Origin: Amylostereum areolatum
Taxonomy: Eukaryota; Basidiomycota; Agaricomycetes; Russulales; Stereaceae
Length of the DNA: 64,000 nucleotides
Reading direction: 5' to 3'
Assembly (NCBI GenBank): GCA_012932865.1
Contig: SAXG01000014.1
Location: 332,740-396,739 of the forward strand
The position numbers were made by a program, and so were the translations under genes. This document shows positions 1 through 64,000 of the stretch, piece after piece. Each line of letters begins with the position of its first letter. The stretch's first letter is position 1. The notes below the pieces were generated by a model. The model did not search any database, had not been told where the DNA came from, and saw only the letters and a program-made list of their open reading frames with translations.

Positions 1-1011
1 AGATCGGACGTGCATTTCTGGCATGCAGGCCGCATCGGACCCATGATCGTCGAGGATAAACACATCCTCGGTCACGAATCCGCCGGCGAGGTACGTTGAC
101 CTCACTGCCTCCCTCCCACCCGTGTTAAACTTAACCGTGACCGTTAGATCGTGTCCGTCCACCCCTCCGTGACGCACCTCAAACCAGGCGACCGCGTCGC
201 CGTCGAGCCCAACATCCCCTGCCACGTCTGCCCGCCCTGCCTCACCGGCCGCCACAACGGCTGCGAACGCGTCCTCTTCCGCTCCACGCCCCCCGTCCCG
301 GGCCTCCTCCGCCGCTACATCACCCACCCGGCCGTATGGTGCCACAAACTCCCGGACACGATGTCGTACGAGGACGGGGCGCTGCTCGAACCGCTCTCCG
401 TCGCGCTCGCAGCCGTCGAGCGCGCGAACGTCCGCCTCGGCCAGGCCGCGCTCATCTGCGGCGCGGGCCCAATCGGCCTCGTCACGCTCCTGTGCGCGCA
501 GGCCGCGGGCGCGGAGCCGATCGTGATCACCGACATCGACGCGGGCAGGCTGGCGTTCGCGCAGGAGCTCGTGAAGGGCCGGCCGGGCACGCTCCGGACG
601 CTGCTCGTCGAGCGCGGGAAGACGTCCGAGGAGCTCGCGCAGGCGGTCGTGGGCGCGCTCGGCGGGCTCGAGCCGGACGTCGCGCTCGAGTGCACCGGCG
701 TGGAGTCGTCGATCGCGGCCGCGATCCACGCCGTGCGCTTCGGCGGGACGGTGTTCGTGGTGGGCGTGGGCAAGAACGAGATGACGTTCCCGTTCATGCG
801 GCTGTCCACGCGCGAGGTCGACCTCAAGTTCCAGTACCGCTACGCCAACACCTGGCCGCGCGCGATCCGGCTCGTCGACGCGGGCGTGCTCGCCGCCGTG
901 CGCAAGCTCGTCACGCACCGGTTCGCGCTCGAAGATGCGCTGAAGGCGTTCGAGACGAGCGCGGACGCGAAGAGCGGCGCGATCAAGGTGCAGATCACGA
1001 ATCTGGATTAA
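1..1011 (+). CDS. lad1: L-arabinitol 4-dehydrogenase, 5'-truncated by window edge
   Basis: Zinc-dependent medium-chain dehydrogenase expected to oxidise L-arabinitol to L-xylulose with NAD+ in the fungal pentose pathway (cytosol). The first exon (1-90, frame 1) carries the SDVHFWHAG and GHESAG catalytic-zinc segments. A 57-nt intron (91-147, GTACGT...TTAG) leads into the exon ending with TAA at 1009-1011. The second exon has four structural-zinc cysteines ([15 protein letters not shown]), the [12 protein letters not shown] and HPAVWCHK blocks I associate with fungal LAD rather than xylitol dehydrogenase, the Rossmann motif GAGPIG, and ITDID whose Asp fits NAD+ use. The N-terminal ~40 residues lie outside the window. 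Xylitol or sorbitol dehydrogenase is the main alternative. Confidence 0.88.
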
Positions 1012-1633
1012 GGACTGGGGCGCGGTCGCAAACACATACGTAGAATGACACGGAGGCGGCAGATTTCATTTTGTAGACATCCGGCCGTACTATCTGCGGG
1101 GTAATGCTTAGGGTGCAATTGTACTACTTATCTTGGGACTTGGGGGCGCCGTCGATCCTCGTCGATCCGGACTTTAGTGCGGCGTAGGCGGGCCAGCGAT
1201 CACATCGAGCAACGACAGAGGGGTATGTATACACACAGCGGGAACGACTGGATATACACGGGGTCAAGACTCCAATTAAGATGCACGGCCATCGACGAAA
1301 GGCAACAACAGATGGCTGAAAACCACGTAGGAAATGCGGGTGGGTCGACCCTCGAACCATACGAAGGGGCAGACAGAAAGGGTGACCCCGATGCGAAGCT
1401 CGGAGGAGTACAACAGCGTAACGTTGAAAGCGAGCGCGCGAGGCTAGAAATAAAGGCTAGGTAGACGGACACGCGAGGGCTATAGATACGATAAACAAAA
1501 AAGAGCGACGGGGGGGACGAGCGTCAGACACAAGAAATGTACAGGGTGATTAGGGGTGAGCAAGAGGAGAAGCAGAACGGTCCGGCGCCACGAGGCAAGT
1601 CAAAGGGTGACGAGAGATGCCAGCAGGGGTTCA
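1012..1633. other. Intergenic, no gene seen
   Basis: 3' flanks of two convergent genes. Short ORFs on both strands show no recognisable domain or splice structure. A run of eight G at 1510-1517 is the only compositional feature. Confidence 0.6.
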
Positions 1634-3617
1634 TCACTCGTTCGCAACCTGCAAAGTACCAGCCAGTCAGCACCCAACCCGACGACATGGATGGAAAAGA
1701 AGAAACACACCCTGAGAACGCGTCGGCCTCCATCGTCGTCGTCGTCATCCTCCTCCTCGTCTCCAATGCTCTCGCGACTTCCGTTATGATGATCGACCAC
1801 GTAAGAAGGATGTTCGCCCTCGTGGTCCTCTTCCGTCGATGCACGTGGGATGAGTTGAGCCTGGGATGCCGTGGCCGAGTGCGGGTTCGGCAGGTCATGC
1901 TGTTGCTGCTGGTCCTCGTACCCGCCATACGGATCGTGCTCCTGAGGGGGCGAGTGGCCCGGTTGAGGCTCTGGAGGTGATAGCTGCGGCGGCGGGGTAT
2001 AGTACGCGCCAGGGGGAATGCTGAACGGCTGGAGCGGCTGCCCTGTGAAGGCCTGAGGACCGGAGCCCGACGAATGGCTGTCCGACGAGAACCCGCCGCC
2101 GGTGTTGGAGCTGAGGTTGCGCGAGAGGGTGGAATTCGCCGGTTGCGTGCGTTGGGACTGTCCGCGCGCGATCGCGTACGGGTCTTCGGCGGCGAGGCCG
2201 ACGGGGTCCGCGATGTCGAACTGGCCCGCGGTGCTCCTGCGATACCGCAGGTTATTCGTGTCCTGCATCTCGTAGTTCTCCCGGGGTTCGCGCGCAAATG
2301 CGTTGTACGGCACGGCCTGGGGAATGTTGCGTTGACTCCGTGCACGCTGCATAGCTGCCGTGCCCACGCCTGCGCCTATTCCAGCCGCGCCTGCTCCCGC
2401 GCCGACGCCTGCGAGACTGTAAGGATCGTTGCTGTAGGAGTGTATGTCCGGTAACGGGTAGTCTTGCGGTGCCAAGGCGGGTTGGGCGAGGGTACCATGG
2501 CTAGCTTCAGAATACCCGTAGTTGGTCGTGCCCGAACGGTAGTCGTAGTCGTCGAAGTCCTGGGGTTGATTTCCGGCAGCGGCGGCGGCAGCCGCCGCTT
2601 CGTCGATCTCTTCATCGAACTTTTTGGCGCGACGGCGGCGAACGTAGCGTGTGGCGAGGATCACGATGATCACCACGACCACGATGCCCACGGCGGTGAA
2701 CGTGCCGGCGACGGCACCCGTGTTGTCGAAAAAGCTGAAAAAGGGGGCGATCAGCGGGTCATGTGGGTGGAAAAGACGGCGATGGGACGGAGAAAGGAAG
2801 ACGGGACGAGTGGTGGAACACCCGAGACATCTACATGGTACGTTCCACGTCCTCTGACTGTTGTCCATCTGGATGACGGATGATGGGCACCGCACCGGCC
2901 GGAACAACGCAACCCGTTCGTCGAACATAGGTCCTACTCCGACGACTCTATAAACGAGTTGTGGGGTCCTGAGAAATGGAGGACGAGAACGTCCGCACGT
3001 GAAGGGTAAAAGCCCCCGAAGTCTAAAGACAGACCGGTGGCAGGAAGAAGGGGAGAAAGGGACAGGGGGAAGAGGCACGACGCAATACTCACCCAGTTGA
3101 TCTGTTTCGACTGTCCGCTCCTGCTGTGGACGTGGACGAAGCGCTGATGGTCCGGGTTAAGGTAAAGACAGTACCACCCGAGGTTTCAACTGCGCCGGTA
3201 CCCGCATCTGACGTGGAAGTCGCAGGAGTCGAGGTGGGCAAGGTTGTAGTCTCCGAGGTCAAGGACGTTGAGGATGCGGATGTCGCTGAAGTACTGCTTG
3301 CGGTCGACGATGTGGAGGGTGTCGTTGAAGTTGTCTGTGTGGTTGAAATGGGGGTAGTCGTCGACGCCGGCGCTGTCGTCGTCGTCGTCGTCTGTTCGGC
3401 TGAGGTGGTCGCGGTGGTGGTCGCCTCACTCGATGTTTGGAGAGCAGACGTCGTTGGCAATCTATTTTCTAGTTAGAGCGCGATACACGATGATTCCAAG
3501 AGCACGACGTACGGGTCAGTAGCGCTGGTGACCAAGGTAGCTGCCCGACCCCGTCTAAGCCCCTCACGCACGCAAAAAAGACGAGAAAGAACTCACCCGA
3601 CGTTGTGTCGGACATTT
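1634..3617 (-). CDS. One-pass membrane protein with Ser/Thr-rich ectodomain
   Basis: Not a named family. A short first exon (MSDTTS, ATG at 3615-3617, donor GTGAGT) joins a Ser/Thr/Ala-rich exon (about 3476-3093) that looks like a heavily O-glycosylated stalk. A donor GTGAGT at about 3092 and acceptor TTTCAG at about 2741 join it to FFDNTGAVAGTFTAVG and one hydrophobic helix (VVVVIIVILA), then the basic stop-transfer YVRRRRAKK and a long Gln/Pro/Gly-rich cytoplasmic tail with SPPEP and PPPQ stretches. A last 62-nt intron (1649-1710) gives the end VANE and stop at 1634-1636; unspliced, the frame would stop at 1600. This layout is common in Agaricomycetes and resembles wall-sensor proteins, but no ligand or pathway can be assigned. 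No cleavable signal peptide was found. The 350-nt middle intron could hide a further small exon. Confidence 0.7.
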
Positions 3618-3988
3618 TGTCGACGGGGGGTGAACGAATGTGGGATTGCTATCAAGCGAGTGATATCGACGCGAGGCGGAGGCACATGAAGCACACGCGC
3701 GCGCAAAGTCGTCGAGATGGTGCGGGGAACGGTCGAAGGTCGCGCACGAGATGGACGTCAAAAGCAATCCGCTGGCGATTACGTAAACAGCCGCCCGCAG
3801 TTCAAATGCCCTCGCCTTCAAGCTTCATTTTCACCGAGTTCCCCACGGTGAAAATTAGAAGGGTACGTCTCACTTCGCACTGCCCTTGGCCAGGAGAAAA
3901 TGCATATGTATCGCTGGGAAAAAGAGGCAACAATGGACCAAGCGGTACGGGAGTACGAGCAAGAAAGGCGACGGAGCAAAAGGCCCGC
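3618..3988. promoter_or_regulatory. Promoter interval of the mucin-like gene
   Basis: Lies between the RPF2 stop and the mucin-like start, both on the minus strand. No coding signal was found, so it must hold the promoter of the 1634-3617 gene. No clear TATA box was seen. Confidence 0.4.
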
Positions 3989-5256
3989 TTACGCTTTTCT
4001 TCGCTTCGGCGCCGGACTCTCCTCCTCGGCGTCGCTGCCCGCGTCCGAATCCAAGTCGGCGTCCTCCCCAAAACCTTTCTTCAACCCCTTCATCTTCCGC
4101 GTCTGCAGCTTGCCGAGGTCCTGCTTCGCGACGTGCACCCGTCCACGGAGGTCGCCCATCTCGTCCACCTCCGTGTTCTTCCGCTTCTTCCCCAGCCCCT
4201 TCTCCACATCCTGCTTCTTCATCTTCGGTCGCTTCATAGCCATCTTCCACATCTCCGCATCGGCAGCCTGGTGCCGGCGCATGGTGAGGTCGAGGGAGGG
4301 CCCCATCGGCACGAGCTCGACGCGCGGCGTGCGTACGCCCGAGGCGAGTAGGCGGAGAGTGTAGCCCCGGACGTGGACCTTGGGCAGGTTTTTGGTGTCG
4401 TCTTCGGTGGTGGTCGAAGTGGAAATGAGAGTGTCGGGGGTGGGTCCAAGGGTGACGCTGATGACGTGCTCCAGCCCAGCGAGGTGGATTTGGTCGATCT
4501 CTTCGCCGTTGAAGAGGTCCATGAGAATATATTTTAGTTGGATGAAGCGAGGGTGCGTGTCAAAAAGTTCCGATGCGAAATGCATCATTGGTTTGTGCCC
4601 TGGGGCGGCTTTTGGTGTCTACATTGTATGAGGTCAGTCTACGGCCAACAAGCTAAGAAAAAGTAGGAAAACGCAGGGAAACCGGGGAGGGATTAGGACC
4701 GTCTGGCGATCAGGCCGGATGCGATCTCCCCCTCTCCGACCTCGATAGAGAGAAGATGCACCTTGAACTCGTTCATGCTCACAAACCCATCCACGCCCAC
4801 CTCGCACATGTCCAACACCCTCCCGTCAAACGTCCGCACGATCGTCATCCCATTCGGCCTCTTCTTCGTGCTCTGCCCCACCACAAACATCGACGCGTCG
4901 TTCTTGTTCGCCCAGAATTCGAGGGAGGATGCGTCTTCGAACGGTCGGACGGTGTTTTTCTTCGAGAACGAAATGGCGTCCGGACGCTTCAGCGCCATCT
5001 GGTCCACGGACACGGATGAGGATGTGTTCTGTAATGGAACAGGTCGCCCACGTACCAGTTCCTTCATCGCGTTGTTCACGACTTCGCCGGTATGCGTCCC
5101 CTTCACGAAGATGCATGTCCGCGCCTCCTCGATCTCTCTCGGCTCTCGCGCCTCCATCGCGCGTTTTGACCGAGCATTTTTGGGTTTTCTGGGTCGTAAT
5201 GTGTTAGAAAGTTATGCTGGCGGCGCTGTAACGATGACTCACACTACGCGGAGCAT
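3989..5256 (-). CDS. RPF2: Ribosome production factor 2 (Brix domain)
   Basis: Nucleolar assembly factor that, with Rrs1, brings 5S RNP into the pre-60S particle. Four exons join cleanly: 5243-5256, 5056-5188, 4762-4998 and 3989-4618, giving 337 residues, close to the usual size. The start MLRVVKPKNARSKRAMEARE is the family N-terminus. The Brix signature follows as RPFEDASSLEFWANKNDAS, KKRPN and RTFDGRVLDM, then HFASELFDTHP. The C-terminus is Lys/Arg-rich and acidic (KMKGLKKGFGEDADLD...PAPKRRKA) as in orthologues. Introns are 54, 57 and 143 nt with GT-AG ends, and all phases agree. It is divergent from the aldo/keto reductase at 5638. Confidence 0.95.
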
Positions 5257-5637
5257 CTCAGTGGGCGATGGTGGGACTTTGGAAGGGTGGAAGTGAAAAG
5301 GAAAATGCGGGGCACGTGCACCATAACCACAAGGGGTTGACAAGTGGATAAAGTCCGTTAAGTGCTTAAATAGATAATTAACACGCCTTGTGCAAAACGC
5401 CCGGAGTCCCCGCAACGCTTCCATCTTCTCGGATCTGATTTCTCGTCCAAGTCAGGAGACATGATTGCGATGACTATGGCGCCGAGCGATGAGGGAAGGG
5501 GCTTATAAACATCAGGAGTCCGTGGAACAACATCTCCTGCACTGCCAGTCACCCACTCATCATTATTCACTTTCTAAACTTGAAGTCCACCCACCGGCCA
5601 TCCCACAAAATCACAGCTCTATTCGATGCAGAAAGTA
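5257..5637. promoter_or_regulatory. Divergent promoter, RPF2 / aldo-keto reductase
   Basis: The 381 bp between the two start codons must contain both promoters. ORFs here have no coding support. AT-rich stretches (for example TTAAATAGATAATTAAC near 5365-5382) could serve as core elements, but no canonical TATA can be fixed. Confidence 0.5.
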
Positions 5638-7065
5638 ATGTATCGACGGCTAGGCCAATCAGGTCTAAGAGTATCGGTTCCCATCGTGAGCACCTCCTCA
5701 CGATCCCCTGGCAGCCATAACCGCTCAATTTCTGCATGATTGCAACGCAGTTCGGTGCGATGTGCGTCGGGAGCGACAAATGGGCCGTGAGTAGATACAT
5801 ATTACTCCGCCTCCCGTCTGCTTATTCGTGTATGTGGCGTAGCCTTGGGTGTTGAATGAAGACAAGGTTCGCTCTCGCCACACCAGAGTCTCGTCACAGG
5901 CAGCATGTCTAACAGACCCGCAGGGCATCCCCCTTCTCAAGTCTGCCTGGGATGCAGGAATCACCACCATCGACACCGCCAATGTCTACTCCAACGGCCA
6001 ATCCGAGCGTGTCATCGGCCGATTCATCAAAACGGTACGTGCCACACCGCGCGATGCCGTCGCCGCCACATCCACCTGGGTAAGCGCTGACCGCATCGAC
6101 GGACGAAAAATAGCACAGCATCCCGCGCCAGAGCCTCGTCCTGATGACCAAAGTCTACGCCTTCACGCCCGACGACCCCTCGGTCTTCACCATGCTGCAC
6201 CCCGAGCTCGCCGACACGCGCGAGTTCGTCAACCAAGGCGGGCTCTCGCGCGCGGCGATCTTCAACCAGGTCGACGCGTGCCTCGCGCGCCTCGGCACGA
6301 CGTACATCGACGTGCTCCAGATCCACACCTTCGACCCCGCGACGCCGATGGAGGAGACGATGCGCGCGCTGCACGACCTCGTCGCGCGCGGCACCGTGCG
6401 CTACCTCGGCGCCTCGAACCTACGCGCGTGGCAGCTCGCGGAGATGAACGGGATCGCCGAGAAGCGTGGCTGGACGCCGTTCAGCTGCGTGCAGGTCGAG
6501 CACTCGCTCCTGTCCAGATCCCAGGTGCGTTCCGGAGCGCGTCGGATCGTTCTGTGGAGGCGCGCTCACAGTGGGCGGGTCAGGAAGCGGAGATGTTCGA
6601 GTACTGCAAGTACAAAGGCCTCGGGATCCTCCCGTACGCGCCCCTCATGAAGGGCCATCTGGCGCGCCCCTTTGGCGCCGATACCCCGCGCACGAAGTCC
6701 GTCGAAGGCACGTTCCTCGAAAAGTCGTTCACGGAGTCCGAGAAGACGATCATCGGGCGCGTCGAGGAGCTCGCGCGCAAGCATTCGCTAAACATGGCCC
6801 AGATCGCGCTCGCGTGGTCTGTGTCGAAGACGACCAGTCCCATTGTTGGGGCGAACACGGTAAGTTTTGATGACTGAGAGTATACCGCTGCGTCGAATCT
6901 GAAGGTTTTTTTCGGAAGGCGGAAAGATTGTTGGACTGTATCATAGCCGAGAACGTTCTTACGGAGGATGATGTCAAGTATCTGGAGGAACCGTAAGCGG
7001 GATCTACTGCATATGCGTCTTTTGTCAGTGACATGGTGTTCAGGTATGAACCTCAGCCGCTCTGA
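5638..7065 (+). CDS. Aldo/keto reductase, aryl-alcohol dehydrogenase type
   Basis: NADPH-dependent reductase of the AKR9-like group, typically acting on aromatic aldehydes/alcohols. Eight exons join in phase: 5638-5685, 5751-5786, 5843-5866, 5924-6034, 6114-6524, 6584-6859, 6919-6992 and 7044-7065, giving 333 residues, normal for the family. The order is MYRRLGQSGLRVS, FGAMCVGSDKW, PWVLNEDK, then DAGITTIDTANVYSNGQSE with catalytic Asp and Tyr, the Lys of LMTKVY, the His of IDVLQIHTFD, YAPLMKGHL, SPIVGANT and the end YLEEPYEPQPL. The 24- and 36-nt exons are short but correctly bordered. The substrate is unknown. A role in lignin-aromatic or general aldehyde metabolism is inference. Confidence 0.9.
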
Positions 7066-7275
7066 GATATGACGCTCGGCCGGCGGTTTTCCTGCTTTCA
7101 CCGTTTAGGGTTGCTACCGCTAATCAGTCTTGGAGAAACGTAGCCATGGCGCTGATTTTTGGAGCGGTACAGCAGCGCTATGCAGGGATATTCCAATACT
7201 GTATAGTATTCATCTCCTGCAATGAAGCCCCATTATGATGAGGTGCGTTTCACAGAGAGAAACAACCCATACTCA

Positions 7276-8882
7276 CTAAACCTTGCCCTGGATCACGTAC
7301 CAATAATAACTGTTGAACAGCGTCGTATGCCCCTCCCCTTCCTCCTTGAAGTAAATGTTGATCTTGGGAACGACACCTTTCCACTTGTTCCTCTCTACGT
7401 TCTTCAAGAACCGCACGCCCAGCCCGCGTAACATCGCCTCTTCGTGGTCGGCCTCAACTCGACTGTAAGTGGTGAATACGGCGGGGATGTTCTTCTTCAG
7501 GATGAGGTCGAGCGCAGGCTTCCAGCGCTCCGTGTCGATTTCGGACATGCCAGTGTTGAGCCCGACGACGAGATCTGGGGCAGGTTCGCTCGCACCGGGA
7601 CCCGTCGTCATGAAATCCTGGTAGTCGCCGCGGTAGAATTCGGTATCCCGCGTGCGGCCACGACCCTTGCATGTCGCACAGGCGACATTGGATTTGAACG
7701 GGTCCGCGTCTTCATCGCCAATAAGAGAAAAGTGGACCTCCTGGAGCTTGGGAAGATAGTGCAACACCTCCTCGGTCATGCTTTGCCCGAACACCTCGCG
7801 CTCGCTGGCACCAACGACGTGTATAACCAGGCTAGTGCGCTCGGAGATGTCGCTGTATATGTGCTCGAGGGCAGCGAGGATGGTCAGTGGATACACTGCT
7901 GACTCTTTCGTAAGGAGACGCAAGGCACGTTCTGCAAGCTTGTTGGTGGCGGAAAATTCCAACGCGTTCCTGGTGCAAACGCGGTTCCACTCGGGAAATC
8001 CCCTGCGGTAGTAGTCTTCCCAACCTTTCATTTTTGACAGGCGGATGTAGCTCGTGCGGGGCTGGGGGCTTGAAATCATGTACTGACGTTGACTGCGACG
8101 TTTGACGGCATAATTTATCTGGAACCGTTCAACGCATGCGACGTCCAACCGTTCGTCGCAGTGAGCGCGGGTATGGTGCTTTGAAAACACCTCCTTGCAT
8201 TCTGGAGAGCACCACCAAGCGAGTTGGCAGCGGGAGCAAGAGGGGAAGTGGTGGAACTCGGGTTGCTGGAACGGCGTGCGGAAGCAAACCTCGCATTTGA
8301 CTTGTTCCCTCCCAGATGGTGAGCGGTTGAGACTCGCACAGTATCCACTTCGAAGTAACTCACCGTATGTATGCTGCAGGAAATTCTCCGTACGGGTTCT
8401 CTTGTGAATTATCGGCGAATACGGCGCTGCGCAACCTCTGCATCCGCGTCAGCCTCACTTTCCCAAGCCAATGGAGCATTGCTCACCTGCAGATTCATAT
8501 ACTGATCCGATGTGTATTTCTCGCCTGGACCGTTGTTTTTGTCCCACTCGTTTATCTCCTTCAAACGTGGGCAAATCAGTTTGTGCATCTTCCAGTCGCT
8601 CTTCTGGCACTCCGCATCGCCTTGACGGTTATAAGTCGTTAGACGATCACGCGAACGACATAATAGCTTGAATAGCTCACAGTATCCGACTCGACGGCAG
8701 GAAGTGCATCGCAAAAGGGTTGCTTGAGTGTTGGAGGCGCCGATTCGTTTGGGGGGCTGGAGACAGTGTTCGCAGATGCGCGCGGCGATCTGTGAAGCAG
8801 TTGTGGGCGCGAACGTCTTGGGGGGGTATCCCACACGATCCGACATTGGTATCGACATCTGATTCGTAGACTTTTCAAGCAA
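7276..8882 (-). CDS. MYND zinc-finger / MSS51-like protein, copy A
   Basis: Paralogue of the gene at 12064-13679. The N-terminal exon carries a MYND finger (CEHCLQPP...CTSCRRVGYC, continued after an intron as DAECQKSDWKMHKLIC). A small exon (NSQENPYGEFPAAYI) links to a second Cys/His cluster (CEVCFRTPF...CSRCQLAWWCSPEC...HHTRAHC). The large last exon matches the C-terminal domain of mitochondrial splicing suppressor 51-like proteins: YPLTILAALEH, LVIHVVGAS, LPKLQEVHFSLIG, DLVVGLNTGM, PAVFTTYSR, NSYYWYVIQG. Yeast Mss51 acts in COX1 mRNA translation. In Agaricomycetes such genes are expanded and mostly uncharacterised, so no function is assigned. The first ATG is at 8882; 8858 or 8846 are possible starts. 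The frame is intact throughout. Confidence 0.85.
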
Positions 8883-9633
8883 GGAAGTGAGTTGGTAGTG
8901 CTTGTGAGCGGGTGAGAAATTGTCGAAGTTCTCGACGTCGCCGCGCGTCGCGTCTTGGTCGCGTCGACAACGAGGCGCGTTATTTGGCCACTTTGTTTGT
9001 CCACTGGCAGGGCCCGGGTCCTCCTCTCGCCGGGCGCTTCGACAGTCTTCGACGTCGCAGCCCAGTAATTACCAGTTCCTTCCTGTCAAGTCATGATCAG
9101 CTTGGACACACGCCGCCCTCGAATGCCCGCACCTACAGGCTCCACTCTTCTCGCAGAACACGAAAAATATTGGCATCAGAGAACCACCACTGCAGTGCAC
9201 GTCCTCCTATTCTTTCACTCGTTCATATACTTACTGATTGCAGTGTGCTTAATCGTCGTCCAAACTGTTACTGGCAAGCTTCAGGCTTCGCATCCCCACT
9301 TGCCATGCATCGCGGCCCTCCGTGGTGTAGTGTGCTAAGTACTGCATCGGGCCAATACGGGCGAAACAAACAGAAACTCACAATGATTGTATGAGTCGGC
9401 GCGTTCAATTTTGCATGTTACTGCGTTCGAAGCTCAATACCATCACACAGACGTGGTTACGCCTGAAACTTGTGTGACAACGTACCACGCATAGTACGCC
9501 CGGACGAAGCCCTCCGCAAATATCGCCACCTGATCGAAGCTTGAGCGTCAAACGTCAATTATCCACGGCTTCTTCGTCTCATATAAAAGCGACCGGTATG
9601 CGCTCGGAAAACTGGACCTCTCTCCTCGAAGCG
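8883..9633. promoter_or_regulatory. Divergent promoter region, MYND copy A / sedolisin
   Basis: About 750 bp between divergent start codons. Short ORFs (for example 9093-9338) lack domain or splice support. Contains the TATA box listed separately for the sedolisin gene. Confidence 0.45.
9582..9588 (+). promoter_or_regulatory. TATA box of the sedolisin gene
   Basis: TATAAAA 52 bp before the chosen ATG (9634). Its position makes the upstream in-frame ATG at 9598 unlikely to be inside the mRNA, which supports 9634 as the start. Confidence 0.65.
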
Positions 9634-11796
9634 ATGAAGGCCACCTTCCTCCTCTCTGCGCTTATAGCGAACGTTGCTGCCACTTCCCTCGATTACAGAG
9701 GCATTCAAATTCACGAGCGTCGCGACGAGGCTCCGAATGGGTTCAGAAATGACGGGGCTGCTCCAAGCTCTACCGTGCTGAAACTACGCCTTAGCCTGGC
9801 CCAAAACAACATCGAGGGCCTTCAGGACTCACTCATGGTTGTTAGCACGCCGAGTAGCGCAAACTATGGGAAGCACTTGTCGAAGGAGGAGGTAAACATC
9901 ACAATCATGGGGTGCATGTATGTACTCACGCTTTCGCTTATATCGGTAGGTTAACGCCTATGTCGCGCCCAAGCAGGAGACCGTCGAGGCTGTACAGGCA
10001 TGGCTCTCCGACAATGGCCTGAACTCCACTTCGCTCTCACCTGCGGGTGACTGGCTAGGTTTCCGGACGACTGTCGAGCAAGCCAACGTAATGTTGAATG
10101 CCGACTTCTCGAACTTCACCCATCTAGACACGGGGGAGTCGACCATCCGCACGCCTTCGTACTCGATCCCGGCATCGCTCAAAGGACACCTTAACTTCGT
10201 ACACCCCACCATAGCGTGTGTTCATGTCGATCTCATCCAGGAGTATACATGCTTACAGTTTTTTTGAAGATTCCCGGACCCGTCTCGGTCGGGACTTCCA
10301 CTCATTCATACACCTCTCGCGGCTGCTCAGAACTCCAGCCTGACCACCAATGCTGTTCCCGCGTCGTGTAACATCGCCATTACCCCCGACTGTGTGCTTT
10401 CCTTATACGGCGTTCCACCTACACCAGCGACATTGTTGAATAGTAGCCAGCTTGCCGTCACCGGGCTTATTGACCAGTACGCCAATCAAGCCGACCTCAC
10501 AGCACGTAATTCTCTAAGCCGACATGCAACGTGATCTTGACCTTTTGACTTGCGTAGAATTTCCTCCATCAATTTCCGCCCCGACCTCCCCGATTCGACG
10601 ATGTTCTCACTCCAGTCGATCGGCGGTGGTCAGAACCCCCAGGACCCGGCCGATGCTGGTTTCGAGGCCGTAAGCTCCATTCGTTCCGTGTGGCCTCTCG
10701 AACTCAAAGAGTCGGAAACAGAACCTTGACATCCAGTACACCGTCGGGATCGCGTCTGGCGTCCCCACCGTGTTCCTTTCCGTAGGAAATGATGACCGCG
10801 CAGGCTCCGGTTTCCTCGAAATAATCAATTTTTTGTTGAACGAGGATTCGCCTCCTCATGTCCTCACCACTAGCTACGCCTTCAACGAAGCCCAGATTTC
10901 TGCGGCATTGGCCACGTGAGTGCCGAAAAGACATGCGTTTCTTTCTTTCGCCGTGGCTGATTGTAATTCTGGTGGTGTAGTCAAATCTGCAACGGCTACG
11001 CGCAACTCGGGGCCCGTGGCATATCTGTACTATACGGTTCTGGCGACGGCGGTGTCTCCGGCGCGCAGGTAGGATCATGTACTACATTCTTACCCAGTTT
11101 CCCGGCCGTCTGTCCATAGTACGTCCTTCTCTCTACCGCTTTCTATCCGCTCTAACAGCACCCGCGTTACTGTAACACTAGCCTGACCACCGTTGGGGCA
11201 ACCGAGTACGTAAACGATGCCGAGACAAGCGCGCCCTTTTCCGCCGGTGGCTTTTCGAACTACTTCAGCATGCCATCATACCAAGAAGCCGCCGTCTCCG
11301 CTTACCTGGTCACCCTCGGAAATACCAACCGCGGCCTGTACAATGCTTCCGGGCGTGCGTTCCCAGACGTCGCCGCGCTGGGTACCGACGTCACGATCAT
11401 TGTCGGTGGCAATACTACTACGGTCAACGGCACGTCGTGCTCGACCCCCATCTTCTCCAGCATCGTCGCGCTGCTAAACGACCGGCTTGTCGCGGCGGGG
11501 AGATCCCCGCTCGGGTTCTTGAACCCGTTCTTGTACTCGACGGGCGCGGCTGCCTTGAACGATATCACCACCGGTGGGTAGCTATCATGCGGTGCGTTTT
11601 TGATCTGATGTTCACGGACCTACAGGTAATAATCCCGGGTGTGGAACGAACGGATTTCCCGCGGCCACTGGATGGGATCCTGTACGTCTCCCTTTCGCCT
11701 CAGCGTTGCGTCGGTACCCATGGTCCTTTTCTCTGACAGGTCACCGGTCTCGGCACACCCAACTTCGCAAAACTTCTGACAACAGTTGGTCTGTAG
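9634..11796 (+). CDS. Secreted sedolisin (S53) serine-carboxyl peptidase
   Basis: Acid tripeptidyl/endopeptidase of the sedolisin family, secreted as a proenzyme. Signal peptide MKATFLLSALIANVAA, then the Pro-kumamolisin prodomain (KLRLSLAQNN, STPSSANYGKHLSKEE, VNAYVAPKQETVEAVQAWL, DWLGFRTTVEQANVML). The catalytic part has the Asp loop YGSGDGGVSG, the nucleophile motif GTSCSTPIFSSIVALLND and the Ca2+ site region GFPAATGWDPVTGLGTPNF. Stop TAG is at 11794-11796. The acid-residue block reads GLIDQYANQADL, with Asp where I expect the family Glu. Splicing from 10505 to 10558 leaves the frame off by one. Removing one T from each of two TTT runs (10560-10562, 10573-10575) restores ADLTAQFLHQFRPD, so sequence error is likely. 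It sits between two MYND genes on the other strand. Confidence 0.88.
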
Positions 11797-12063
11797 CTAG
11801 ACATTTCACCGCGTAGTTCCTTCGAATGGGACGTACACAATCATGCTCATGCGTTCATGAATGTACGCACGAGTTAATACTTATCATTCTTTAATACACG
11901 AATGGACTTTGCACCTAAGCACGCTTTCACCTTCCCTGAACAGAACGACATCGCTCGTGTAGGAGATCAGGAGATGTCATGCATCCGGGGAGGGGAGGGG
12001 GGCGATATGAGAGTGAGTAGATTCATAAAATCAAGGAATACGTATGTCTGCCCGACCTCAAAG

Positions 12064-13679
12064 TTATGTAGTCCGACCCTGGATCATGTACCAGTAATAA
12101 CTATTGTACGATGACGCACAGTGTCCTTCCTCCCGCGGCATGTAATTGTTGATGATTGGAATAACGCCCTTCCACTTGTTCTTCTCCACGTTCTTCAATG
12201 AAACGGGCACGCATATTGCGCCACGTGGCTTCCTCCAACCTGGCCTCCTCCCGACTATACGCTGTGAACACAGCAGGAATGTTTTTCGCGAGGATAATGT
12301 CAAAGGCAAGCTTCCAGTGTTCTGTATGGACCTCGGCCATGCCGGTGTTGAGGCCGACGACAAGGTTTGGATTGGGGTTTGTTGCGCCGGGACCCGTCGT
12401 CATGAACGTCTGGTAATCGCCGGCATAATAATTCGTGTATCGAGCAAAACCAGCGGGTTTGCAGGTGTCGCAAGCGAAGTTTCCTCCTTCAATCCCTTGA
12501 ATTTCTTTGGCCTGCGGTCCCACCAGCCAAAAGTGAAGTTCTTCGAGCTTGGGCAGGCAATGCAGGATTTCCTCCGTCATACCCTGACCGGAACTTTCCC
12601 GGGCTGCCGCACCCACCACGTGTATATCGAGGCGTTTGTGTCGGGTGATGTTCGCGTAAGCATGCTCTAAGGCAGCCAATATGGTGAGGGGATAGACGAT
12701 CGACTCCGTGGTAAGAAGGCGTAGAGCACGCGCCGGGTCCGGATTTCCCTCAGCAAATTCACCCGATGCGATGCTGCAGTTGAACTCCCAGTTTGGGTAG
12801 AGCGTATCGTAGTAATCTTGCCAGTTCTTGAGCGACAACAACGGGATGTATGTTGAATGCTTTTGGGAGGTGTTTGCCGGATACTGGCGCCTAGAGCGTC
12901 GATTGACGGCATAGTCGGTCCTTGAAACGTTCGGCGCACGCGACATCCAGTCGCTCGTTGCAGTCATTGCGCGGGTGGTACTTCGCGAAATCGTTTTGAC
13001 ATTCAGGAGAACACCACCAGGAGAGGTGGCAGCGCTCGCACGAAGAGAAGCGATGGAACTTCGGGAGCTGGAACGGTGTCCGGAAGCACACAGAGCACTT
13101 GACTTGATCGCTGATAAGTTATAAGATCAGCGATGGGGACACACACAGTGGATGCAACGCACGTTATATACGCGATAGAAAATGCTCCGTAAGGGTTTTC
13201 CGGCGTCATCTCCGCGAAGGTGGCCATACGAAGGTTCTACATGAGATGGGGATCATCGCGTTAGTGCATTGTTTGGGCGCGACAGAATGCGTGTTTCGCA
13301 CCTGAACCGTGTTGTAACCCTCTATCGTAAGCTTCTTATCGCCATATTTTTGATCCCAGTCGTTCATTAACTTAAAACGAGCACAAATGAGCTTATGTGC
13401 TTTCCAATCCTTCTTCTGGCATATCGTGTTGCCTAACAAACGAAGTGCGACGAGATCCGATAGACCATCAGCATTCTCTGTAAACAATAAGAGGAGAGTG
13501 CCCTCACAGTATCCAGTTCTACGGCACCCAGTGCACCACGATAGTGCTGCACTGGGGTTCGATGAAGCCTTGGTTTTGGGTGGTTGAAGACAATAATCGC
13601 AGATACTTCCGCCGACTTGTGCCGAGGTTATCACAGTATAGGCCTTCGGCGGAGGATTCGGGGGCATTTTTAGTGCCAT
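12064..13679 (-). CDS. MYND zinc-finger / MSS51-like protein, copy B
   Basis: Second copy of the 7276-8882 gene with the same exon plan: CDYCLQPP...CTGCRRTGYC, intron, NTICQKKDWKAHKLIC, the small exon TPENPYGAFSIAYI, the second finger CFRTPFQLPKF...CERCHLSWWCSPEC, then YPLTILAALEHAYANI, LDIHVVGAA, LPKLEELHFWLVG, LVVGLNTGM and IPAVFTAYSR. Near 12201 the frame slips: read literally the protein stops at 12101, but the next frame continues the paralogous C-terminus (LKNVEKNKWKGVIP...NSYYWYMIQG) to 12064. Copy A has no break there. One base too many in the AAA run at 12201-12203 (TTT on the coding strand) would explain it. The function is unassigned, as for copy A. Confidence 0.82.
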
Positions 13680-14061
13680 ATTTTCTCTCCCTTTAGTTGT
13701 AGTCGCTCCGGGACGTGTCTAGGAGAGGCCAGCCTGAGGATGGAGAAAGGCAAAGGAAAATCACGGAAAAGTCAAGTCGAACGCGTCGCGCGTTGTTTGG
13801 TGCAGACAGGGTCACATGTTTAGCGCGCCCCCTTCGCCTGGCCTCGTCGTAGTGTGCGACCCGTCCGTCGCACTCACCACAGCTGCTCAGTAGCAAGAAG
13901 ATACAGGGAGGGCCGTGAGAGTTGATTAATACGGCAAAACAGATCGGATGCTAGAGGAAATCAAGCTTTACATTAGAACTACAAGGTATACGCGACTGCG
14001 ATATATGTGGTACAGAGTTGGAGTATGCTTCGTGCTGTCCCTTGCCGGCTGAATGAGGGGA
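13680..14061. other. Intergenic, promoter of MYND copy B
   Basis: Lies between the ADH stop and the MYND copy B start, both on the minus strand. No coding or repeat signal was seen. Confidence 0.45.
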
Positions 14062-15578
14062 TCAAAAGCGTATCACGGCCCGCCCCACCAGCTTTCCATC
14101 GTGCATATCCTTGAAGATACTGTACTCGCCCTATAAGCACCAAGGACAAGAAGGAAGTAGTATGTACACGCACTCATTGATTTCGTCAAGTTTGTGGAGC
14201 GTGATGTGCGCTTGCACCTTGCCACGGTTAACGAGGTCAAGGGCCTCTATGGCGTCTTGGAGGTTTCTGTCGCAAACATATCGATAAACAACTTCGACGG
14301 CTCCGAAGCTAGTCAAGCGTACCCAACAGCGGACCCCACGATCCTGAGATTCTTCGCGATGATTTCTAAGACTGTGTACTTGAAGGAATATCCCGTGGGC
14401 ATTCCAATGGCCACCAAGGTTCCTACTGGGCGTAAGTACTCGAAGGCCTGGTCATAGGCGGAGCCCTACCACGACATATTTTAGTAAGTCTCGAATAAAT
14501 TCCGGATGAAGCGACTCACAATGGGAGACGTGATAACTGCTGCATGAGGTCCCAGTCCACCTGTAGCCTTCCGGACGTCTTCCACAACATTGGCGCTCGT
14601 CTTGAAGTCAATCCATCTTTCGACGCCACGAGAGAGGCACATGTCTCGTTTATCATCGCCGGTGTCTTCGAGGACATTGGTTAGGACTTGAGGAAAGACA
14701 AGATGTTGAGTCGAAGCTCACCTATCGCTACGACTCGAAGGCCCATGGCAACGGCGTATTGAACGGCTAGCAGAGGGTGCAATATTATGAGCAACCGCGA
14801 TGCGGATCCGAACCAAGCGACGCGTACCCATGTGACCAAGTCCACCACCAGCTCCCGGAATAGCCACCCAATCGCCGACTTTCGTATTCGAGACCTTCAG
14901 GCCTTTGTACACAGTCAAACCCTATGGCGTGTGTTAGCAACGCAGCCATGAGAACAACAAACGTTGACGTACCGCGCACAGAGTTGGCGCAGCAATGTGG
15001 TCTTCCAGTCCGTCCGGTATCGGTACAACATGGTTGACCGCGGCCACCTAGAATGAAGCTAAGAACATGGGTACCGACCCCGCCAGGCGTGGGGCACGCA
15101 CCACGTATTCACTAAAGGTACCATGGACAGTCTGACCCGAATTCTTTGCATGGGCGCACACTGTCAAGTGTTGTCGTTATTATCGCAAGATGAACTAGAG
15201 GCCGCCGCACAACGCACCTGGGTCATACCCCCCTCTACATGTCTCACATCTCCCACACGCATCCGCAGTCCATTTGATGCCAACCTTGCTTCCGAACTTG
15301 ACCTGTTCAGACTCCGGTGTGCCCGTGCCCATCGCGACGATCGTCCCCACACCTTCGTGTCCGCCCACGAGCGGCAGCCCCATCGTGGGCCATTCCCCGG
15401 CCTTGATATGGAGATCTGAGTGGCAAACTCCCGACACTGTCAAGCGAACAAGGCAGTAACCTGTCTTAAGTGCTGCTGGGTCGATGACGGGATAGTCGGT
15501 TTGAATCTCTATGGGTTTCTTGAAGTCGGTGATGACAGCAGCCCGTTGGGTGCGCGGAATCGAAGTAGAGGTAGACAT
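14062..15578 (-). CDS. Zinc alcohol dehydrogenase, ADH1 family, copy 1
   Basis: Cytosolic NAD-dependent alcohol dehydrogenase of the yeast ADH1 type. Catalytic-zinc ligands are in GVCHSD, GHEGVG and APTLCAGLTVYKGL. Structural-zinc cysteines are CGRCETCRGGYDP plus VC after an intron. The NAD site is [11 protein letters not shown] with [16 protein letters not shown]. Nearly all exons join in phase from ATG 15576-15578 to TGA 14062-14064 (end LVGRAVIRF). The last junction needs a less usual donor (GTGTAC). Introns sit at positions matching copies 2 and 3 at 47365 and 49441. The size of about 350 residues is normal. Ethanol/acetaldehyde conversion is the family role; the true substrate is unknown. 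Confidence 0.9.
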
Positions 15579-16609
15579 GTCGGACTTGGGGGAAAGCTAT
15601 GTGAAAGTGAAGGTCGAGATAAGGATGTGGTCGACGTTCGAGGGAGCATTATAAACCAAGCGAGGTTGTACACACGTGAATAGAAAAGAAAGCAGGGACA
15701 CGCGGTTCTGTCCTCGGGGCGACGAGAAAGCGTCTTCTGACCGTAGGTAAATCTTGGCCCATGTTCTCTAACTTCTCGCACAACGGGGTATTTGGTTCAT
15801 CAGTAACGATCCGGAGATATGGCACTCTAAATTCCCTTGCTCCGAGTGGGGGCAGTGGGATCACACGGCATGACAAAATGGCAATGCGAACGGTCACCCG
15901 ACCGCGTAGCGTGAGGACGAATGAAATTGCGGGAAATGCTGAACGTAGAGGAGGTACTTAACGTCAAACACAAGCTGTGAATGAACGCTCGCAGCAGGCG
16001 TACCTGTCTAGCCATTTGAGACCAATAAACCGTCAACGCTCGCCTCGATAATCCTCTGTCAACTGCCACTAGGGCCCTGGCACAACGCGTCGGTGCATCG
16101 TACGATGTATTGGGTACAAAACAGGACTTCGTTGCTTCTACGAGACGGAGAATGTGTACATGCATGCCGATTGGTGAGATACTGGGAAGGTCTGGGAGGA
16201 GAGCATTAGATCTACTGAATGCAACAACCGAGCATCAGCAGGATGAAATCGACCACATACTGATACAGTACTGCGATCTTCGATCCTCCTTCGTCATTTC
16301 CTTAGGCATTCGGGTGGAGCCTTCTTTTCCTCCCACTGGGTACAGCCAGGAAATGTGTCAGTCGGAGAAGAAGAGAGGGGATGGAATCAAGAGGAGGAGG
16401 AAAGGAGTGGCGATCGTGAATCGTGATGGTGCAGTTTGAAGGGGAGGAGAACACGTGATGAGGTTCCCGCCGACCTTTCGACCGTGGCAGATATTTATTA
16501 ACTGCCCATTCATATATTCATACCTTGAGTCTCGTGTGCGTATACAGTATGAACTTGAAGTACATAATCAATACCTAGGTTGCGCTAGGGAAAAGATGTT
16601 TTGAAAGTG
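15579..16609. other. Intergenic, promoter of ADH copy 1
   Basis: About 1 kb upstream of ADH copy 1 and downstream of the P450-like gene. Only unsupported short ORFs (for example 16110-16439) were seen. Contains the TATA box listed next. Confidence 0.5.
15649..15655 (-). promoter_or_regulatory. TATA box of ADH copy 1
   Basis: TTATAAT on the minus strand, about 70 bp before the ATG. ADH copies 2 and 3 have TATA boxes at similar distances (about 70-85 bp). Confidence 0.55.
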
Positions 16610-17776
16610 CTATCTCGCCCGCATGACTCGCCACTCCTCCCAGCTGTCCCTGCCCCCGATCCTATCCCCTCGCAAGATGCTCGCCAACGCCCCAGGACTC
16701 GTACTTTCCAAAACCGCGGCCGCGATGATGGCCGCGATCTGTGGCGCCTCCCGTGACGCCGCGCACTTCAGCGGTCCGAACCCAAACGGCATCCACGCTC
16801 CCTTCTGCGCCGCATCGCGAAACCGCATGGGATCGAAGTCGGCCGCGGCGGATCCCCAGACGTCGGGGTCCAAATGCACGGCTTCGATGTCGGCCACGCA
16901 GAGGCTGCGCGGCGCCTGAATCCCAGTAGCCCCTGCGCCGAAAATCCGGTGGAAAAGGGAGGCGTAAAACGGGGTGGGGAATGCTCGACCGATGCGCTTC
17001 ACCGGGGGATGAAGTCGCAGAACCTCTGAGAGGTAGGCCTCCACGCTCGGCCTCGTATCCCCCCCGCCAAGCTGACGAAACTGATCGATAGTCGGCACCT
17101 CCAGGAACTCCCGAAAGGCACGGCGAGCAAGGGTGTCTTGGTCGGCGCGGGCTACGGTGACGGCGACAACCCGCCACATCGTCTCGTAGGCTGGGATGAC
17201 GAACTCGAGGGGCCGTTCGTGCTGCGGGCAGCCAGCTGCGCCAAGCGTGTGTTCATCGCCTGCAAAAGCCCTGGCGAGCCGTCCTCTCCCTTCTTCGCTG
17301 TCGCCCACAGCTCGTTGATGCCTCGAGTCACGAACACAACGTCCTCCCAATCTTCCACCGCAACCTCGCCTTCTAAAAACCCGTCCACAATCACGATGAA
17401 CGTAGCCGCCTGTATAAATGCTGCGAAGTCGACACTGGGAGAGTCCGCATGCATGTGGGAGAGAAGATCGGTGATGAGGGGCGCGAGCGGTCGCGGAGAA
17501 GGGAGATAGGCGCCATCGGTGGAGCAGTACGCCGGCCTTCCCGACAAAGGTTTTGCGGACGTCGCGATCGGCGCTGACGAAGGGGTTATTGAGGGCAAAA
17601 ACTTGGGCGATGCGCGTATTGGCCACCGCACGAGCGTGCAACAAGTCGCCTATGTCGCCGTTGGGAGGACCAAGGAGGGCTTGAATGTCCGGAATGGTTT
17701 TCGCCACCCAGCGACGCGGGCGAGGTCGCTTCAAGACCACGACGATGAGAATGATGACGACTAAAAGCGAGAACAT
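16610..17776 (-). CDS. Cytochrome P450-like protein, frame broken twice
   Basis: Starts with a membrane anchor (MFSLLVVIILIVVVL) and ends with two P450 hallmarks: the K-helix ExxR (EVLRLHPPVKRIGR) and a heme loop PFGFGPLKCAA with the Cys ligand. At about 390 residues it is shorter than classical P450s (about 500). The literal frame is open throughout, but from about 17540 to about 17210 the sensible protein (GAYLPSPRPLAPLITDLL, AAFIQAATFIVIVDGFLEG, GINELWATAKKGEDG) lies in the +1 frame. One extra base in CCC 17540-17542 and one missing in GGGG 17209-17212 reconcile both edges. It is either a sequence-error artefact or a gene with compensating frameshifts. The substrate is unknown. Confidence 0.65.
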   Translation of the reverse strand: MFSLLVVIILIVVVLKRPRPRRWVAKTIPDIQALLGPPNGDIGDLLHARAVANTRIAQVFALNNPFVSADRDVRKTFVGKAGVLLHRWRLSPFSATARAPHHRSSLPHACGLSQCRLRSIYTGGYVHRDCGRVFRRRGCGGRLGGRCVRDSRHQRAVGDSEEGRGRLARAFAGDEHTLGAAGCPQHERPLEFVIPAYETMWRVVAVTVARADQDTLARRAFREFLEVPTIDQFRQLGGGDTRPSVEAYLSEVLRLHPPVKRIGRAFPTPFYASLFHRIFGAGATGIQAPRSLCVADIEAVHLDPDVWGSAAADFDPMRFRDAAQKGAWMPFGFGPLKCAASREAPQIAAIIAAAVLESTSPGALASILRGDRIGGRDSWEEWRVMRAR

Positions 17777-18621
17777 GTCTGAGTGTGCATTTGTAGGTCC
17801 GTGGCTGTATGCGCACCCTTATATGAGACGAAAAGTCGTGGATGGTGAGACGCCGCAGTTAGCGTTCGAAGTGTGGGTGGTTCGAACAAAGAACAAATGA
17901 TCCAGCCAGCTGGCATCACCGTCGATGAGGCGTTGACTATGGCAGCACACAACTACATCGGTCCTTGGGAGCTAACTTGGGATCGAGCCCGCGCCGAATG
18001 TACTGCGCGAGGTTCATATGGCAAATGACACCTAAACCTTTAGAAGGAGCGGGATCAGTACACGGTCACAAGAGAAATAAGGGACCAGCGACAGTGGCAC
18101 ATCCCTTCCATACGTCGCGCTGTGAAGGAAGACATTCGATGATGTCTACAAAATGCGTCAAAGCAAGCCTAGATATGAACAACTCGAGGATTACGACGTC
18201 GGTAGGATACTTCACGTGGCACCAACCACGGGGCGCGCCGCTCCCTAGGGAAGGGTAGGCGTAGACCAAATATCTGGGTCCGCGTTTTCCAAGGATCGGT
18301 CGATCTCCTGGACCTGTAGCGCCTCGGACACGACCCAGCTGTCTGCGCCGCAGGTCCTCGGGAGTACAGAACTCTGGCGCCGAGGTATAATGCGCGTTGC
18401 ACGAGGCCTCCGTGTGGATCTAAAACATCGTTCACTCTTAAGGGCCCCGGGAGGTGGGAAGATTAGGGTGTAAGAGCGATGGTGTATTAAGTAGTGCATT
18501 GCAATTAATTTGAGAAGGTAGACGAAGCCACCCATATCCTAACGGCAATCATCGAGCGTGGATACAGCGAAAGTCTATGCAGTCACATCTGGACAAAGCA
18601 ATCAGCGACACGTCCTTGAAG
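17777..18621. other. Intergenic, no gene seen
   Basis: Upstream of the P450-like gene. TATATAAG-like sequence on the minus strand at about 17815-17823 may be its TATA box. Otherwise only unsupported short ORFs. Confidence 0.5.
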
Positions 18622-21264
18622 TCAGGTCGCTTGCACCCACCAGCATGAGCTACCACCAACCCTCAAGTGCGGCAAGTCCGCCCATGACAAAGTCTCAATC
18701 GGCTTTTTAAGTGGTTTGCTAGGCAGTCCGTCCTCCTTCATATGCGGTGGAAGCGGCCTCATAGATGGGTTTCCTATCCGCTCGGATGGTTCGTCCTGCG
18801 CCTTGAACGATTTACCCCGCATGAAACCCAGCTTCTTGCTCGCCATCTTCAGCATCGACTGCGGCCCCGTCTGCGCCCTTGTCCTCAGACACCAGTCCAT
18901 CGCCTGCTCGGACGCCTTCATCAGCGCCGTGGCCTGGTCGTACGCGTAAAACGCGACGCTGTGGTGTTGGAAGAGCCAGCAGTACGAGACGAGCGTCTTG
19001 TGCATGGACTCGAGGACCTGCAGGTCGACGTCGGGATTCTGGGGTGGCACTTGCGCCTCGCGCGCCTCAAGCACCGCGTTCAACGTTTGCAGCATGCCGT
19101 GCTTGGCCAAGAGTTTCCGAGGATCGACCTTCTTCTTCCTGGCGTACGCGTCCACAAAATCGCCGATGACCTCTCGTGAAGGGGGGTCCCGGTACTGGAT
19201 GGGCACCTGGAGGAACAGACCGCGCTCGTCGTACGTGTGGTCCTTTACACGGCTGTCCAAGAATGCCGTCGTCATGCGCTCTCCTGGTGTGAGAGGCGCC
19301 ATCGCTACCATGGGCGGGAGGGACGAAACGTAGAAGAGAGCATCGCTGGCGGTGATAGCGTCCGAGTTGGGGGGAAGCGCGGCCATGATGTCGGAGAAGG
19401 TGTTGCCGAGGACGAACCCCACTTGAGCGTAACGAAGAGGAGTGAAAGGAGCGGCCAAGGCCTCCGCGAGGACAGGGAGATCAGAGGGGTATAAGGTAGT
19501 CGCTACCCCGCCCGCTTCGTCCTTTCCATGTAGGCCGTACCGCCCCGCGCGCCCCGCAATTTGTTTGATCTGCGACGGTGCAAGTAGTCTCTCTTTCTGG
19601 CCATCGTACTTGGACACCTGCTCAAAAACCACGCGACGAATTTTCCTGAGGGGACGGTCAACACAAAGGGTACGTAGCAGGGAGGTAGATGCTCACAGGT
19701 TGAGGCCCATCCCTATAGCATCGCTCGCAACCATGACGTCGTAGCCACTGTCGGGGTCGTTGAACAGGGCAGCCTGTTCGCTCCGAATCTCGGGGGGTAG
19801 CCGTCCGTAGATGACCGCGCAGCGCAGGCCGGTCTTCTTCTCGATCGTGGACTTGAGAGAAAAGATCCCGGAGCGCGAAAAGGTAACGACACAGTCGCCC
19901 TTCCGAATCTTGGAGAGGTCGTAGCCGAGGCTCTCCTCTGCGACGTGAAGAGGAGACAGGCGTTGGTACCGGTTCACGACGAGCTCGTCTCCGGTCATCT
20001 TGAGCAGCTCCTGCACTATGGGCACGGCGGTTTCCTCCCCGCACAGGTGCAGTTCTGACGCCGCAAGGCCCAGGACGGCGGTCGTCCACGCATTCCCTCG
20101 GTCCGTATCCGCGATCATCTGGATTTCGTCCACGACGGCGACGTCGTAATGGATATTCGGATTGCACATTTCCACCGTGCAGCTCAGCACCGTCGCGCCC
20201 TCGACCAGCCTCCGCTCTTCTCCGGTGAAAAGGTTGCACCGCACGACGTATCGGGGGTCGCCCACCTTGCGGATGACGACGCCGCGGGAACCGGTGGGAT
20301 CGATGTCGAAGTTGCTGTCTGTGTCGGGTTCGGCCTGGGGTTCGGCAGCGGGGTCCGCGCCCAAGGGAACAATCTGCCCGGTGTTTAACCGTTCGTAGAT
20401 CTCGTGGGCGAGGAGACGAAGAGGGCCCGCATACACTCCCACACGAGCGGCAGCGAGCGCGCGCAGAGCGTTGTGGGTCTTCCCGCTGTTCGTTGGACCG
20501 ACGTGCATGATGACCTTGCGGCGCATGGACCTTGCCAAGGGGAAGAACTCGGGGAGACGGGTGAAATCGACGGCGTTGCGCAAGCGCGTCATGTTCTCGA
20601 GCGTCCGCTCGGACACGAAACTGAGGAGGATGTTCCGGTTGCGCGAGTCGCACATCCAGGAGAAGAATATGGACGTGAGCGCCTGGTCGAGGGGTTGTAT
20701 GTCTTTGGTAGAAACGTCCCTCCAGAGACGGTCGATATGGTCCTGCGAATACTCTCCGGGTTTCCATGCTTCGCCCTTCGCCATTTCATCCACAAAATGG
20801 GATACAACACGATGGACCTCCTCCGGCCCCAACCCAAATCGCGCCAGGCGGTCCCTCAGAGGATGAAAAGCGGCCCACCGCGGAGCACTGCTTTGCAAAC
20901 GGTGCAGGAGTCGAGTTGCCGTGTCTGCCCCTGGAGAGAGAATGGTCCTGTCGGACGTTGGCCAGAAGTTCTGCGATATTTTTTGTTGAAAGGTGCGTGA
21001 TCCTTGGGAGTGGGGTGTGCGGAGTTTTTTTGGCGATGGATAAGGTCCGCGGGGGGGCGGCCGATTCGACTTCTCCGTCACGGCTCTCGGTACATGCGAA
21101 GAGTGGTGCCGACTCGGTGGGTTATTGGACGACAGCGGCCATCGCGGAGCGCATATGAGGTTCCTCCGGAGGGCGACATTGGAGAAATAGGCGAAGATGG
21201 CAAGGTGACCGCGACGTGCAGAGCTGAGGGTCGACGGATGAATTTGCATGAGCCTGGCGCTCAC
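18622..21264 (-). CDS. SUV3: Mitochondrial ATP-dependent RNA helicase SUV3
   Basis: Ski2-like helicase of the mitochondrial RNA degradosome, partner of an exoribonuclease (Dss1/PNPase). Two exons (19697-21264 and 18622-19645) with a 51-nt intron join as GMGLNL-KIRRVVFEQ, giving about 860 residues. The N-terminus is Arg/Ser-rich, fitting a mitochondrial import signal. Motifs: Walker A GPTNSGKT, YAGPLRLLA, DEIQMI (motif II), VTFSRSGIF, YGRLPPEIRSEQAALFND, QIAGRAGRYG (motif VI). The C-terminal SUV3_C-like region contains the helix around SYCWLFQHHSVAFY. The last residues (GGSSCWWVQAT) look atypical, so a missed 3' intron is possible. It is divergent from mS33. Confidence 0.94.
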
Positions 21265-21642
21265 AGGCCAGCGGTGACGCGCAACGTTGCCGTGAAAAAC
21301 GCAATTCGCTCTGATAGGTCTGGTAAGTCATCGAACGAAACCTGTAGACAGACGACCACGCACCAGAAGTCCAATTCTCGGACGGAGTCCGTCACAGTCG
21401 CAAACTGATACGCTGTGGCTGATTGAGCGAGATATAGACATTAGACTGATAACCCGGAGAAGACCTGTAAAGACACCTACGTTATAGCGACGACGTTTGC
21501 GGTAATGAGGAAGTGGTGGTATGTAGGAGGTACTAGCGAGATTGTGGTAGGGAAACTCGCGTGTTTGCGTGTGTTGTCGGTGCCGCTCATCGTCGGCGAA
21601 GTCGCCGTCGCCTTTCTCCAGAGTCCAACTCCAACACTCACC
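21265..21642. promoter_or_regulatory. Bidirectional promoter, SUV3 / mS33
   Basis: 378 bp between the start codons of two divergent nuclear genes whose products both work in mitochondrial gene expression. No coding exon was found inside. No clear TATA box, as expected for housekeeping promoters. Confidence 0.6.
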
Positions 21643-22018
21643 ATGGCCTCCGTCGCCCCCTCACGCTTGGTGGCGCTGGCTCGTCTACAGAGCACCATCT
21701 TCCAAACGGCCTACAACCCCACATCCATGCGCACCGGCGCCAAATATCTTCGTCGCCGACTGCAGGGCCCGTCCATGGTCAACTACTACCCCAAGAACCT
21801 CACCATCGCCACTCTCAACCGCCAGCTCGCGCCGGAAGATCGCCTTGTCGACAGAGCGGAAACCCAACGTCTGCAGGACATCGTGGACAGGAAGAAGAGA
21901 GGAAAGGGCACGCCGAAGAAGGCGAAGTCAAAAGGTATGCGCGCTTTTCATCCGCGGTTTGTGTATGGGTCTAATGCGCTCTGCAGCGGACAGTCGTCGT
22001 GCGGCGAGGAAGCGGTGA
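21643..22018 (+). CDS. RSM27: Small mitoribosomal protein mS33 (Rsm27/MRPS33)
   Basis: Component of the mitochondrial small ribosomal subunit. Exons 21643-21934 and 21987-22018 are split by a 52-nt intron (GTATGC...TGCAG) and encode about 107 residues, the expected size. The family core TRxGAKYLRxRLxGPSMVxYYP is seen as RTGAKYLRRRLQGPSMVNYY, followed by a Lys-rich tail ending RRAARKR. In-frame codons upstream of 21643 lack an identifiable role. ATG 21643 begins MASVAPSRLVALARLQ as in fungal orthologues. The stop lies 29 bp from the stop of the convergent gene. Confidence 0.92.
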
Positions 22019-22047
22019 CCGGACTTCGTCGTGTATCGTACATTTGT

Positions 22048-22795
22048 TTAATCCATCCCCTCGTCTTCGTCCACCAAATCTGCCACGTCCACCAAATCCG
22101 TCATATGCACCTCCGTGCCGCCAAATGCGCCCATCTCTCCTAACGTTCTCGAAAACAGCTCGTCGAACGCCTGCTGTAGCCCGAGCCTGGTCAACGCCTC
22201 GCCGTAATCCTCTGTTTCCGTGTTTAGGGCTTCCAACCACGTCTCCAACCGCTCCGTACCAGTCACCAGCAGACTTCGGAGGCGGGTGCGGTCCGTCATG
22301 TTCGGTGGTGATGATTTCATCCCTGCTTCTGCCGGCAGCACGAGCTCGACGCCTTCGTTGCGCGCGGTATCCCACGATTGCTGTCGGAGCACCGCGAGCC
22401 AGCCCCGGTCCAGCATGTCCAACCACTCCAACAGGGCCGGTAATGTCTCCGCCTCCGCAGGATAGCCCGGAATCGCGTTCACGACGTCGTTCGTGAATCG
22501 CAACAGGAAGCTCGTTCGGAGCGGCGTGGACGGATCGAGAGGAGGTATTTGCAGGATCAACGACAGCAGCGTGCGCGTCGTCTGCACGTACGCCGCCAGG
22601 GTGCGCAGCGTCGAGGACGGGTCGGACCTTCGAGCGCTTTTCAGCAGACAGCACAACCCCGGTACCGCTGACTGACCGTTTCTTGAACTGACGGGTGGTC
22701 TCTAGGAATCTTTCCTCCAAGTGGTCGACAAGCCTGCGCTCTTGCTTGGTCGTGAGCGGTCGTATAGGCACCGGCGGGGAGGCGGGCTCATCCAT
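22048..22795 (-). CDS. Conserved-looking fungal protein of unknown function
   Basis: Not recognised as a named protein. The first exon MDEPASPPVPIRPLTTKQER... contains a helix (RRLVDHLEERFLETTRQFKKR). A short intron (about 49 nt, GTCAGT...CGAAG) leads to SDPSSTLRTLAAYVQTTR, LILQIPPLDPSTPLRTSFLL, LPALLEWLDMLDRGWLAVL and RTRLRSLLVTGTERLETWL, with an acidic end. It is all-helical in appearance, about 230 residues, with no signal peptide or membrane span. Strings such as LDPSTPLRT and LDxLDRGWLAVLR look constrained, so it is probably a real basidiomycete family. It is convergent with mS33 with a 29-bp gap, so the 3' UTRs overlap. Confidence 0.7.
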
Positions 22796-23391
22796 TGTGT
22801 TGGACGTTGCTTTTGAGAAGGGTCGTGATGGTGTCAGCAAGGACCAACCCCTACGTTAGGGTTATTGCCCATGGGTGGCCACGTCCAGTCAGTGTCAACG
22901 GGCTATCCAGGGAGCTGGAAAGGCGAACGTGGAGGGACAAACCCGGTGTTGCTCTCCACAATCCAGCCCTTCGATTCCACTTCTAACGTCCTTGGTTCCG
23001 CACAGGAAAGCCGACCTGGCTTCGTCCGAACTCCCCGCCGCTCACATGGTCCATGGACGAACCCAGCGCTACCTGAAACAAGTGCGATAAGGAAAGCGAT
23101 GAAATGTGTAAGTGCGGCAGATACCAGTAAAAAGGAGGGGGGGGAACATAGAACAGAAACATATCGCATCGCCAATAAGCCCCCGCCAGCCGCGGCTATG
23201 ACCGCGGGGTGATCCAGAGTAACCTACCAAATAAAAAGAGTTGCTACAGTTGGTCATAAATCATAGATGTGCGGTTGTGCGACGAGGAGGGGAAAAGGAG
23301 AACAGGGGGTCGTGAATGTCATAGCTCTGTATGCGCGAAACAAAAAGAAAAGAAAAAAGTCAAGAAGGGAGACCGAGCAGGCCGCTGACCG
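22796..23391. other. Intergenic, no gene seen
   Basis: Between shugoshin (minus) and the 22048-22795 gene (minus). An eight-G run lies at 23136-23143. No coding support. Confidence 0.5.
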
Positions 23392-25257
23392 TCACATCGC
23401 GGTGCTGTGTCGTCTGCCGGGGATGTCGTCCCCATCCCCGCTGAGCGTCCGCCGCTGGGTCACCTGCCCGCTCCGCCGGCGCCCCTCTAGGTTGACCCAG
23501 CTACCCTTCATGTACCCGAGCCCGAACTCCTCGTCCGCTTGCGTGCCCTCGTCCTCGTCGTCTTCAGGCGGAAGGCGTGGGCGCGATTTCTTCCGTTTGA
23601 TGCTCGACGCGGCAGCGGCAGGATCAGGAGGATCGGCGTCGAGGGAGGTGCGAGGGGCATGCGCGGTGGGGGCGGAGTTGCGTTTGGAGGCAGTCGAGGC
23701 TTGGGTTGAGTCTGGCTTGCGCATCTTCCTGTGAAAAGGGTCAACAGGGCTCGTATGATTTATGTGTCAAGAAAACGAGGAGACGCACGTGTTGAGCTTG
23801 GGCTCGGCGTAATTAACGCTCTTGCGCACGCGTCGTTCGCGACCGCCTGCGGCCGGGGCGTCGGAGTCAGGGAGAGGTATTGGAGGCGGACTGGAGGTGC
23901 GCGGCGTGGGGAGAGCAGAAGGTGCCGGGGTCGTCCCGGGCGTCGACAGCATCGGCCGAGTGGACGTGGTCATGGCCGAAGTTGGGTATTCAGAGTCTGG
24001 CGTCTGCTGGCGTTCTGGCTCGCCGATGTCGAGGGGCGTAAGCGAATTCGTGACGTCCTTCAGGCGGAATTTGCTGGTCGAGGGCCCGGCGTGGTCGAAA
24101 ACGTTCTCGTCGTCTCGCAGTCGTCGTTTCTCCCAGTCACGTTCCCTCTCCCTCTCCTTTTCCCTCTCCTTCTCCTTCTCCTTCTCCCGCGCTCGCCCGC
24201 TCCCGCTCCCGCTCTCGCCTTCCGTGTCAGCATCGGACGCTTTCGAACGTCGTCTCCTCTCCTTCTTAAGCGCCCGGTCATCCTCCTCTTCGTCCTCGTC
24301 CAAGGGCGAAGTCCTACGGCGCATAGCATTATACTCCTCCGCCTCCTCGGCAAGACCTGCTTCGCGGCGCAGAGGAGATCCGAAGGCGGGGCTGGGCGGC
24401 CGGCCGGGAGAAACCGATCGTGCGGACGTAGACGGCGGTGTCACGACGTTGATGAGGCCGCTCTGGCGGCGGGAGATGCGCTTCTTGCCGTCCGGCTTGA
24501 GAAGGGACTCGTCGACGTCCACTTGGAACGTGGCGACGAGCGGGGGTGGGGGGACGGGAACGGGAACGGGAACGGGAACGCGGGAGGTGCGCGCCTTCTT
24601 GCGGCGGACGGTCGGAGACGGGCTCGTCTCTTCCTCCTCGTCCTCTTCGTAGATTTCGGGGAAGCCCGGCGGTCGTGCGAGGCGGTTGACGTGGGGGGAT
24701 GCGTCGGGGTCGAGCACCGGGCGGCGGGCGGTTGATGGCGGTGGCCTCGGTGGTGATGGCGGTTTGTTGGCGGGCACGTTGAAGGTCTTGCGAATCGTGC
24801 CGAAGCTCTTCATGAGCGTGTGGATCTGCGGGGCGTGTGGGTCAGCTGGCGGGCAGAGATCGAGCGAGCGAGGACGTACGGCGATGTCTGCGTCGGTCAT
24901 GATCCTCGAGGATTTCTCTCGTTCCTTCTTGAGCTGGGCGGTGAGCGCGATCTCGGACGCCCGCAGGCGGAGGTTTTCGACGTAGAGCGCAGACCTCTCG
25001 GCGTTCAGCTCCTCGATGCGCACGCTGAGCGTTGAATTAAGTCTGCTCGAAGGTCAGCTACCCGCCGTGCTCCCAGAGACGGCCACGTACTTGGTGATAT
25101 GCTTGTTGGCGAGCAGAAATTTCTTCTTGACTGGATGCCACAAGGTCAGTTGGGAGCGGTCGCAGGCCATGGTTCGTAAGCACGCACAGTTCTCGAATTC
25201 CAGGAGGGCATCGTTTTGACGGACACCCATCGATACACGCGACTCGCGCCTGCTCAT
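23392..25257 (-). CDS. SGO1: Shugoshin, centromeric cohesin protector
   Basis: Recruits PP2A to protect centromeric cohesin in meiosis/mitosis. Exons join in phase: MSRRESRVSMGVRQNDALLE, then FKKKFLLANKHITK, then LNSTLSVRIEELNAERSAL and a coiled coil (Shugoshin_N: VENLRLRASEIALTAQLKKE), a 54-nt intron near 24836-24890, a long disordered middle, and finally the basic SGO C-motif RERRVRKSVNYAEPKLNT spliced to KMRKPD. The stop is at 23392. Length about 530 residues. The middle holds a simple Lys/Glu/Arg repeat (EKEKEKEREKERERERD) and a VPVPVPVPV tract encoded by short DNA repeats. The match at both termini makes the call firm. Confidence 0.93.
24141..24190. repeat. CT-rich simple repeat inside SGO1
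   Basis: Imperfect CCTCTC/CCTTCT repeats that encode the Lys/Glu/Arg stretch on the minus strand. Likely length-variable between strains. Confidence 0.7.
24556..24580. repeat. Hexanucleotide repeat (GGGAAC) inside SGO1
   Basis: About four GGGAAC units encode the alternating Val-Pro tract on the minus strand. The frame is kept because the unit is 6 nt. Confidence 0.7.
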
Positions 25258-26582
25258 CGTGGCCGGCAGCGAGCAAAGCTCGAGGGAAACGTGCGGAGAT
25301 GATGGCTGTTCTGGTTACATCGACCCAAACGGCAACAACAACATGGCGCGTCACGTGCAGGCGCTTTCGACTTATTATGCTCGCCGCACTGCTTTGTTCA
25401 ATTGTTCATTCCCTCCATTGTCCTCGGCGTCTTCGCATCGACTGGTCGTGTTGGCTTCGTATGTATATCGACTGGTTCTCGGCCACCAGCGGTCGCAGAG
25501 ATCTTCACTGTGGACAGAACACCCACGCACCACGAGGCCTACCACGCGTTTTGCCTAGCCCAAGAAGGAAATCGATGAAAGATGCCCGGTCAAACGCAAC
25601 CCCGGCTCTCCTTGGGAGTACGGAAGCTGCCGTCTCATATGATTCCAGGACTCGGACACGGAGGAACATGCTGTGTGGGGCACGTATCTTCCAAGAGCGT
25701 ACGCACTTTCTTGTACTCAGATTCAGACAAGACGACCTGCCTTCCGGACCATTACCTGTCTTTTGTTCATCTTTTCAATTCTCAAGGGGTGCCAAAACGG
25801 CGCTTTCATCGACGAGCAGTGAGCACTGCCCCGTTTTGCGGCTCGCTGCCCCACACGGCCGGCATTCGTTCGATACCGCCTGTCACGCTAACGCTCATAC
25901 ACAATGTCTCGAACTTTGGAAGCAAACACGCCAAACACGCTTGTTTCATTTCAATGTATCCGTATCCGTGTCTTTTCGGCTCACGGAATATTGCCGCAGA
26001 CGTACCTACGAGCCCAACTCATCGTAGGTCGTGCAGGCAGCAGGAATGTAACTTGAAACCTAGGTCAATGCGTGTGATTATACTTACTCGTCCTTCTATC
26101 AGCGCATCCTCCCTCTTCACGAAGCCCTGTATTCTGTGAAACCATCCGATTGACATCATGCATCGACCTGCCACGCAAGCACGTAGCGCACAAGGCTAGA
26201 TCGCGGGTTCAGCCATTGACTTCATCGGTTTCTGGGCCGCCGAGAAGTCTCACAGTGAGAGGGATGGAAGCCGGACTCACTGCAAGTAAGTGATCTCGGT
26301 CGCTCCTGGATAATCAACTCAACGTCGAAGCACACCCAGCAGGTGCAAGTTCACCCGTATTATGGGTGTCAATATCAGGTCACATGACCGTGTAGAGCAA
26401 GCGGGAGGGATGGTCGTCGGTCCAGTTATTCAAACTTCCACAGGCTCAACAGCGAAAAAGGGATGCCAGACCGGCGCTCATAGTGTGCATTTAATATGTG
26501 GAGTAGCCTAAAGAATAGATGGATTGTACAAAAATTGAACCAAAGGAACCCTCCCAGCAAGAAATCAAACGGCAGAAACACA
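25258..26582. other. Gene-free interval
   Basis: About 1.3 kb between SGO1 and the Pro-rich gene. The longest plus-strand ORF (25299-26027) has random-looking composition, no domain and no splice logic. A GCGGGTTCAGCC string at about 26207 resembles a tRNA T-arm, but no cloverleaf could be built. Confidence 0.5.
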
Positions 26583-28418
26583 TCACTCCCCCTCCACCGC
26601 GGGCAAATCGCGTAACCATATGCTGAAATCCACGTCCCTATCCAAGATTTCCGAAACGTGCCCCACATTCCTCTCCACGTCATACTGCGAGCTATAGCCC
26701 ATACCCGCAAACCCACCATCGCCCCCGCCACCACCTCCCAGGCCGTTGACGGGTCGCCCGAAAGGCTGCTGGTCCTGCGTCGACGCGAGCGGCGGGGCGA
26801 ACGCGGAGGCGTGCTCGGTGAACAGCGGGGAGACCGGGGAACGGGGCCGGTGGCGCGTGGACTCGTCCTCCGACGAATCGCCAGACGCCGGGGAGGAGAA
26901 ATACGACTTGGGAGGACTGGGGGATGGCGTGCGGGGTTGGCCTTCGGACGCGCCGCGCTGGGAGCCGCTCTTGGACCTCCGCGAAGGGGGGCGAGGGCGA
27001 GGGAGCGACCGATGAGAGGTGGCGAGGACGCCCTGTGCTTTTTGCGGGGTCTTGTGCGCGACGAAGCCTAGTGCATCGCCGAGTCCCAGTAGTGGTGTCG
27101 TCAGGCCGTTGGCATTTCCGAGCCCGGGCGGCGTCTCCCAACTCGACTTGTCAACGGAGGGCGTAGGCGGCGGACTAGTTGGGGGCGTCGGGGCGGTTCG
27201 AGGCTTCTTCGCCGGATATCGGTCGAACAAAGCCTGAGTGGAGAGCATTTCCGGCGGTGGGGAAGGCTCGCGGGCACGTTTAGCTCCACGAATGGGGGAT
27301 GTCGACGAACTTGCGACGTTGTTGGGTTGGGTACGGGGGAAGGGGACCGGAGACGTAGGCGGAGAAGCGAAGAAAAGGCTGTTGTCTTGGTTGACGGGGA
27401 TGGGCGGAGGTTTCTCCTTCTTCGCAGATTTGCTCTGTGGCGGCGTTGAAGTATAGAGCTCCTTTGGGAAGGAAGGCGGGGAGAAGATCTGCTCAGATAT
27501 GAATAGGAGAAGAACTAGCGGGGGATATCTGCTCACCTCCGAAACTTGCTCTATTCGTGGAGCTTCAGGAGCGGGCGGCGCGATCGGGGGCGCCATTGGA
27601 GAAATAGACATGGGAGCGGGCTCTGGAGGAGTCGGGTTTACAACAGGGGTTTCCGGGATATTTGGATCGCGCGTGGTAGGGAAAAAACGCGAGGTGACGG
27701 CGCCCTTGCCCTTGCCCTTCTTCATGGACACAGCGGTGGAAGGTTTGACGACAGGGAAACCGAGAGGGGATGGGCGTTTAAGGTTTTGCTTCTGCTGTGT
27801 CCTCCCCGTCTGACTCTGGACGGGCGTAGGTTGTGAAACGGATCCTGGGACAACCTCCGCTTGCCATCTCGCCACCTTCTCCTTAATCCGATCCTGTGTG
27901 CGTGGAGGTGCGTCTTTCTTCCCCTGCTCATCCACGGGTGCGCTGGCCGCCTCCCCCTTTCCTTGCTTCCGCCGCCGCTCCGGGTTCTTCTCCCATTCTG
28001 CCCACTGCTCGTCGGTTTCAGCAATGAACCATTCTCTGTCTTCTGTTTGAGCCGGGACCTTAGGTGCTCTTCGACCGACTCCAACCCATCTTCCTCTTGC
28101 GCAGCCTAATCGCGTGAGGGAGTCGACGTGTGCCCATTTACTGCTCGAAGGCTGGCCGCGCGCAGCGGTGACGGCCTTCCGAATCTGTTCTCGAAGAAGG
28201 TCGACGGAGTCTTTATTGGTGGAGGAGGTGGGAGAGGGGGGGCATAGTACAGCTGGGACAGATGCGATCGCCAGATGCCGGTGCAAGAGTCGTTCGTTAT
28301 ACGTAGGAGCGACCGATTTGGTGGGTTCGGAAGATGTGGTGCCGGAAGAGAAGGATGCAGGGGGGCGTTTGGGCCGTGGTGGAGGTGGGAAAACTGGGTG
28401 GAACACGGACATCTGCAA
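26583..28418 (-). CDS. Pro/Ser-rich disordered protein of unknown function
   Basis: An open frame from 28418 (or ATG 28412, MSVFHPVFPPPPR) to 26583, interrupted by one 49-nt intron (GTGAGC...TGAGCAG) joining EQVSE to IFSPPSFPKEL, gives about 595 residues. Most of it is disordered Pro/Ser/Lys-rich sequence with basic patches (KKGKGKGAV, RGAKRAREPSPPPE) that could be nuclear localisation signals. Ordered pieces are NERLLHRHLAIASVP near the N-terminus, WFIAETDEQWAEWEKN, and a C-terminal part with Gly-run and DVDFSIWLRDLP. No family recognised. The length of the open frame and the clean intron support a real gene. Confidence 0.65.
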   Translation of the reverse strand: MQMSVFHPVFPPPPRPKRPPASFSSGTTSSEPTKSVAPTYNERLLHRHLAIASVPAVLCPPSPTSSTNKDSVDLLREQIRKAVTAARGQPSSSKWAHVDSLTRLGCARGRWVGVGRRAPKVPAQTEDREWFIAETDEQWAEWEKNPERRRKQGKGEAASAPVDEQGKKDAPPRTQDRIKEKVARWQAEVVPGSVSQPTPVQSQTGRTQQKQNLKRPSPLGFPVVKPSTAVSMKKGKGKGAVTSRFFPTTRDPNIPETPVVNPTPPEPAPMSISPMAPPIAPPAPEAPRIEQVSEVSRYPPLVLLLFISEQIFSPPSFPKELYTSTPPQSKSAKKEKPPPIPVNQDNSLFFASPPTSPVPFPRTQPNNVASSSTSPIRGAKRAREPSPPPEMLSTQALFDRYPAKKPRTAPTPPTSPPPTPSVDKSSWETPPGLGNANGLTTPLLGLGDALGFVAHKTPQKAQGVLATSHRSLPRPRPPSRRSKSGSQRGASEGQPRTPSPSPPKSYFSSPASGDSSEDESTRHRPRSPVSPLFTEHASAFAPPLASTQDQQPFGRPVNGLGGGGGGDGGFAGMGYSSQYDVERNVGHVSEILDRDVDFSIWLRDLPAVEGE

Positions 28419-30534
28419 GGCTGACGGTAGAAACGAGAGTTGCTATGACCGTAACACGGACGATGTCAATGTCCGCGATGGTTTGGAAAGTCCGACGATT
28501 TCCTGCAGACTACTACTTGATATCAGCACCGCAGAGCGTCAGAGTTGGGAAACGTCGGTACAAGTCGGCACCTTAGCCGCCTTTAGAACAAGAGATGCAC
28601 CGACTCACCGATTCTCGAGAATTAGAACAGCCTTGTGCGTAGATCTGAGCGCTAAGTTGAGGAGTGGCTGCGATAGCAAGCTGTGGCTCATAAATCCACG
28701 CTGGTCGCTTTCCAACGTGCAGAGGTATTCAAGAATACGATATTCGTGGAGAAGTGAGTACACCACCAGCAGATCCTTCAGCTTCATTCCGATATCATGC
28801 CCCTGAGTGTGATGCTAGCGTGACACCGGATGGAATCCAAAAATGTCATGCTGATATCAGACTCAACGGGCTCCCTTGGGTCGGAAGCTGAGTTCCTTCG
28901 GATTCAATCCAATTATCTTACTAAGCTCGTCAAGGAGCAATCGGCGGGATGCTGGCTCAAATCATGCTTATCGCAATCTTATCATCCCAATGTGGAAGCA
29001 AACAAAGCATCGTAATATATATATCATTCCGAGAACTACCATACAAAGTACATGGGGGGTGTTACAGGATGTCTACGGGTCCAAAAGGAGGAATGAAAAA
29101 TGAATTAGAGTGTGTTACCTGGCATGCCAGCAAAACGGGATTGAGATAACCTAGCAAGTGCCAGCGAGCAAAAACCAGAGACCCAGGGGGACCGAGAGCG
29201 AGGAGCGAGACGACAACCACAGGCCAAGACTGCAAGCAAAGACCGAGACCGCGAGTAGAGACCAAGAACACGAGGAAAGACCGAGAGCAAAGCCCATAAG
29301 TGCGAAAGAGCCCTCGGCAACAAGAGATCCCCAGGGGTACTAGTAGGGCCTATGCATGAGTGGCGTGGTGAGACAGACGAGCAGGAAGTGAGAGATACTA
29401 ACACGCACCCAGGCTGTTGTCTCAATGCTACTCATGCTCATGAGAGAGCGGGCTGGAGACCTCGACATTGATGTGAGCGAAGGGGAAAGGGTGGGGTGGT
29501 CAAAGCCCACTCTTTGAGGAGATTCCGATATGTGATTCCGGTCTCGAAATCAGCTATACCGGGGTCTCCAGTGGTAGATGAGATGCTGTGGCCAGGTGGA
29601 GGGAGTTGACGTTGAGCGGTGGAGGTGGTGAGAGGAAACAAGAACGACACCGCGCGACGACGAAAATTGACATTGCTTACATAATCGACTTCAGACTCAT
29701 CGCGCGGGGACTCCGTTCTTTCCACTTCTTACAAATGCCAGTGAAATGGGCTTGAAACCGACGGACCAGCTTGTGCTCACGCTGACTTTGGCGTGGAATT
29801 GGCTTACACTGACGGAAAAGCGGGATGGAACTCGAATCAGGGGTTTAGATTCAAGCTGACGTGAAGCCAGCGTGAACCTCCGGTCACGCCATTCGACTCA
29901 CCCAACTGGCCATCATAGATTGATGCTGAGGCAACTGCTGGTGGTGTAGGAGGCTATAGGAGCCGATGATGGCGGGGAAGTGAACGGCGAACTTGAACTT
30001 CCGGTGTGACGAACGTGACATGGTGCGAGGTTTCCTAACACGTGACTAGTCGTGTCGCAGTCCTCCTGTCCTTCCAGTCTCAATTTCAAACAACTTTCGC
30101 TAGCATATGTAACTCATACACTGTTGAGAGCGGTGTAATGGTACGTTTGGTTTTTAGGCGAAGTTAGATCGTCCGATGCAACGAGCGTGAGTGATGGAGT
30201 ACCACTGTAGTAAGTACCCGCGGATTCTCAGAGACGGCCTGAGGTTGCTGCGAGCGGCAACTATATCAGGCAAGAACTTATGTTCACGTAACGTGTGGGA
30301 CGTAGTGCGTACATCGACGTGAAATACTTGGACACGTATGCGTGACGGTTCAACGTACTATAGTACTGGCCTTGAGACTGATCACGCCTGTACTGAGCCA
30401 GTGCAATGGCAGGTGCTTGTAGTGGGAAAAGATGCATAGGACGTCCTGAAGAGTTTCCAAGACATCATCCGGATGAGCGTGCCAAATTGACCCACGAATG
30501 CGCGTAGTTGGCATACGTAGGTGAACAGACAATG
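28419..30534. other. Gene-poor interval
   Basis: 2.1 kb with no supported gene. 29160-29300 is purine-rich with loosely repeated GACCGAGAGC-like words. No inverted repeats or transposase-like frames were seen. Confidence 0.5.
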
Positions 30535-31412
30535 TCAAGCAAACGCTACCCTCTTCTTCTTAGGCAACGCGTCGTCGACATTCTGCGCAGTCTTCGTATC
30601 CTTCCCAGTGTTTCCTTGCGCGTTCTTTCGTGACTTGACTTTTTCTTTTTTGAGTTGCGCCTTGCGCGACGCAATCAACGCCTTGGTCTCCTCCTAGTTG
30701 TACGCGAGGCGAGGATCAACGTCAAAAGTTCACATCACATCAACGCGACAGGATGCCGGTACTGACCAGTCTTCTCTTCGTTGTTGACCCAGCATGTTTC
30801 GGTGTTGAAGCGCAGCGTTCCCGAACCTAAGGTCAGATGAGATTCACAGACCCTGATGGAGCGCGACTCCGAGTCGGTCCAATCGAACAAAAAAAAACGC
30901 ACATTGGCACTGGTGGCTGCTTTCCGTTTCAGTTTGCTTTGCACCTTTGTCTCTTGTTCCGTTGCGACTGACATAGCGATTTCGAGCGCGTCATCCTACA
31001 TAAGATGCAGATATCAGTGGTCAGCCTGATCCGCCCAGTTCGCAAGCAAAACGCGATACCCGCCTTTTGGTCCACGAATTTACGGCGCTTTCCCCCATGA
31101 GCGGCGCGCAGAGAGACCATAGTTACATAATACGCTTCGCAGGGGGTATTCTGGCGTCTCGACCAGCCTCCACGTATTGGTATGTTTCCTGAGAAACCTG
31201 AGAAACGGTGCTTTGGAGACGCGATGGAGGCGGGAGGAGAGTCAAGTGGCAAAGCTTCGGGGAATCCAAATTTGGCCATCAAGTTCGCACGCCCTCCTCC
31301 GGTTCCCGATGTGCCAACACCGCGCCAATTTCTCCGTTGCCTTCTCATCCCACTCGGCCATCATCCGGAAGCCACTCACTTTGAACTCACTGGCAGCGAA
31401 AATTCTCAACAT
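30535..31412 (-). CDS. Possible Lys-rich protein, tentative model
   Basis: Several minus-strand segments look coding but join only if single G bases are dropped from G runs at splice or frame edges: MLRIFAASEFK near 31412, HIG-TGGGRANLMAKFGFPEAL near 31300, HGGKRRKFVDQKA, then DDALEIAMSVATEQETKV with KLKRKAATSANVRFFLFDW and TETCWVNNEEK, then ETKALIASRKAQLKKEKV and a basic end PKKKRVAFA with stop at 30535-30537. The last two blocks are the most convincing. No family was recognised. The basic C-terminus hints at a nuclear or nucleolar protein, but this is weak. Confidence 0.35.
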
Positions 31413-34400
31413 GAAAAACCTTCTGGTCGGGCAGGCCAGATCTTTACCTCCTAGAATTTGCCTCTCGCAAGCAACTCGCAAGTTAAGATTTATCAATCTC
31501 GTGTTTCGCTCCAAGGAGGCTATGTGACTCCTCGACAATAGGAAGGGCTGTACAATCTCCTAGGGATGTCCATTTCAGTCCCGCCACACTGCCGGGTTGG
31601 GTCAGACTTTCTTGTACTCTCTCCCTACATACGTGTATATATGCACCCGCGGTCGTGATCTCCAACCTCCGCCGCCTCTCGAATTGGGTATGTACTGCCC
31701 TAGCTAGATGCTCAGAAGCTGCGTATGGAGATTTTGTACACCGAACAGCGAGGAACCTGGGACACACGATGTTCTGTCTTTTTTTTTTCATGTGCTGGTG
31801 AGATTCGTTCACAGATTCTTCTAGTCCCGCGTGGCGTATACCGAAACCCGCCGCTGCAGGTCGTCGAATCTGGGCATCAACTCAGTCGGACCAGAGCATA
31901 GGCTTGCGGCTGTAATGCTCGTTCATCAGACCCTGCCGATGACCCCGTTCGCGGATGACGAGGGATACATCGATACATCGCCCGGAAAGACGTCGCAGAC
32001 ACGGGTGTACTCCCCGCTTCCAGTCGCGAGACGACGCAGGCTATTTGACGTGGACGTCGCAAAATTCCATGCATGCGTACTTCGCTCAGGGTCAGCGATG
32101 CACGATGCGTGGTGAACCTGCTTTCCTCGATACCAGTCTGGCTGACATCATGATTCCGTTTCTGTGTAGTAGACTCGTACCTCCTGGGGGCTCGATCGTA
32201 ACCGCCTTGCATCCGAACCGTTTAGATCGGCATGCTATGCCTGCGGCTTTTCTGGTTTCCAGATATATAAAGACGTTCAGGGAATGCCTTCGATTCAACA
32301 TCCAGCCTCGTCCCACCTTACCCACACTCAGTCGATACCCAGAACACCACTCTATCTTCATGTGTCACTACAGACGGTGCGTCTCTGCCACCTTCGTATA
32401 GTATGACACGTCATTGATCCATTTTCCAGTGTCAAAAACATCTTCTCGTGCGGTCATGCCGTCGATCTCGTGCGTCCCCCTCTCTTCCCTGCAGATCCTT
32501 GTCACTTAGCGTGTTCCCCCTTTTCAGAAGGATGAATTGGTGAGTGCCACTAACAATGAAACCGTAGCCATTATTTGACACGAATGTCGCGATCCCCAGA
32601 TCCCGTGCAACAGTGCACACTGAAAATTCAGCCCTTTCCACCCCCCAGCCTGTCGCCCACCGGCGTGCACATCGACGTGCTGGCAGTAGTGCGTGTTCAT
32701 CCTCATCTCGACGCGCCAACCCACTGACGGAACCGATATACAAATCCCCATTCGATCCTAATTGTGGCGTTCTCGCATTTATTCGCCCTCGACCCAACGT
32801 CTGCTTCCCCGCACCCACCTCGGAATTCAGCCGCCAAGCTCCCGAGCAATATGGTGCGCGATTTCCCGCGCTTAGCATCTGGTGTCCCGCTCACGATCGC
32901 CTCGAATGGCCGGCCATCTAGCTCCTCGCCTCGCCACTCCCTGCCCCATGTGCAAAGGAAGGCGTTAGATCGTGTCGACGGCGTCCGTGAATCCGTGCGA
33001 CCCAAGCGCATCATTCAAAGCGTAATACACTTGGGAGCCACTATTGTAATGTCCTATGGTGCCGTATTTTCCCTAATCGCACAGTCGCTATGTATCTGTA
33101 GCCTACATATATGATGCCAATATTTCAATACAGTTCCCGTAGTCCTTGGCGCACATCGAGCGTACTGGATGTCGTTGAGGAGGGCGCAACCGAGCACGAG
33201 GGGATACCATTGACTTCATCGATCGTTCTGACCCGAGCACGCGTGAGCCACGTTGTTACGATGTGGCGCACTGCGCCCATATCTCCCCCTTCAGCGCGCA
33301 ATGTAAGTAGCCTAAATGACAAACGGTGTCGCATCAGCGGCGCACCTCCAGAGCCTATTAGTATTTTCGGGGTATCCCCGCACCAGGAACGGGCGAGCGA
33401 GATCAACGACATTTGCATACGATGCCATGTCAGGCTGACAGCGTTCAAGTTGGCGTTTACTCCTGCCATAGTACTCAAGCTATCTTTACGCCCACACTCT
33501 CCTCGATCTCGCCCGCTGAGACGATTTAGTAGATCGTGCAGATGCCGCCTCCGCGGTGTACCGTCTAACGGTGGAAGCGAACCTTTGGGGTTGTCCGTCC
33601 ATCGAATGGAACAGGATGCTCCCTAATGGTTTATTATGCGGGGCGCGGGCAGCGCGCCATGTCCTCGAGGCTCTAAACTCTGCCTTTTACCTCGGAATGA
33701 AACAAACTGTTTTCGGGTACAGTCTGCCGTAGGAAACTTGGAAATTCCGAGGAGTTGCTTTATGCACGATTGGCACGTCAAGAACCTACTACGTCCGCGA
33801 TCATGTCAGTACTTAGTCTGATATTCTGCGGTTTTCATACCTGTCGGTGATGATAACAAAGACGCGTTGGCAGGCGAACGGGAACTCTCCGGCGCCGTGA
33901 AAAACCTTGCGCCCTCTATGAACACGCCGGTTGGGCGTGCGTGTTCGTATCGTACCATAATTCCCAGTCTGTGAGCTAAACCGGCCCTCTTGATGATGGC
34001 AGACACCTAATCCGAGATATGCAGGGGCCTTCTTGTCAATGTCATGGGAGATGCGAATACAGGAGAGACAAAGAACCGCCGTTATGGAAGCTTCGCTCCG
34101 CCGAGCGTCGAGGGCAAAGTCTATACTCACTATCAGTGGGCCAGAAGCGAAGAATTGATCGTCTTGTGCCCGTCGCGGATCATCGAACCATATACCAACC
34201 ATATCCGCTTCCGCGCCGTCGAGGAGTTCCACACGCCTGCCCTTGATAAGTATGTGAAGTCAAAGTCCTAATAAAGCGCGTGCGAGAGACTAGATATTGC
34301 AGCCGCCCTTCGTGAGGGCTTACGCGGAATTTTGTTTGACCGCAACATGCCTCAAAGCAAGGTGATGGTTCATTGGTTCCCTGCGGCGACAGCGGCGAAT

Positions 34401-34766
34401 GCACCGCTAAGAATCCTTCCCGGAGCAATCTATGAGGCGACGTCGACGGTCAATGCGCAGTACGCAGGGAGCAGTATGCGTGCTAGTTATGATCCTGACC
34501 TCACGACTCGCACGACTCGCGAGGAATCCTCGTGCTGGTGCTGTGGTGACTGAGTAGCGCTGACCTAACCAGAAGACGGTCGATTTTCACGGTCTGCAGT
34601 CGGTTGACAAAGAGGTCATTCATTCCGAGAGACATCTAGAGGTACCTGCACGGACTGTACCGTAGTGATCTAACAGTCACTTTTATCTGCCCAGAAACAA
34701 TACGTGAACTGTGCAATGATAAGGCAACAAGGGGAAAATATCAGACACCGCGTCCATCGACCGTTT
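31413..34766. other. Gene-poor interval with doubtful coding scraps
   Basis: 3.3 kb without a gene model I can defend. Two scraps deserve mention: a minus-strand frame at 33125-33478 with orderly composition (LTWHRMQMSLISLARSW, IVTTWLTRARVRTIDEV), and a plus-strand frame near 34100-34250 (KVYTHYQWARSEELIVL, AVEEFHTPALDK). Neither joins to neighbours. They could be exons of undetected genes, decayed genes or chance. Confidence 0.4.
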
Positions 34767-37672
34767 TCAACGTCTCGCTGAGCCACCAATAGTGTCGCTC
34801 TCCAGGTCCATCCCACTGTCGGAAGACTCATACGTCGACAGTCGACGCACGGGCTTGTCATGGATATGCAGATCTTCATCTTCGTCGTCACTATCGAATG
34901 GCGTCTCGGTTGCAGACGAGGGTGTCTGGGAGACGGGCGGTTCGGCGGCCTCGGAGATGGCCCTACTGTCCGGTCCTCTCTGTGGCGCGTGCTCGAGATT
35001 TTTCTCAGGAATCTGCGCGCGTGTCGGAGGGGCATCAGCCAAAGGGTGCGATACGGAGGACGACGAAAAATGAACGTACCGGCAAGCGCACAAGCCACGC
35101 CAGCAGCGTTGAACCGGCGGCCACGGTAAACACGGCCTTCAGCGCAATGGCGTACGAGTCGCGTGCCTCCCGCTGGATGTCTGGCGGCAAACTCGCCACC
35201 AACTTCGCCGAATGCCGTATGCTGCGTATCACCTGCACACACCGCCGTTCGTCAGCGACGTATCGTGGTGCATCCAACCATCGAAGAAACGCACCGATGC
35301 GGCCTCCGGACCTTGGATACGCGCGTTCAACTCTCTGTCTAAATTGAACTGGAATATCGCGGAGGCAACACCAACGCCGCCGACTTGACCTACGAATCTC
35401 GTCAGTTGACTGACTCCCGCTGACTCGAGACAGATCGGGACGACTGACCTATGCCACGGAACAACTGGCCAAAACCTGTCCCTACAGCCATGGCCGAGTC
35501 TAACGTATGAGAGTCCTGTGAGATTGCATTATGATGATCAGGATCTAAGTTAGCGTACCGGGAATGTGGGCCAGGAGAGCAACTTGATGATCGTTAGTTC
35601 ACCATCTACACGATCGGCGCACGGTTACTTACTTAACATTGTCTGGAGAACAATTGCATTCCCGAAGCCCAACGGTATCTGGCAACGGCGAACTGATTCA
35701 ATACGTGTAAAATCCACAGTAGACATGCACATACGATGCTCAGCCACTGCTGGATAGGTACAGAGTCCTCACGCATCTGCGTAATGAGCACAGCGGCCAC
35801 GAACGGGAAGAAGCCGAAGATCAAGTTCAACATCTTGTACCGGCCAGTGCGATGCATCATCCATCTAACGCCAGAAGAGCATCAGATCGCGAGCGCGTAG
35901 AAAAGAACGCCACTTCGTACCCCGCGAACATGGAGCCAATGGACATTGAAACACTGTTGGGCAGGAGGTGTAGACCTGACAATGACAACATCATCGGAAT
36001 GAATTCGGAACCGAGATGTAGGACGGACATACCGGCGGTGGAGGCACTGGTCAGGGCAACGGTCTGGAACCACATCGGGTAGAAGTACATCACTGCAAAG
36101 TTGCAGTTCGCTACAAGGAAGTTGCTGATACCAACAAGTACTGGGATCTTCTGCTTCAGGAGGAAAGGCGCCAGCATCGGTTCGGCAGCGATGCGCAATT
36201 CGAACGCGACGAAGGCAACGAAGAATATCCCTGATAAAGCCAGAGGTGTGATCACCGAGATATCATCCATCTAGAGACAAGATACTAAGTAGGGCTACAG
36301 ACGTAGCACAAGAAGGCACGTACCGGGCGGTCCTCGTTGAAGCGATTACTCAGAAAAGCGAGGAAGGAGAGAACCTAAGGTGGGCATTAGTGGAAGAAGT
36401 CGAAGGACCACATGGTACGCACAGAGCTCATAAGTGTCAAGCTTCCGCCATAATCTATCCGCTTCAAAACGTCCTTCGTACTCTTGCTCTTTCCCTGAGA
36501 AGAAAGGAAATTAGCTATACGCTCCGCTGGGATGAAGGTTGGCGTACAGGTGTCGTATAGTGGAGGTTTATGGATGTCAATATGAACGAAATGACGAAGA
36601 GCGGCAGCTGAATTAAGAATGCCCAACGCCAGCCTAATCTGTCACTGATGATACCGCCAAGTGGTCCACCCAAGCCCATGCCTAGCTGCGAGATGTGAGT
36701 ACCTATACTTGATAGCTCGATAAGTAGAGACATACCCCATTGAAAACACTTGATACACCCTGCGTCAGTCCGCGCGACTGGCCGGGGAAGTCAGTCGGCT
36801 AGATCCCAGGCTCGGAGGGCTGGTATACTCACCCTTATGCTATACATGTCACTGGTAATGATCCTACATAGTCCGATGGTCAGCAAATAAAAAACACCAT
36901 ACTATGTACTAGTCACTCACGTCGCTGTCGTAAAAATTCCGCCTCCACCCAGACCGCTTAACTGTCCGGATGTCAGTAAGCGCATAGGCTGGATGCGTGA
37001 TACACTCACAAATCGTGCCGCGATCAATGTCTCCATGTTATTCGAAAATCCGCACTGCGAGGGTCCCCACGAATGAAAAGAAAACAGCGATTTGATTGGC
37101 TCCTCTTCGTCCCATGACATTGCACAAACGACCGTACAAGGGCGTAAATGTACATGTGGCAAGTAGATATCTATTCGGGGAGATGTTCAGCATGATCCGA
37201 AACGCATATATACCGGTCCGAGCCACCCACGCAGTTCCTAACCAGCTGGCTTGGTTAGATTTTTGAAAGTCGGACGAAATGGAGGGCAGCACTTTGCATG
37301 AATAATATCGTAAGGATGAATCGTGAGGTCATACAAGATAGCGCGACGTACATGTTGCAACCAGCGTAGCTACCCCATGGGAGAGACCAGTCAATCGTAC
37401 CACACAGGCCGCTGGAACGCTGGTACTCACTATTTAAAGACTGTAAACCTTTCCCGTGAGCATACGATCGTGCACGGTAGGTCAAGAGAACGCACCGAAA
37501 GAAATGTTGCCGTCCAGATTCCAGCCAGAATCCCGTAGCGAGTTGACCGTGAGATGTCCATTGGCCCCGTCTTGAGGTTCCGATGCACGGCAGCGGCGTG
37601 GGCTTCCTCATCGTATTCTCCATGATTGGACAAAAACGGAGCTTGCTCGATCGGGTGACGACTGTGCGCCAT
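34767..37672 (-). CDS. MFS transporter, DHA type (vacuolar/multidrug-like)
   Basis: Drug:H+ antiporter-type permease with a typical 14-helix layout, similar in pattern to fungal vacuolar amino-acid/multidrug MFS proteins. The cytosolic N-terminus MAHSRHPIEQAPFLSN is followed by WTATFLS-SLN-TTLVAT, FQKSNQASWLGTAYLLATCT, GRLCNVMGRRGANQ (motif A), LSGLGGGGIFTTAT, GLGGPLGGIISDRLGWRWAF (motif C-like), many further helices (MDDISVITPLALSGIFF, VPIQQWLSI), and an acidic cytosolic tail ending GGSARR. More than ten exons, including one of 10 nt (37431-37440) and one of 18 nt (37352-37369). Near 37071 the GGG run seems one base too long (expected TSQCGFSNNM). The substrate is unknown. The cyclase gene lies upstream on the same strand. 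Confidence 0.88.
37431..37440 (-). other. 10-nt micro-exon of the MFS gene
   Basis: TCTTTAAATA is bordered by CAG upstream and GTGAGT downstream on the minus strand. It joins the exon ending at 37496 (TTTCTTTCG) to the 18-nt exon 37352-37369, giving FLS-SLN-T-TLVAT in frame. Introns on either side are 55 and 61 nt. Confidence 0.75.
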
Positions 37673-38113
37673 CGCTCGTCGTTTTTCGCGGCCTAACGGC
37701 GCGAAACTGCGTGGAGGGTGAAGGAGGGGATGGTGGGAGAAGACAAGAATGAATCGGCAGCATGTCCGACAGACACCATTTTACATGGCAAGCGCTCTTT
37801 ATTTTTACGTCATTTTGGCGCCCATTGTGATTTGTTGTGAATGAATACTAGGTTGCCGCCACCGGCGCCACGATGCCTTCGCATCGTAGGTCGGGCCGGG
37901 CGTTCAAGGCAACTTTCACTTTCACAGTTAACCCGAGTTCATGCTATATACATAGCATAGTCTGTGACCCTCTGTGCAGGCCTCTGCATTTGAGCATAGT
38001 AAATACACGGTAAACCCCCACTCGTCCTCGTACATAAACCAACCGTCTCGCTCGGCGTGTTCACGGCGTGCCGACCCTTGCCATCGAAGGAGCCCAGCGA
38101 ATGTTCCATCGGC
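37673..38113. other. Intergenic, promoter of the MFS gene
   Basis: Between the cyclase stop and the MFS start, both on the minus strand. An AT-rich part at 37795-37850 is the likeliest core promoter. No coding signal. Confidence 0.45.
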
Positions 38114-40002
38114 TCAGAAGTACGCCTGCCAGCGCATCGTGGCGGTATCAGTATCCAAATACCGACGAAACTCACACACAGTGGGATGAGCACTGACCGC
38201 TGCGTTGGGCGGGCTCGCCGTGCCTCCCAGACTGCATTCATCGCCATGAGTAAGTGATCCACTGAATAGGCATATCAACGTACATGTTCAAAGGCCAGGA
38301 AGAGAAGAAGAATGTGTATCTGCCGTTTTCGGCGCACACGCTCGAGAGCGTTTCGACGTCAAAGAACTCGCCTGTTATGTCCGCCTCAGCTCCTACGGTG
38401 CGCGGAAAGACTTCGGTAGAGCTCACCTAAGGGCATCCCCCAGAGCCTTATCGCGTGAAGGGACCATCAACTCTCACTCTACACAGGATATCTCAGTTAA
38501 AAACCCACCCAAGAATAGTCTGTAATGCAAAGGTTAGAATCGCGAGTCTCTCCGTGCAATCTGCAACCAAGTACATACCTCGTGCATGTACTTGACACCT
38601 TCAGCAGGCGGCCAGCTCTGGGATCCCAACGTCAGGTTACACATTTTCTGAGGCGGGCAGAGGCATCGCTCACCTCCAGTGCCGGCTGGTCGGAAGCTAT
38701 CGCTGCGAAATGGTTGTTCCTATAAGCAGGGGTTAGGTCCCACTCAGCCGTCCCGCAGGTTCAAGGGAACTCACCATAAGGAATCGCTTCATTGCATCCG
38801 ACTGTTCGATCCCGGCTCTAAATCCATCCTATCAGAAAGCTCCTCATCTCGGCTTTGAGAAAAGAAGAGCGACATACAACATCGGTGGACGGCCGACGAG
38901 ATCGTCCTTCTCCTTCGCGGTTGAAGTCATGTACTTCTGGATGAACCCCACGCGCAAGATGAGAATGTCGCCCCTCCGGAAGGTCACACCTTCCTCGCGC
39001 GCACACGCCTCAAGGTCTGCGACCGAAATAGGGTGTGTAGACCATGGGTCGTACGGGAGCGGCTTTCCGCCTTTCGTAAAGAATCGCACGAGGTCGAGGA
39101 ACACTCCACGTCCGCAAATGCCATGGCTGGCCCAGTCTGTTGACGGGTATCGATAAGTAAACGAGTCTGTACCAAAGATAGATATGGAATGCATGCATAC
39201 TGTGAATGCCCATCTTGATCAGTTCGGGATCGACTTTGAGCGGGTCTGGCATAGGGAAATGGCCCGCAGGAAGCCCTTCCGCCGATATACTAGCAAACGG
39301 CCCCGACAGTCAGTGCCCATCCCAAAAAGTCAGCGACGACCCGCAAATATGCTCACCCGCCATAGATGACACCGTGTTCCAGCAGGGGAAAGTGCTTCAC
39401 TCCGTCCCACTGGGTACCAGACTGGGAGTTCTGTACAGACACCTCAGCGGGGTCCACGGATGAAGCAGAGAAAAAAGCCCACCATGTGTATTTCCTCGTC
39501 TCTGGCATGACCAAGGCCCGGGTGACTGAAGAACGACTCGATGTGTGGCGCACGGCGTCCGAACAAAGGCTACGAGCAACCAAGGTAACATATCAGAACA
39601 CTCCCGTCAACGCAAACTCGTAACCGCGGACCTGATCTGGGAAGTTTAGTGGCCTGAATACGCGACCAGGCCATCCCTCATTAGTGACGTCTGCCCGGTC
39701 TTCAGCTGAGTAGACGTACCAATTCAAAGACGCGGCCCTTCCCGTTCTGCGAACCACAAACATCAACAACCTGACCCGCGTTCGAACGGTGAGATAGCAT
39801 ACCTGATCTCCTCCGACGCTGCGCGCTTCACGACCGCATCCGTGAGCAAGTTCACCGTGCCCAACTGATCGTCCTTCCCCCAAACCTCCCACGCGCACCC
39901 CGGGAAATTCTTGTAGTGCGGCAACTCGTCGAACGTGGGCAACGGCTTGTCTGGATCTGCGCCGCCAATATGAGCCAGTATCGTCTTCAGCTTGTTGTTC
40001 AT
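38114..40002 (-). CDS. Cyclase-family metal hydrolase (PF04199-like)
   Basis: Member of the cyclase/kynurenine-formamidase fold family, fungal branch of about 330 residues. Starts MNNKLKTILAHIGGADPDKP with LPTFDELPHYKNFPG and DDQLGTVNLLTDAVV. The metal-site block reads NSQSGTQWDGVKHFP, Gln replacing the first His of the bacterial HxGTHxD motif. Then HGICGRGVFLDLV, FRRGDILILRVGF, SDAMKRFLWNNHFAA, ENGRYTFFFSSWPLN and, after two introns, ILGGTASPPNAAAYF with TGA at 38114-38116. These last blocks match the C-terminus I know for fungal members. Many short introns. The substrate is not known. Its neighbour is an MFS transporter. Confidence 0.82.
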
Positions 40003-40245
40003 ACTTGACGGCGGCGACGTGGGGAAGGAATGCAGCTTGCAGACGCAGCCTGGGTATACATCTCACGCCGAGCACACCGGCTAGAATCTCGAAGCGTTCA
40101 GCTGATCGTGTCTCCTCAAAAATGACATCAGGTGCGTCGCCTGAGAGGTGCGCTACATCTCTGAAGCAAGATCACGTAACGAGCTAGCATACAAATACAA
40201 CAGAACAGGTAAACGTATTACTGCATCGGTAAGGGCCCGCAACTC

Positions 40246-42905
<2,660 letters not shown>

Positions 42906-43281
42906 CGTTCGATGATAATGGGCTGTTACGGGGCACCGCACGATAGAGATAGAAATGAGAAAGACCTGCTGGGATGAGAGGGGAAATGAGAAGAAGATAT
43001 ATGCTGTTGTGCTATGGAGGTATCAGGACAGCGACGATGCGGAGCTCGTCGTTGTTTGGATATTGTTTGTGTCTGTCTGTCCCTCACATCACGTGGCCTT
43101 CAGCACCCACGAACCTTTCAGAACTGTCTGTTCAGCGAGACTTGACAAATTGAGCGTACATTGACGGTACATGTCATTATGGATGCCTGTAGAAAAGGCA
43201 TAGACAAGAAAATATTGTGCTATGATACATACTAAAAATACACTAGCGAGTCCGTGCAGTCAACTGAGAATATGTCCGCAA
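42906..43281. other. Intergenic, promoter of PRP4
   Basis: Between the GT17 stop and the PRP4 start, both on the minus strand. No coding signal. Confidence 0.45.
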
Positions 43282-44729
43282 TCAACCTCGGTTACGAACG
43301 CATCCACCCGGCAACAAGAAACTGAAGCGACTGTGATTATCGATGATAAACTTGGGGACACCAATCGCAGTCTTAGATCCTGTAAGTAGATTCGGTGAGT
43401 TCTGTTGTCCATCTCATGTCACAGAAAAAGGGCTTACGGCTCCGGATTCAACAGCTGAATCATATCTTTGTACTGGAGCGTGGCTATTAGTTAGTACGTG
43501 TATCTACCACTATACAAAAACGATACTCACAGAATACTGCCTACATGGACAGGCGAAGACGCATTCAGCATCAGATATACCGCAGCATAGCATGAGAGAA
43601 ATACGAACCTCTGGTAACATATTGAAGATATCCTTACCCGTCGCAGATCACCTTCTGGATCCGTTCGGGTGACACGAGTGACATATCACCATTTAGTCGA
43701 TCTGCATGCGAAAACCCTGGCCAGAAGGTAAGGAAGGCGATGAAAACGAACACGCGTCGACACACCCTTCATTTTATCAGCAAAGTCCTCCAATCGCCGG
43801 AAGCAGTAGCTGCAATGCCATCCCGCGTCGGCCAATGCCCGTTCGCTCGCCTGCGAGTGCCGATAGTAGGTGCTAGCTTCGTCCCATTCGTGTACCTGCG
43901 CACGCCAGGTTCCCCAGCCAACGGGCCATTCGAAACTATACAGATACGTTCGCATCTGAAGATGCAAAGGGGCCCTGCCCGTTGGCGGCGAATGCACACC
44001 CTCTGAGAAGTCGAATGGTATGAGCCGAGGGTATTTCATCCACATCGGAGAAGATGACAATGGGAGGTCGCTTGGTAAGTCGGAGATGAGAGCGAAGTAG
44101 CTCGGTCATGACGTTCCGCTGGTGGGCCTCCCACTTCCAGGGATCTTCATCTTTCGACGCGGGCGATCCAAGTAAACTCTGGTACACGATCTTCTTCTCG
44201 AACTGAGAAAAGCGGTCATCGAATCGGTGCTTGTCGAACAACAACTCCTTCGGCAAGCCCGTGAACGTGCCTAGGCGCGGAGAGTCAGAGCGGCAAAGGA
44301 AAAACGACATATGACGTACGGTTGCTCTCCAGAATAAAAACCTTGTCCACCACGCCATTCAACTCGTTCAATCGGATTTCGAGCAAATCGAGTTCACCAC
44401 TGAACAACACCGCATCCCATGCTTCAACATCTCCAACGTGCCCTACGTCCCGGGGTTGCCATCCATGCAACCCACACAAGGCAGGCGTCACTCCCAATCC
44501 GTCTGCATGGTAGTGTGGAAGAATATTCCGTGGGCCATCGGGGGTATCCCAGATCGGTCGTGATGCGTATGAGATGGTCCTCGTAATGTACGACCTGCCA
44601 GTGATCGAAATTGGTCAAGGTCCCAGGTGGCCATAGGAAACAGACCCACCAATAACGAAAGCTGAAAAAGGTCACGAAGAACGTAAAACAGAAGACCAAG
44701 ACTAAGAAACGACGACGACCAGCTAACAT
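43282..44729 (-). CDS. GT17 beta-1,4-N-acetylglucosaminyltransferase-like
   Basis: Golgi type II membrane protein resembling MGAT3 family GT17. The anchor MLAGRRRFLVLVFCFTFFVT precedes SRPIWDTPDGPRNILPHY, HADGLGVTPALCGLHGW, VEAWDAVLFSGELDLLEIRL, VVDKVFILESN, HQRNVMTELLRSHL, IVIFSDVDEIPS, LHLQMRTYLYSFEWPVGWGT, GFSHADRLNGDMSLVSPERI, KDIFNMLPE, YKDMIQLLNPEP and FIIDNHSRFSFLLPGG, stop 43282. The literal frame breaks at three places. Each is repaired by one base less in a run: GGGG 43969-43972, CCC 43637-43639, CC 43379-43380. An alternative start is 44808. It is either a pseudogene or error-bearing sequence; I favour the latter. Divergent from the BTB gene. Confidence 0.75.
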
Positions 44730-45011
44730 ATGGAGGGTCTGGTGGCTGTCGAAAGTGGAGATGGGCGTTCGTGTAACAGCAACGGATGCGCGACCGGGCG
44801 TGTTCATGCAACCCTCGTTTAGGGTTAGGTAGCATTCCGAAGGCCTCGGACCTGGGAATTGCCGCAAGCCTCGAGGCTCACGCGCGCCTATTTCATTTCT
44901 TCTTTCATCATCCGCCGCTTTCCACAGCGTAGACTCGTTTGCGACTGGGTACGTCTTTTTCGTGCGTAGTGGCTTGTATACGCATTCTGAGAACTACTAA
45001 AGCGATCATCA

Positions 45012-46089
45012 ATGACGGGAGAGCCTCCGAAGAAGCGTGCACGCAGCGACTCCGGGTCTTCCGCTTCCAAAGTGGAAGCCGCAGGACTTCCTCAATTTCA
45101 CCCACATTCCCAGCTTTGGTTCGAGGATGGAAACATCGTCTTCATCGCTGGTTCAAAAGGCTTCAAAGTCCACCGCAGCATCATCCTACGCGAATCTGCC
45201 GTGTTGAAAGATCGGTGCAATACAGAGGGAGCGGGGATCGAGTACAACGGCCTTCGATCCTTTATCCTCGATGACACCACGTTCGACGTTGCCGCAATGT
45301 TTAGGGGGTTATATGGAATTTTGAAGTATGTCAGTGATAGCGTCTGAACGTCTTTCATGAAGTGCTCACAACATAGGCCCCACACTCAGAAAGGAGGATG
45401 TTCCGCAATACACCTTCGCCACTATATCTGCCTTCCTTCGTATGGGCAAAAAGTACGAATCTCCGCGCTTATACAAGGAGGCCGAGTCTGTTCTCGTGGC
45501 TCATTTTCCTCCCACATTTGACCGTTACGACCTCGTGTGCAAAGTGGAGTCGAGTCAACGACGGATGAAACATTCCCGATGCCAGTCGTACGACATCGCC
45601 AAGCTCGCTCATCAAACAAACCTGTGCGACGTACTCCCATCCGCTCTATACAGGGCCTGCCAGACATCGTCAGATTATATATTCGAACATCGCGGCATTC
45701 TCAAAGAGGTCAACGACGTTAGTGACGATCACTGGGTCATTCTTCACCTTTTCCTCGGCCGTGCAAAACTCGCGGAGGCGAAAAGGGCGCACACATTCTG
45801 CTTTCTCGACGGCGAGCTCAGTCCTTCATGCACCTCAAGTCGGGCCTGCGCTTCCGGCTTCATAAAAGGCTTGCACGCATACCGGGACAAGCTTTTGCAC
45901 GAATTCTCCGGTAAATGCGACGCGTTGACTTCGGTTGACGGTGCTATCGACAAGAAATTCGGGAGCCACCTTTGCGCGCGCTGTATCATGCACTTCAAGG
46001 CCCGCTCGAATGCTGGTAGGCATAACGTATGGGATAACCTACGCGAGTACCTCCGACTTCCGCCTCCCCCTGCCACACAAAAAGCGTGA
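45012..46089 (+). CDS. BTB/POZ domain protein
   Basis: Starts MTGEPPKKRARSDSG (a possible nuclear signal). A BTB-type fold follows: QLWFEDGNIVFIAGSKGFKV with VHRSIILRESAVLKD and FILDDTTFDVAAMFRGLYG. After an intron near 45330-45380 come VPQYTFATISAFLRMGKKYE and a helical C-terminal region with CARCIMHF and CDALTSVDG, ending PPPPATQKA at 46089. This is a common expanded type in Agaricomycetes, with roles in protein-protein contact or Cul3 adaptors; the specific role is unknown. Splicing GTGATA...CATAG keeps the frame. With the stronger donor GTATGT the CCCC run at 45378-45381 would need one C less. Confidence 0.75.
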
Positions 46090-47364
46090 CGTGCTCTATG
46101 TTAACAAAGGGTTTATGCATGTAAAGGTTAGTGTCACTGATAGTCTGACAGTGCAATAACACACTTATAATTCTCCCCGCGTCACCAGATAATCATGAAG
46201 GTGGGGAGTGCGGCTCCATGGCGCTGTTCAGTATGTTGTACACAACGAGATAGTATACAGTTGTCGTGTTCGAAATTCGAGGAGGGGAGGACGGGACCCT
46301 AACCCTACGGCGGGCGCGCAGTAAACGTTACCTGCGTACGTAAGTCACGGACGTCAGGCTTCGCCGAAACAAACTTTCGACGTTGGACTACTACGGTCCC
46401 GACCGTCACTTTGCCTTTCCCTCTCATTTTTGCCGTCGAGGTTGTCTCTGAGAGTCTGAATGTCAGGCCTCTGGGCAGGAGGATGAATTCAGATGGGCTT
46501 TGGGGCATTGGCTGGTGTGTGGTCATCATCCAGCCACAGTTTCTCATGGCTCACTTCGACCCCCACAGATGCGTTGCGAGGGTTTATCTGTGCATTTACC
46601 ATATCAAACAATAGCAATTATCAAAGCGAAGCTTCTTTTTTGGCCACATACCCCCCGTTCTGAACCTTTGAAAGTCGCAACTACCACGATTCCTACAACG
46701 AGTCTGAAGTCGTGCCAGTGCGGGATCAAGCCAGGTCGCATTCCTGCGATAACCACTTTGTAACGGCGTGTCATATATCATGCCTTATATACGGACGGCG
46801 TCCAAAGCCAGGATCAGGATTATATCGACTTTTCTTGTGTTTTATTGCTCAGTGTCCAGGCATCTGAAGCAAACACAGCTACGTAACTTGGGGTGGAAGA
46901 TTTCGTGTGTCTGTGAGTCCTCCTTTGGTTCTGTCAGACAGAGCCGACGTTTACGTCCAGCCTTTTGCTTCAGTCTTGAAGCTCAATTGGCTTGGCCCTC
47001 CGGTTCTCCATTACGCCGCGAAGGTGATAGGTCACGGGTAACGCCTTTCAATGAGAATTGTAGCGTGTGACCTGCTCTCTCTCTCTCGTAACTCCCACAT
47101 TTCACGACATGCTGACTATGAGCGAGCTAACATACCCCTTTTGCATGATGTCGGGCTACACTGACCTGGATCGACGGTCAGACGACTGATGCAGTCGTGT
47201 ACGTACGCTATCAGCGGACGCCAGTGGACGGAACAATATCTTCAACATGTGGGTCGTAGTGGTCCACGTGCATATTGTTCTTCTCCCTTTATAACGGTGC
47301 GTCTTGTTAATGAACAATCGCATTCTCATCCCAGTTTCCCTCTCCATTAACTTCGCACTTCCAG
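46090..47364. other. Gene-free interval
   Basis: 1.3 kb upstream of ADH copy 2. A minus-strand ORF at 46305-46547 (KVTVGTVVVQRRKFVSAKP) is possible coding but too short to call. CT repeats occur at 47073-47087. Confidence 0.45.
47290..47294 (+). promoter_or_regulatory. TATA box of ADH copy 2
   Basis: TATAA within CCCTTTATAACGG, 75 bp before the ATG. Confidence 0.55.
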
Positions 47365-48876
47365 ATGTCTACTCCAACGGCGATCCCACGCACACAGAGG
47401 GCGGCTGTCGTCACGAAATTCTCAGGACCAGTCCAGATACAAACCGACTACCCTGTGATCGATCCAGCCGAACTCAAGCCTGGCTACTGTCTCGTTCGCA
47501 TGTCGGTTTCGGGGGTCTGCCACTCCGACCTGCACATCAAGGATGGTGAATGGCCTGGAGCGGTGCTACCCCTCGTAGGCGGGCACGAAGGTGTTGGGAC
47601 AATCGTCGCGATGGGCGCAGGCACTCCTGATTCGGATCACGTCAAACTTGGAAGCAAAGTCGGGATAAAGTGGACTGCCGACGCGTGCGGTAGGTGCGAA
47701 CTTTGCAGGTCAGGGAATGAGCCTTGTAAGTCTTCCTTGCCTTAGTGATCGCGAAACCTCAGGCTGATGAGCACTTCAATCAGCGTGTCTAAAGACGAAG
47801 AGTTCAGGCTTTACAATGAATGGGACTTTCAGCGAATACGTTGTGCGTCTTAGCTCAATGGCATCGATAGGCTGGTTTTGATTTTTCTCCTAGGTCGCCG
47901 CGGTCAACCACGTTGTGCCGATTCCGGATGGGCTGGAAGACCATATCGCAGCGCCAACGTTATGTGCTGTACGTTGATCTGTCCTATCACACGACCAAAC
48001 CCTTTATTCGTGTCGCAGGGTTTGACCGTGTACAGAGGCCTGAAGGTGTCAAACACGAAGGTCGGGGAATGGGTTGTTCTCCCCGGCGCTGGTGGCGGTC
48101 TTGGTCACATGGGTTCGTTTTTCAGTGCCGGTCTCGGTGTCCAGCTAGCTCATATGCCGTCCAGCCGTCCAGTATGCCGTCGCCATGGGGCTTCGTGTCG
48201 TCGCCATCGGTCGGTCATACTTTGGTTATTACTTCGTCGGTATACTGACTCTTCCTCAAGACACCGGTGACGATAAACGGGACATGTGCCTCCGACGCGG
48301 TGCAGAGAAATGGATCGACTTCAAGAAGAGTACTAACGTTGTGGAGGACGTCAAGGCGGTCACCGGTGGTTTAGGACCCCATGCTGCCGTTATCACCTCT
48401 CCGATGGTATGTAATATACATTATGTTTTCTACTAGTATAGGTAATTCCGACCACTCGGGGTTTGCGTAGAGCACAGCCTATGAACAAGCTTTCCAGTAC
48501 CTGCGTCCGACGGGGACTTTGGTAGCCATCGGTTTGCCTACGGGGTACTCGCTCTCCCACCCTCTTGCGGGTATCGTCAGCAAAAGCCTCAGGATAGTTG
48601 GGTCCAACGTTGGGTGGGTTCACCAGTATCTCCATCTTGCCGTGCCGCCTACTTACTTGTCCATGACAGCAACTTTCAAGACGCGGTAGAGGCCCTTGAC
48701 CTTGTCCAGCGTGGCAAGGTCCAAGCACATATCACCCTTCGCAAGCTGGAGGACCTAGACGAGTGGGTGTATTTGTTTCCTTCATTGTTACCTTGCGTTA
48801 CATAAAGGTGGTTTGTAGCATCTTCCAGGAGATGAGCGAGGGAAAACTCGTCGGACGGGCCGTGGTGCAGTTCTGA
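47365..48876 (+). CDS. Zinc alcohol dehydrogenase, ADH1 family, copy 2
   Basis: Very similar to copy 1 (14062-15578): [54 protein letters not shown] then [99 protein letters not shown] and LVGRAVVQF. Introns interrupt the same codons as in copies 1 and 3. All catalytic and structural zinc ligands are present. Copy 3 follows 564 bp downstream on the same strand, so the pair is a tandem duplication. The physiological substrate is not determinable from sequence. Confidence 0.9.
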
Positions 48877-49440
48877 CAATTGATACAGCCGTGAACCAAG
48901 CAAACGCGCCAAACTTGGCACAGACATGTACTATATGTAGCTGCAATCGATACCTATCGATACGCCCTCTGGATTCGTCTACAATCGAAGGACCAGGGTA
49001 CCTTTTCGTCGTCTTTGTGTCATTTTACGAAGGCAATCAGCAGTCTCCCGTGTATGCCGGCGCGGCGTCAAGATCACAAGATATGCCCTAGCTCTCTGCG
49101 CAAGTCGTCCTACTATATCGCTGCCTTTAGTCGCTCTCACTGCAGAAGAAAGGCTTTTAACAAACCCCATCAAGTCCGGGATGGACCTCGTATGTATATT
49201 ACGGTCCAGAGCCATCCTGCTCACCTGACCCTTTCCGCTTCCAAGTACCCACGGTGGGCGTCAGTCCGTGGTTTACGATGTCACCACAGGTATCAAATAC
49301 AGAACAACTGTCTTCTGTATCTGTATAAGGTCAGCAACGGAGCCTACACAGGTATATAAGGTTTCCCCACCGTTGCGCAGCCCGTCATACTCAATTCCGT
49401 CCTTCAGCATCTCCATCTCCTTCCAACCCTTTCTAACCAA
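48877..49440. other. Spacer between tandem ADH genes
   Basis: Contains the 3' flank of copy 2 and the promoter of copy 3. No coding support. Confidence 0.5.
49353..49360 (+). promoter_or_regulatory. TATA box of ADH copy 3
   Basis: TATATAAG 81 bp before the ATG at 49441. It is followed by a pyrimidine-rich leader (TCTCCATCTCCTTCCAACCC), typical of well-expressed fungal genes. Confidence 0.65.
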
Positions 49441-51007
49441 ATGCCGACCATTCCAACAACCCAACGCGCTGCCGTCATAGTGGAATATGACAAACCTTTG
49501 GAAATACAGTCAGACTATCCTGTCGTCGCACCTTCCGAACTCAAAGCCGGCGAATGTCTTGTCCATCTCACCGTCTCGGGTGTCTGTCATTCGGATGTAC
49601 ATATTCATGCCGGTGCCGCAGGAAAACAGGCGGCCGTCCCGTTCGTAGGCGGACATGAAGGTATAGGAAGGATCGCCGCGCTAGGACCCGGCGTTGTCGA
49701 GGGTGCGTCGTTGAAGGTAGGAGCTAGGGTGGGTGTCAAGTGGATCAAGGATACTTGCGGAAGGTGCGAGCTGTGCAGGACGGGGTATGAATCCTGTGAG
49801 TGAATATCCTCAATTCTTCTTTGGATGCTGGATCGCTTACACCATGATTCAGTCTGTCGAGACTCAAAGACGGCCGGAACCAAAGTTGACGGCACATTCT
49901 GTGAATACACAGTATGGATCTTCGCTGGTCGTCGGGCTCCGGATTCCACGCTGAGTGGGTGTCCAGGTCGTCAATGCGAACCACCTCGTGCCTATCCCAG
50001 ATGGCATCGAGGATCATGTCGCCGCACCGATATTGTGCGCTGTGAGTAGTTTGTGTCGACTCCGAATGGGTTATACACTGAAAGGGATGACAGGGGTTGA
50101 CCGTGTACAGGGGATTGAAGTTGTCGAACACCAAACTTGGTGACTGGGTAGTCATCCCAGGCGCCGGCGGTGGACTTGGTCACCTTGGTAAGCACCTTCT
50201 AGTATAATTGGACCAGCATTCTTACCAGCTCATCAGCCATCCAATATGCGGTCGCTCTGGGACTTCGCGTCCTCGCGATAGGCTAGTCGTATTGCGCACT
50301 TCCGTCATCCCTGATATCCCAGAATTTCGTTTGTACCTACTAGATTCCGGAGAGGTCAAGAAGTCCGTTTGCCTTGGGCTCGGAGCCGAAAAATGGGTTG
50401 ACTTCAAGCATTCCACGGATGTGGTCAAAGATGTGGTTGAAGCCTGCGATGGCCTTGGTCCACATGCTGCACTCATCATACCGCCTATCGTCAGTTGTCG
50501 CATTGGATATTGCATGCCGCAATTACTGATATCTACACAGGGCGCGGCATATGACGACGCGCTACAGTATCTGCGCACAAGCGGGACGCTTGTCATGATC
50601 GGTCTGCCTGACAATTCGTTCAAACTGAAGACTCCTGTTGTGCACTTGATCAGAAAGGTAGGCCGAGATTTCTTGTGCTAGTTCGCGTATCAACCAATAC
50701 CTGACTCAGGGCCTTACTGTCGTCGGGACGTTACTTGGGTATGCAACCTGAAGCACTTGCGTGGAGATCAAGAGCTAAGTAATGGCGGGCTTGACAGAAC
50801 AATGCAGGATGCTATCGAGGCCCTCGACCTCGTTGCGCGCAAGAAGGTCACCCCTCACGTCCAGCTCGGTCGGCTGGTGGATATGAACAAGTGCGTAGGG
50901 TGTTCGGTTCTCAAACCCGATGCTTGGACGCTGACCGTCTTCAATCCAGGATATTCGATGAACTGCACGCAGGGAGGATAGTTGGGCGAACCGTGGTGAA
51001 GCTCTGA
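49441..51007 (+). CDS. Zinc alcohol dehydrogenase, ADH1 family, copy 3
   Basis: More diverged tandem neighbour of copy 2: [54 protein letters not shown] then [75 protein letters not shown] and IVGRTVVKL, TGA at 51005-51007. All zinc ligands are kept. Intron positions match the other copies. The intron at 50282-50343 begins with GC instead of GT, but phase and homology support it. Cofactor-loop and substrate-pocket changes relative to copies 1 and 2 suggest a different preference. Confidence 0.9.
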
Positions 51008-51686
51008 AAATCCAGTTGAACCCATCATACATTGAATTGTACGCGAAATATTGAGGCCGTATTCATGTAGTGTGTGTCACCATGTATGTATCACCTTTCG
51101 ACTTGATTGCTGTTTAATTCAACGCGATACGTTAGTTTGCGTGACCCTTGACTGCATCGGATTCAGGGTAGACTCGAGACACTCAAGATCGGCAACTATT
51201 CGTATATCCTGCACACATGGCCTCCATATGTATAAATCAGGCCGTCCTCCGATGACTGTAACTCACATGCGTGATCCAACCCATCGACACAAGAAGTTTG
51301 TCTCAGCCGCCATTGCCTTCATGCTCTTTCACCGACGGCCATCTTCCCTGGAGCGCTCACTGTACGTACGTAACAGCATATTCGGGTATGAAAGCCATCA
51401 TTCACAGTTGTAAACACCGTATGACAGAGCTAATTTTGGACGTCGGGCAATGAGCGTTTCGGCGTTCGCATCACGCTCTGCATCAAGATCCGTGTCGAGG
51501 ACAAGGAGATAGTTCGTGTCGGCATATTTGGCCATTGATCTTAAGGTTATATAAAAGGCTAGGGGGTCTAGCGTCACTTGCGCTTTTCCTCCCTGCCTCC
51601 TCTTTGCTTGGCCCATCGGTTCTCGACTCGGACGTCCTCCGAGTCCCTTCTCTGTATAGCAATCTCACCTTCTTCCAAGTCTTCTA
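51008..51686. promoter_or_regulatory. Promoter region of the YPQQ-repeat gene
   Basis: No coding support. TATATAAAA at 51548-51556 lies about 130 bp before the ATG at 51687 and is followed by a CT-rich stretch (TTTTCCTCCCTGCCTCC). Confidence 0.6.
51548..51556 (+). promoter_or_regulatory. TATA box of the YPQQ-repeat gene
   Basis: Canonical TATATAAAA followed by a pyrimidine-rich leader, on the same strand as the gene at 51687. Confidence 0.65.
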
Positions 51687-52314
51687 TGTCCGGTTACAAC
51701 AACGACAACAAGGCAGGCTATGGAACTACTCAGACTGCTCAATTCTATCCTCCAGAAGGTGTGTTCTATCGGCGCTCAGGTTGCGGTACAATTTTATTGA
51801 GCTGCTACATCCAGCGCCACCTCCGGCTCCGGGACCGAGCCAGTCATACACCCAACAGAGTTATCCCCAGCAAGCATACCCCCAACAACAACAGGGATAT
51901 CCACAGCAGGGATCCCAACAAGCGTATCCTCAGCAGGGTTACCCTCAACAAGGATACCCTCAACAAGGGTTCCCCCCGCCCCAAGGTTATTATCCCCAAC
52001 AGCCCCCACAATCGTATGGCGGCGGGCAGCCTTACTATCCCCAACCTCCTCCGCAAACAGTCGTTGTGTAAGCGAGACAATTCTCGTCGATTCTACAGTG
52101 CTCATTACCCTCCTTGTAATTTTACAGCCAGCAGCAGACTCGAGGCGGCGGGGATGAAGCTGCCGGGTGCTGCGCGTGTTGTTTAGGTGCAGTTTTGTGC
52201 GGCTGTCTCGAAGGTACGTGATATTTAGTTGTGGACTGATGATCTTCAATACTCATGATCTGCCCCATCACACCAGGAATATGCATAGAAGCATGTTGTG
52301 ACGCTATCTTCTGA
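51687..52314 (+). CDS. YPQQ-repeat protein with Cys-rich (CYSTM-like) tail
   Basis: Four exons join in phase: [20 protein letters not shown]..., a repeat exon ([17 protein letters not shown]...), [18 protein letters not shown]... and [11 protein letters not shown]. The tail [11 protein letters not shown] with nine Cys in about 30 residues resembles the CYSTM module of small tail-anchored stress/metal-tolerance proteins, where palmitoylation is likely. The Gln/Pro/Tyr repeat is low complexity. About 145 residues, no signal peptide. The strong TATA box suggests regulated, high expression. The function is not established. Confidence 0.75.
51855..51975. repeat. Coding repeat (YPQQ units) in the CYSTM-like gene
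   Basis: Tandem imperfect 12-15 nt units of the type TATCCCCAACAA encode YPQQ-like motifs. Lengths keep the frame. Confidence 0.65.
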
Positions 52315-52646
52315 GCGCCCCAGAGGCTGAAATACCCTTTCTACCTCTCGCTGTTGACAGCCTGAGTGCTTTGGATACTATGAGTCTGTGATGATGCTAT
52401 GCATTTCTCCGTGGTTCAGAAATCATAAACTACGCCTTCTTATTATTATCTTCAACTTCCACATGATTGTTTCTTAGACCCACACCTCGAAACTTGGAGC
52501 TTGGATATGGGCGCGTACCGAATTCGAGGTCACGCTTTTCAGTCTCGCACGCACGTGAGCGCGCCGCGTCAACGCCCGCCGCGCCCGCGTTTCTCAACTC
52601 TGCCCTCAACCTCGAGCATCGCCTCGAGCAGCGTCCGCCGTTTGCC
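52315..52646. other. Intergenic, promoter of the 52647 gene
   Basis: No coding support. The upstream ORFs starting at 52467 and 52501 lie in other frames. Confidence 0.45.
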
Positions 52647-54526
52647 ATGGACGTCAATCTTCTATCTGCTGCTCTTGATGCGCTCAACATCTCCTCAGAC
52701 GCGGCGGCGGGACGTACGCCGACCCTGGAAAAGCCTGACAACAGCGAGGGTGTTCAAGGTGTCTTGGTACGCATTCGCCGAGTGTATGCTGGTCACTTTC
52801 GCTTACACGTCTCAATGCTGAACATAGACCCCTTCTCAAGTTGCTCAGACGGCATTGACCGTACAGATCGAGAGGATGCGTCTCTCGGAGGCATTGTTGG
52901 CAAGGGATACCGTTGTCCAGTACCTGTCCACCGCTTGCAAATCCATCGAAGAGAAGACCGCGACCATCGAAAACCTTCAAAGGGAGAAGCGGGAGCTCCA
53001 GGAGAAGCTGGCTGACTGGGAAAACCATGATGGTGGTTCGACTCTCGAGGGCCTCAAGGTGAAGATGGAGGAGTTGAAGGCGACCATAAAGACGTTGCAA
53101 GAGGAGCTCCGGGTAGCCAACGAGAAGCTGAACACGGACAGGTCTTCAAATTATGATGATGTCGAGCAAGCGTTCAGCGGCCAGAACCTGTTTCTTCCTG
53201 TACGTGCGCTTGTTTCTTCGACAATCAGCCATTTACGACGATGGCATACTCTAGATGGCTCCGTTGTCGCGCCAAAAGACTCCGGACAGAAGTACGCAAC
53301 TCGCTCGACAGGAGGCGCTTCGCGCACTCCGAGAGGCAACATGGAGTAATCCCTCTCGTCTTCCGTCCCCTGGAGGGGTCTCCAGAGGCCCTGCTTCTCC
53401 AAGTACCGGAGTTTATGATCGCAGTGCTGACATTTCGGTACGCGAGCCTCGTATACCATCTTTTCATCCCCCTTACGTCAAGTATGTGCTAGGTTGCGGG
53501 AGCGTCCTCGGATATCGAACCTGAGGAGTCGATCAAGGCGAGGCATGCCATCCTTGGGTCTCTTCCAATACCTTCAGAAATACCCTCGGATGTCCTCAAA
53601 CCTATCATTCTCCCTCCGTCCTTGACCATCCACGAGCTCCTGTCCAACGCTTCCGGGGTAAGTGCTATTCATACCGTTTTCTTGCCGGTCTGACTCCCGA
53701 ATCTGCAGCTCCTCAAATCGTCGTAAGCGTCCTCATACGCTGTATCTATCGATCCTGATTTTTTGCCAGACTCTCGAACTACCGCGTGCTGCAGGAGCTA
53801 ACCACTCATTGGTGTCCTGAGCGTGAAGAACACGGATATTTCCTCGCCCCGCTTTTCAAGTGCAATACGAACCCCCGTGTAGCTACTGCCCATCGCTGGG
53901 CGATGGGCGACGTTATCGGCAAGATGATCAAGCCAACAGGTGCGTGCACCCACGCTTGAGTTAGAATCTACTGATCCCTCCCAGAATGTTTTTACAACAA
54001 GGACGGAAAATGGTACTACGCTGGCGTGTACAAAGCCATTCGCCTTGACGACCTTACCACTAACGAATGGGAGCAACTTTCCACCGAGGTTTGTTCTCTC
54101 TAGCCCGCTTATATGTCGCTGCACAACCCCTCTCTCTTTGATGCCTTGTCGCAGACAACTCAAACCCTGATCAAGGAGACCCTCGCCGGCCGCAAGAATG
54201 TCTCTCCCCAGAACATCTATGAAACGACCCAACTCTACGCTGCTGGCGCATTGAAGGTGGCCTGTGTCGGCTTGCAGTGCATCGGCTTCAACAATACTCT
54301 CTACCACGCAGTACTGGAGCAGGCGGCCAAGAGCACCATGCAAAGCGGGAGGTACCGGACACCATTCGGGGCTGGGAGCAATGCCAACGCCAATATAAAC
54401 CCGAACCCAACTCTGAACTGGAAGCCGGGTGCGATGGCCCTTACGGCGCCGGCGACTTCTTCATTCTTTGCGCTTTCTGGACCTGGAGGCTCGCCCATGG
54501 ATCCAGGACAAGGTCTCGGCAAATGA
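52647..54526 (+). CDS. Coiled-coil protein with DUF6697-like C-terminal domain
   Basis: Basidiomycete protein of unknown function. Starts MDVNLLSAALDALNISSDA. After an intron (GTACGC...CATAG) comes a long coiled coil (LTVQIERMRLSEALLARDT, ENLQREKRELQEKLADWENH, EELKATIKTLQEELRVANEK), a Ser/Pro-rich linker, and LPPSLTIHELLSNASG. The folded C-terminal domain reads HWCPEREEHGYFLAPLFKC, RWAMGDVIGKMIKPTECFYN, KDGKWYYAGVYKAIRLDDL, TLIKETLAGRKNVSPQNIYE and AGALKVACVGLQCIGFN. This last part matches what I recall as DUF6697. About 480 residues. The stop is TGA at 54524-54526. Junctions I checked keep phase. Confidence 0.78.
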
Positions 54527-55191
54527 ACACTGTAGCATGCTTCTATCCTATGGCCAAATGGACGCGTCTTCCCTCCTACCTCCTTCTGTAACTATCCGCC
54601 TACATGTCTCACGTATACCCGCCCCACCACTGTACGGCTCATCGCATTCGGATCGAACATTCATGTACACCACACTACTCCATCTCCGCACTGGCATTGA
54701 CGACTCTGACAACACTGTAACGCCTCACGATTCCACGATCCCATTCTCTCAGCACTGTTCACCTGGATGTTCATAGGATGTCTCACTTACATATCACTCA
54801 CTATGAAACGTGTATTTCGGCCATGTTGCCGCTCTCTCCAACTTATGGAGTGGACGTACACTGGCCTGAGCGACATGTACAATCCATATTATGGATTCGC
54901 CAACCGACAGCTATGTTTCATCACTTATACGGAGCGTAGGGTGCGATCCGAGAGTGCGAATTGCTGGACTTTCCATTGAATACCCCTCCGTTAGAATTCC
55001 GAACTTCCTACCATCATTTAGATATATATTGGGTGTTCCATACACAGTGTCTCTTGTCCGTAAGCTACCTAATATACGCTCGTACAATGTATATGCAAGT
55101 AGAGTTTCAAGTCCGTCTGGAAGAGAAATAGGTGGGACAAAACGTAGCGTAAATTATCCAAGTTCCGTAAATGAGTGCTTCCTCTGCATCT
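54527..55191. other. Intergenic between convergent genes
   Basis: 3' flanks of the coiled-coil gene (plus) and the DH-PH block (minus). No coding support. Confidence 0.5.
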
Positions 55192-57652
55192 TACACGCGT
55201 GTCGACTTGCGCGACGCCGCCCTACGATCTGCCTCCCGACTCTTGCGCCCGGCAATGTCGATCTCCGCCATCCAGAGATGACATTCGCGCGCCGAGGGTG
55301 CGCGCAATGCGATGGTGTCCCCTCCACGCGGAAAAGCAGTGGCCACCGAAAACGTGAGGTCGTCTAGACCATATCACCAGTCAGTTCGGCAGGCAATAGT
55401 AGCGTAAGGTGGAAGGGAAAGGAGACTGACCTCGCCCCTCTTTGACTTGAGCCTCCGAAAGATGTATAGGCTGAATCGAGCATAAAGACGAGAATGGGAC
55501 AAGACGAGAAAATACGCACAACGCGGTAGAGAGACTTCGCGTGTTCGTCCGTAAGAATGAATATGTCATTGCAGAGGACAGCGTGAAGTTTCCTGTTGCT
55601 CTTCGCCTTGAACAAGACGCCCTCTTTGATCAATTTTCGTTCACCCAGATGTCTCGTTGGGGCCGTAAGATCCAGCCGTCTGTAGTCGATGTTAAACCAG
55701 ACAAACAGAGATGATCAATATTAAAGCTCACCCATGACCAATCCACAGGTCTTGCGACAGGTGCTTGAGACGTTCTCGGCCTTCCTGGGTGCGAATCGCT
55801 TCGTTGATGTTACCCAAAATCTTTTCCGCTGTCTGCAGTGCATGTTCGGTCATCTGGCGATCCTCATCCGGCTCTGTGTAATGCAGAATCTGCATCGTGT
55901 GGTAGGGTAAGGAGAAACTTCGACAGTATAAGTGTTACTGACCTGCTTGATCAATAGTGGATATCGCGTGATTCGCTGCACTGTAGGTAATGTAAGGGAG
56001 GGCAGTAGGAGACCTGCAATTCACATACTAGGGACAAGAAGATAGCTGGAGAGATCTAGGTTTCGGACGGCAGGTTCGTCCCGCAGATGCTAAACGTGCT
56101 TCAGTTGGTCGGCAGAGGCAAGAGGTTAGAGTATTCGACGGACCTGGAGGTGAAGGGCAAGGTCTGATTGAGATTCACGAAGAGACTGAAGGACCTTGAT
56201 CGCATTGCCCTGGTTGGTGCAGTATTCCTGTGGATGGGCAAGCATCACGACACGGAATGTAACTGCGGGTGTCGTGATCGGACTCACCCTATAGATTTTC
56301 ATATTCTGAAGATTACTATCGAGAAGATCCCCAATACGGTCGATGTACAAGCGACAATCGCGCTGCCGCTCCTCCAGGGAGCTCAAGAATGTCTAGGAAG
56401 TCATCAAGCCTAAGTCTTTACAAGACTCAGCCTGAGTACTCACCGTATTGGTAAGCAAGATATCTTCTACATTAGCGAAGATGACCGTGATAGCCTTGGG
56501 CTCGAGCTTATCTAGAAGGTTGCCGTAGAACACCTATGACCGTACGTTAAAAGCCTCGACCAGAAAAGAAGTGAGAAAAGAAGGGCTACTTCGACGATAA
56601 GCTGCAAGTCACGGACATATGCCGCTTCTGTCGCGATGAACTCGAAGATGGCCTGTACCTCCATCAGCAGGTAAATCCTCAAGTGTAAATCGAGGGTAGC
56701 CTACCTCCTGGCGTTTGCGTTCACGTTCTGGTAAGCCTTCCAGCGCTGACTTGTCCACAATACTGCTCCACGACTTGTCAAAAAAATGAAGTGAGTGTAA
56801 TGCTTCACTGCACGACAAACCGGTGCTCACCAGCCCGAACGATGGATCTGACTCCCTCCCCACAGGCGTCCTCGACTCTTCTCCGGCTCCCGCTCCGCCA
56901 ATAGGACCTGAAATAGGACCTGAAATGACAGGGAAAACCCTTCTCTCGCCATCTGTACCCGGCGTCCGACTCCTCCCCAACAGGTGTCCCAAAAACCCTG
57001 AATACCTCCCTTCTGAATTGGCACTTTCCCTGTCAAATGACTTGCTAGGTGTAAGAGACGACGCGGGCGAGGGCGGGACGGGGCCGTGCCCGCTGTCGAA
57101 CGATGCCATCGAGAGCCTGTTGCTAGCGCTGTCGCTTCCCTGCAGCTTGAACGCCTCGTACCGGTCGAACGCATCATCCAAGCGGAGGATCGACTCGCCG
57201 TCGGCCACGTCGTGGTCGGGGACTGCTGGCAAAGACTTGTTTGGATCTGCCGTCAACGAGGCCGTGCTCGTCTGTCGTCTAGGTGCGGGAACCACAGGAG
57301 GTGGACGACGAGGCTTTGTTGCCGCTGCCCGCAATGACCTGTTACGTCTCACAGGCCTCGGCGGCGGCCTCCTTTCGTCTTGCTTGATGATGAGCCCCGC
57401 AGCCTCCATGACCATCTTGCGCTCCATCGCCCGCGCCTCCCGTTCCAGTTTTCTTTCCTCCTCGGTCTGCTGCTGCTCGTGGTCAGTATCCTCGTCCGTG
57501 TCTGAGTCAGAGAAGGAGTGGTAGTCGGTGTCGCTGGCGTCCATGTCGCTATCATTGTCGATACTGCTGAGAGACCTCTGGTCAGAGGAAGAAAGGAGCG
57601 TGAGAGCGCTCGATCCTGCACTAGAATCGATGTTCATGGACCCCCCCTCCAT
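55192..57652 (-). CDS. DH-PH (RhoGEF) block, probably 3' part of an intersectin gene
   Basis: Rho/Cdc42 guanine-nucleotide exchange module. It begins with an acidic, disordered region (MEGGSMNIDSSAGSS..., DTDYHSFSDSDTDEDTD), a Pro-rich part, then small exons of the DH domain: SSIVDKSALEGLPERERKRQ, VFYGNLLDKLEPKAITVIF, DCRLYIDRIGDLLDSNLQNM, EYCTNQGNAIKVLQSLRES, PMQRITRYPLLIKQ-like HAVQRITRYPLLIKQ, and ILHYTEPDEDRQMTEHAL. The PH domain follows (ERKLIKEGVLFKAKSNRKLH, LCNDIFILTDEHAKSLYRV, PIHLSEAQVKEGR, DDLTFSVATAFPRGGD, ECHLWMAEIDIAGR), stop TAA 55192-55194. An open, in-frame stretch (DGAPPLSSSTSTPAAQEVL...) precedes the first Met back to an acceptor at 57745, so this may not be a separate gene but the end of 57948-62196. 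Confidence 0.85.
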
Positions 57653-57744
57653 TCCAGTTTGATGCGACGGTGGCCGGGGCGTGTCGGGAAGGACTTCTTG
57701 CGCTGCCGGCGTCGAAGTCGACGACGAAAGGGGAGGGGCGCCAT

Positions 57745-57952
57745 CTACGCACGCAGAAAAAATGTCAAAAATAATGTCACATCCAACCGTTCACGAGTGC
57801 GAGAAGAGGGAGGAGAATAACCAGAAAGTTCGTATTGAGTACATGCATGGAAAAGAAAAGGGGGGGGGGAAAGAAAGATATTTTAGCCTATATTCCAACC
57901 AAACGCGATGTGAAAACGAGGACGCCAAGCAAAGGTGGGGGGATCGACTAAC
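57745..57952 (-). other. Candidate isoform-switch intron joining EH/SH3 and DH/PH blocks
   Basis: On the minus strand GAGG is followed by the donor GTTAGT at 57952. The TAG stop of the upstream ORF (57948-57950) overlaps this donor. After a long pyrimidine-rich stretch (C run near 57863-57872) the acceptor is GTGCGTAG (57745-57746). Splicing joins LELVE-D-GAPPLSSS in phase with the DH-PH frame. At 208 nt it is longer than its neighbours. Retention would end the protein at LELVEG. Confidence 0.6.
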
Positions 57953-60900
57953 CCTCGACGAGTTCTAGATACGCGGCCGGAACGATGAACACCACACCTC
58001 CTTGCTCCGCCTTCCACCAGTCGCTCTCGGACCTGTCCACGATGGAGAGGACGTCACCTTCGGCAAAGGGCAGCTCGTCCGCGCTTGCACCTGTGTACGC
58101 GTACAATGCCTTGGCCTTGACTGTGCCATCTTTTTTAGTACGTTATACCAAACAGTAACAGAAAGCAGGCATACCGATGTCCATGATTTGCACGTAAGTC
58201 TTGGGGAAGAAGCCGGACTTGCCATCTCGAACGATAGTTCCATGCCACCAATCCCCACCCGACTTCGAAGGATGAGCTGTGAGAATAAGATTCTCGCCAA
58301 AGGCTACCAACAAACGAGCATGGTGAGTTCCAACCCACGCGAAGAACGCCAATGACTCACAAAGATCCTCCGCTCGCTGGCCTTCGTACGCATACAACGA
58401 GCGCACACGATACTCTGTCGAACACATGTCAATGTCGGCCGTGTCATCAGAAGGAGAGAACATTGAACTCACCAGTCGCCTTGTCAACATCCTCCAAAGG
58501 ATCGCTCTCCTCCACCTGAATGGATGGAACAGGACCCGCATGGCGCGTATCCTCATCCTCGTCCTCTTCCCTCGTGGACGCGAGACCACTCGGTTCCCTG
58601 CTCACCGCGCCGTGATCCGCGGCTAGGCCAGCGTACCAATCGACCGACTGTCTGTTGCTGTTCTTAGAGTCGTCGTTCGCCAGCGGGGGTGCAACAGGTG
58701 TAGCCACAGGTGGAGAGGGCGGACGGACGGAAGTGTTGATGTGAGCGGGGGGTGCAACATCACCAATGACCTTACCCGACACAGGGGCGGAGCTCCGATC
58801 ATTCGTGACTGCCTTCCGAAGACGTGCGCCGCCTTGAATCGCCGAAAGCAGTGCGCTACGACCACCGGAAGAGGCAGGAGCAGCAATAGCAGTAGGCGGG
58901 GGAGGCGGGCCAGGTGCGGGCGGGGGAGGCGGCGGTGCCGGGGCAGGAGGAGCCCCACCATCAAACATCATAGGAGGTGCGGAGGGAGGCGGAGGCGGAG
59001 GGGTGGGGGTCGAAAACGTTGATGCCTTCGGCGTGGTGTTGGAAGCACCAGCAGCGGACTGAGGCCGAGCCGGCGGAAGGATGCTTCCAAACAGCTGTTG
59101 CGCGAGCTTATTGCGGGTGTCGCGGGACGAATCAAGCTCGTCATCGCTGCTATCATCATCATCTTTCTCCTGACCCCAGTCGTCCTCGCTGTCTCCGGAG
59201 GGCGCTGTGTTGTATGAACCACGAGGCGCAGGGCTCTGCGACGTCACAACGGGCGGCGGCGGCGGCGGCGGCGGCGTAGGGGTAGCCTGGGTCTTGAAGA
59301 AGGGGTTGTTGCCTCCGTTAGCAACAGGGGCAGGAGGAGTAGCCGGAGCATCACCGCCCATAAGACGGTTGAAGGGATTATGTGACCCCTTTTCGGAGGC
59401 AGCAGGAGGTGCGCTGGGCGGTGGAGGGGGAGGTGTAGGAGCGACAGCAGGCGGGGGCGGCGCAGGAGGAGGGACGCTTTGTGCCCGAAGCCTTTCTTCT
59501 TCCGCTTGTCTGCGTTTCTCTTCTTCCATCTTACGTTCTTCCTCCCTCCTCCTAGCATCCTCATCCCTGCGCTTCTTGAAATCGTCTTCCCGCTTCCGAT
59601 CCTCTTCTTCCTCTTGCTCGAGCCGTCGAAGACGCTCTAGACGCTCTTCCCTCTGCTTGCGCAACGCCTCTTCGCGCTCACGGAGGCGTTCTTCTTCAGG
59701 ATCGACTACAGGTGCAGGCGGAGGAGGCGCGGGCGCGGGAGGGGCGGCACGGGGTGCAGGGGGAGCAGGTGGTTGAGAGCGAGCGGCGACAGGTGGAGGT
59801 TGCTTCAGCACACCGCGAGGCGGAGGCGGGGCGGGAGCACGAGCCTTGGGTGGCGGAGGTGCAGCCTTAGGAGCCACAGGTGCCGCCTTCGGGGCAGGCG
59901 GAGCTGGCGGGGCGGGGGTCGAAGGGCTTCGGCCGTCCTTGATCGCCTTCTCGCCCTCCAGCCTTTCGCGCCGCGCCCGCTCTCGCTCTTCAGCAGCCTT
60001 CTCCGCTGCTTGTGCCTTCTCCTCTGCCTCGCGTCGTTCCTGCGCAAGCCGATCCCCGACGGAGGTGTCGACCGTCGGGCTGGAGGCTGCGCTCGGCGGA
60101 GGCGCTACCCCAAGGGCGGCCATGCGTTCCGCGAGACGGCGTTGGGCCTCTGCCTTGATGAAGGCCTGTCTCTCTGCGGGCGTCATATTCTTGGTTTGAG
60201 GAGCAGGCGATGCGGTGGGGGCGGGAGGTGGGGGCTTGGCCAAGCTACTGGATGGCGCAGGCGGTGGAGGAGGTGGAGGAGAGCGAACAGCAGGAGGACT
60301 CCGAGGACGATCGTAGTCGCGTGAGCGGTCGGGAGAGCGGTCGCGGTACGAGCGATCTCTGTCATAGTCTCGAGGACGATCATAATCTCGGTCGCGATCC
60401 CGGTCACGTCCACTGTCCCTATCCCTATCCCTATCCCTGTCACGATCGTAGCTCCCATACCGGTCGCGGTCCTCATTGCGGGAGTAGCTGCGATATCCTC
60501 CACGGTCGCTGTCGTGATCGTCGTACCGGCCGAACCTGTCATTGCGACGGTCACGCTCGCGATCGCGTTCCCGCTTCTCCCGTTCTTTGCGTTCTTTGCG
60601 CTCCTCCAGTTTCCGCTCGACCTCGGGGACGCGTTCGTGAAGGAGTTTAAGAAGTTCGCGTTCGAGGCGCCGTCGCTCCTCATCGCTACTGGAAGAACGT
60701 GGCCCAGTACTGACGTAGTCGAGGTCTTCCTGGACGCGCTTCACCCGCCAACGTAGGTCGCTCATTTCCCGGTCTAGAGCCTCGTCCTCGGCGGTACGGC
60801 TGGCGTTCTCATCCGCGACGGAGTCTAATCTGTTGGCTGTGGTCTCCAATTGACGACGCAAGTCCTTGAGATCGGAAGACGGGTTGTCGCGGTCGTTATT

Positions 60901-62196
60901 GCCGCGGACTGTGTCGCGATCCAAATGGCGCGAACGCGGAGTATAATAACCGCCGGCGGGTTCCGTGTCGGTATGCTTGTATACGGTTGCGTCTTGGCGC
61001 CCTCCCGCACCCGTAGCTCCGGGAGAGTTGAATGAGCGCTCTTTGAGGCGGGAGATCGGAGCGTCCACCGCAGATGGCGAGCGCGCGCGAACGTCGTTCT
61101 TCAAGAGACCCTTCAAAAAATCGACCGACTCGCCAAGATCCCGATGCGAGGGAGGGATCCAGTTCGGGCGGAAGTTGGTCAGGGATTTCGTTGCCGTTGA
61201 GCTCTACAGACCGATTAGGAGGACGCTCTCAACGTGTCTTAGAAAGAACGGTACGCACTGCGGTAGATCAAACCCATGGCGACGTGGAACTCAGCGATAT
61301 TGAGCTTGCCGCGATTGTCGACATCGGCTAATGTCCTTGATCCACGAGTCAATACACGTACAAAAACGATTGCAGGCGCAACACGTACCATATCCCTCGC
61401 AAGATCGTTCCTGTCCAACCCGCTTTGCCCGAACACCTCGATAGCCGTGCCTCCGTCGATGAAACCAGTGCCGGCTGCGTCCCATGCGCGGAAAATTTGG
61501 TCATAACTCTTCTTCTCGCCCTTTGAGAGCGCCCATGGAACGCGAGGCGCGGCGGTGCCCTTGACCTCTTGATTGTGTTGCTGAAAGCTCTGTTGGAGCG
61601 ACAGGCCACCGAACTGGGGCTGCTGCTGTAGCTGTGGCACGCCTGCGGCATTGTAAGGGGCAGACGTGTTGGCGGGGAGGAAGGTGCTGGACATCATCTG
61701 CAGCCGAGGATCGATGAAGCCGGTCGCTTGCGGGATGAGGGGTCCCTGTCCTGGAAAGCCAGTTGGCTGGGGCGCGAGCCCCGCACCCAGCCCCGGCGAA
61801 GGGTTCAAAAAGCGGTTCTGCTGGCCTCCTTGTAGACCGAGATATCCGGTCTGTTGAGGCTGCTGCTGTTGCTGCTGCTGGAACTGGTTCGGAAGGGGTG
61901 GAACGGGGGGAATCGGGGGCCTCTGCTGCTGCTGCGGCTGGACAAAGCCGCCATTGAAGTTGTTCGGGATGCCCGGTCTGTTGCGGTAGCAGGCCAGGTC
62001 CTCCGCCAGGGAATCCAGTCTGTTGAGGTTGCTGATATCCTCCCGGCCGCTGAAGACCTTGATATCCGGTGGGCTGAGGAACAAGACCACCTTGCTGGGG
62101 GAAACCTTGGGGCTGCTGAAACCCGGAATTTTGACCTGGAAAGCCGGTCTGTGGAGGGTATTGATATCCCGGCTGACCCTGTCCCCACTGCGCCAT
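57948..62196 (-). CDS. PAN1: Pan1/intersectin-like endocytic scaffold: EH, coiled coil, WH2, two SH3
   Basis: Scaffold linking endocytic coat and actin. Order: QTGF/PTGY-repeat N-terminus (MAQWGQGQPGYQYPPQTGF), Gln/Pro-rich part, one EH domain (WALSKGEKKSYDQIFRAWDA; EF-hand DVDNRGKLNIAEF), coiled coil, Arg/Asp dipeptide region, Ala/Pro tracts, second coiled coil, WH2 (ALLSAIQGGARLRKAV, near 58807-58860), SH3-1 (RVRSLYAYEGQRAEDL...GDWWHGTIVRDGKSGFFP) and SH3-2 (KAKALYAYTGASADELPF...SDWWKAEQGGVVFIVP). Literal frames need one base less in CCC 61972-61974, CCC 61394-61396 and CC 61159-61160, after which IPNNFNGG, IWTLADVDNRG and PPELIPPSHRDLGES read through. Domain content fits basidiomycete Cin1/intersectin better than yeast Pan1, which lacks SH3. 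Probably continues into the DH-PH block. Confidence 0.88.
60400..60450. repeat. Coding microsatellite (Arg/Asp dipeptides) in the PAN1-like gene
   Basis: Imperfect CCCTAT/CGGTCA hexamers that encode alternating Arg-Asp on the minus strand. Frame is kept, and length is likely variable. Confidence 0.6.
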
Positions 62197-63153
62197 GGTG
62201 GATGTGAAGAACAGAGAAAGATCGGGAGAGTCGTCGTCGTCGTCGTCGTGAATGGCGCTGCAGTGCCCTCCGAATGAAGGCCGCTCTTTGCCGAGGTTTC
62301 AGGCGGAGCTCACAACTCGAAGGCCCAAAACCAAACTTTTTCTTTCGACATTTTTCGACATTTTCTGCAGTGTGCACTGTGCTCGTCGTCTCCCTCGTTG
62401 GACTCATTGCTAATGTCTCCCACATAATAAACACCATTCACTCTCGGTCTCTCTTCCATCGTCCGATCCCTTCTTGTTTTCGTTTCTGTCTGGATCCACG
62501 TACCAAGTCAAGGCCTCCCATGCCTTCACATCGGAGGCCTGTTACGGTCGTGGAAGATCAACGCGGCGCGAGCGCACTCTACCGCTGCACTTCGTTATGA
62601 AGTTGCGTGGATCCTGGAGTTTCGCGTCGCATCGTCGTCGTAGAGTTGAGGTCAGTGTGCATACCGTGCGTCTGTTTCTGGGCTCGTAGTTTGAGGACAA
62701 ACAGGCCTTCCCTATCCCTATACCTCTTTACTTGTATGCCCTGCCATGCATAATGCATTCGTCCCCGTCCTCTAAACCACTCGAAATATCTGTACAGTGT
62801 GCGCGCCTAGCGGATAAGGCCATAAGGTTTGATGTACGCAGGTGTTTGGTTTTATACAGTCCCAGGAGCGCACCATGGCGTGGACATTGCGCCCAACACT
62901 TATCTCCCACCAGAACTTGCAGGATGCCGCGCCCTTCGAGTAATGTTGACGAGTCGGTAGGCTTCGTGTCAGTGATCTTGAGTCTCAACGCCCAACAGAA
63001 CCGTTCGCGCGAGCTAACACCTACTCTCCACAGTGAACGGCCAATCTTCCAAAGATTGCGACAGCTTGGGTTGTATGCGAACGCAAACGTGAGCCCTTGC
63101 ATTCGCTTCAAACCCACCGATCCACCGACCGTTCTACCCAGCCCCAGCCCCAG
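62197..63153. promoter_or_regulatory. Divergent promoter region, PAN1-like / F-box-like gene
   Basis: About 950 bp. A short CGTCGT repeat (62230-62250) lies just upstream of the PAN1-like ATG. The first exon and start codon of the F-box-like gene should be in here, but I could not fix them. Confidence 0.45.
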
Positions 63154-64000
63154 TTGACATTGAACCGCGACATACTGGTTCTTATCACCGACCTTCTCGA
63201 CCGCACAAGTCTCCTTATATTTGTGCAAGCCTGCAAGCTCTTCCATGACATCGGCCTCGACCACCTCCTGCGACGTCCCATCCATCTCTTCAACATGGAC
63301 AACACCGTTTCCTTCCTCACTTTCCTCCGTGGAGATCCTGTACAACGCGGTGTGCGTGTCCGGGATTTGCGCCTCGACGACGTCCTCAGATACCCGCCGA
63401 TCGAAATGACGCGTATTTGGACTACCAAACTCGTTGGGATTTGGACCAAACTCGTTGGGACTACCAAACTCGTTGGGACTACCAAACTCGTTGGGACTAC
63501 CAAACTCGTTGGGATCCTTGTCCTTTGCCCCAATGTACAGCATCTACAGCTGTCCTCCGGCGATACTTACCTTCACCTGGGCAAACACATTCACCGCGCC
63601 ATATCCTCGCTGGAATTCCTCCATACACTTGACCTCAAGGGCGTAATCCCAGAAGCACTCGACATTCTGAGCCAACAACGCTCGCCCATCGTCAACATCC
63701 GTATCGCCCTCCGCGGATGCGCTCCCAGGCTCACAAAAGACGTCATGCTCCCTTTGGTTTCCTTCCAAGCCACCCTTCGATCCCTCGACATTTCAGGTGC
63801 GGACCTGAACGTCGAGCTGGTCGACGGCGCACGGTACCCGCATGTTCTCTCCCTTCGCTTCTCAATGCCGTCCCACGCGTCGCGCAGTCTCAAGCACTAC
63901 GTGCGGTGCTTCCCAAGCCTCCGCACGTTGATAATCTCATCGATCATTGGCCATATTTTCCCTGTCCGGGCCATCGAAAGCTATCACCGCGAGAACAAGC
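63154..64000 (+). CDS. F-box/LRR-like protein, partial, with in-frame 18-nt repeats
   Basis: An open frame from the likely acceptor CCCCAG (63153) to the window end, truncated 3'. It starts LTLNRDILVLITDLLDRTSL, LLIFVQACKLFHDIGLDHLL, resembling an F-box (helix-Leu-Pro-xx-hydrophobic pattern, though the usual Pro is not evident). LRR-like strings follow: VRVRDLRLDDVLRYPP, CPNVQHLQLSSGD, SLEFLHTLDLKGVIPEALDI, ATLRSLDISGADLN, CFPSLRTLIISSI. Typical of the large Agaricomycete F-box set, probably an SCF ubiquitin-ligase adaptor. Five TKLVG repeats interrupt the LRR part at 63421-63513. The antisense 271-codon frame is a shadow. Confidence 0.72.
   Translation, partial: MTLNRDILVLITDLLDRTSLLIFVQACKLFHDIGLDHLLRRPIHLFNMDNTVSFLTFLRGDPVQRGVRVRDLRLDDVLRYPPIEMTRIWTTKLVGIWTKLVGTTKLVGTTKLVGTTKLVGILVLCPNVQHLQLSSGDTYLHLGKHIHRAISSLEFLHTLDLKGVIPEALDILSQQRSPIVNIRIALRGCAPRLTKDVMLPLVSFQATLRSLDISGADLNVELVDGARYPHVLSLRFSMPSHASRSLKHYVRCFPSLRTLIISSIIGHIFPVRAIESYHRENK
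63421..63513. repeat. Tandem 18-nt repeat, about five units
   Basis: Unit ACTACCAAACTCGTTGGG. Three central copies are identical and one is a shortened variant (ATTTGGACCAAACTC...). It encodes TTKLVG hexapeptides in the plus frame, and the length preserves the reading frame. Confidence 0.9.

What the first reader, a model, noticed from the sequence alone, without database searches (positions are those of the whole stretch)
55192..62196. Two adjacent blocks look like one intersectin-type gene with a splice-controlled short form
The domain order EH, coiled coil, WH2, SH3, SH3 is followed 300 bp later on the same strand by DH and PH, the layout of long animal intersectin. The short-form stop (TAG 57948-57950) overlaps a good donor (GTTAGT). 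The acceptor at 57745-57746 joins an open stretch of about 30 codons in frame with the DH-PH exon. From memory, the Cryptococcus intersectin Cin1 has the same domains and long/short splice forms. If this holds, retention of one intron decides whether the scaffold carries its own Cdc42/Rho exchange activity.
Basis: partly seen in the sequence, partly recalled or inferred. Interest (0 to 1): 0.78.

Follow-up and report, generated by a model that had tools for sequence, protein, structure and literature searches.

The report
Fungal intersectin with a splice-switched tail
This is one gene of a wood-decay mushroom for an endocytosis scaffold (intersectin, like Cin1 of Cryptococcus), in which a stop codon built into a splice site could decide whether the protein carries its own Rho-family switch; the gene type is known, but the built-in stop seems to recur in several fungal orders.

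Summary
On the minus strand, 62196-55191, lies one 18-exon gene: EH, coiled/proline-rich region, WH2, SH3, SH3, DH-PH. The phase-1 intron 57952-57745 (208 nt; the other 16 are 48-67 nt) starts GTTAGT, so unspliced RNA reads Gly-TAG just after the second SH3; splicing joins a 304-codon open exon that leads to DH-PH. Fusion is usual: 111 of 120 listed homologues hold EH, SH3 and DH in one protein, and Amylostereum chailletii proteins (94-99% identical) have the same joint. The DH is nearest to intersectin-1/2 among solved structures. New here: of 28 DH-less homologues that reach the end of SH3-2, 13 end exactly on the Gly that reading into a GT donor would give; the named ones span five orders. 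So the stop-in-donor may be old. Known: Cin1 has these domains and long/short forms (PMC3645719 passages). Not shown: any RNA of this species, or donor DNA of relatives.

The parts
55191..62196 (-). whole gene, 18 exons, Cin1-type intersectin (start codon at 62196, long-form stop TAA ending at 55191)
61137..61526 (-). EH domain (approximate, over two introns; crosses two of the three frame changes)
   Evidence: Pfam PF12763 on piece 61242-61988; full EH in A. chailletii P0002 residues 228-321, placed
58792..58869 (-). WH2 motif
   Evidence: Pfam PF02205, residues 779-804 of the joined query; coordinates
58175..58414 (-). SH3 domain 1, over two exons
   Evidence: Pfam SH3 matches, two stretches, exon map
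57953..58120 (-). SH3 domain 2; the exon ends with the codon split by the switch intron
   Evidence: Pfam SH3 residues 974-1025, exon map
57745..57952 (-). switch intron, 208 nt, GTTAGT...GCGTAG, phase 1
57948..57950 (-). TAG stop of the short form, inside the donor GTTAGT
57888..57889 (-). only internal AG after the donor; candidate proximal 3' splice site (65-nt intron), next codons GGC TAA
56831..57744 (-). long-form linker exon, 914 nt open, in frame with DH
55803..56649 (-). DH (RhoGEF) domain, over six introns
   Evidence: Pfam PF00621 residues 1357-1531, coordinates; best PDB matches intersectin-1/2
55205..55660 (-). PH domain, over two introns (approximate ends); no C2 found after it
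   Evidence: Pfam PF16652 residues 1562-1674, exon map
61146..61995 (-). stretch with three one-base frame changes in the window copy
   Evidence: read through without a break in P0002

Best explanation
One gene encodes a Cin1-type intersectin. SHOWN: the domain order, a single locus for the 3' half, and the reading frames of both outcomes at the intron 57952-57745. SHOWN in relatives: the fused long protein is the usual state among the listed homologues, and many DH-less relatives end on the Gly that reading into a GT donor would give. INFERRED: when the distal 3' splice site (57745) is used, the scaffold gets a linker plus DH-PH and can load a Cdc42/Rho-type GTPase at endocytic actin sites. 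When the intron is kept, or the proximal AG at 57888 is used, translation stops just past the second SH3, and a Pan1/ITSN-S-like scaffold without exchange activity results. INFERRED: a stop inside the donor makes the short protein end cleanly at the SH3 boundary whatever the rest of the intron reads. The frame changes in exons 1-3 are most likely assembly errors.
For: Domains. Exon chain open across 16 exons. Homologues: SH3 and DH in 120 of 120 listed, EH too in 111 of 120. A. chailletii P0001 and P0002 have the same joint, LVED/GAPP. Two contigs of source 'lgn' (P0063, P0064) hold 1977- and 1966-aa ORFs with only 158 and 122 other bases; introns like those of this gene sum to 1084 bases, so these two read as spliced RNA of the long form. 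Split-codon signature: the junction residue is G/A/V/D/E (codons GNN) in 105 of 120, against 50 of 120 one residue later. Short ends: 13 of 28 DH-less homologues end on the Gly, 4 more end 1-8 residues after it. P0123 (short, cluster of 40 sequences) and P0064 (long) are 85% alike, both from 'lgn'. Long and short Cin1.
Against: No RNA from this species, and no donor DNA of relatives. Eleven of the 28 do not fit: 6 end there without Gly (P0125, P0144, P0152, P0157, P0203, P0225), 5 run on or diverge (P0126, P0130, P0132, P0142, P0147). The 28 are part of 51 DH-less rows with an SH3 match; 23 that do not reach the end of SH3-2 were set aside. Eight of the 13 Gly-enders are annotated gene models; a predictor that rejects a GTTAG donor would make such models by itself. 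Of the 9 Gly-type rows without a species name, 5 end at Gly; none of these is shown to be RNA by its contig size. Two further long 'lgn' contigs (P0073, P0081) have 1415 and 1447 spare bases, room enough for introns, so they prove nothing. The residue before the junction is E/D-rich too (109 of 120 GNN). In C. neoformans retention is judged to add little to the proteome (PMC5006051). Cin1 without its GEF had no phenotype. The intron RNA folds worse than 199 of 200 shuffles.
Confidence: 0.67

Rival explanations
1. One gene, but the switch intron is always spliced in this fungus: only the long form is made, and the TAG in the donor is a harmless accident.
For: P0001 and P0002 of A. chailletii are annotated as fused. 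A donor with T at +3 could occur by chance (1 of the 17 introns of this gene). Only 7% of retention events in C. neoformans could give an alternative protein (PMC5006051).
Against: Gly-stop endings recur in several orders. The intron is by far the longest of the gene (208 nt against 48-67) and offers a proximal AG that also leads to Gly-stop. Cin1 is reported with short and long forms.
Confidence: 0.23
2. Two separate neighbouring genes: a Pan1-like scaffold ending at 57948 and a Dbl-type RhoGEF starting at an internal ATG such as 57652.
For: Several genomes are annotated that way: Vanrija albida Q8F55_003566 (P0148, ends on Gly) and Q8F55_003565 (P0266, DH-PH) bear consecutive tags; Cryptococcus decagattii P0261 stands for a cluster of 83 DH-only sequences; Paxillus involutus (short), P. 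ammoniavirescens (DH only) and P. rubicundulus (fused) differ in annotation around the same residue.
Against: 111 of 120 listed homologues are fused. Two RNA-like contigs carry the whole ORF. Acceptor and frame fit the joint, and only 208 bases lie between the blocks.
Confidence: 0.05
3. The window copy is a decaying pseudogene: the three frame changes in exons 1-3 are real and no full scaffold is made from it.
For: Three one-base changes within about 850 bases, against an unbroken P0002. Only one copy was found by DNA search, with the 3' half.
Against: The other 15 exons are open, and P0001 is 99% identical over the 3' part. An A. chailletii protein is unbroken at all three places. Loss of a single-copy endocytosis scaffold would be surprising (inference).
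Confidence: 0.05

Closest known systems
Cin1 of Cryptococcus neoformans (long and short forms)
   Same: One EH, coiled coil, WH2, two SH3, DH-PH, no C2; long and short isoforms (passages of PMC3645719; domains also in passages of PMC7324655).
   Different: Another class and order. Whether the Cin1 short form also ends at a stop inside the donor could not be read: the original paper (PMC3074581) is not held.
Animal intersectin-1/2 (ITSN-L / ITSN-S)
   Same: EH and SH3 scaffold with DH-PH only in the long splice form; the DH of the window is nearest to 1ki1, 3qbv and 3jzy among solved structures.
   Different: Most animal forms have two EH, five SH3 and, in the long form, a C2; WH2 is named as an addition of Cin1 (PMC3645719 passages). 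Here one EH, two SH3, a WH2 and no C2.
Pan1 of ascomycete yeasts
   Same: EH scaffold for actin at endocytic sites (recalled); databases label many of the homologues 'Actin cytoskeleton-regulatory complex protein PAN1'.
   Different: Recalled: yeast Pan1 has no SH3 and no DH-PH. The name is an annotation label.

Membership tests
Cin1-type fungal intersectin | single EH domain | tested here: met
   One EH stretch in P0002 of A. chailletii; in the window the EH is met in pieces because of frame changes
Cin1-type fungal intersectin | WH2 and two SH3 | tested here: met
Cin1-type fungal intersectin | DH-PH in the same gene, no C2 | tested here: met
   no C2 among the Pfam matches up to E 0.1
Cin1-type fungal intersectin | long and short isoforms made by alternative splicing | tested here: inconclusive
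   The sequence permits both; relatives show both ends; no RNA of this species
Cin1-type fungal intersectin | DH binds Cdc42, SH3 binds Wsp1 | not testable with these tools
   told for Cin1 in PMC3645719 passages
Animal-type intersectin | five SH3, two EH, C2 after PH | tested here: not met
   two SH3, one EH, no C2
Intersectin-type RhoGEF | DH-PH closest to intersectin among DH-PH proteins of known structure | tested here: met
   the seven best of 68 matched PDB sequences (60 shown) are intersectins or intersectin fusions

The most novel reading that the evidence does not exclude
A stop codon overlapping the 5' splice site of one intron has been kept since early in Basidiomycota as a binary switch: unspliced (or proximally spliced) RNA gives a scaffold that ends just past SH3-2, distally spliced RNA adds a Cdc42/Rho exchange module. 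The long (DH-PH) intersectin would then be ancestral in fungi (DH-PH-C2 proteins in Rozella, Borealophlyctis and Gigaspora), with the splice switch as the way both isoforms stay available from one gene.
Probability: 0.37. Interest if true: 0.6.

Novelty: new member of a known kind. Interest (0 to 1): 0.4.

Why it matters
A review asks why the exchange module is kept in Cin1 and whether both isoforms are ancient (PMC3645719 passages). A stop codon fixed inside a splice donor at the same place in several orders would be a simple, testable sign that the short isoform is selected for. It would also explain why annotations of this gene flip between fused and split models around one residue (Paxillus, Vanrija), and the searches point to DH-PH intersectin-like proteins outside Basidiomycota that the review did not name.

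Tried and rejected
RNA structure in the switch intron: rejected, 199 of 200 shuffles fold at least as well. So donor bases in other species are deduced from protein ends, not read. Second gene copy: a DNA search with the 3' half (55200-58460) found one locus; a protein search of the genome was tried four times and not answered, so paralogues of the 5' half are untested. Literature: held no paper; (15 of 68 listed) showed no title on this gene; two searches gave the Cin1 papers; (20 of 107 listed) gave only one of them; one search gave no paper on the A. chailletii genome by title. The original Cin1 papers are not held. So I cannot say whether the exact overlap is in print. Donor frequencies for Basidiomycota in PMC10599564: the terms do not occur. 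AG scarcity in the intron (1 internal AG, 5.6 expected from composition, P about 0.025) is noted but weak.

Full report
What is there. The window lies in a genome of 57 Mb in 182 contigs. The protein at 62196-55191 on the minus strand is 99% (P0001, whole query region) and 94% (P0002, 69% of it) identical to proteins of Amylostereum chailletii, of the Russulales, so the window is from that species or a very near one. I built the gene model by hand from splice signals and frames: 18 exons, 17 introns. The 16 introns other than the one in question are 48-67 nt long. The Pfam scan gives EH, WH2, two SH3, RhoGEF and PH. Sixteen other RhoGEF matches, counted by exon and so from fewer genes, were found in the same genome, but only one locus matches the 3' half of this gene as DNA.

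The switch. Intron 57952-57745 is 208 nt, phase 1, with donor GTTAGT. Read unspliced, the split codon becomes GGT (Gly) and the next codon is TAG. Read spliced, it becomes GAT (Asp), and a 914-nt exon open in one frame leads on, over eleven further introns, through DH and PH. The intron is 39% T and 28% C, with a TTGAC branch-like motif about 20 nt before the distal AG. Its only internal AG after the donor, at 57888, would make a 65-nt intron of ordinary size with a TTCAC motif before it; that splice joins G to GC TAA, again Gly-stop. So two ways of not using the distal site give the same short protein.

Relatives, long form. Of 270 homologues (120 listed) found with the SH3-DH-PH part, all 120 listed hold SH3 and DH and 111 hold EH too. 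The A. chailletii proteins have the joint LVED/GAPP predicted here. Four long ORFs come from contigs labelled 'lgn' (I recall this as an assembly of public read sets; no call says so). P0063 and P0064 (1977 and 1966 aa) leave 158 and 122 bases of their contigs, against 1084 bases of introns in the window gene, so I read them as RNA. P0073 and P0081 leave 1415 and 1447 bases, which does not exclude introns.

Relatives, short form. I searched with a 900-residue query, so that full-length long forms fall outside the length limits (137 hits, 120 listed, 112 of them new). Of the 112, 70 match the SH3 pair, 19 with DH and 51 without; 28 of the 51 reach the end of the second SH3 and the other 23 were set aside. 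Thirteen of the 28 end exactly on Gly at the junction (P0121, P0122, P0124, P0128, P0134, P0135, P0136, P0137, P0146, P0148, P0151, P0159, P0160); in five of them (P0121, P0148, P0151, P0159, P0160) the Gly comes one residue earlier than in the window. Four end 1-8 residues after the Gly (P0145, P0150, P0155, P0123). Six end there without Gly and five run on or diverge. The eight named Gly-enders are Abortiporus, Paxillus, Hypsizygus, Mycena, Agrocybe, Pisolithus, Vanrija and Parajaminaea. Looked-up orders are Polyporales, Boletales, Agaricales, Trichosporonales and Microstromatales (one species each; Mycena, Agrocybe and Pisolithus were not looked up); the window adds Russulales. A GT donor after a phase-1 G must read Gly, so Gly at this place is what an unspliced intron predicts; an immediate stop needs T at +3 of the donor, and only 1 of the 17 introns of this gene has it. 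Two cautions. Gene predictors may stop at such donors on their own. And whether the unnamed rows are RNA or genomic is not known: only P0125 has too few spare bases (106) for introns, and it ends in Glu-Asp, not Gly.

Junction codon. In the 120 long forms the junction residue is D, A, G, V or E in 105, against 50 at the next residue. This fits a conserved G before the intron, though the residue just before is also mostly E or D (109 of 120 GNN), so the signal is not unique to the junction.

Annotation flips. Third search (177 hits, 120 listed): DH-PH-only models exist, for example Vanrija Q8F55_003565 beside Q8F55_003566, and Cryptococcus decagattii P0261, a cluster of 83. In Paxillus three species are annotated short, fused and DH-only around the same residue. 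These look like one gene cut in two by annotation; I could not check it on DNA.

GEF. Among solved structures the seven best of 68 matches are intersectin-1 or -2. Cdc42 as the target is inferred from that and from the Cin1 work as told in a review (PMC3645719, passages), which also reports that loss of the Cin1 GEF gave no phenotype.

Wider history. DH-PH with C2 occurs in Gigaspora P0198 (with WH2 and SH3), Borealophlyctis P0316 and Rozella P0319, and Rhizopus P0191 has SH3-SH3-DH, while Mucor P0225 has two EH, WH2 and two SH3 without DH. The review says Cin1 homologues are absent in zygomycetes; these hits speak for a wider spread of the exchange module, though none of the four DH proteins shows an EH domain in the scan, and some may be partial.

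Quality of the window copy. Positions of eight peptides shared with P0002 show three places with one base too many for the frame: 61995-61964, 61430-61334, 61201-61146. P0002 reads on at all three. I take assembly error as likelier than decay, and did not join the pieces.

What is known and what is not. Cin1 with the same domains and with long and short forms is told in passages of PMC3645719; alternative splicing of it also in a passage of PMC3925392. PMC5006051 (abstract, passages and one section seen) holds that retention in C. neoformans mostly tunes expression and adds little to the proteome, which speaks against a protein role by default. Verdict: a new member of the Cin1 kind, with a stop-in-donor that appears to recur and deserves a DNA-level test.

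Noticed in passing
window 61995-61964, 61430-61334, 61201-61146 (-): Three one-base frame changes, all of the same sign, within about 850 bases of an otherwise open gene; probably local assembly errors.
   Followed up: yes
proteins P0198, P0191, P0316, P0319: Intersectin-like DH proteins in Gigaspora, Rhizopus, Borealophlyctis and Rozella, three of them with C2, wider than the passage of PMC3645719 states.
   Followed up: partly
window 63419-63514: 18-bp tandem repeat, 5.2 copies, reading as repeated NEFGSP in an ORF on the minus strand.
   Followed up: no
window 51889-51976: 27-bp / 15-bp tandem repeat; by eye its unit could encode a glutamine/tyrosine/proline-rich repeat.
   Followed up: no
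P0142 and P0123: P0142 passes the switch and ends before the DH with unrelated residues, perhaps in a later kept intron; P0123 reads eight residues past the Gly.
   Followed up: partly
Pisolithus proteins: Many DH-containing Pisolithus albus proteins share one contig length (2104407), which suggests repeated copies of the DH half in that genus.
   Followed up: no
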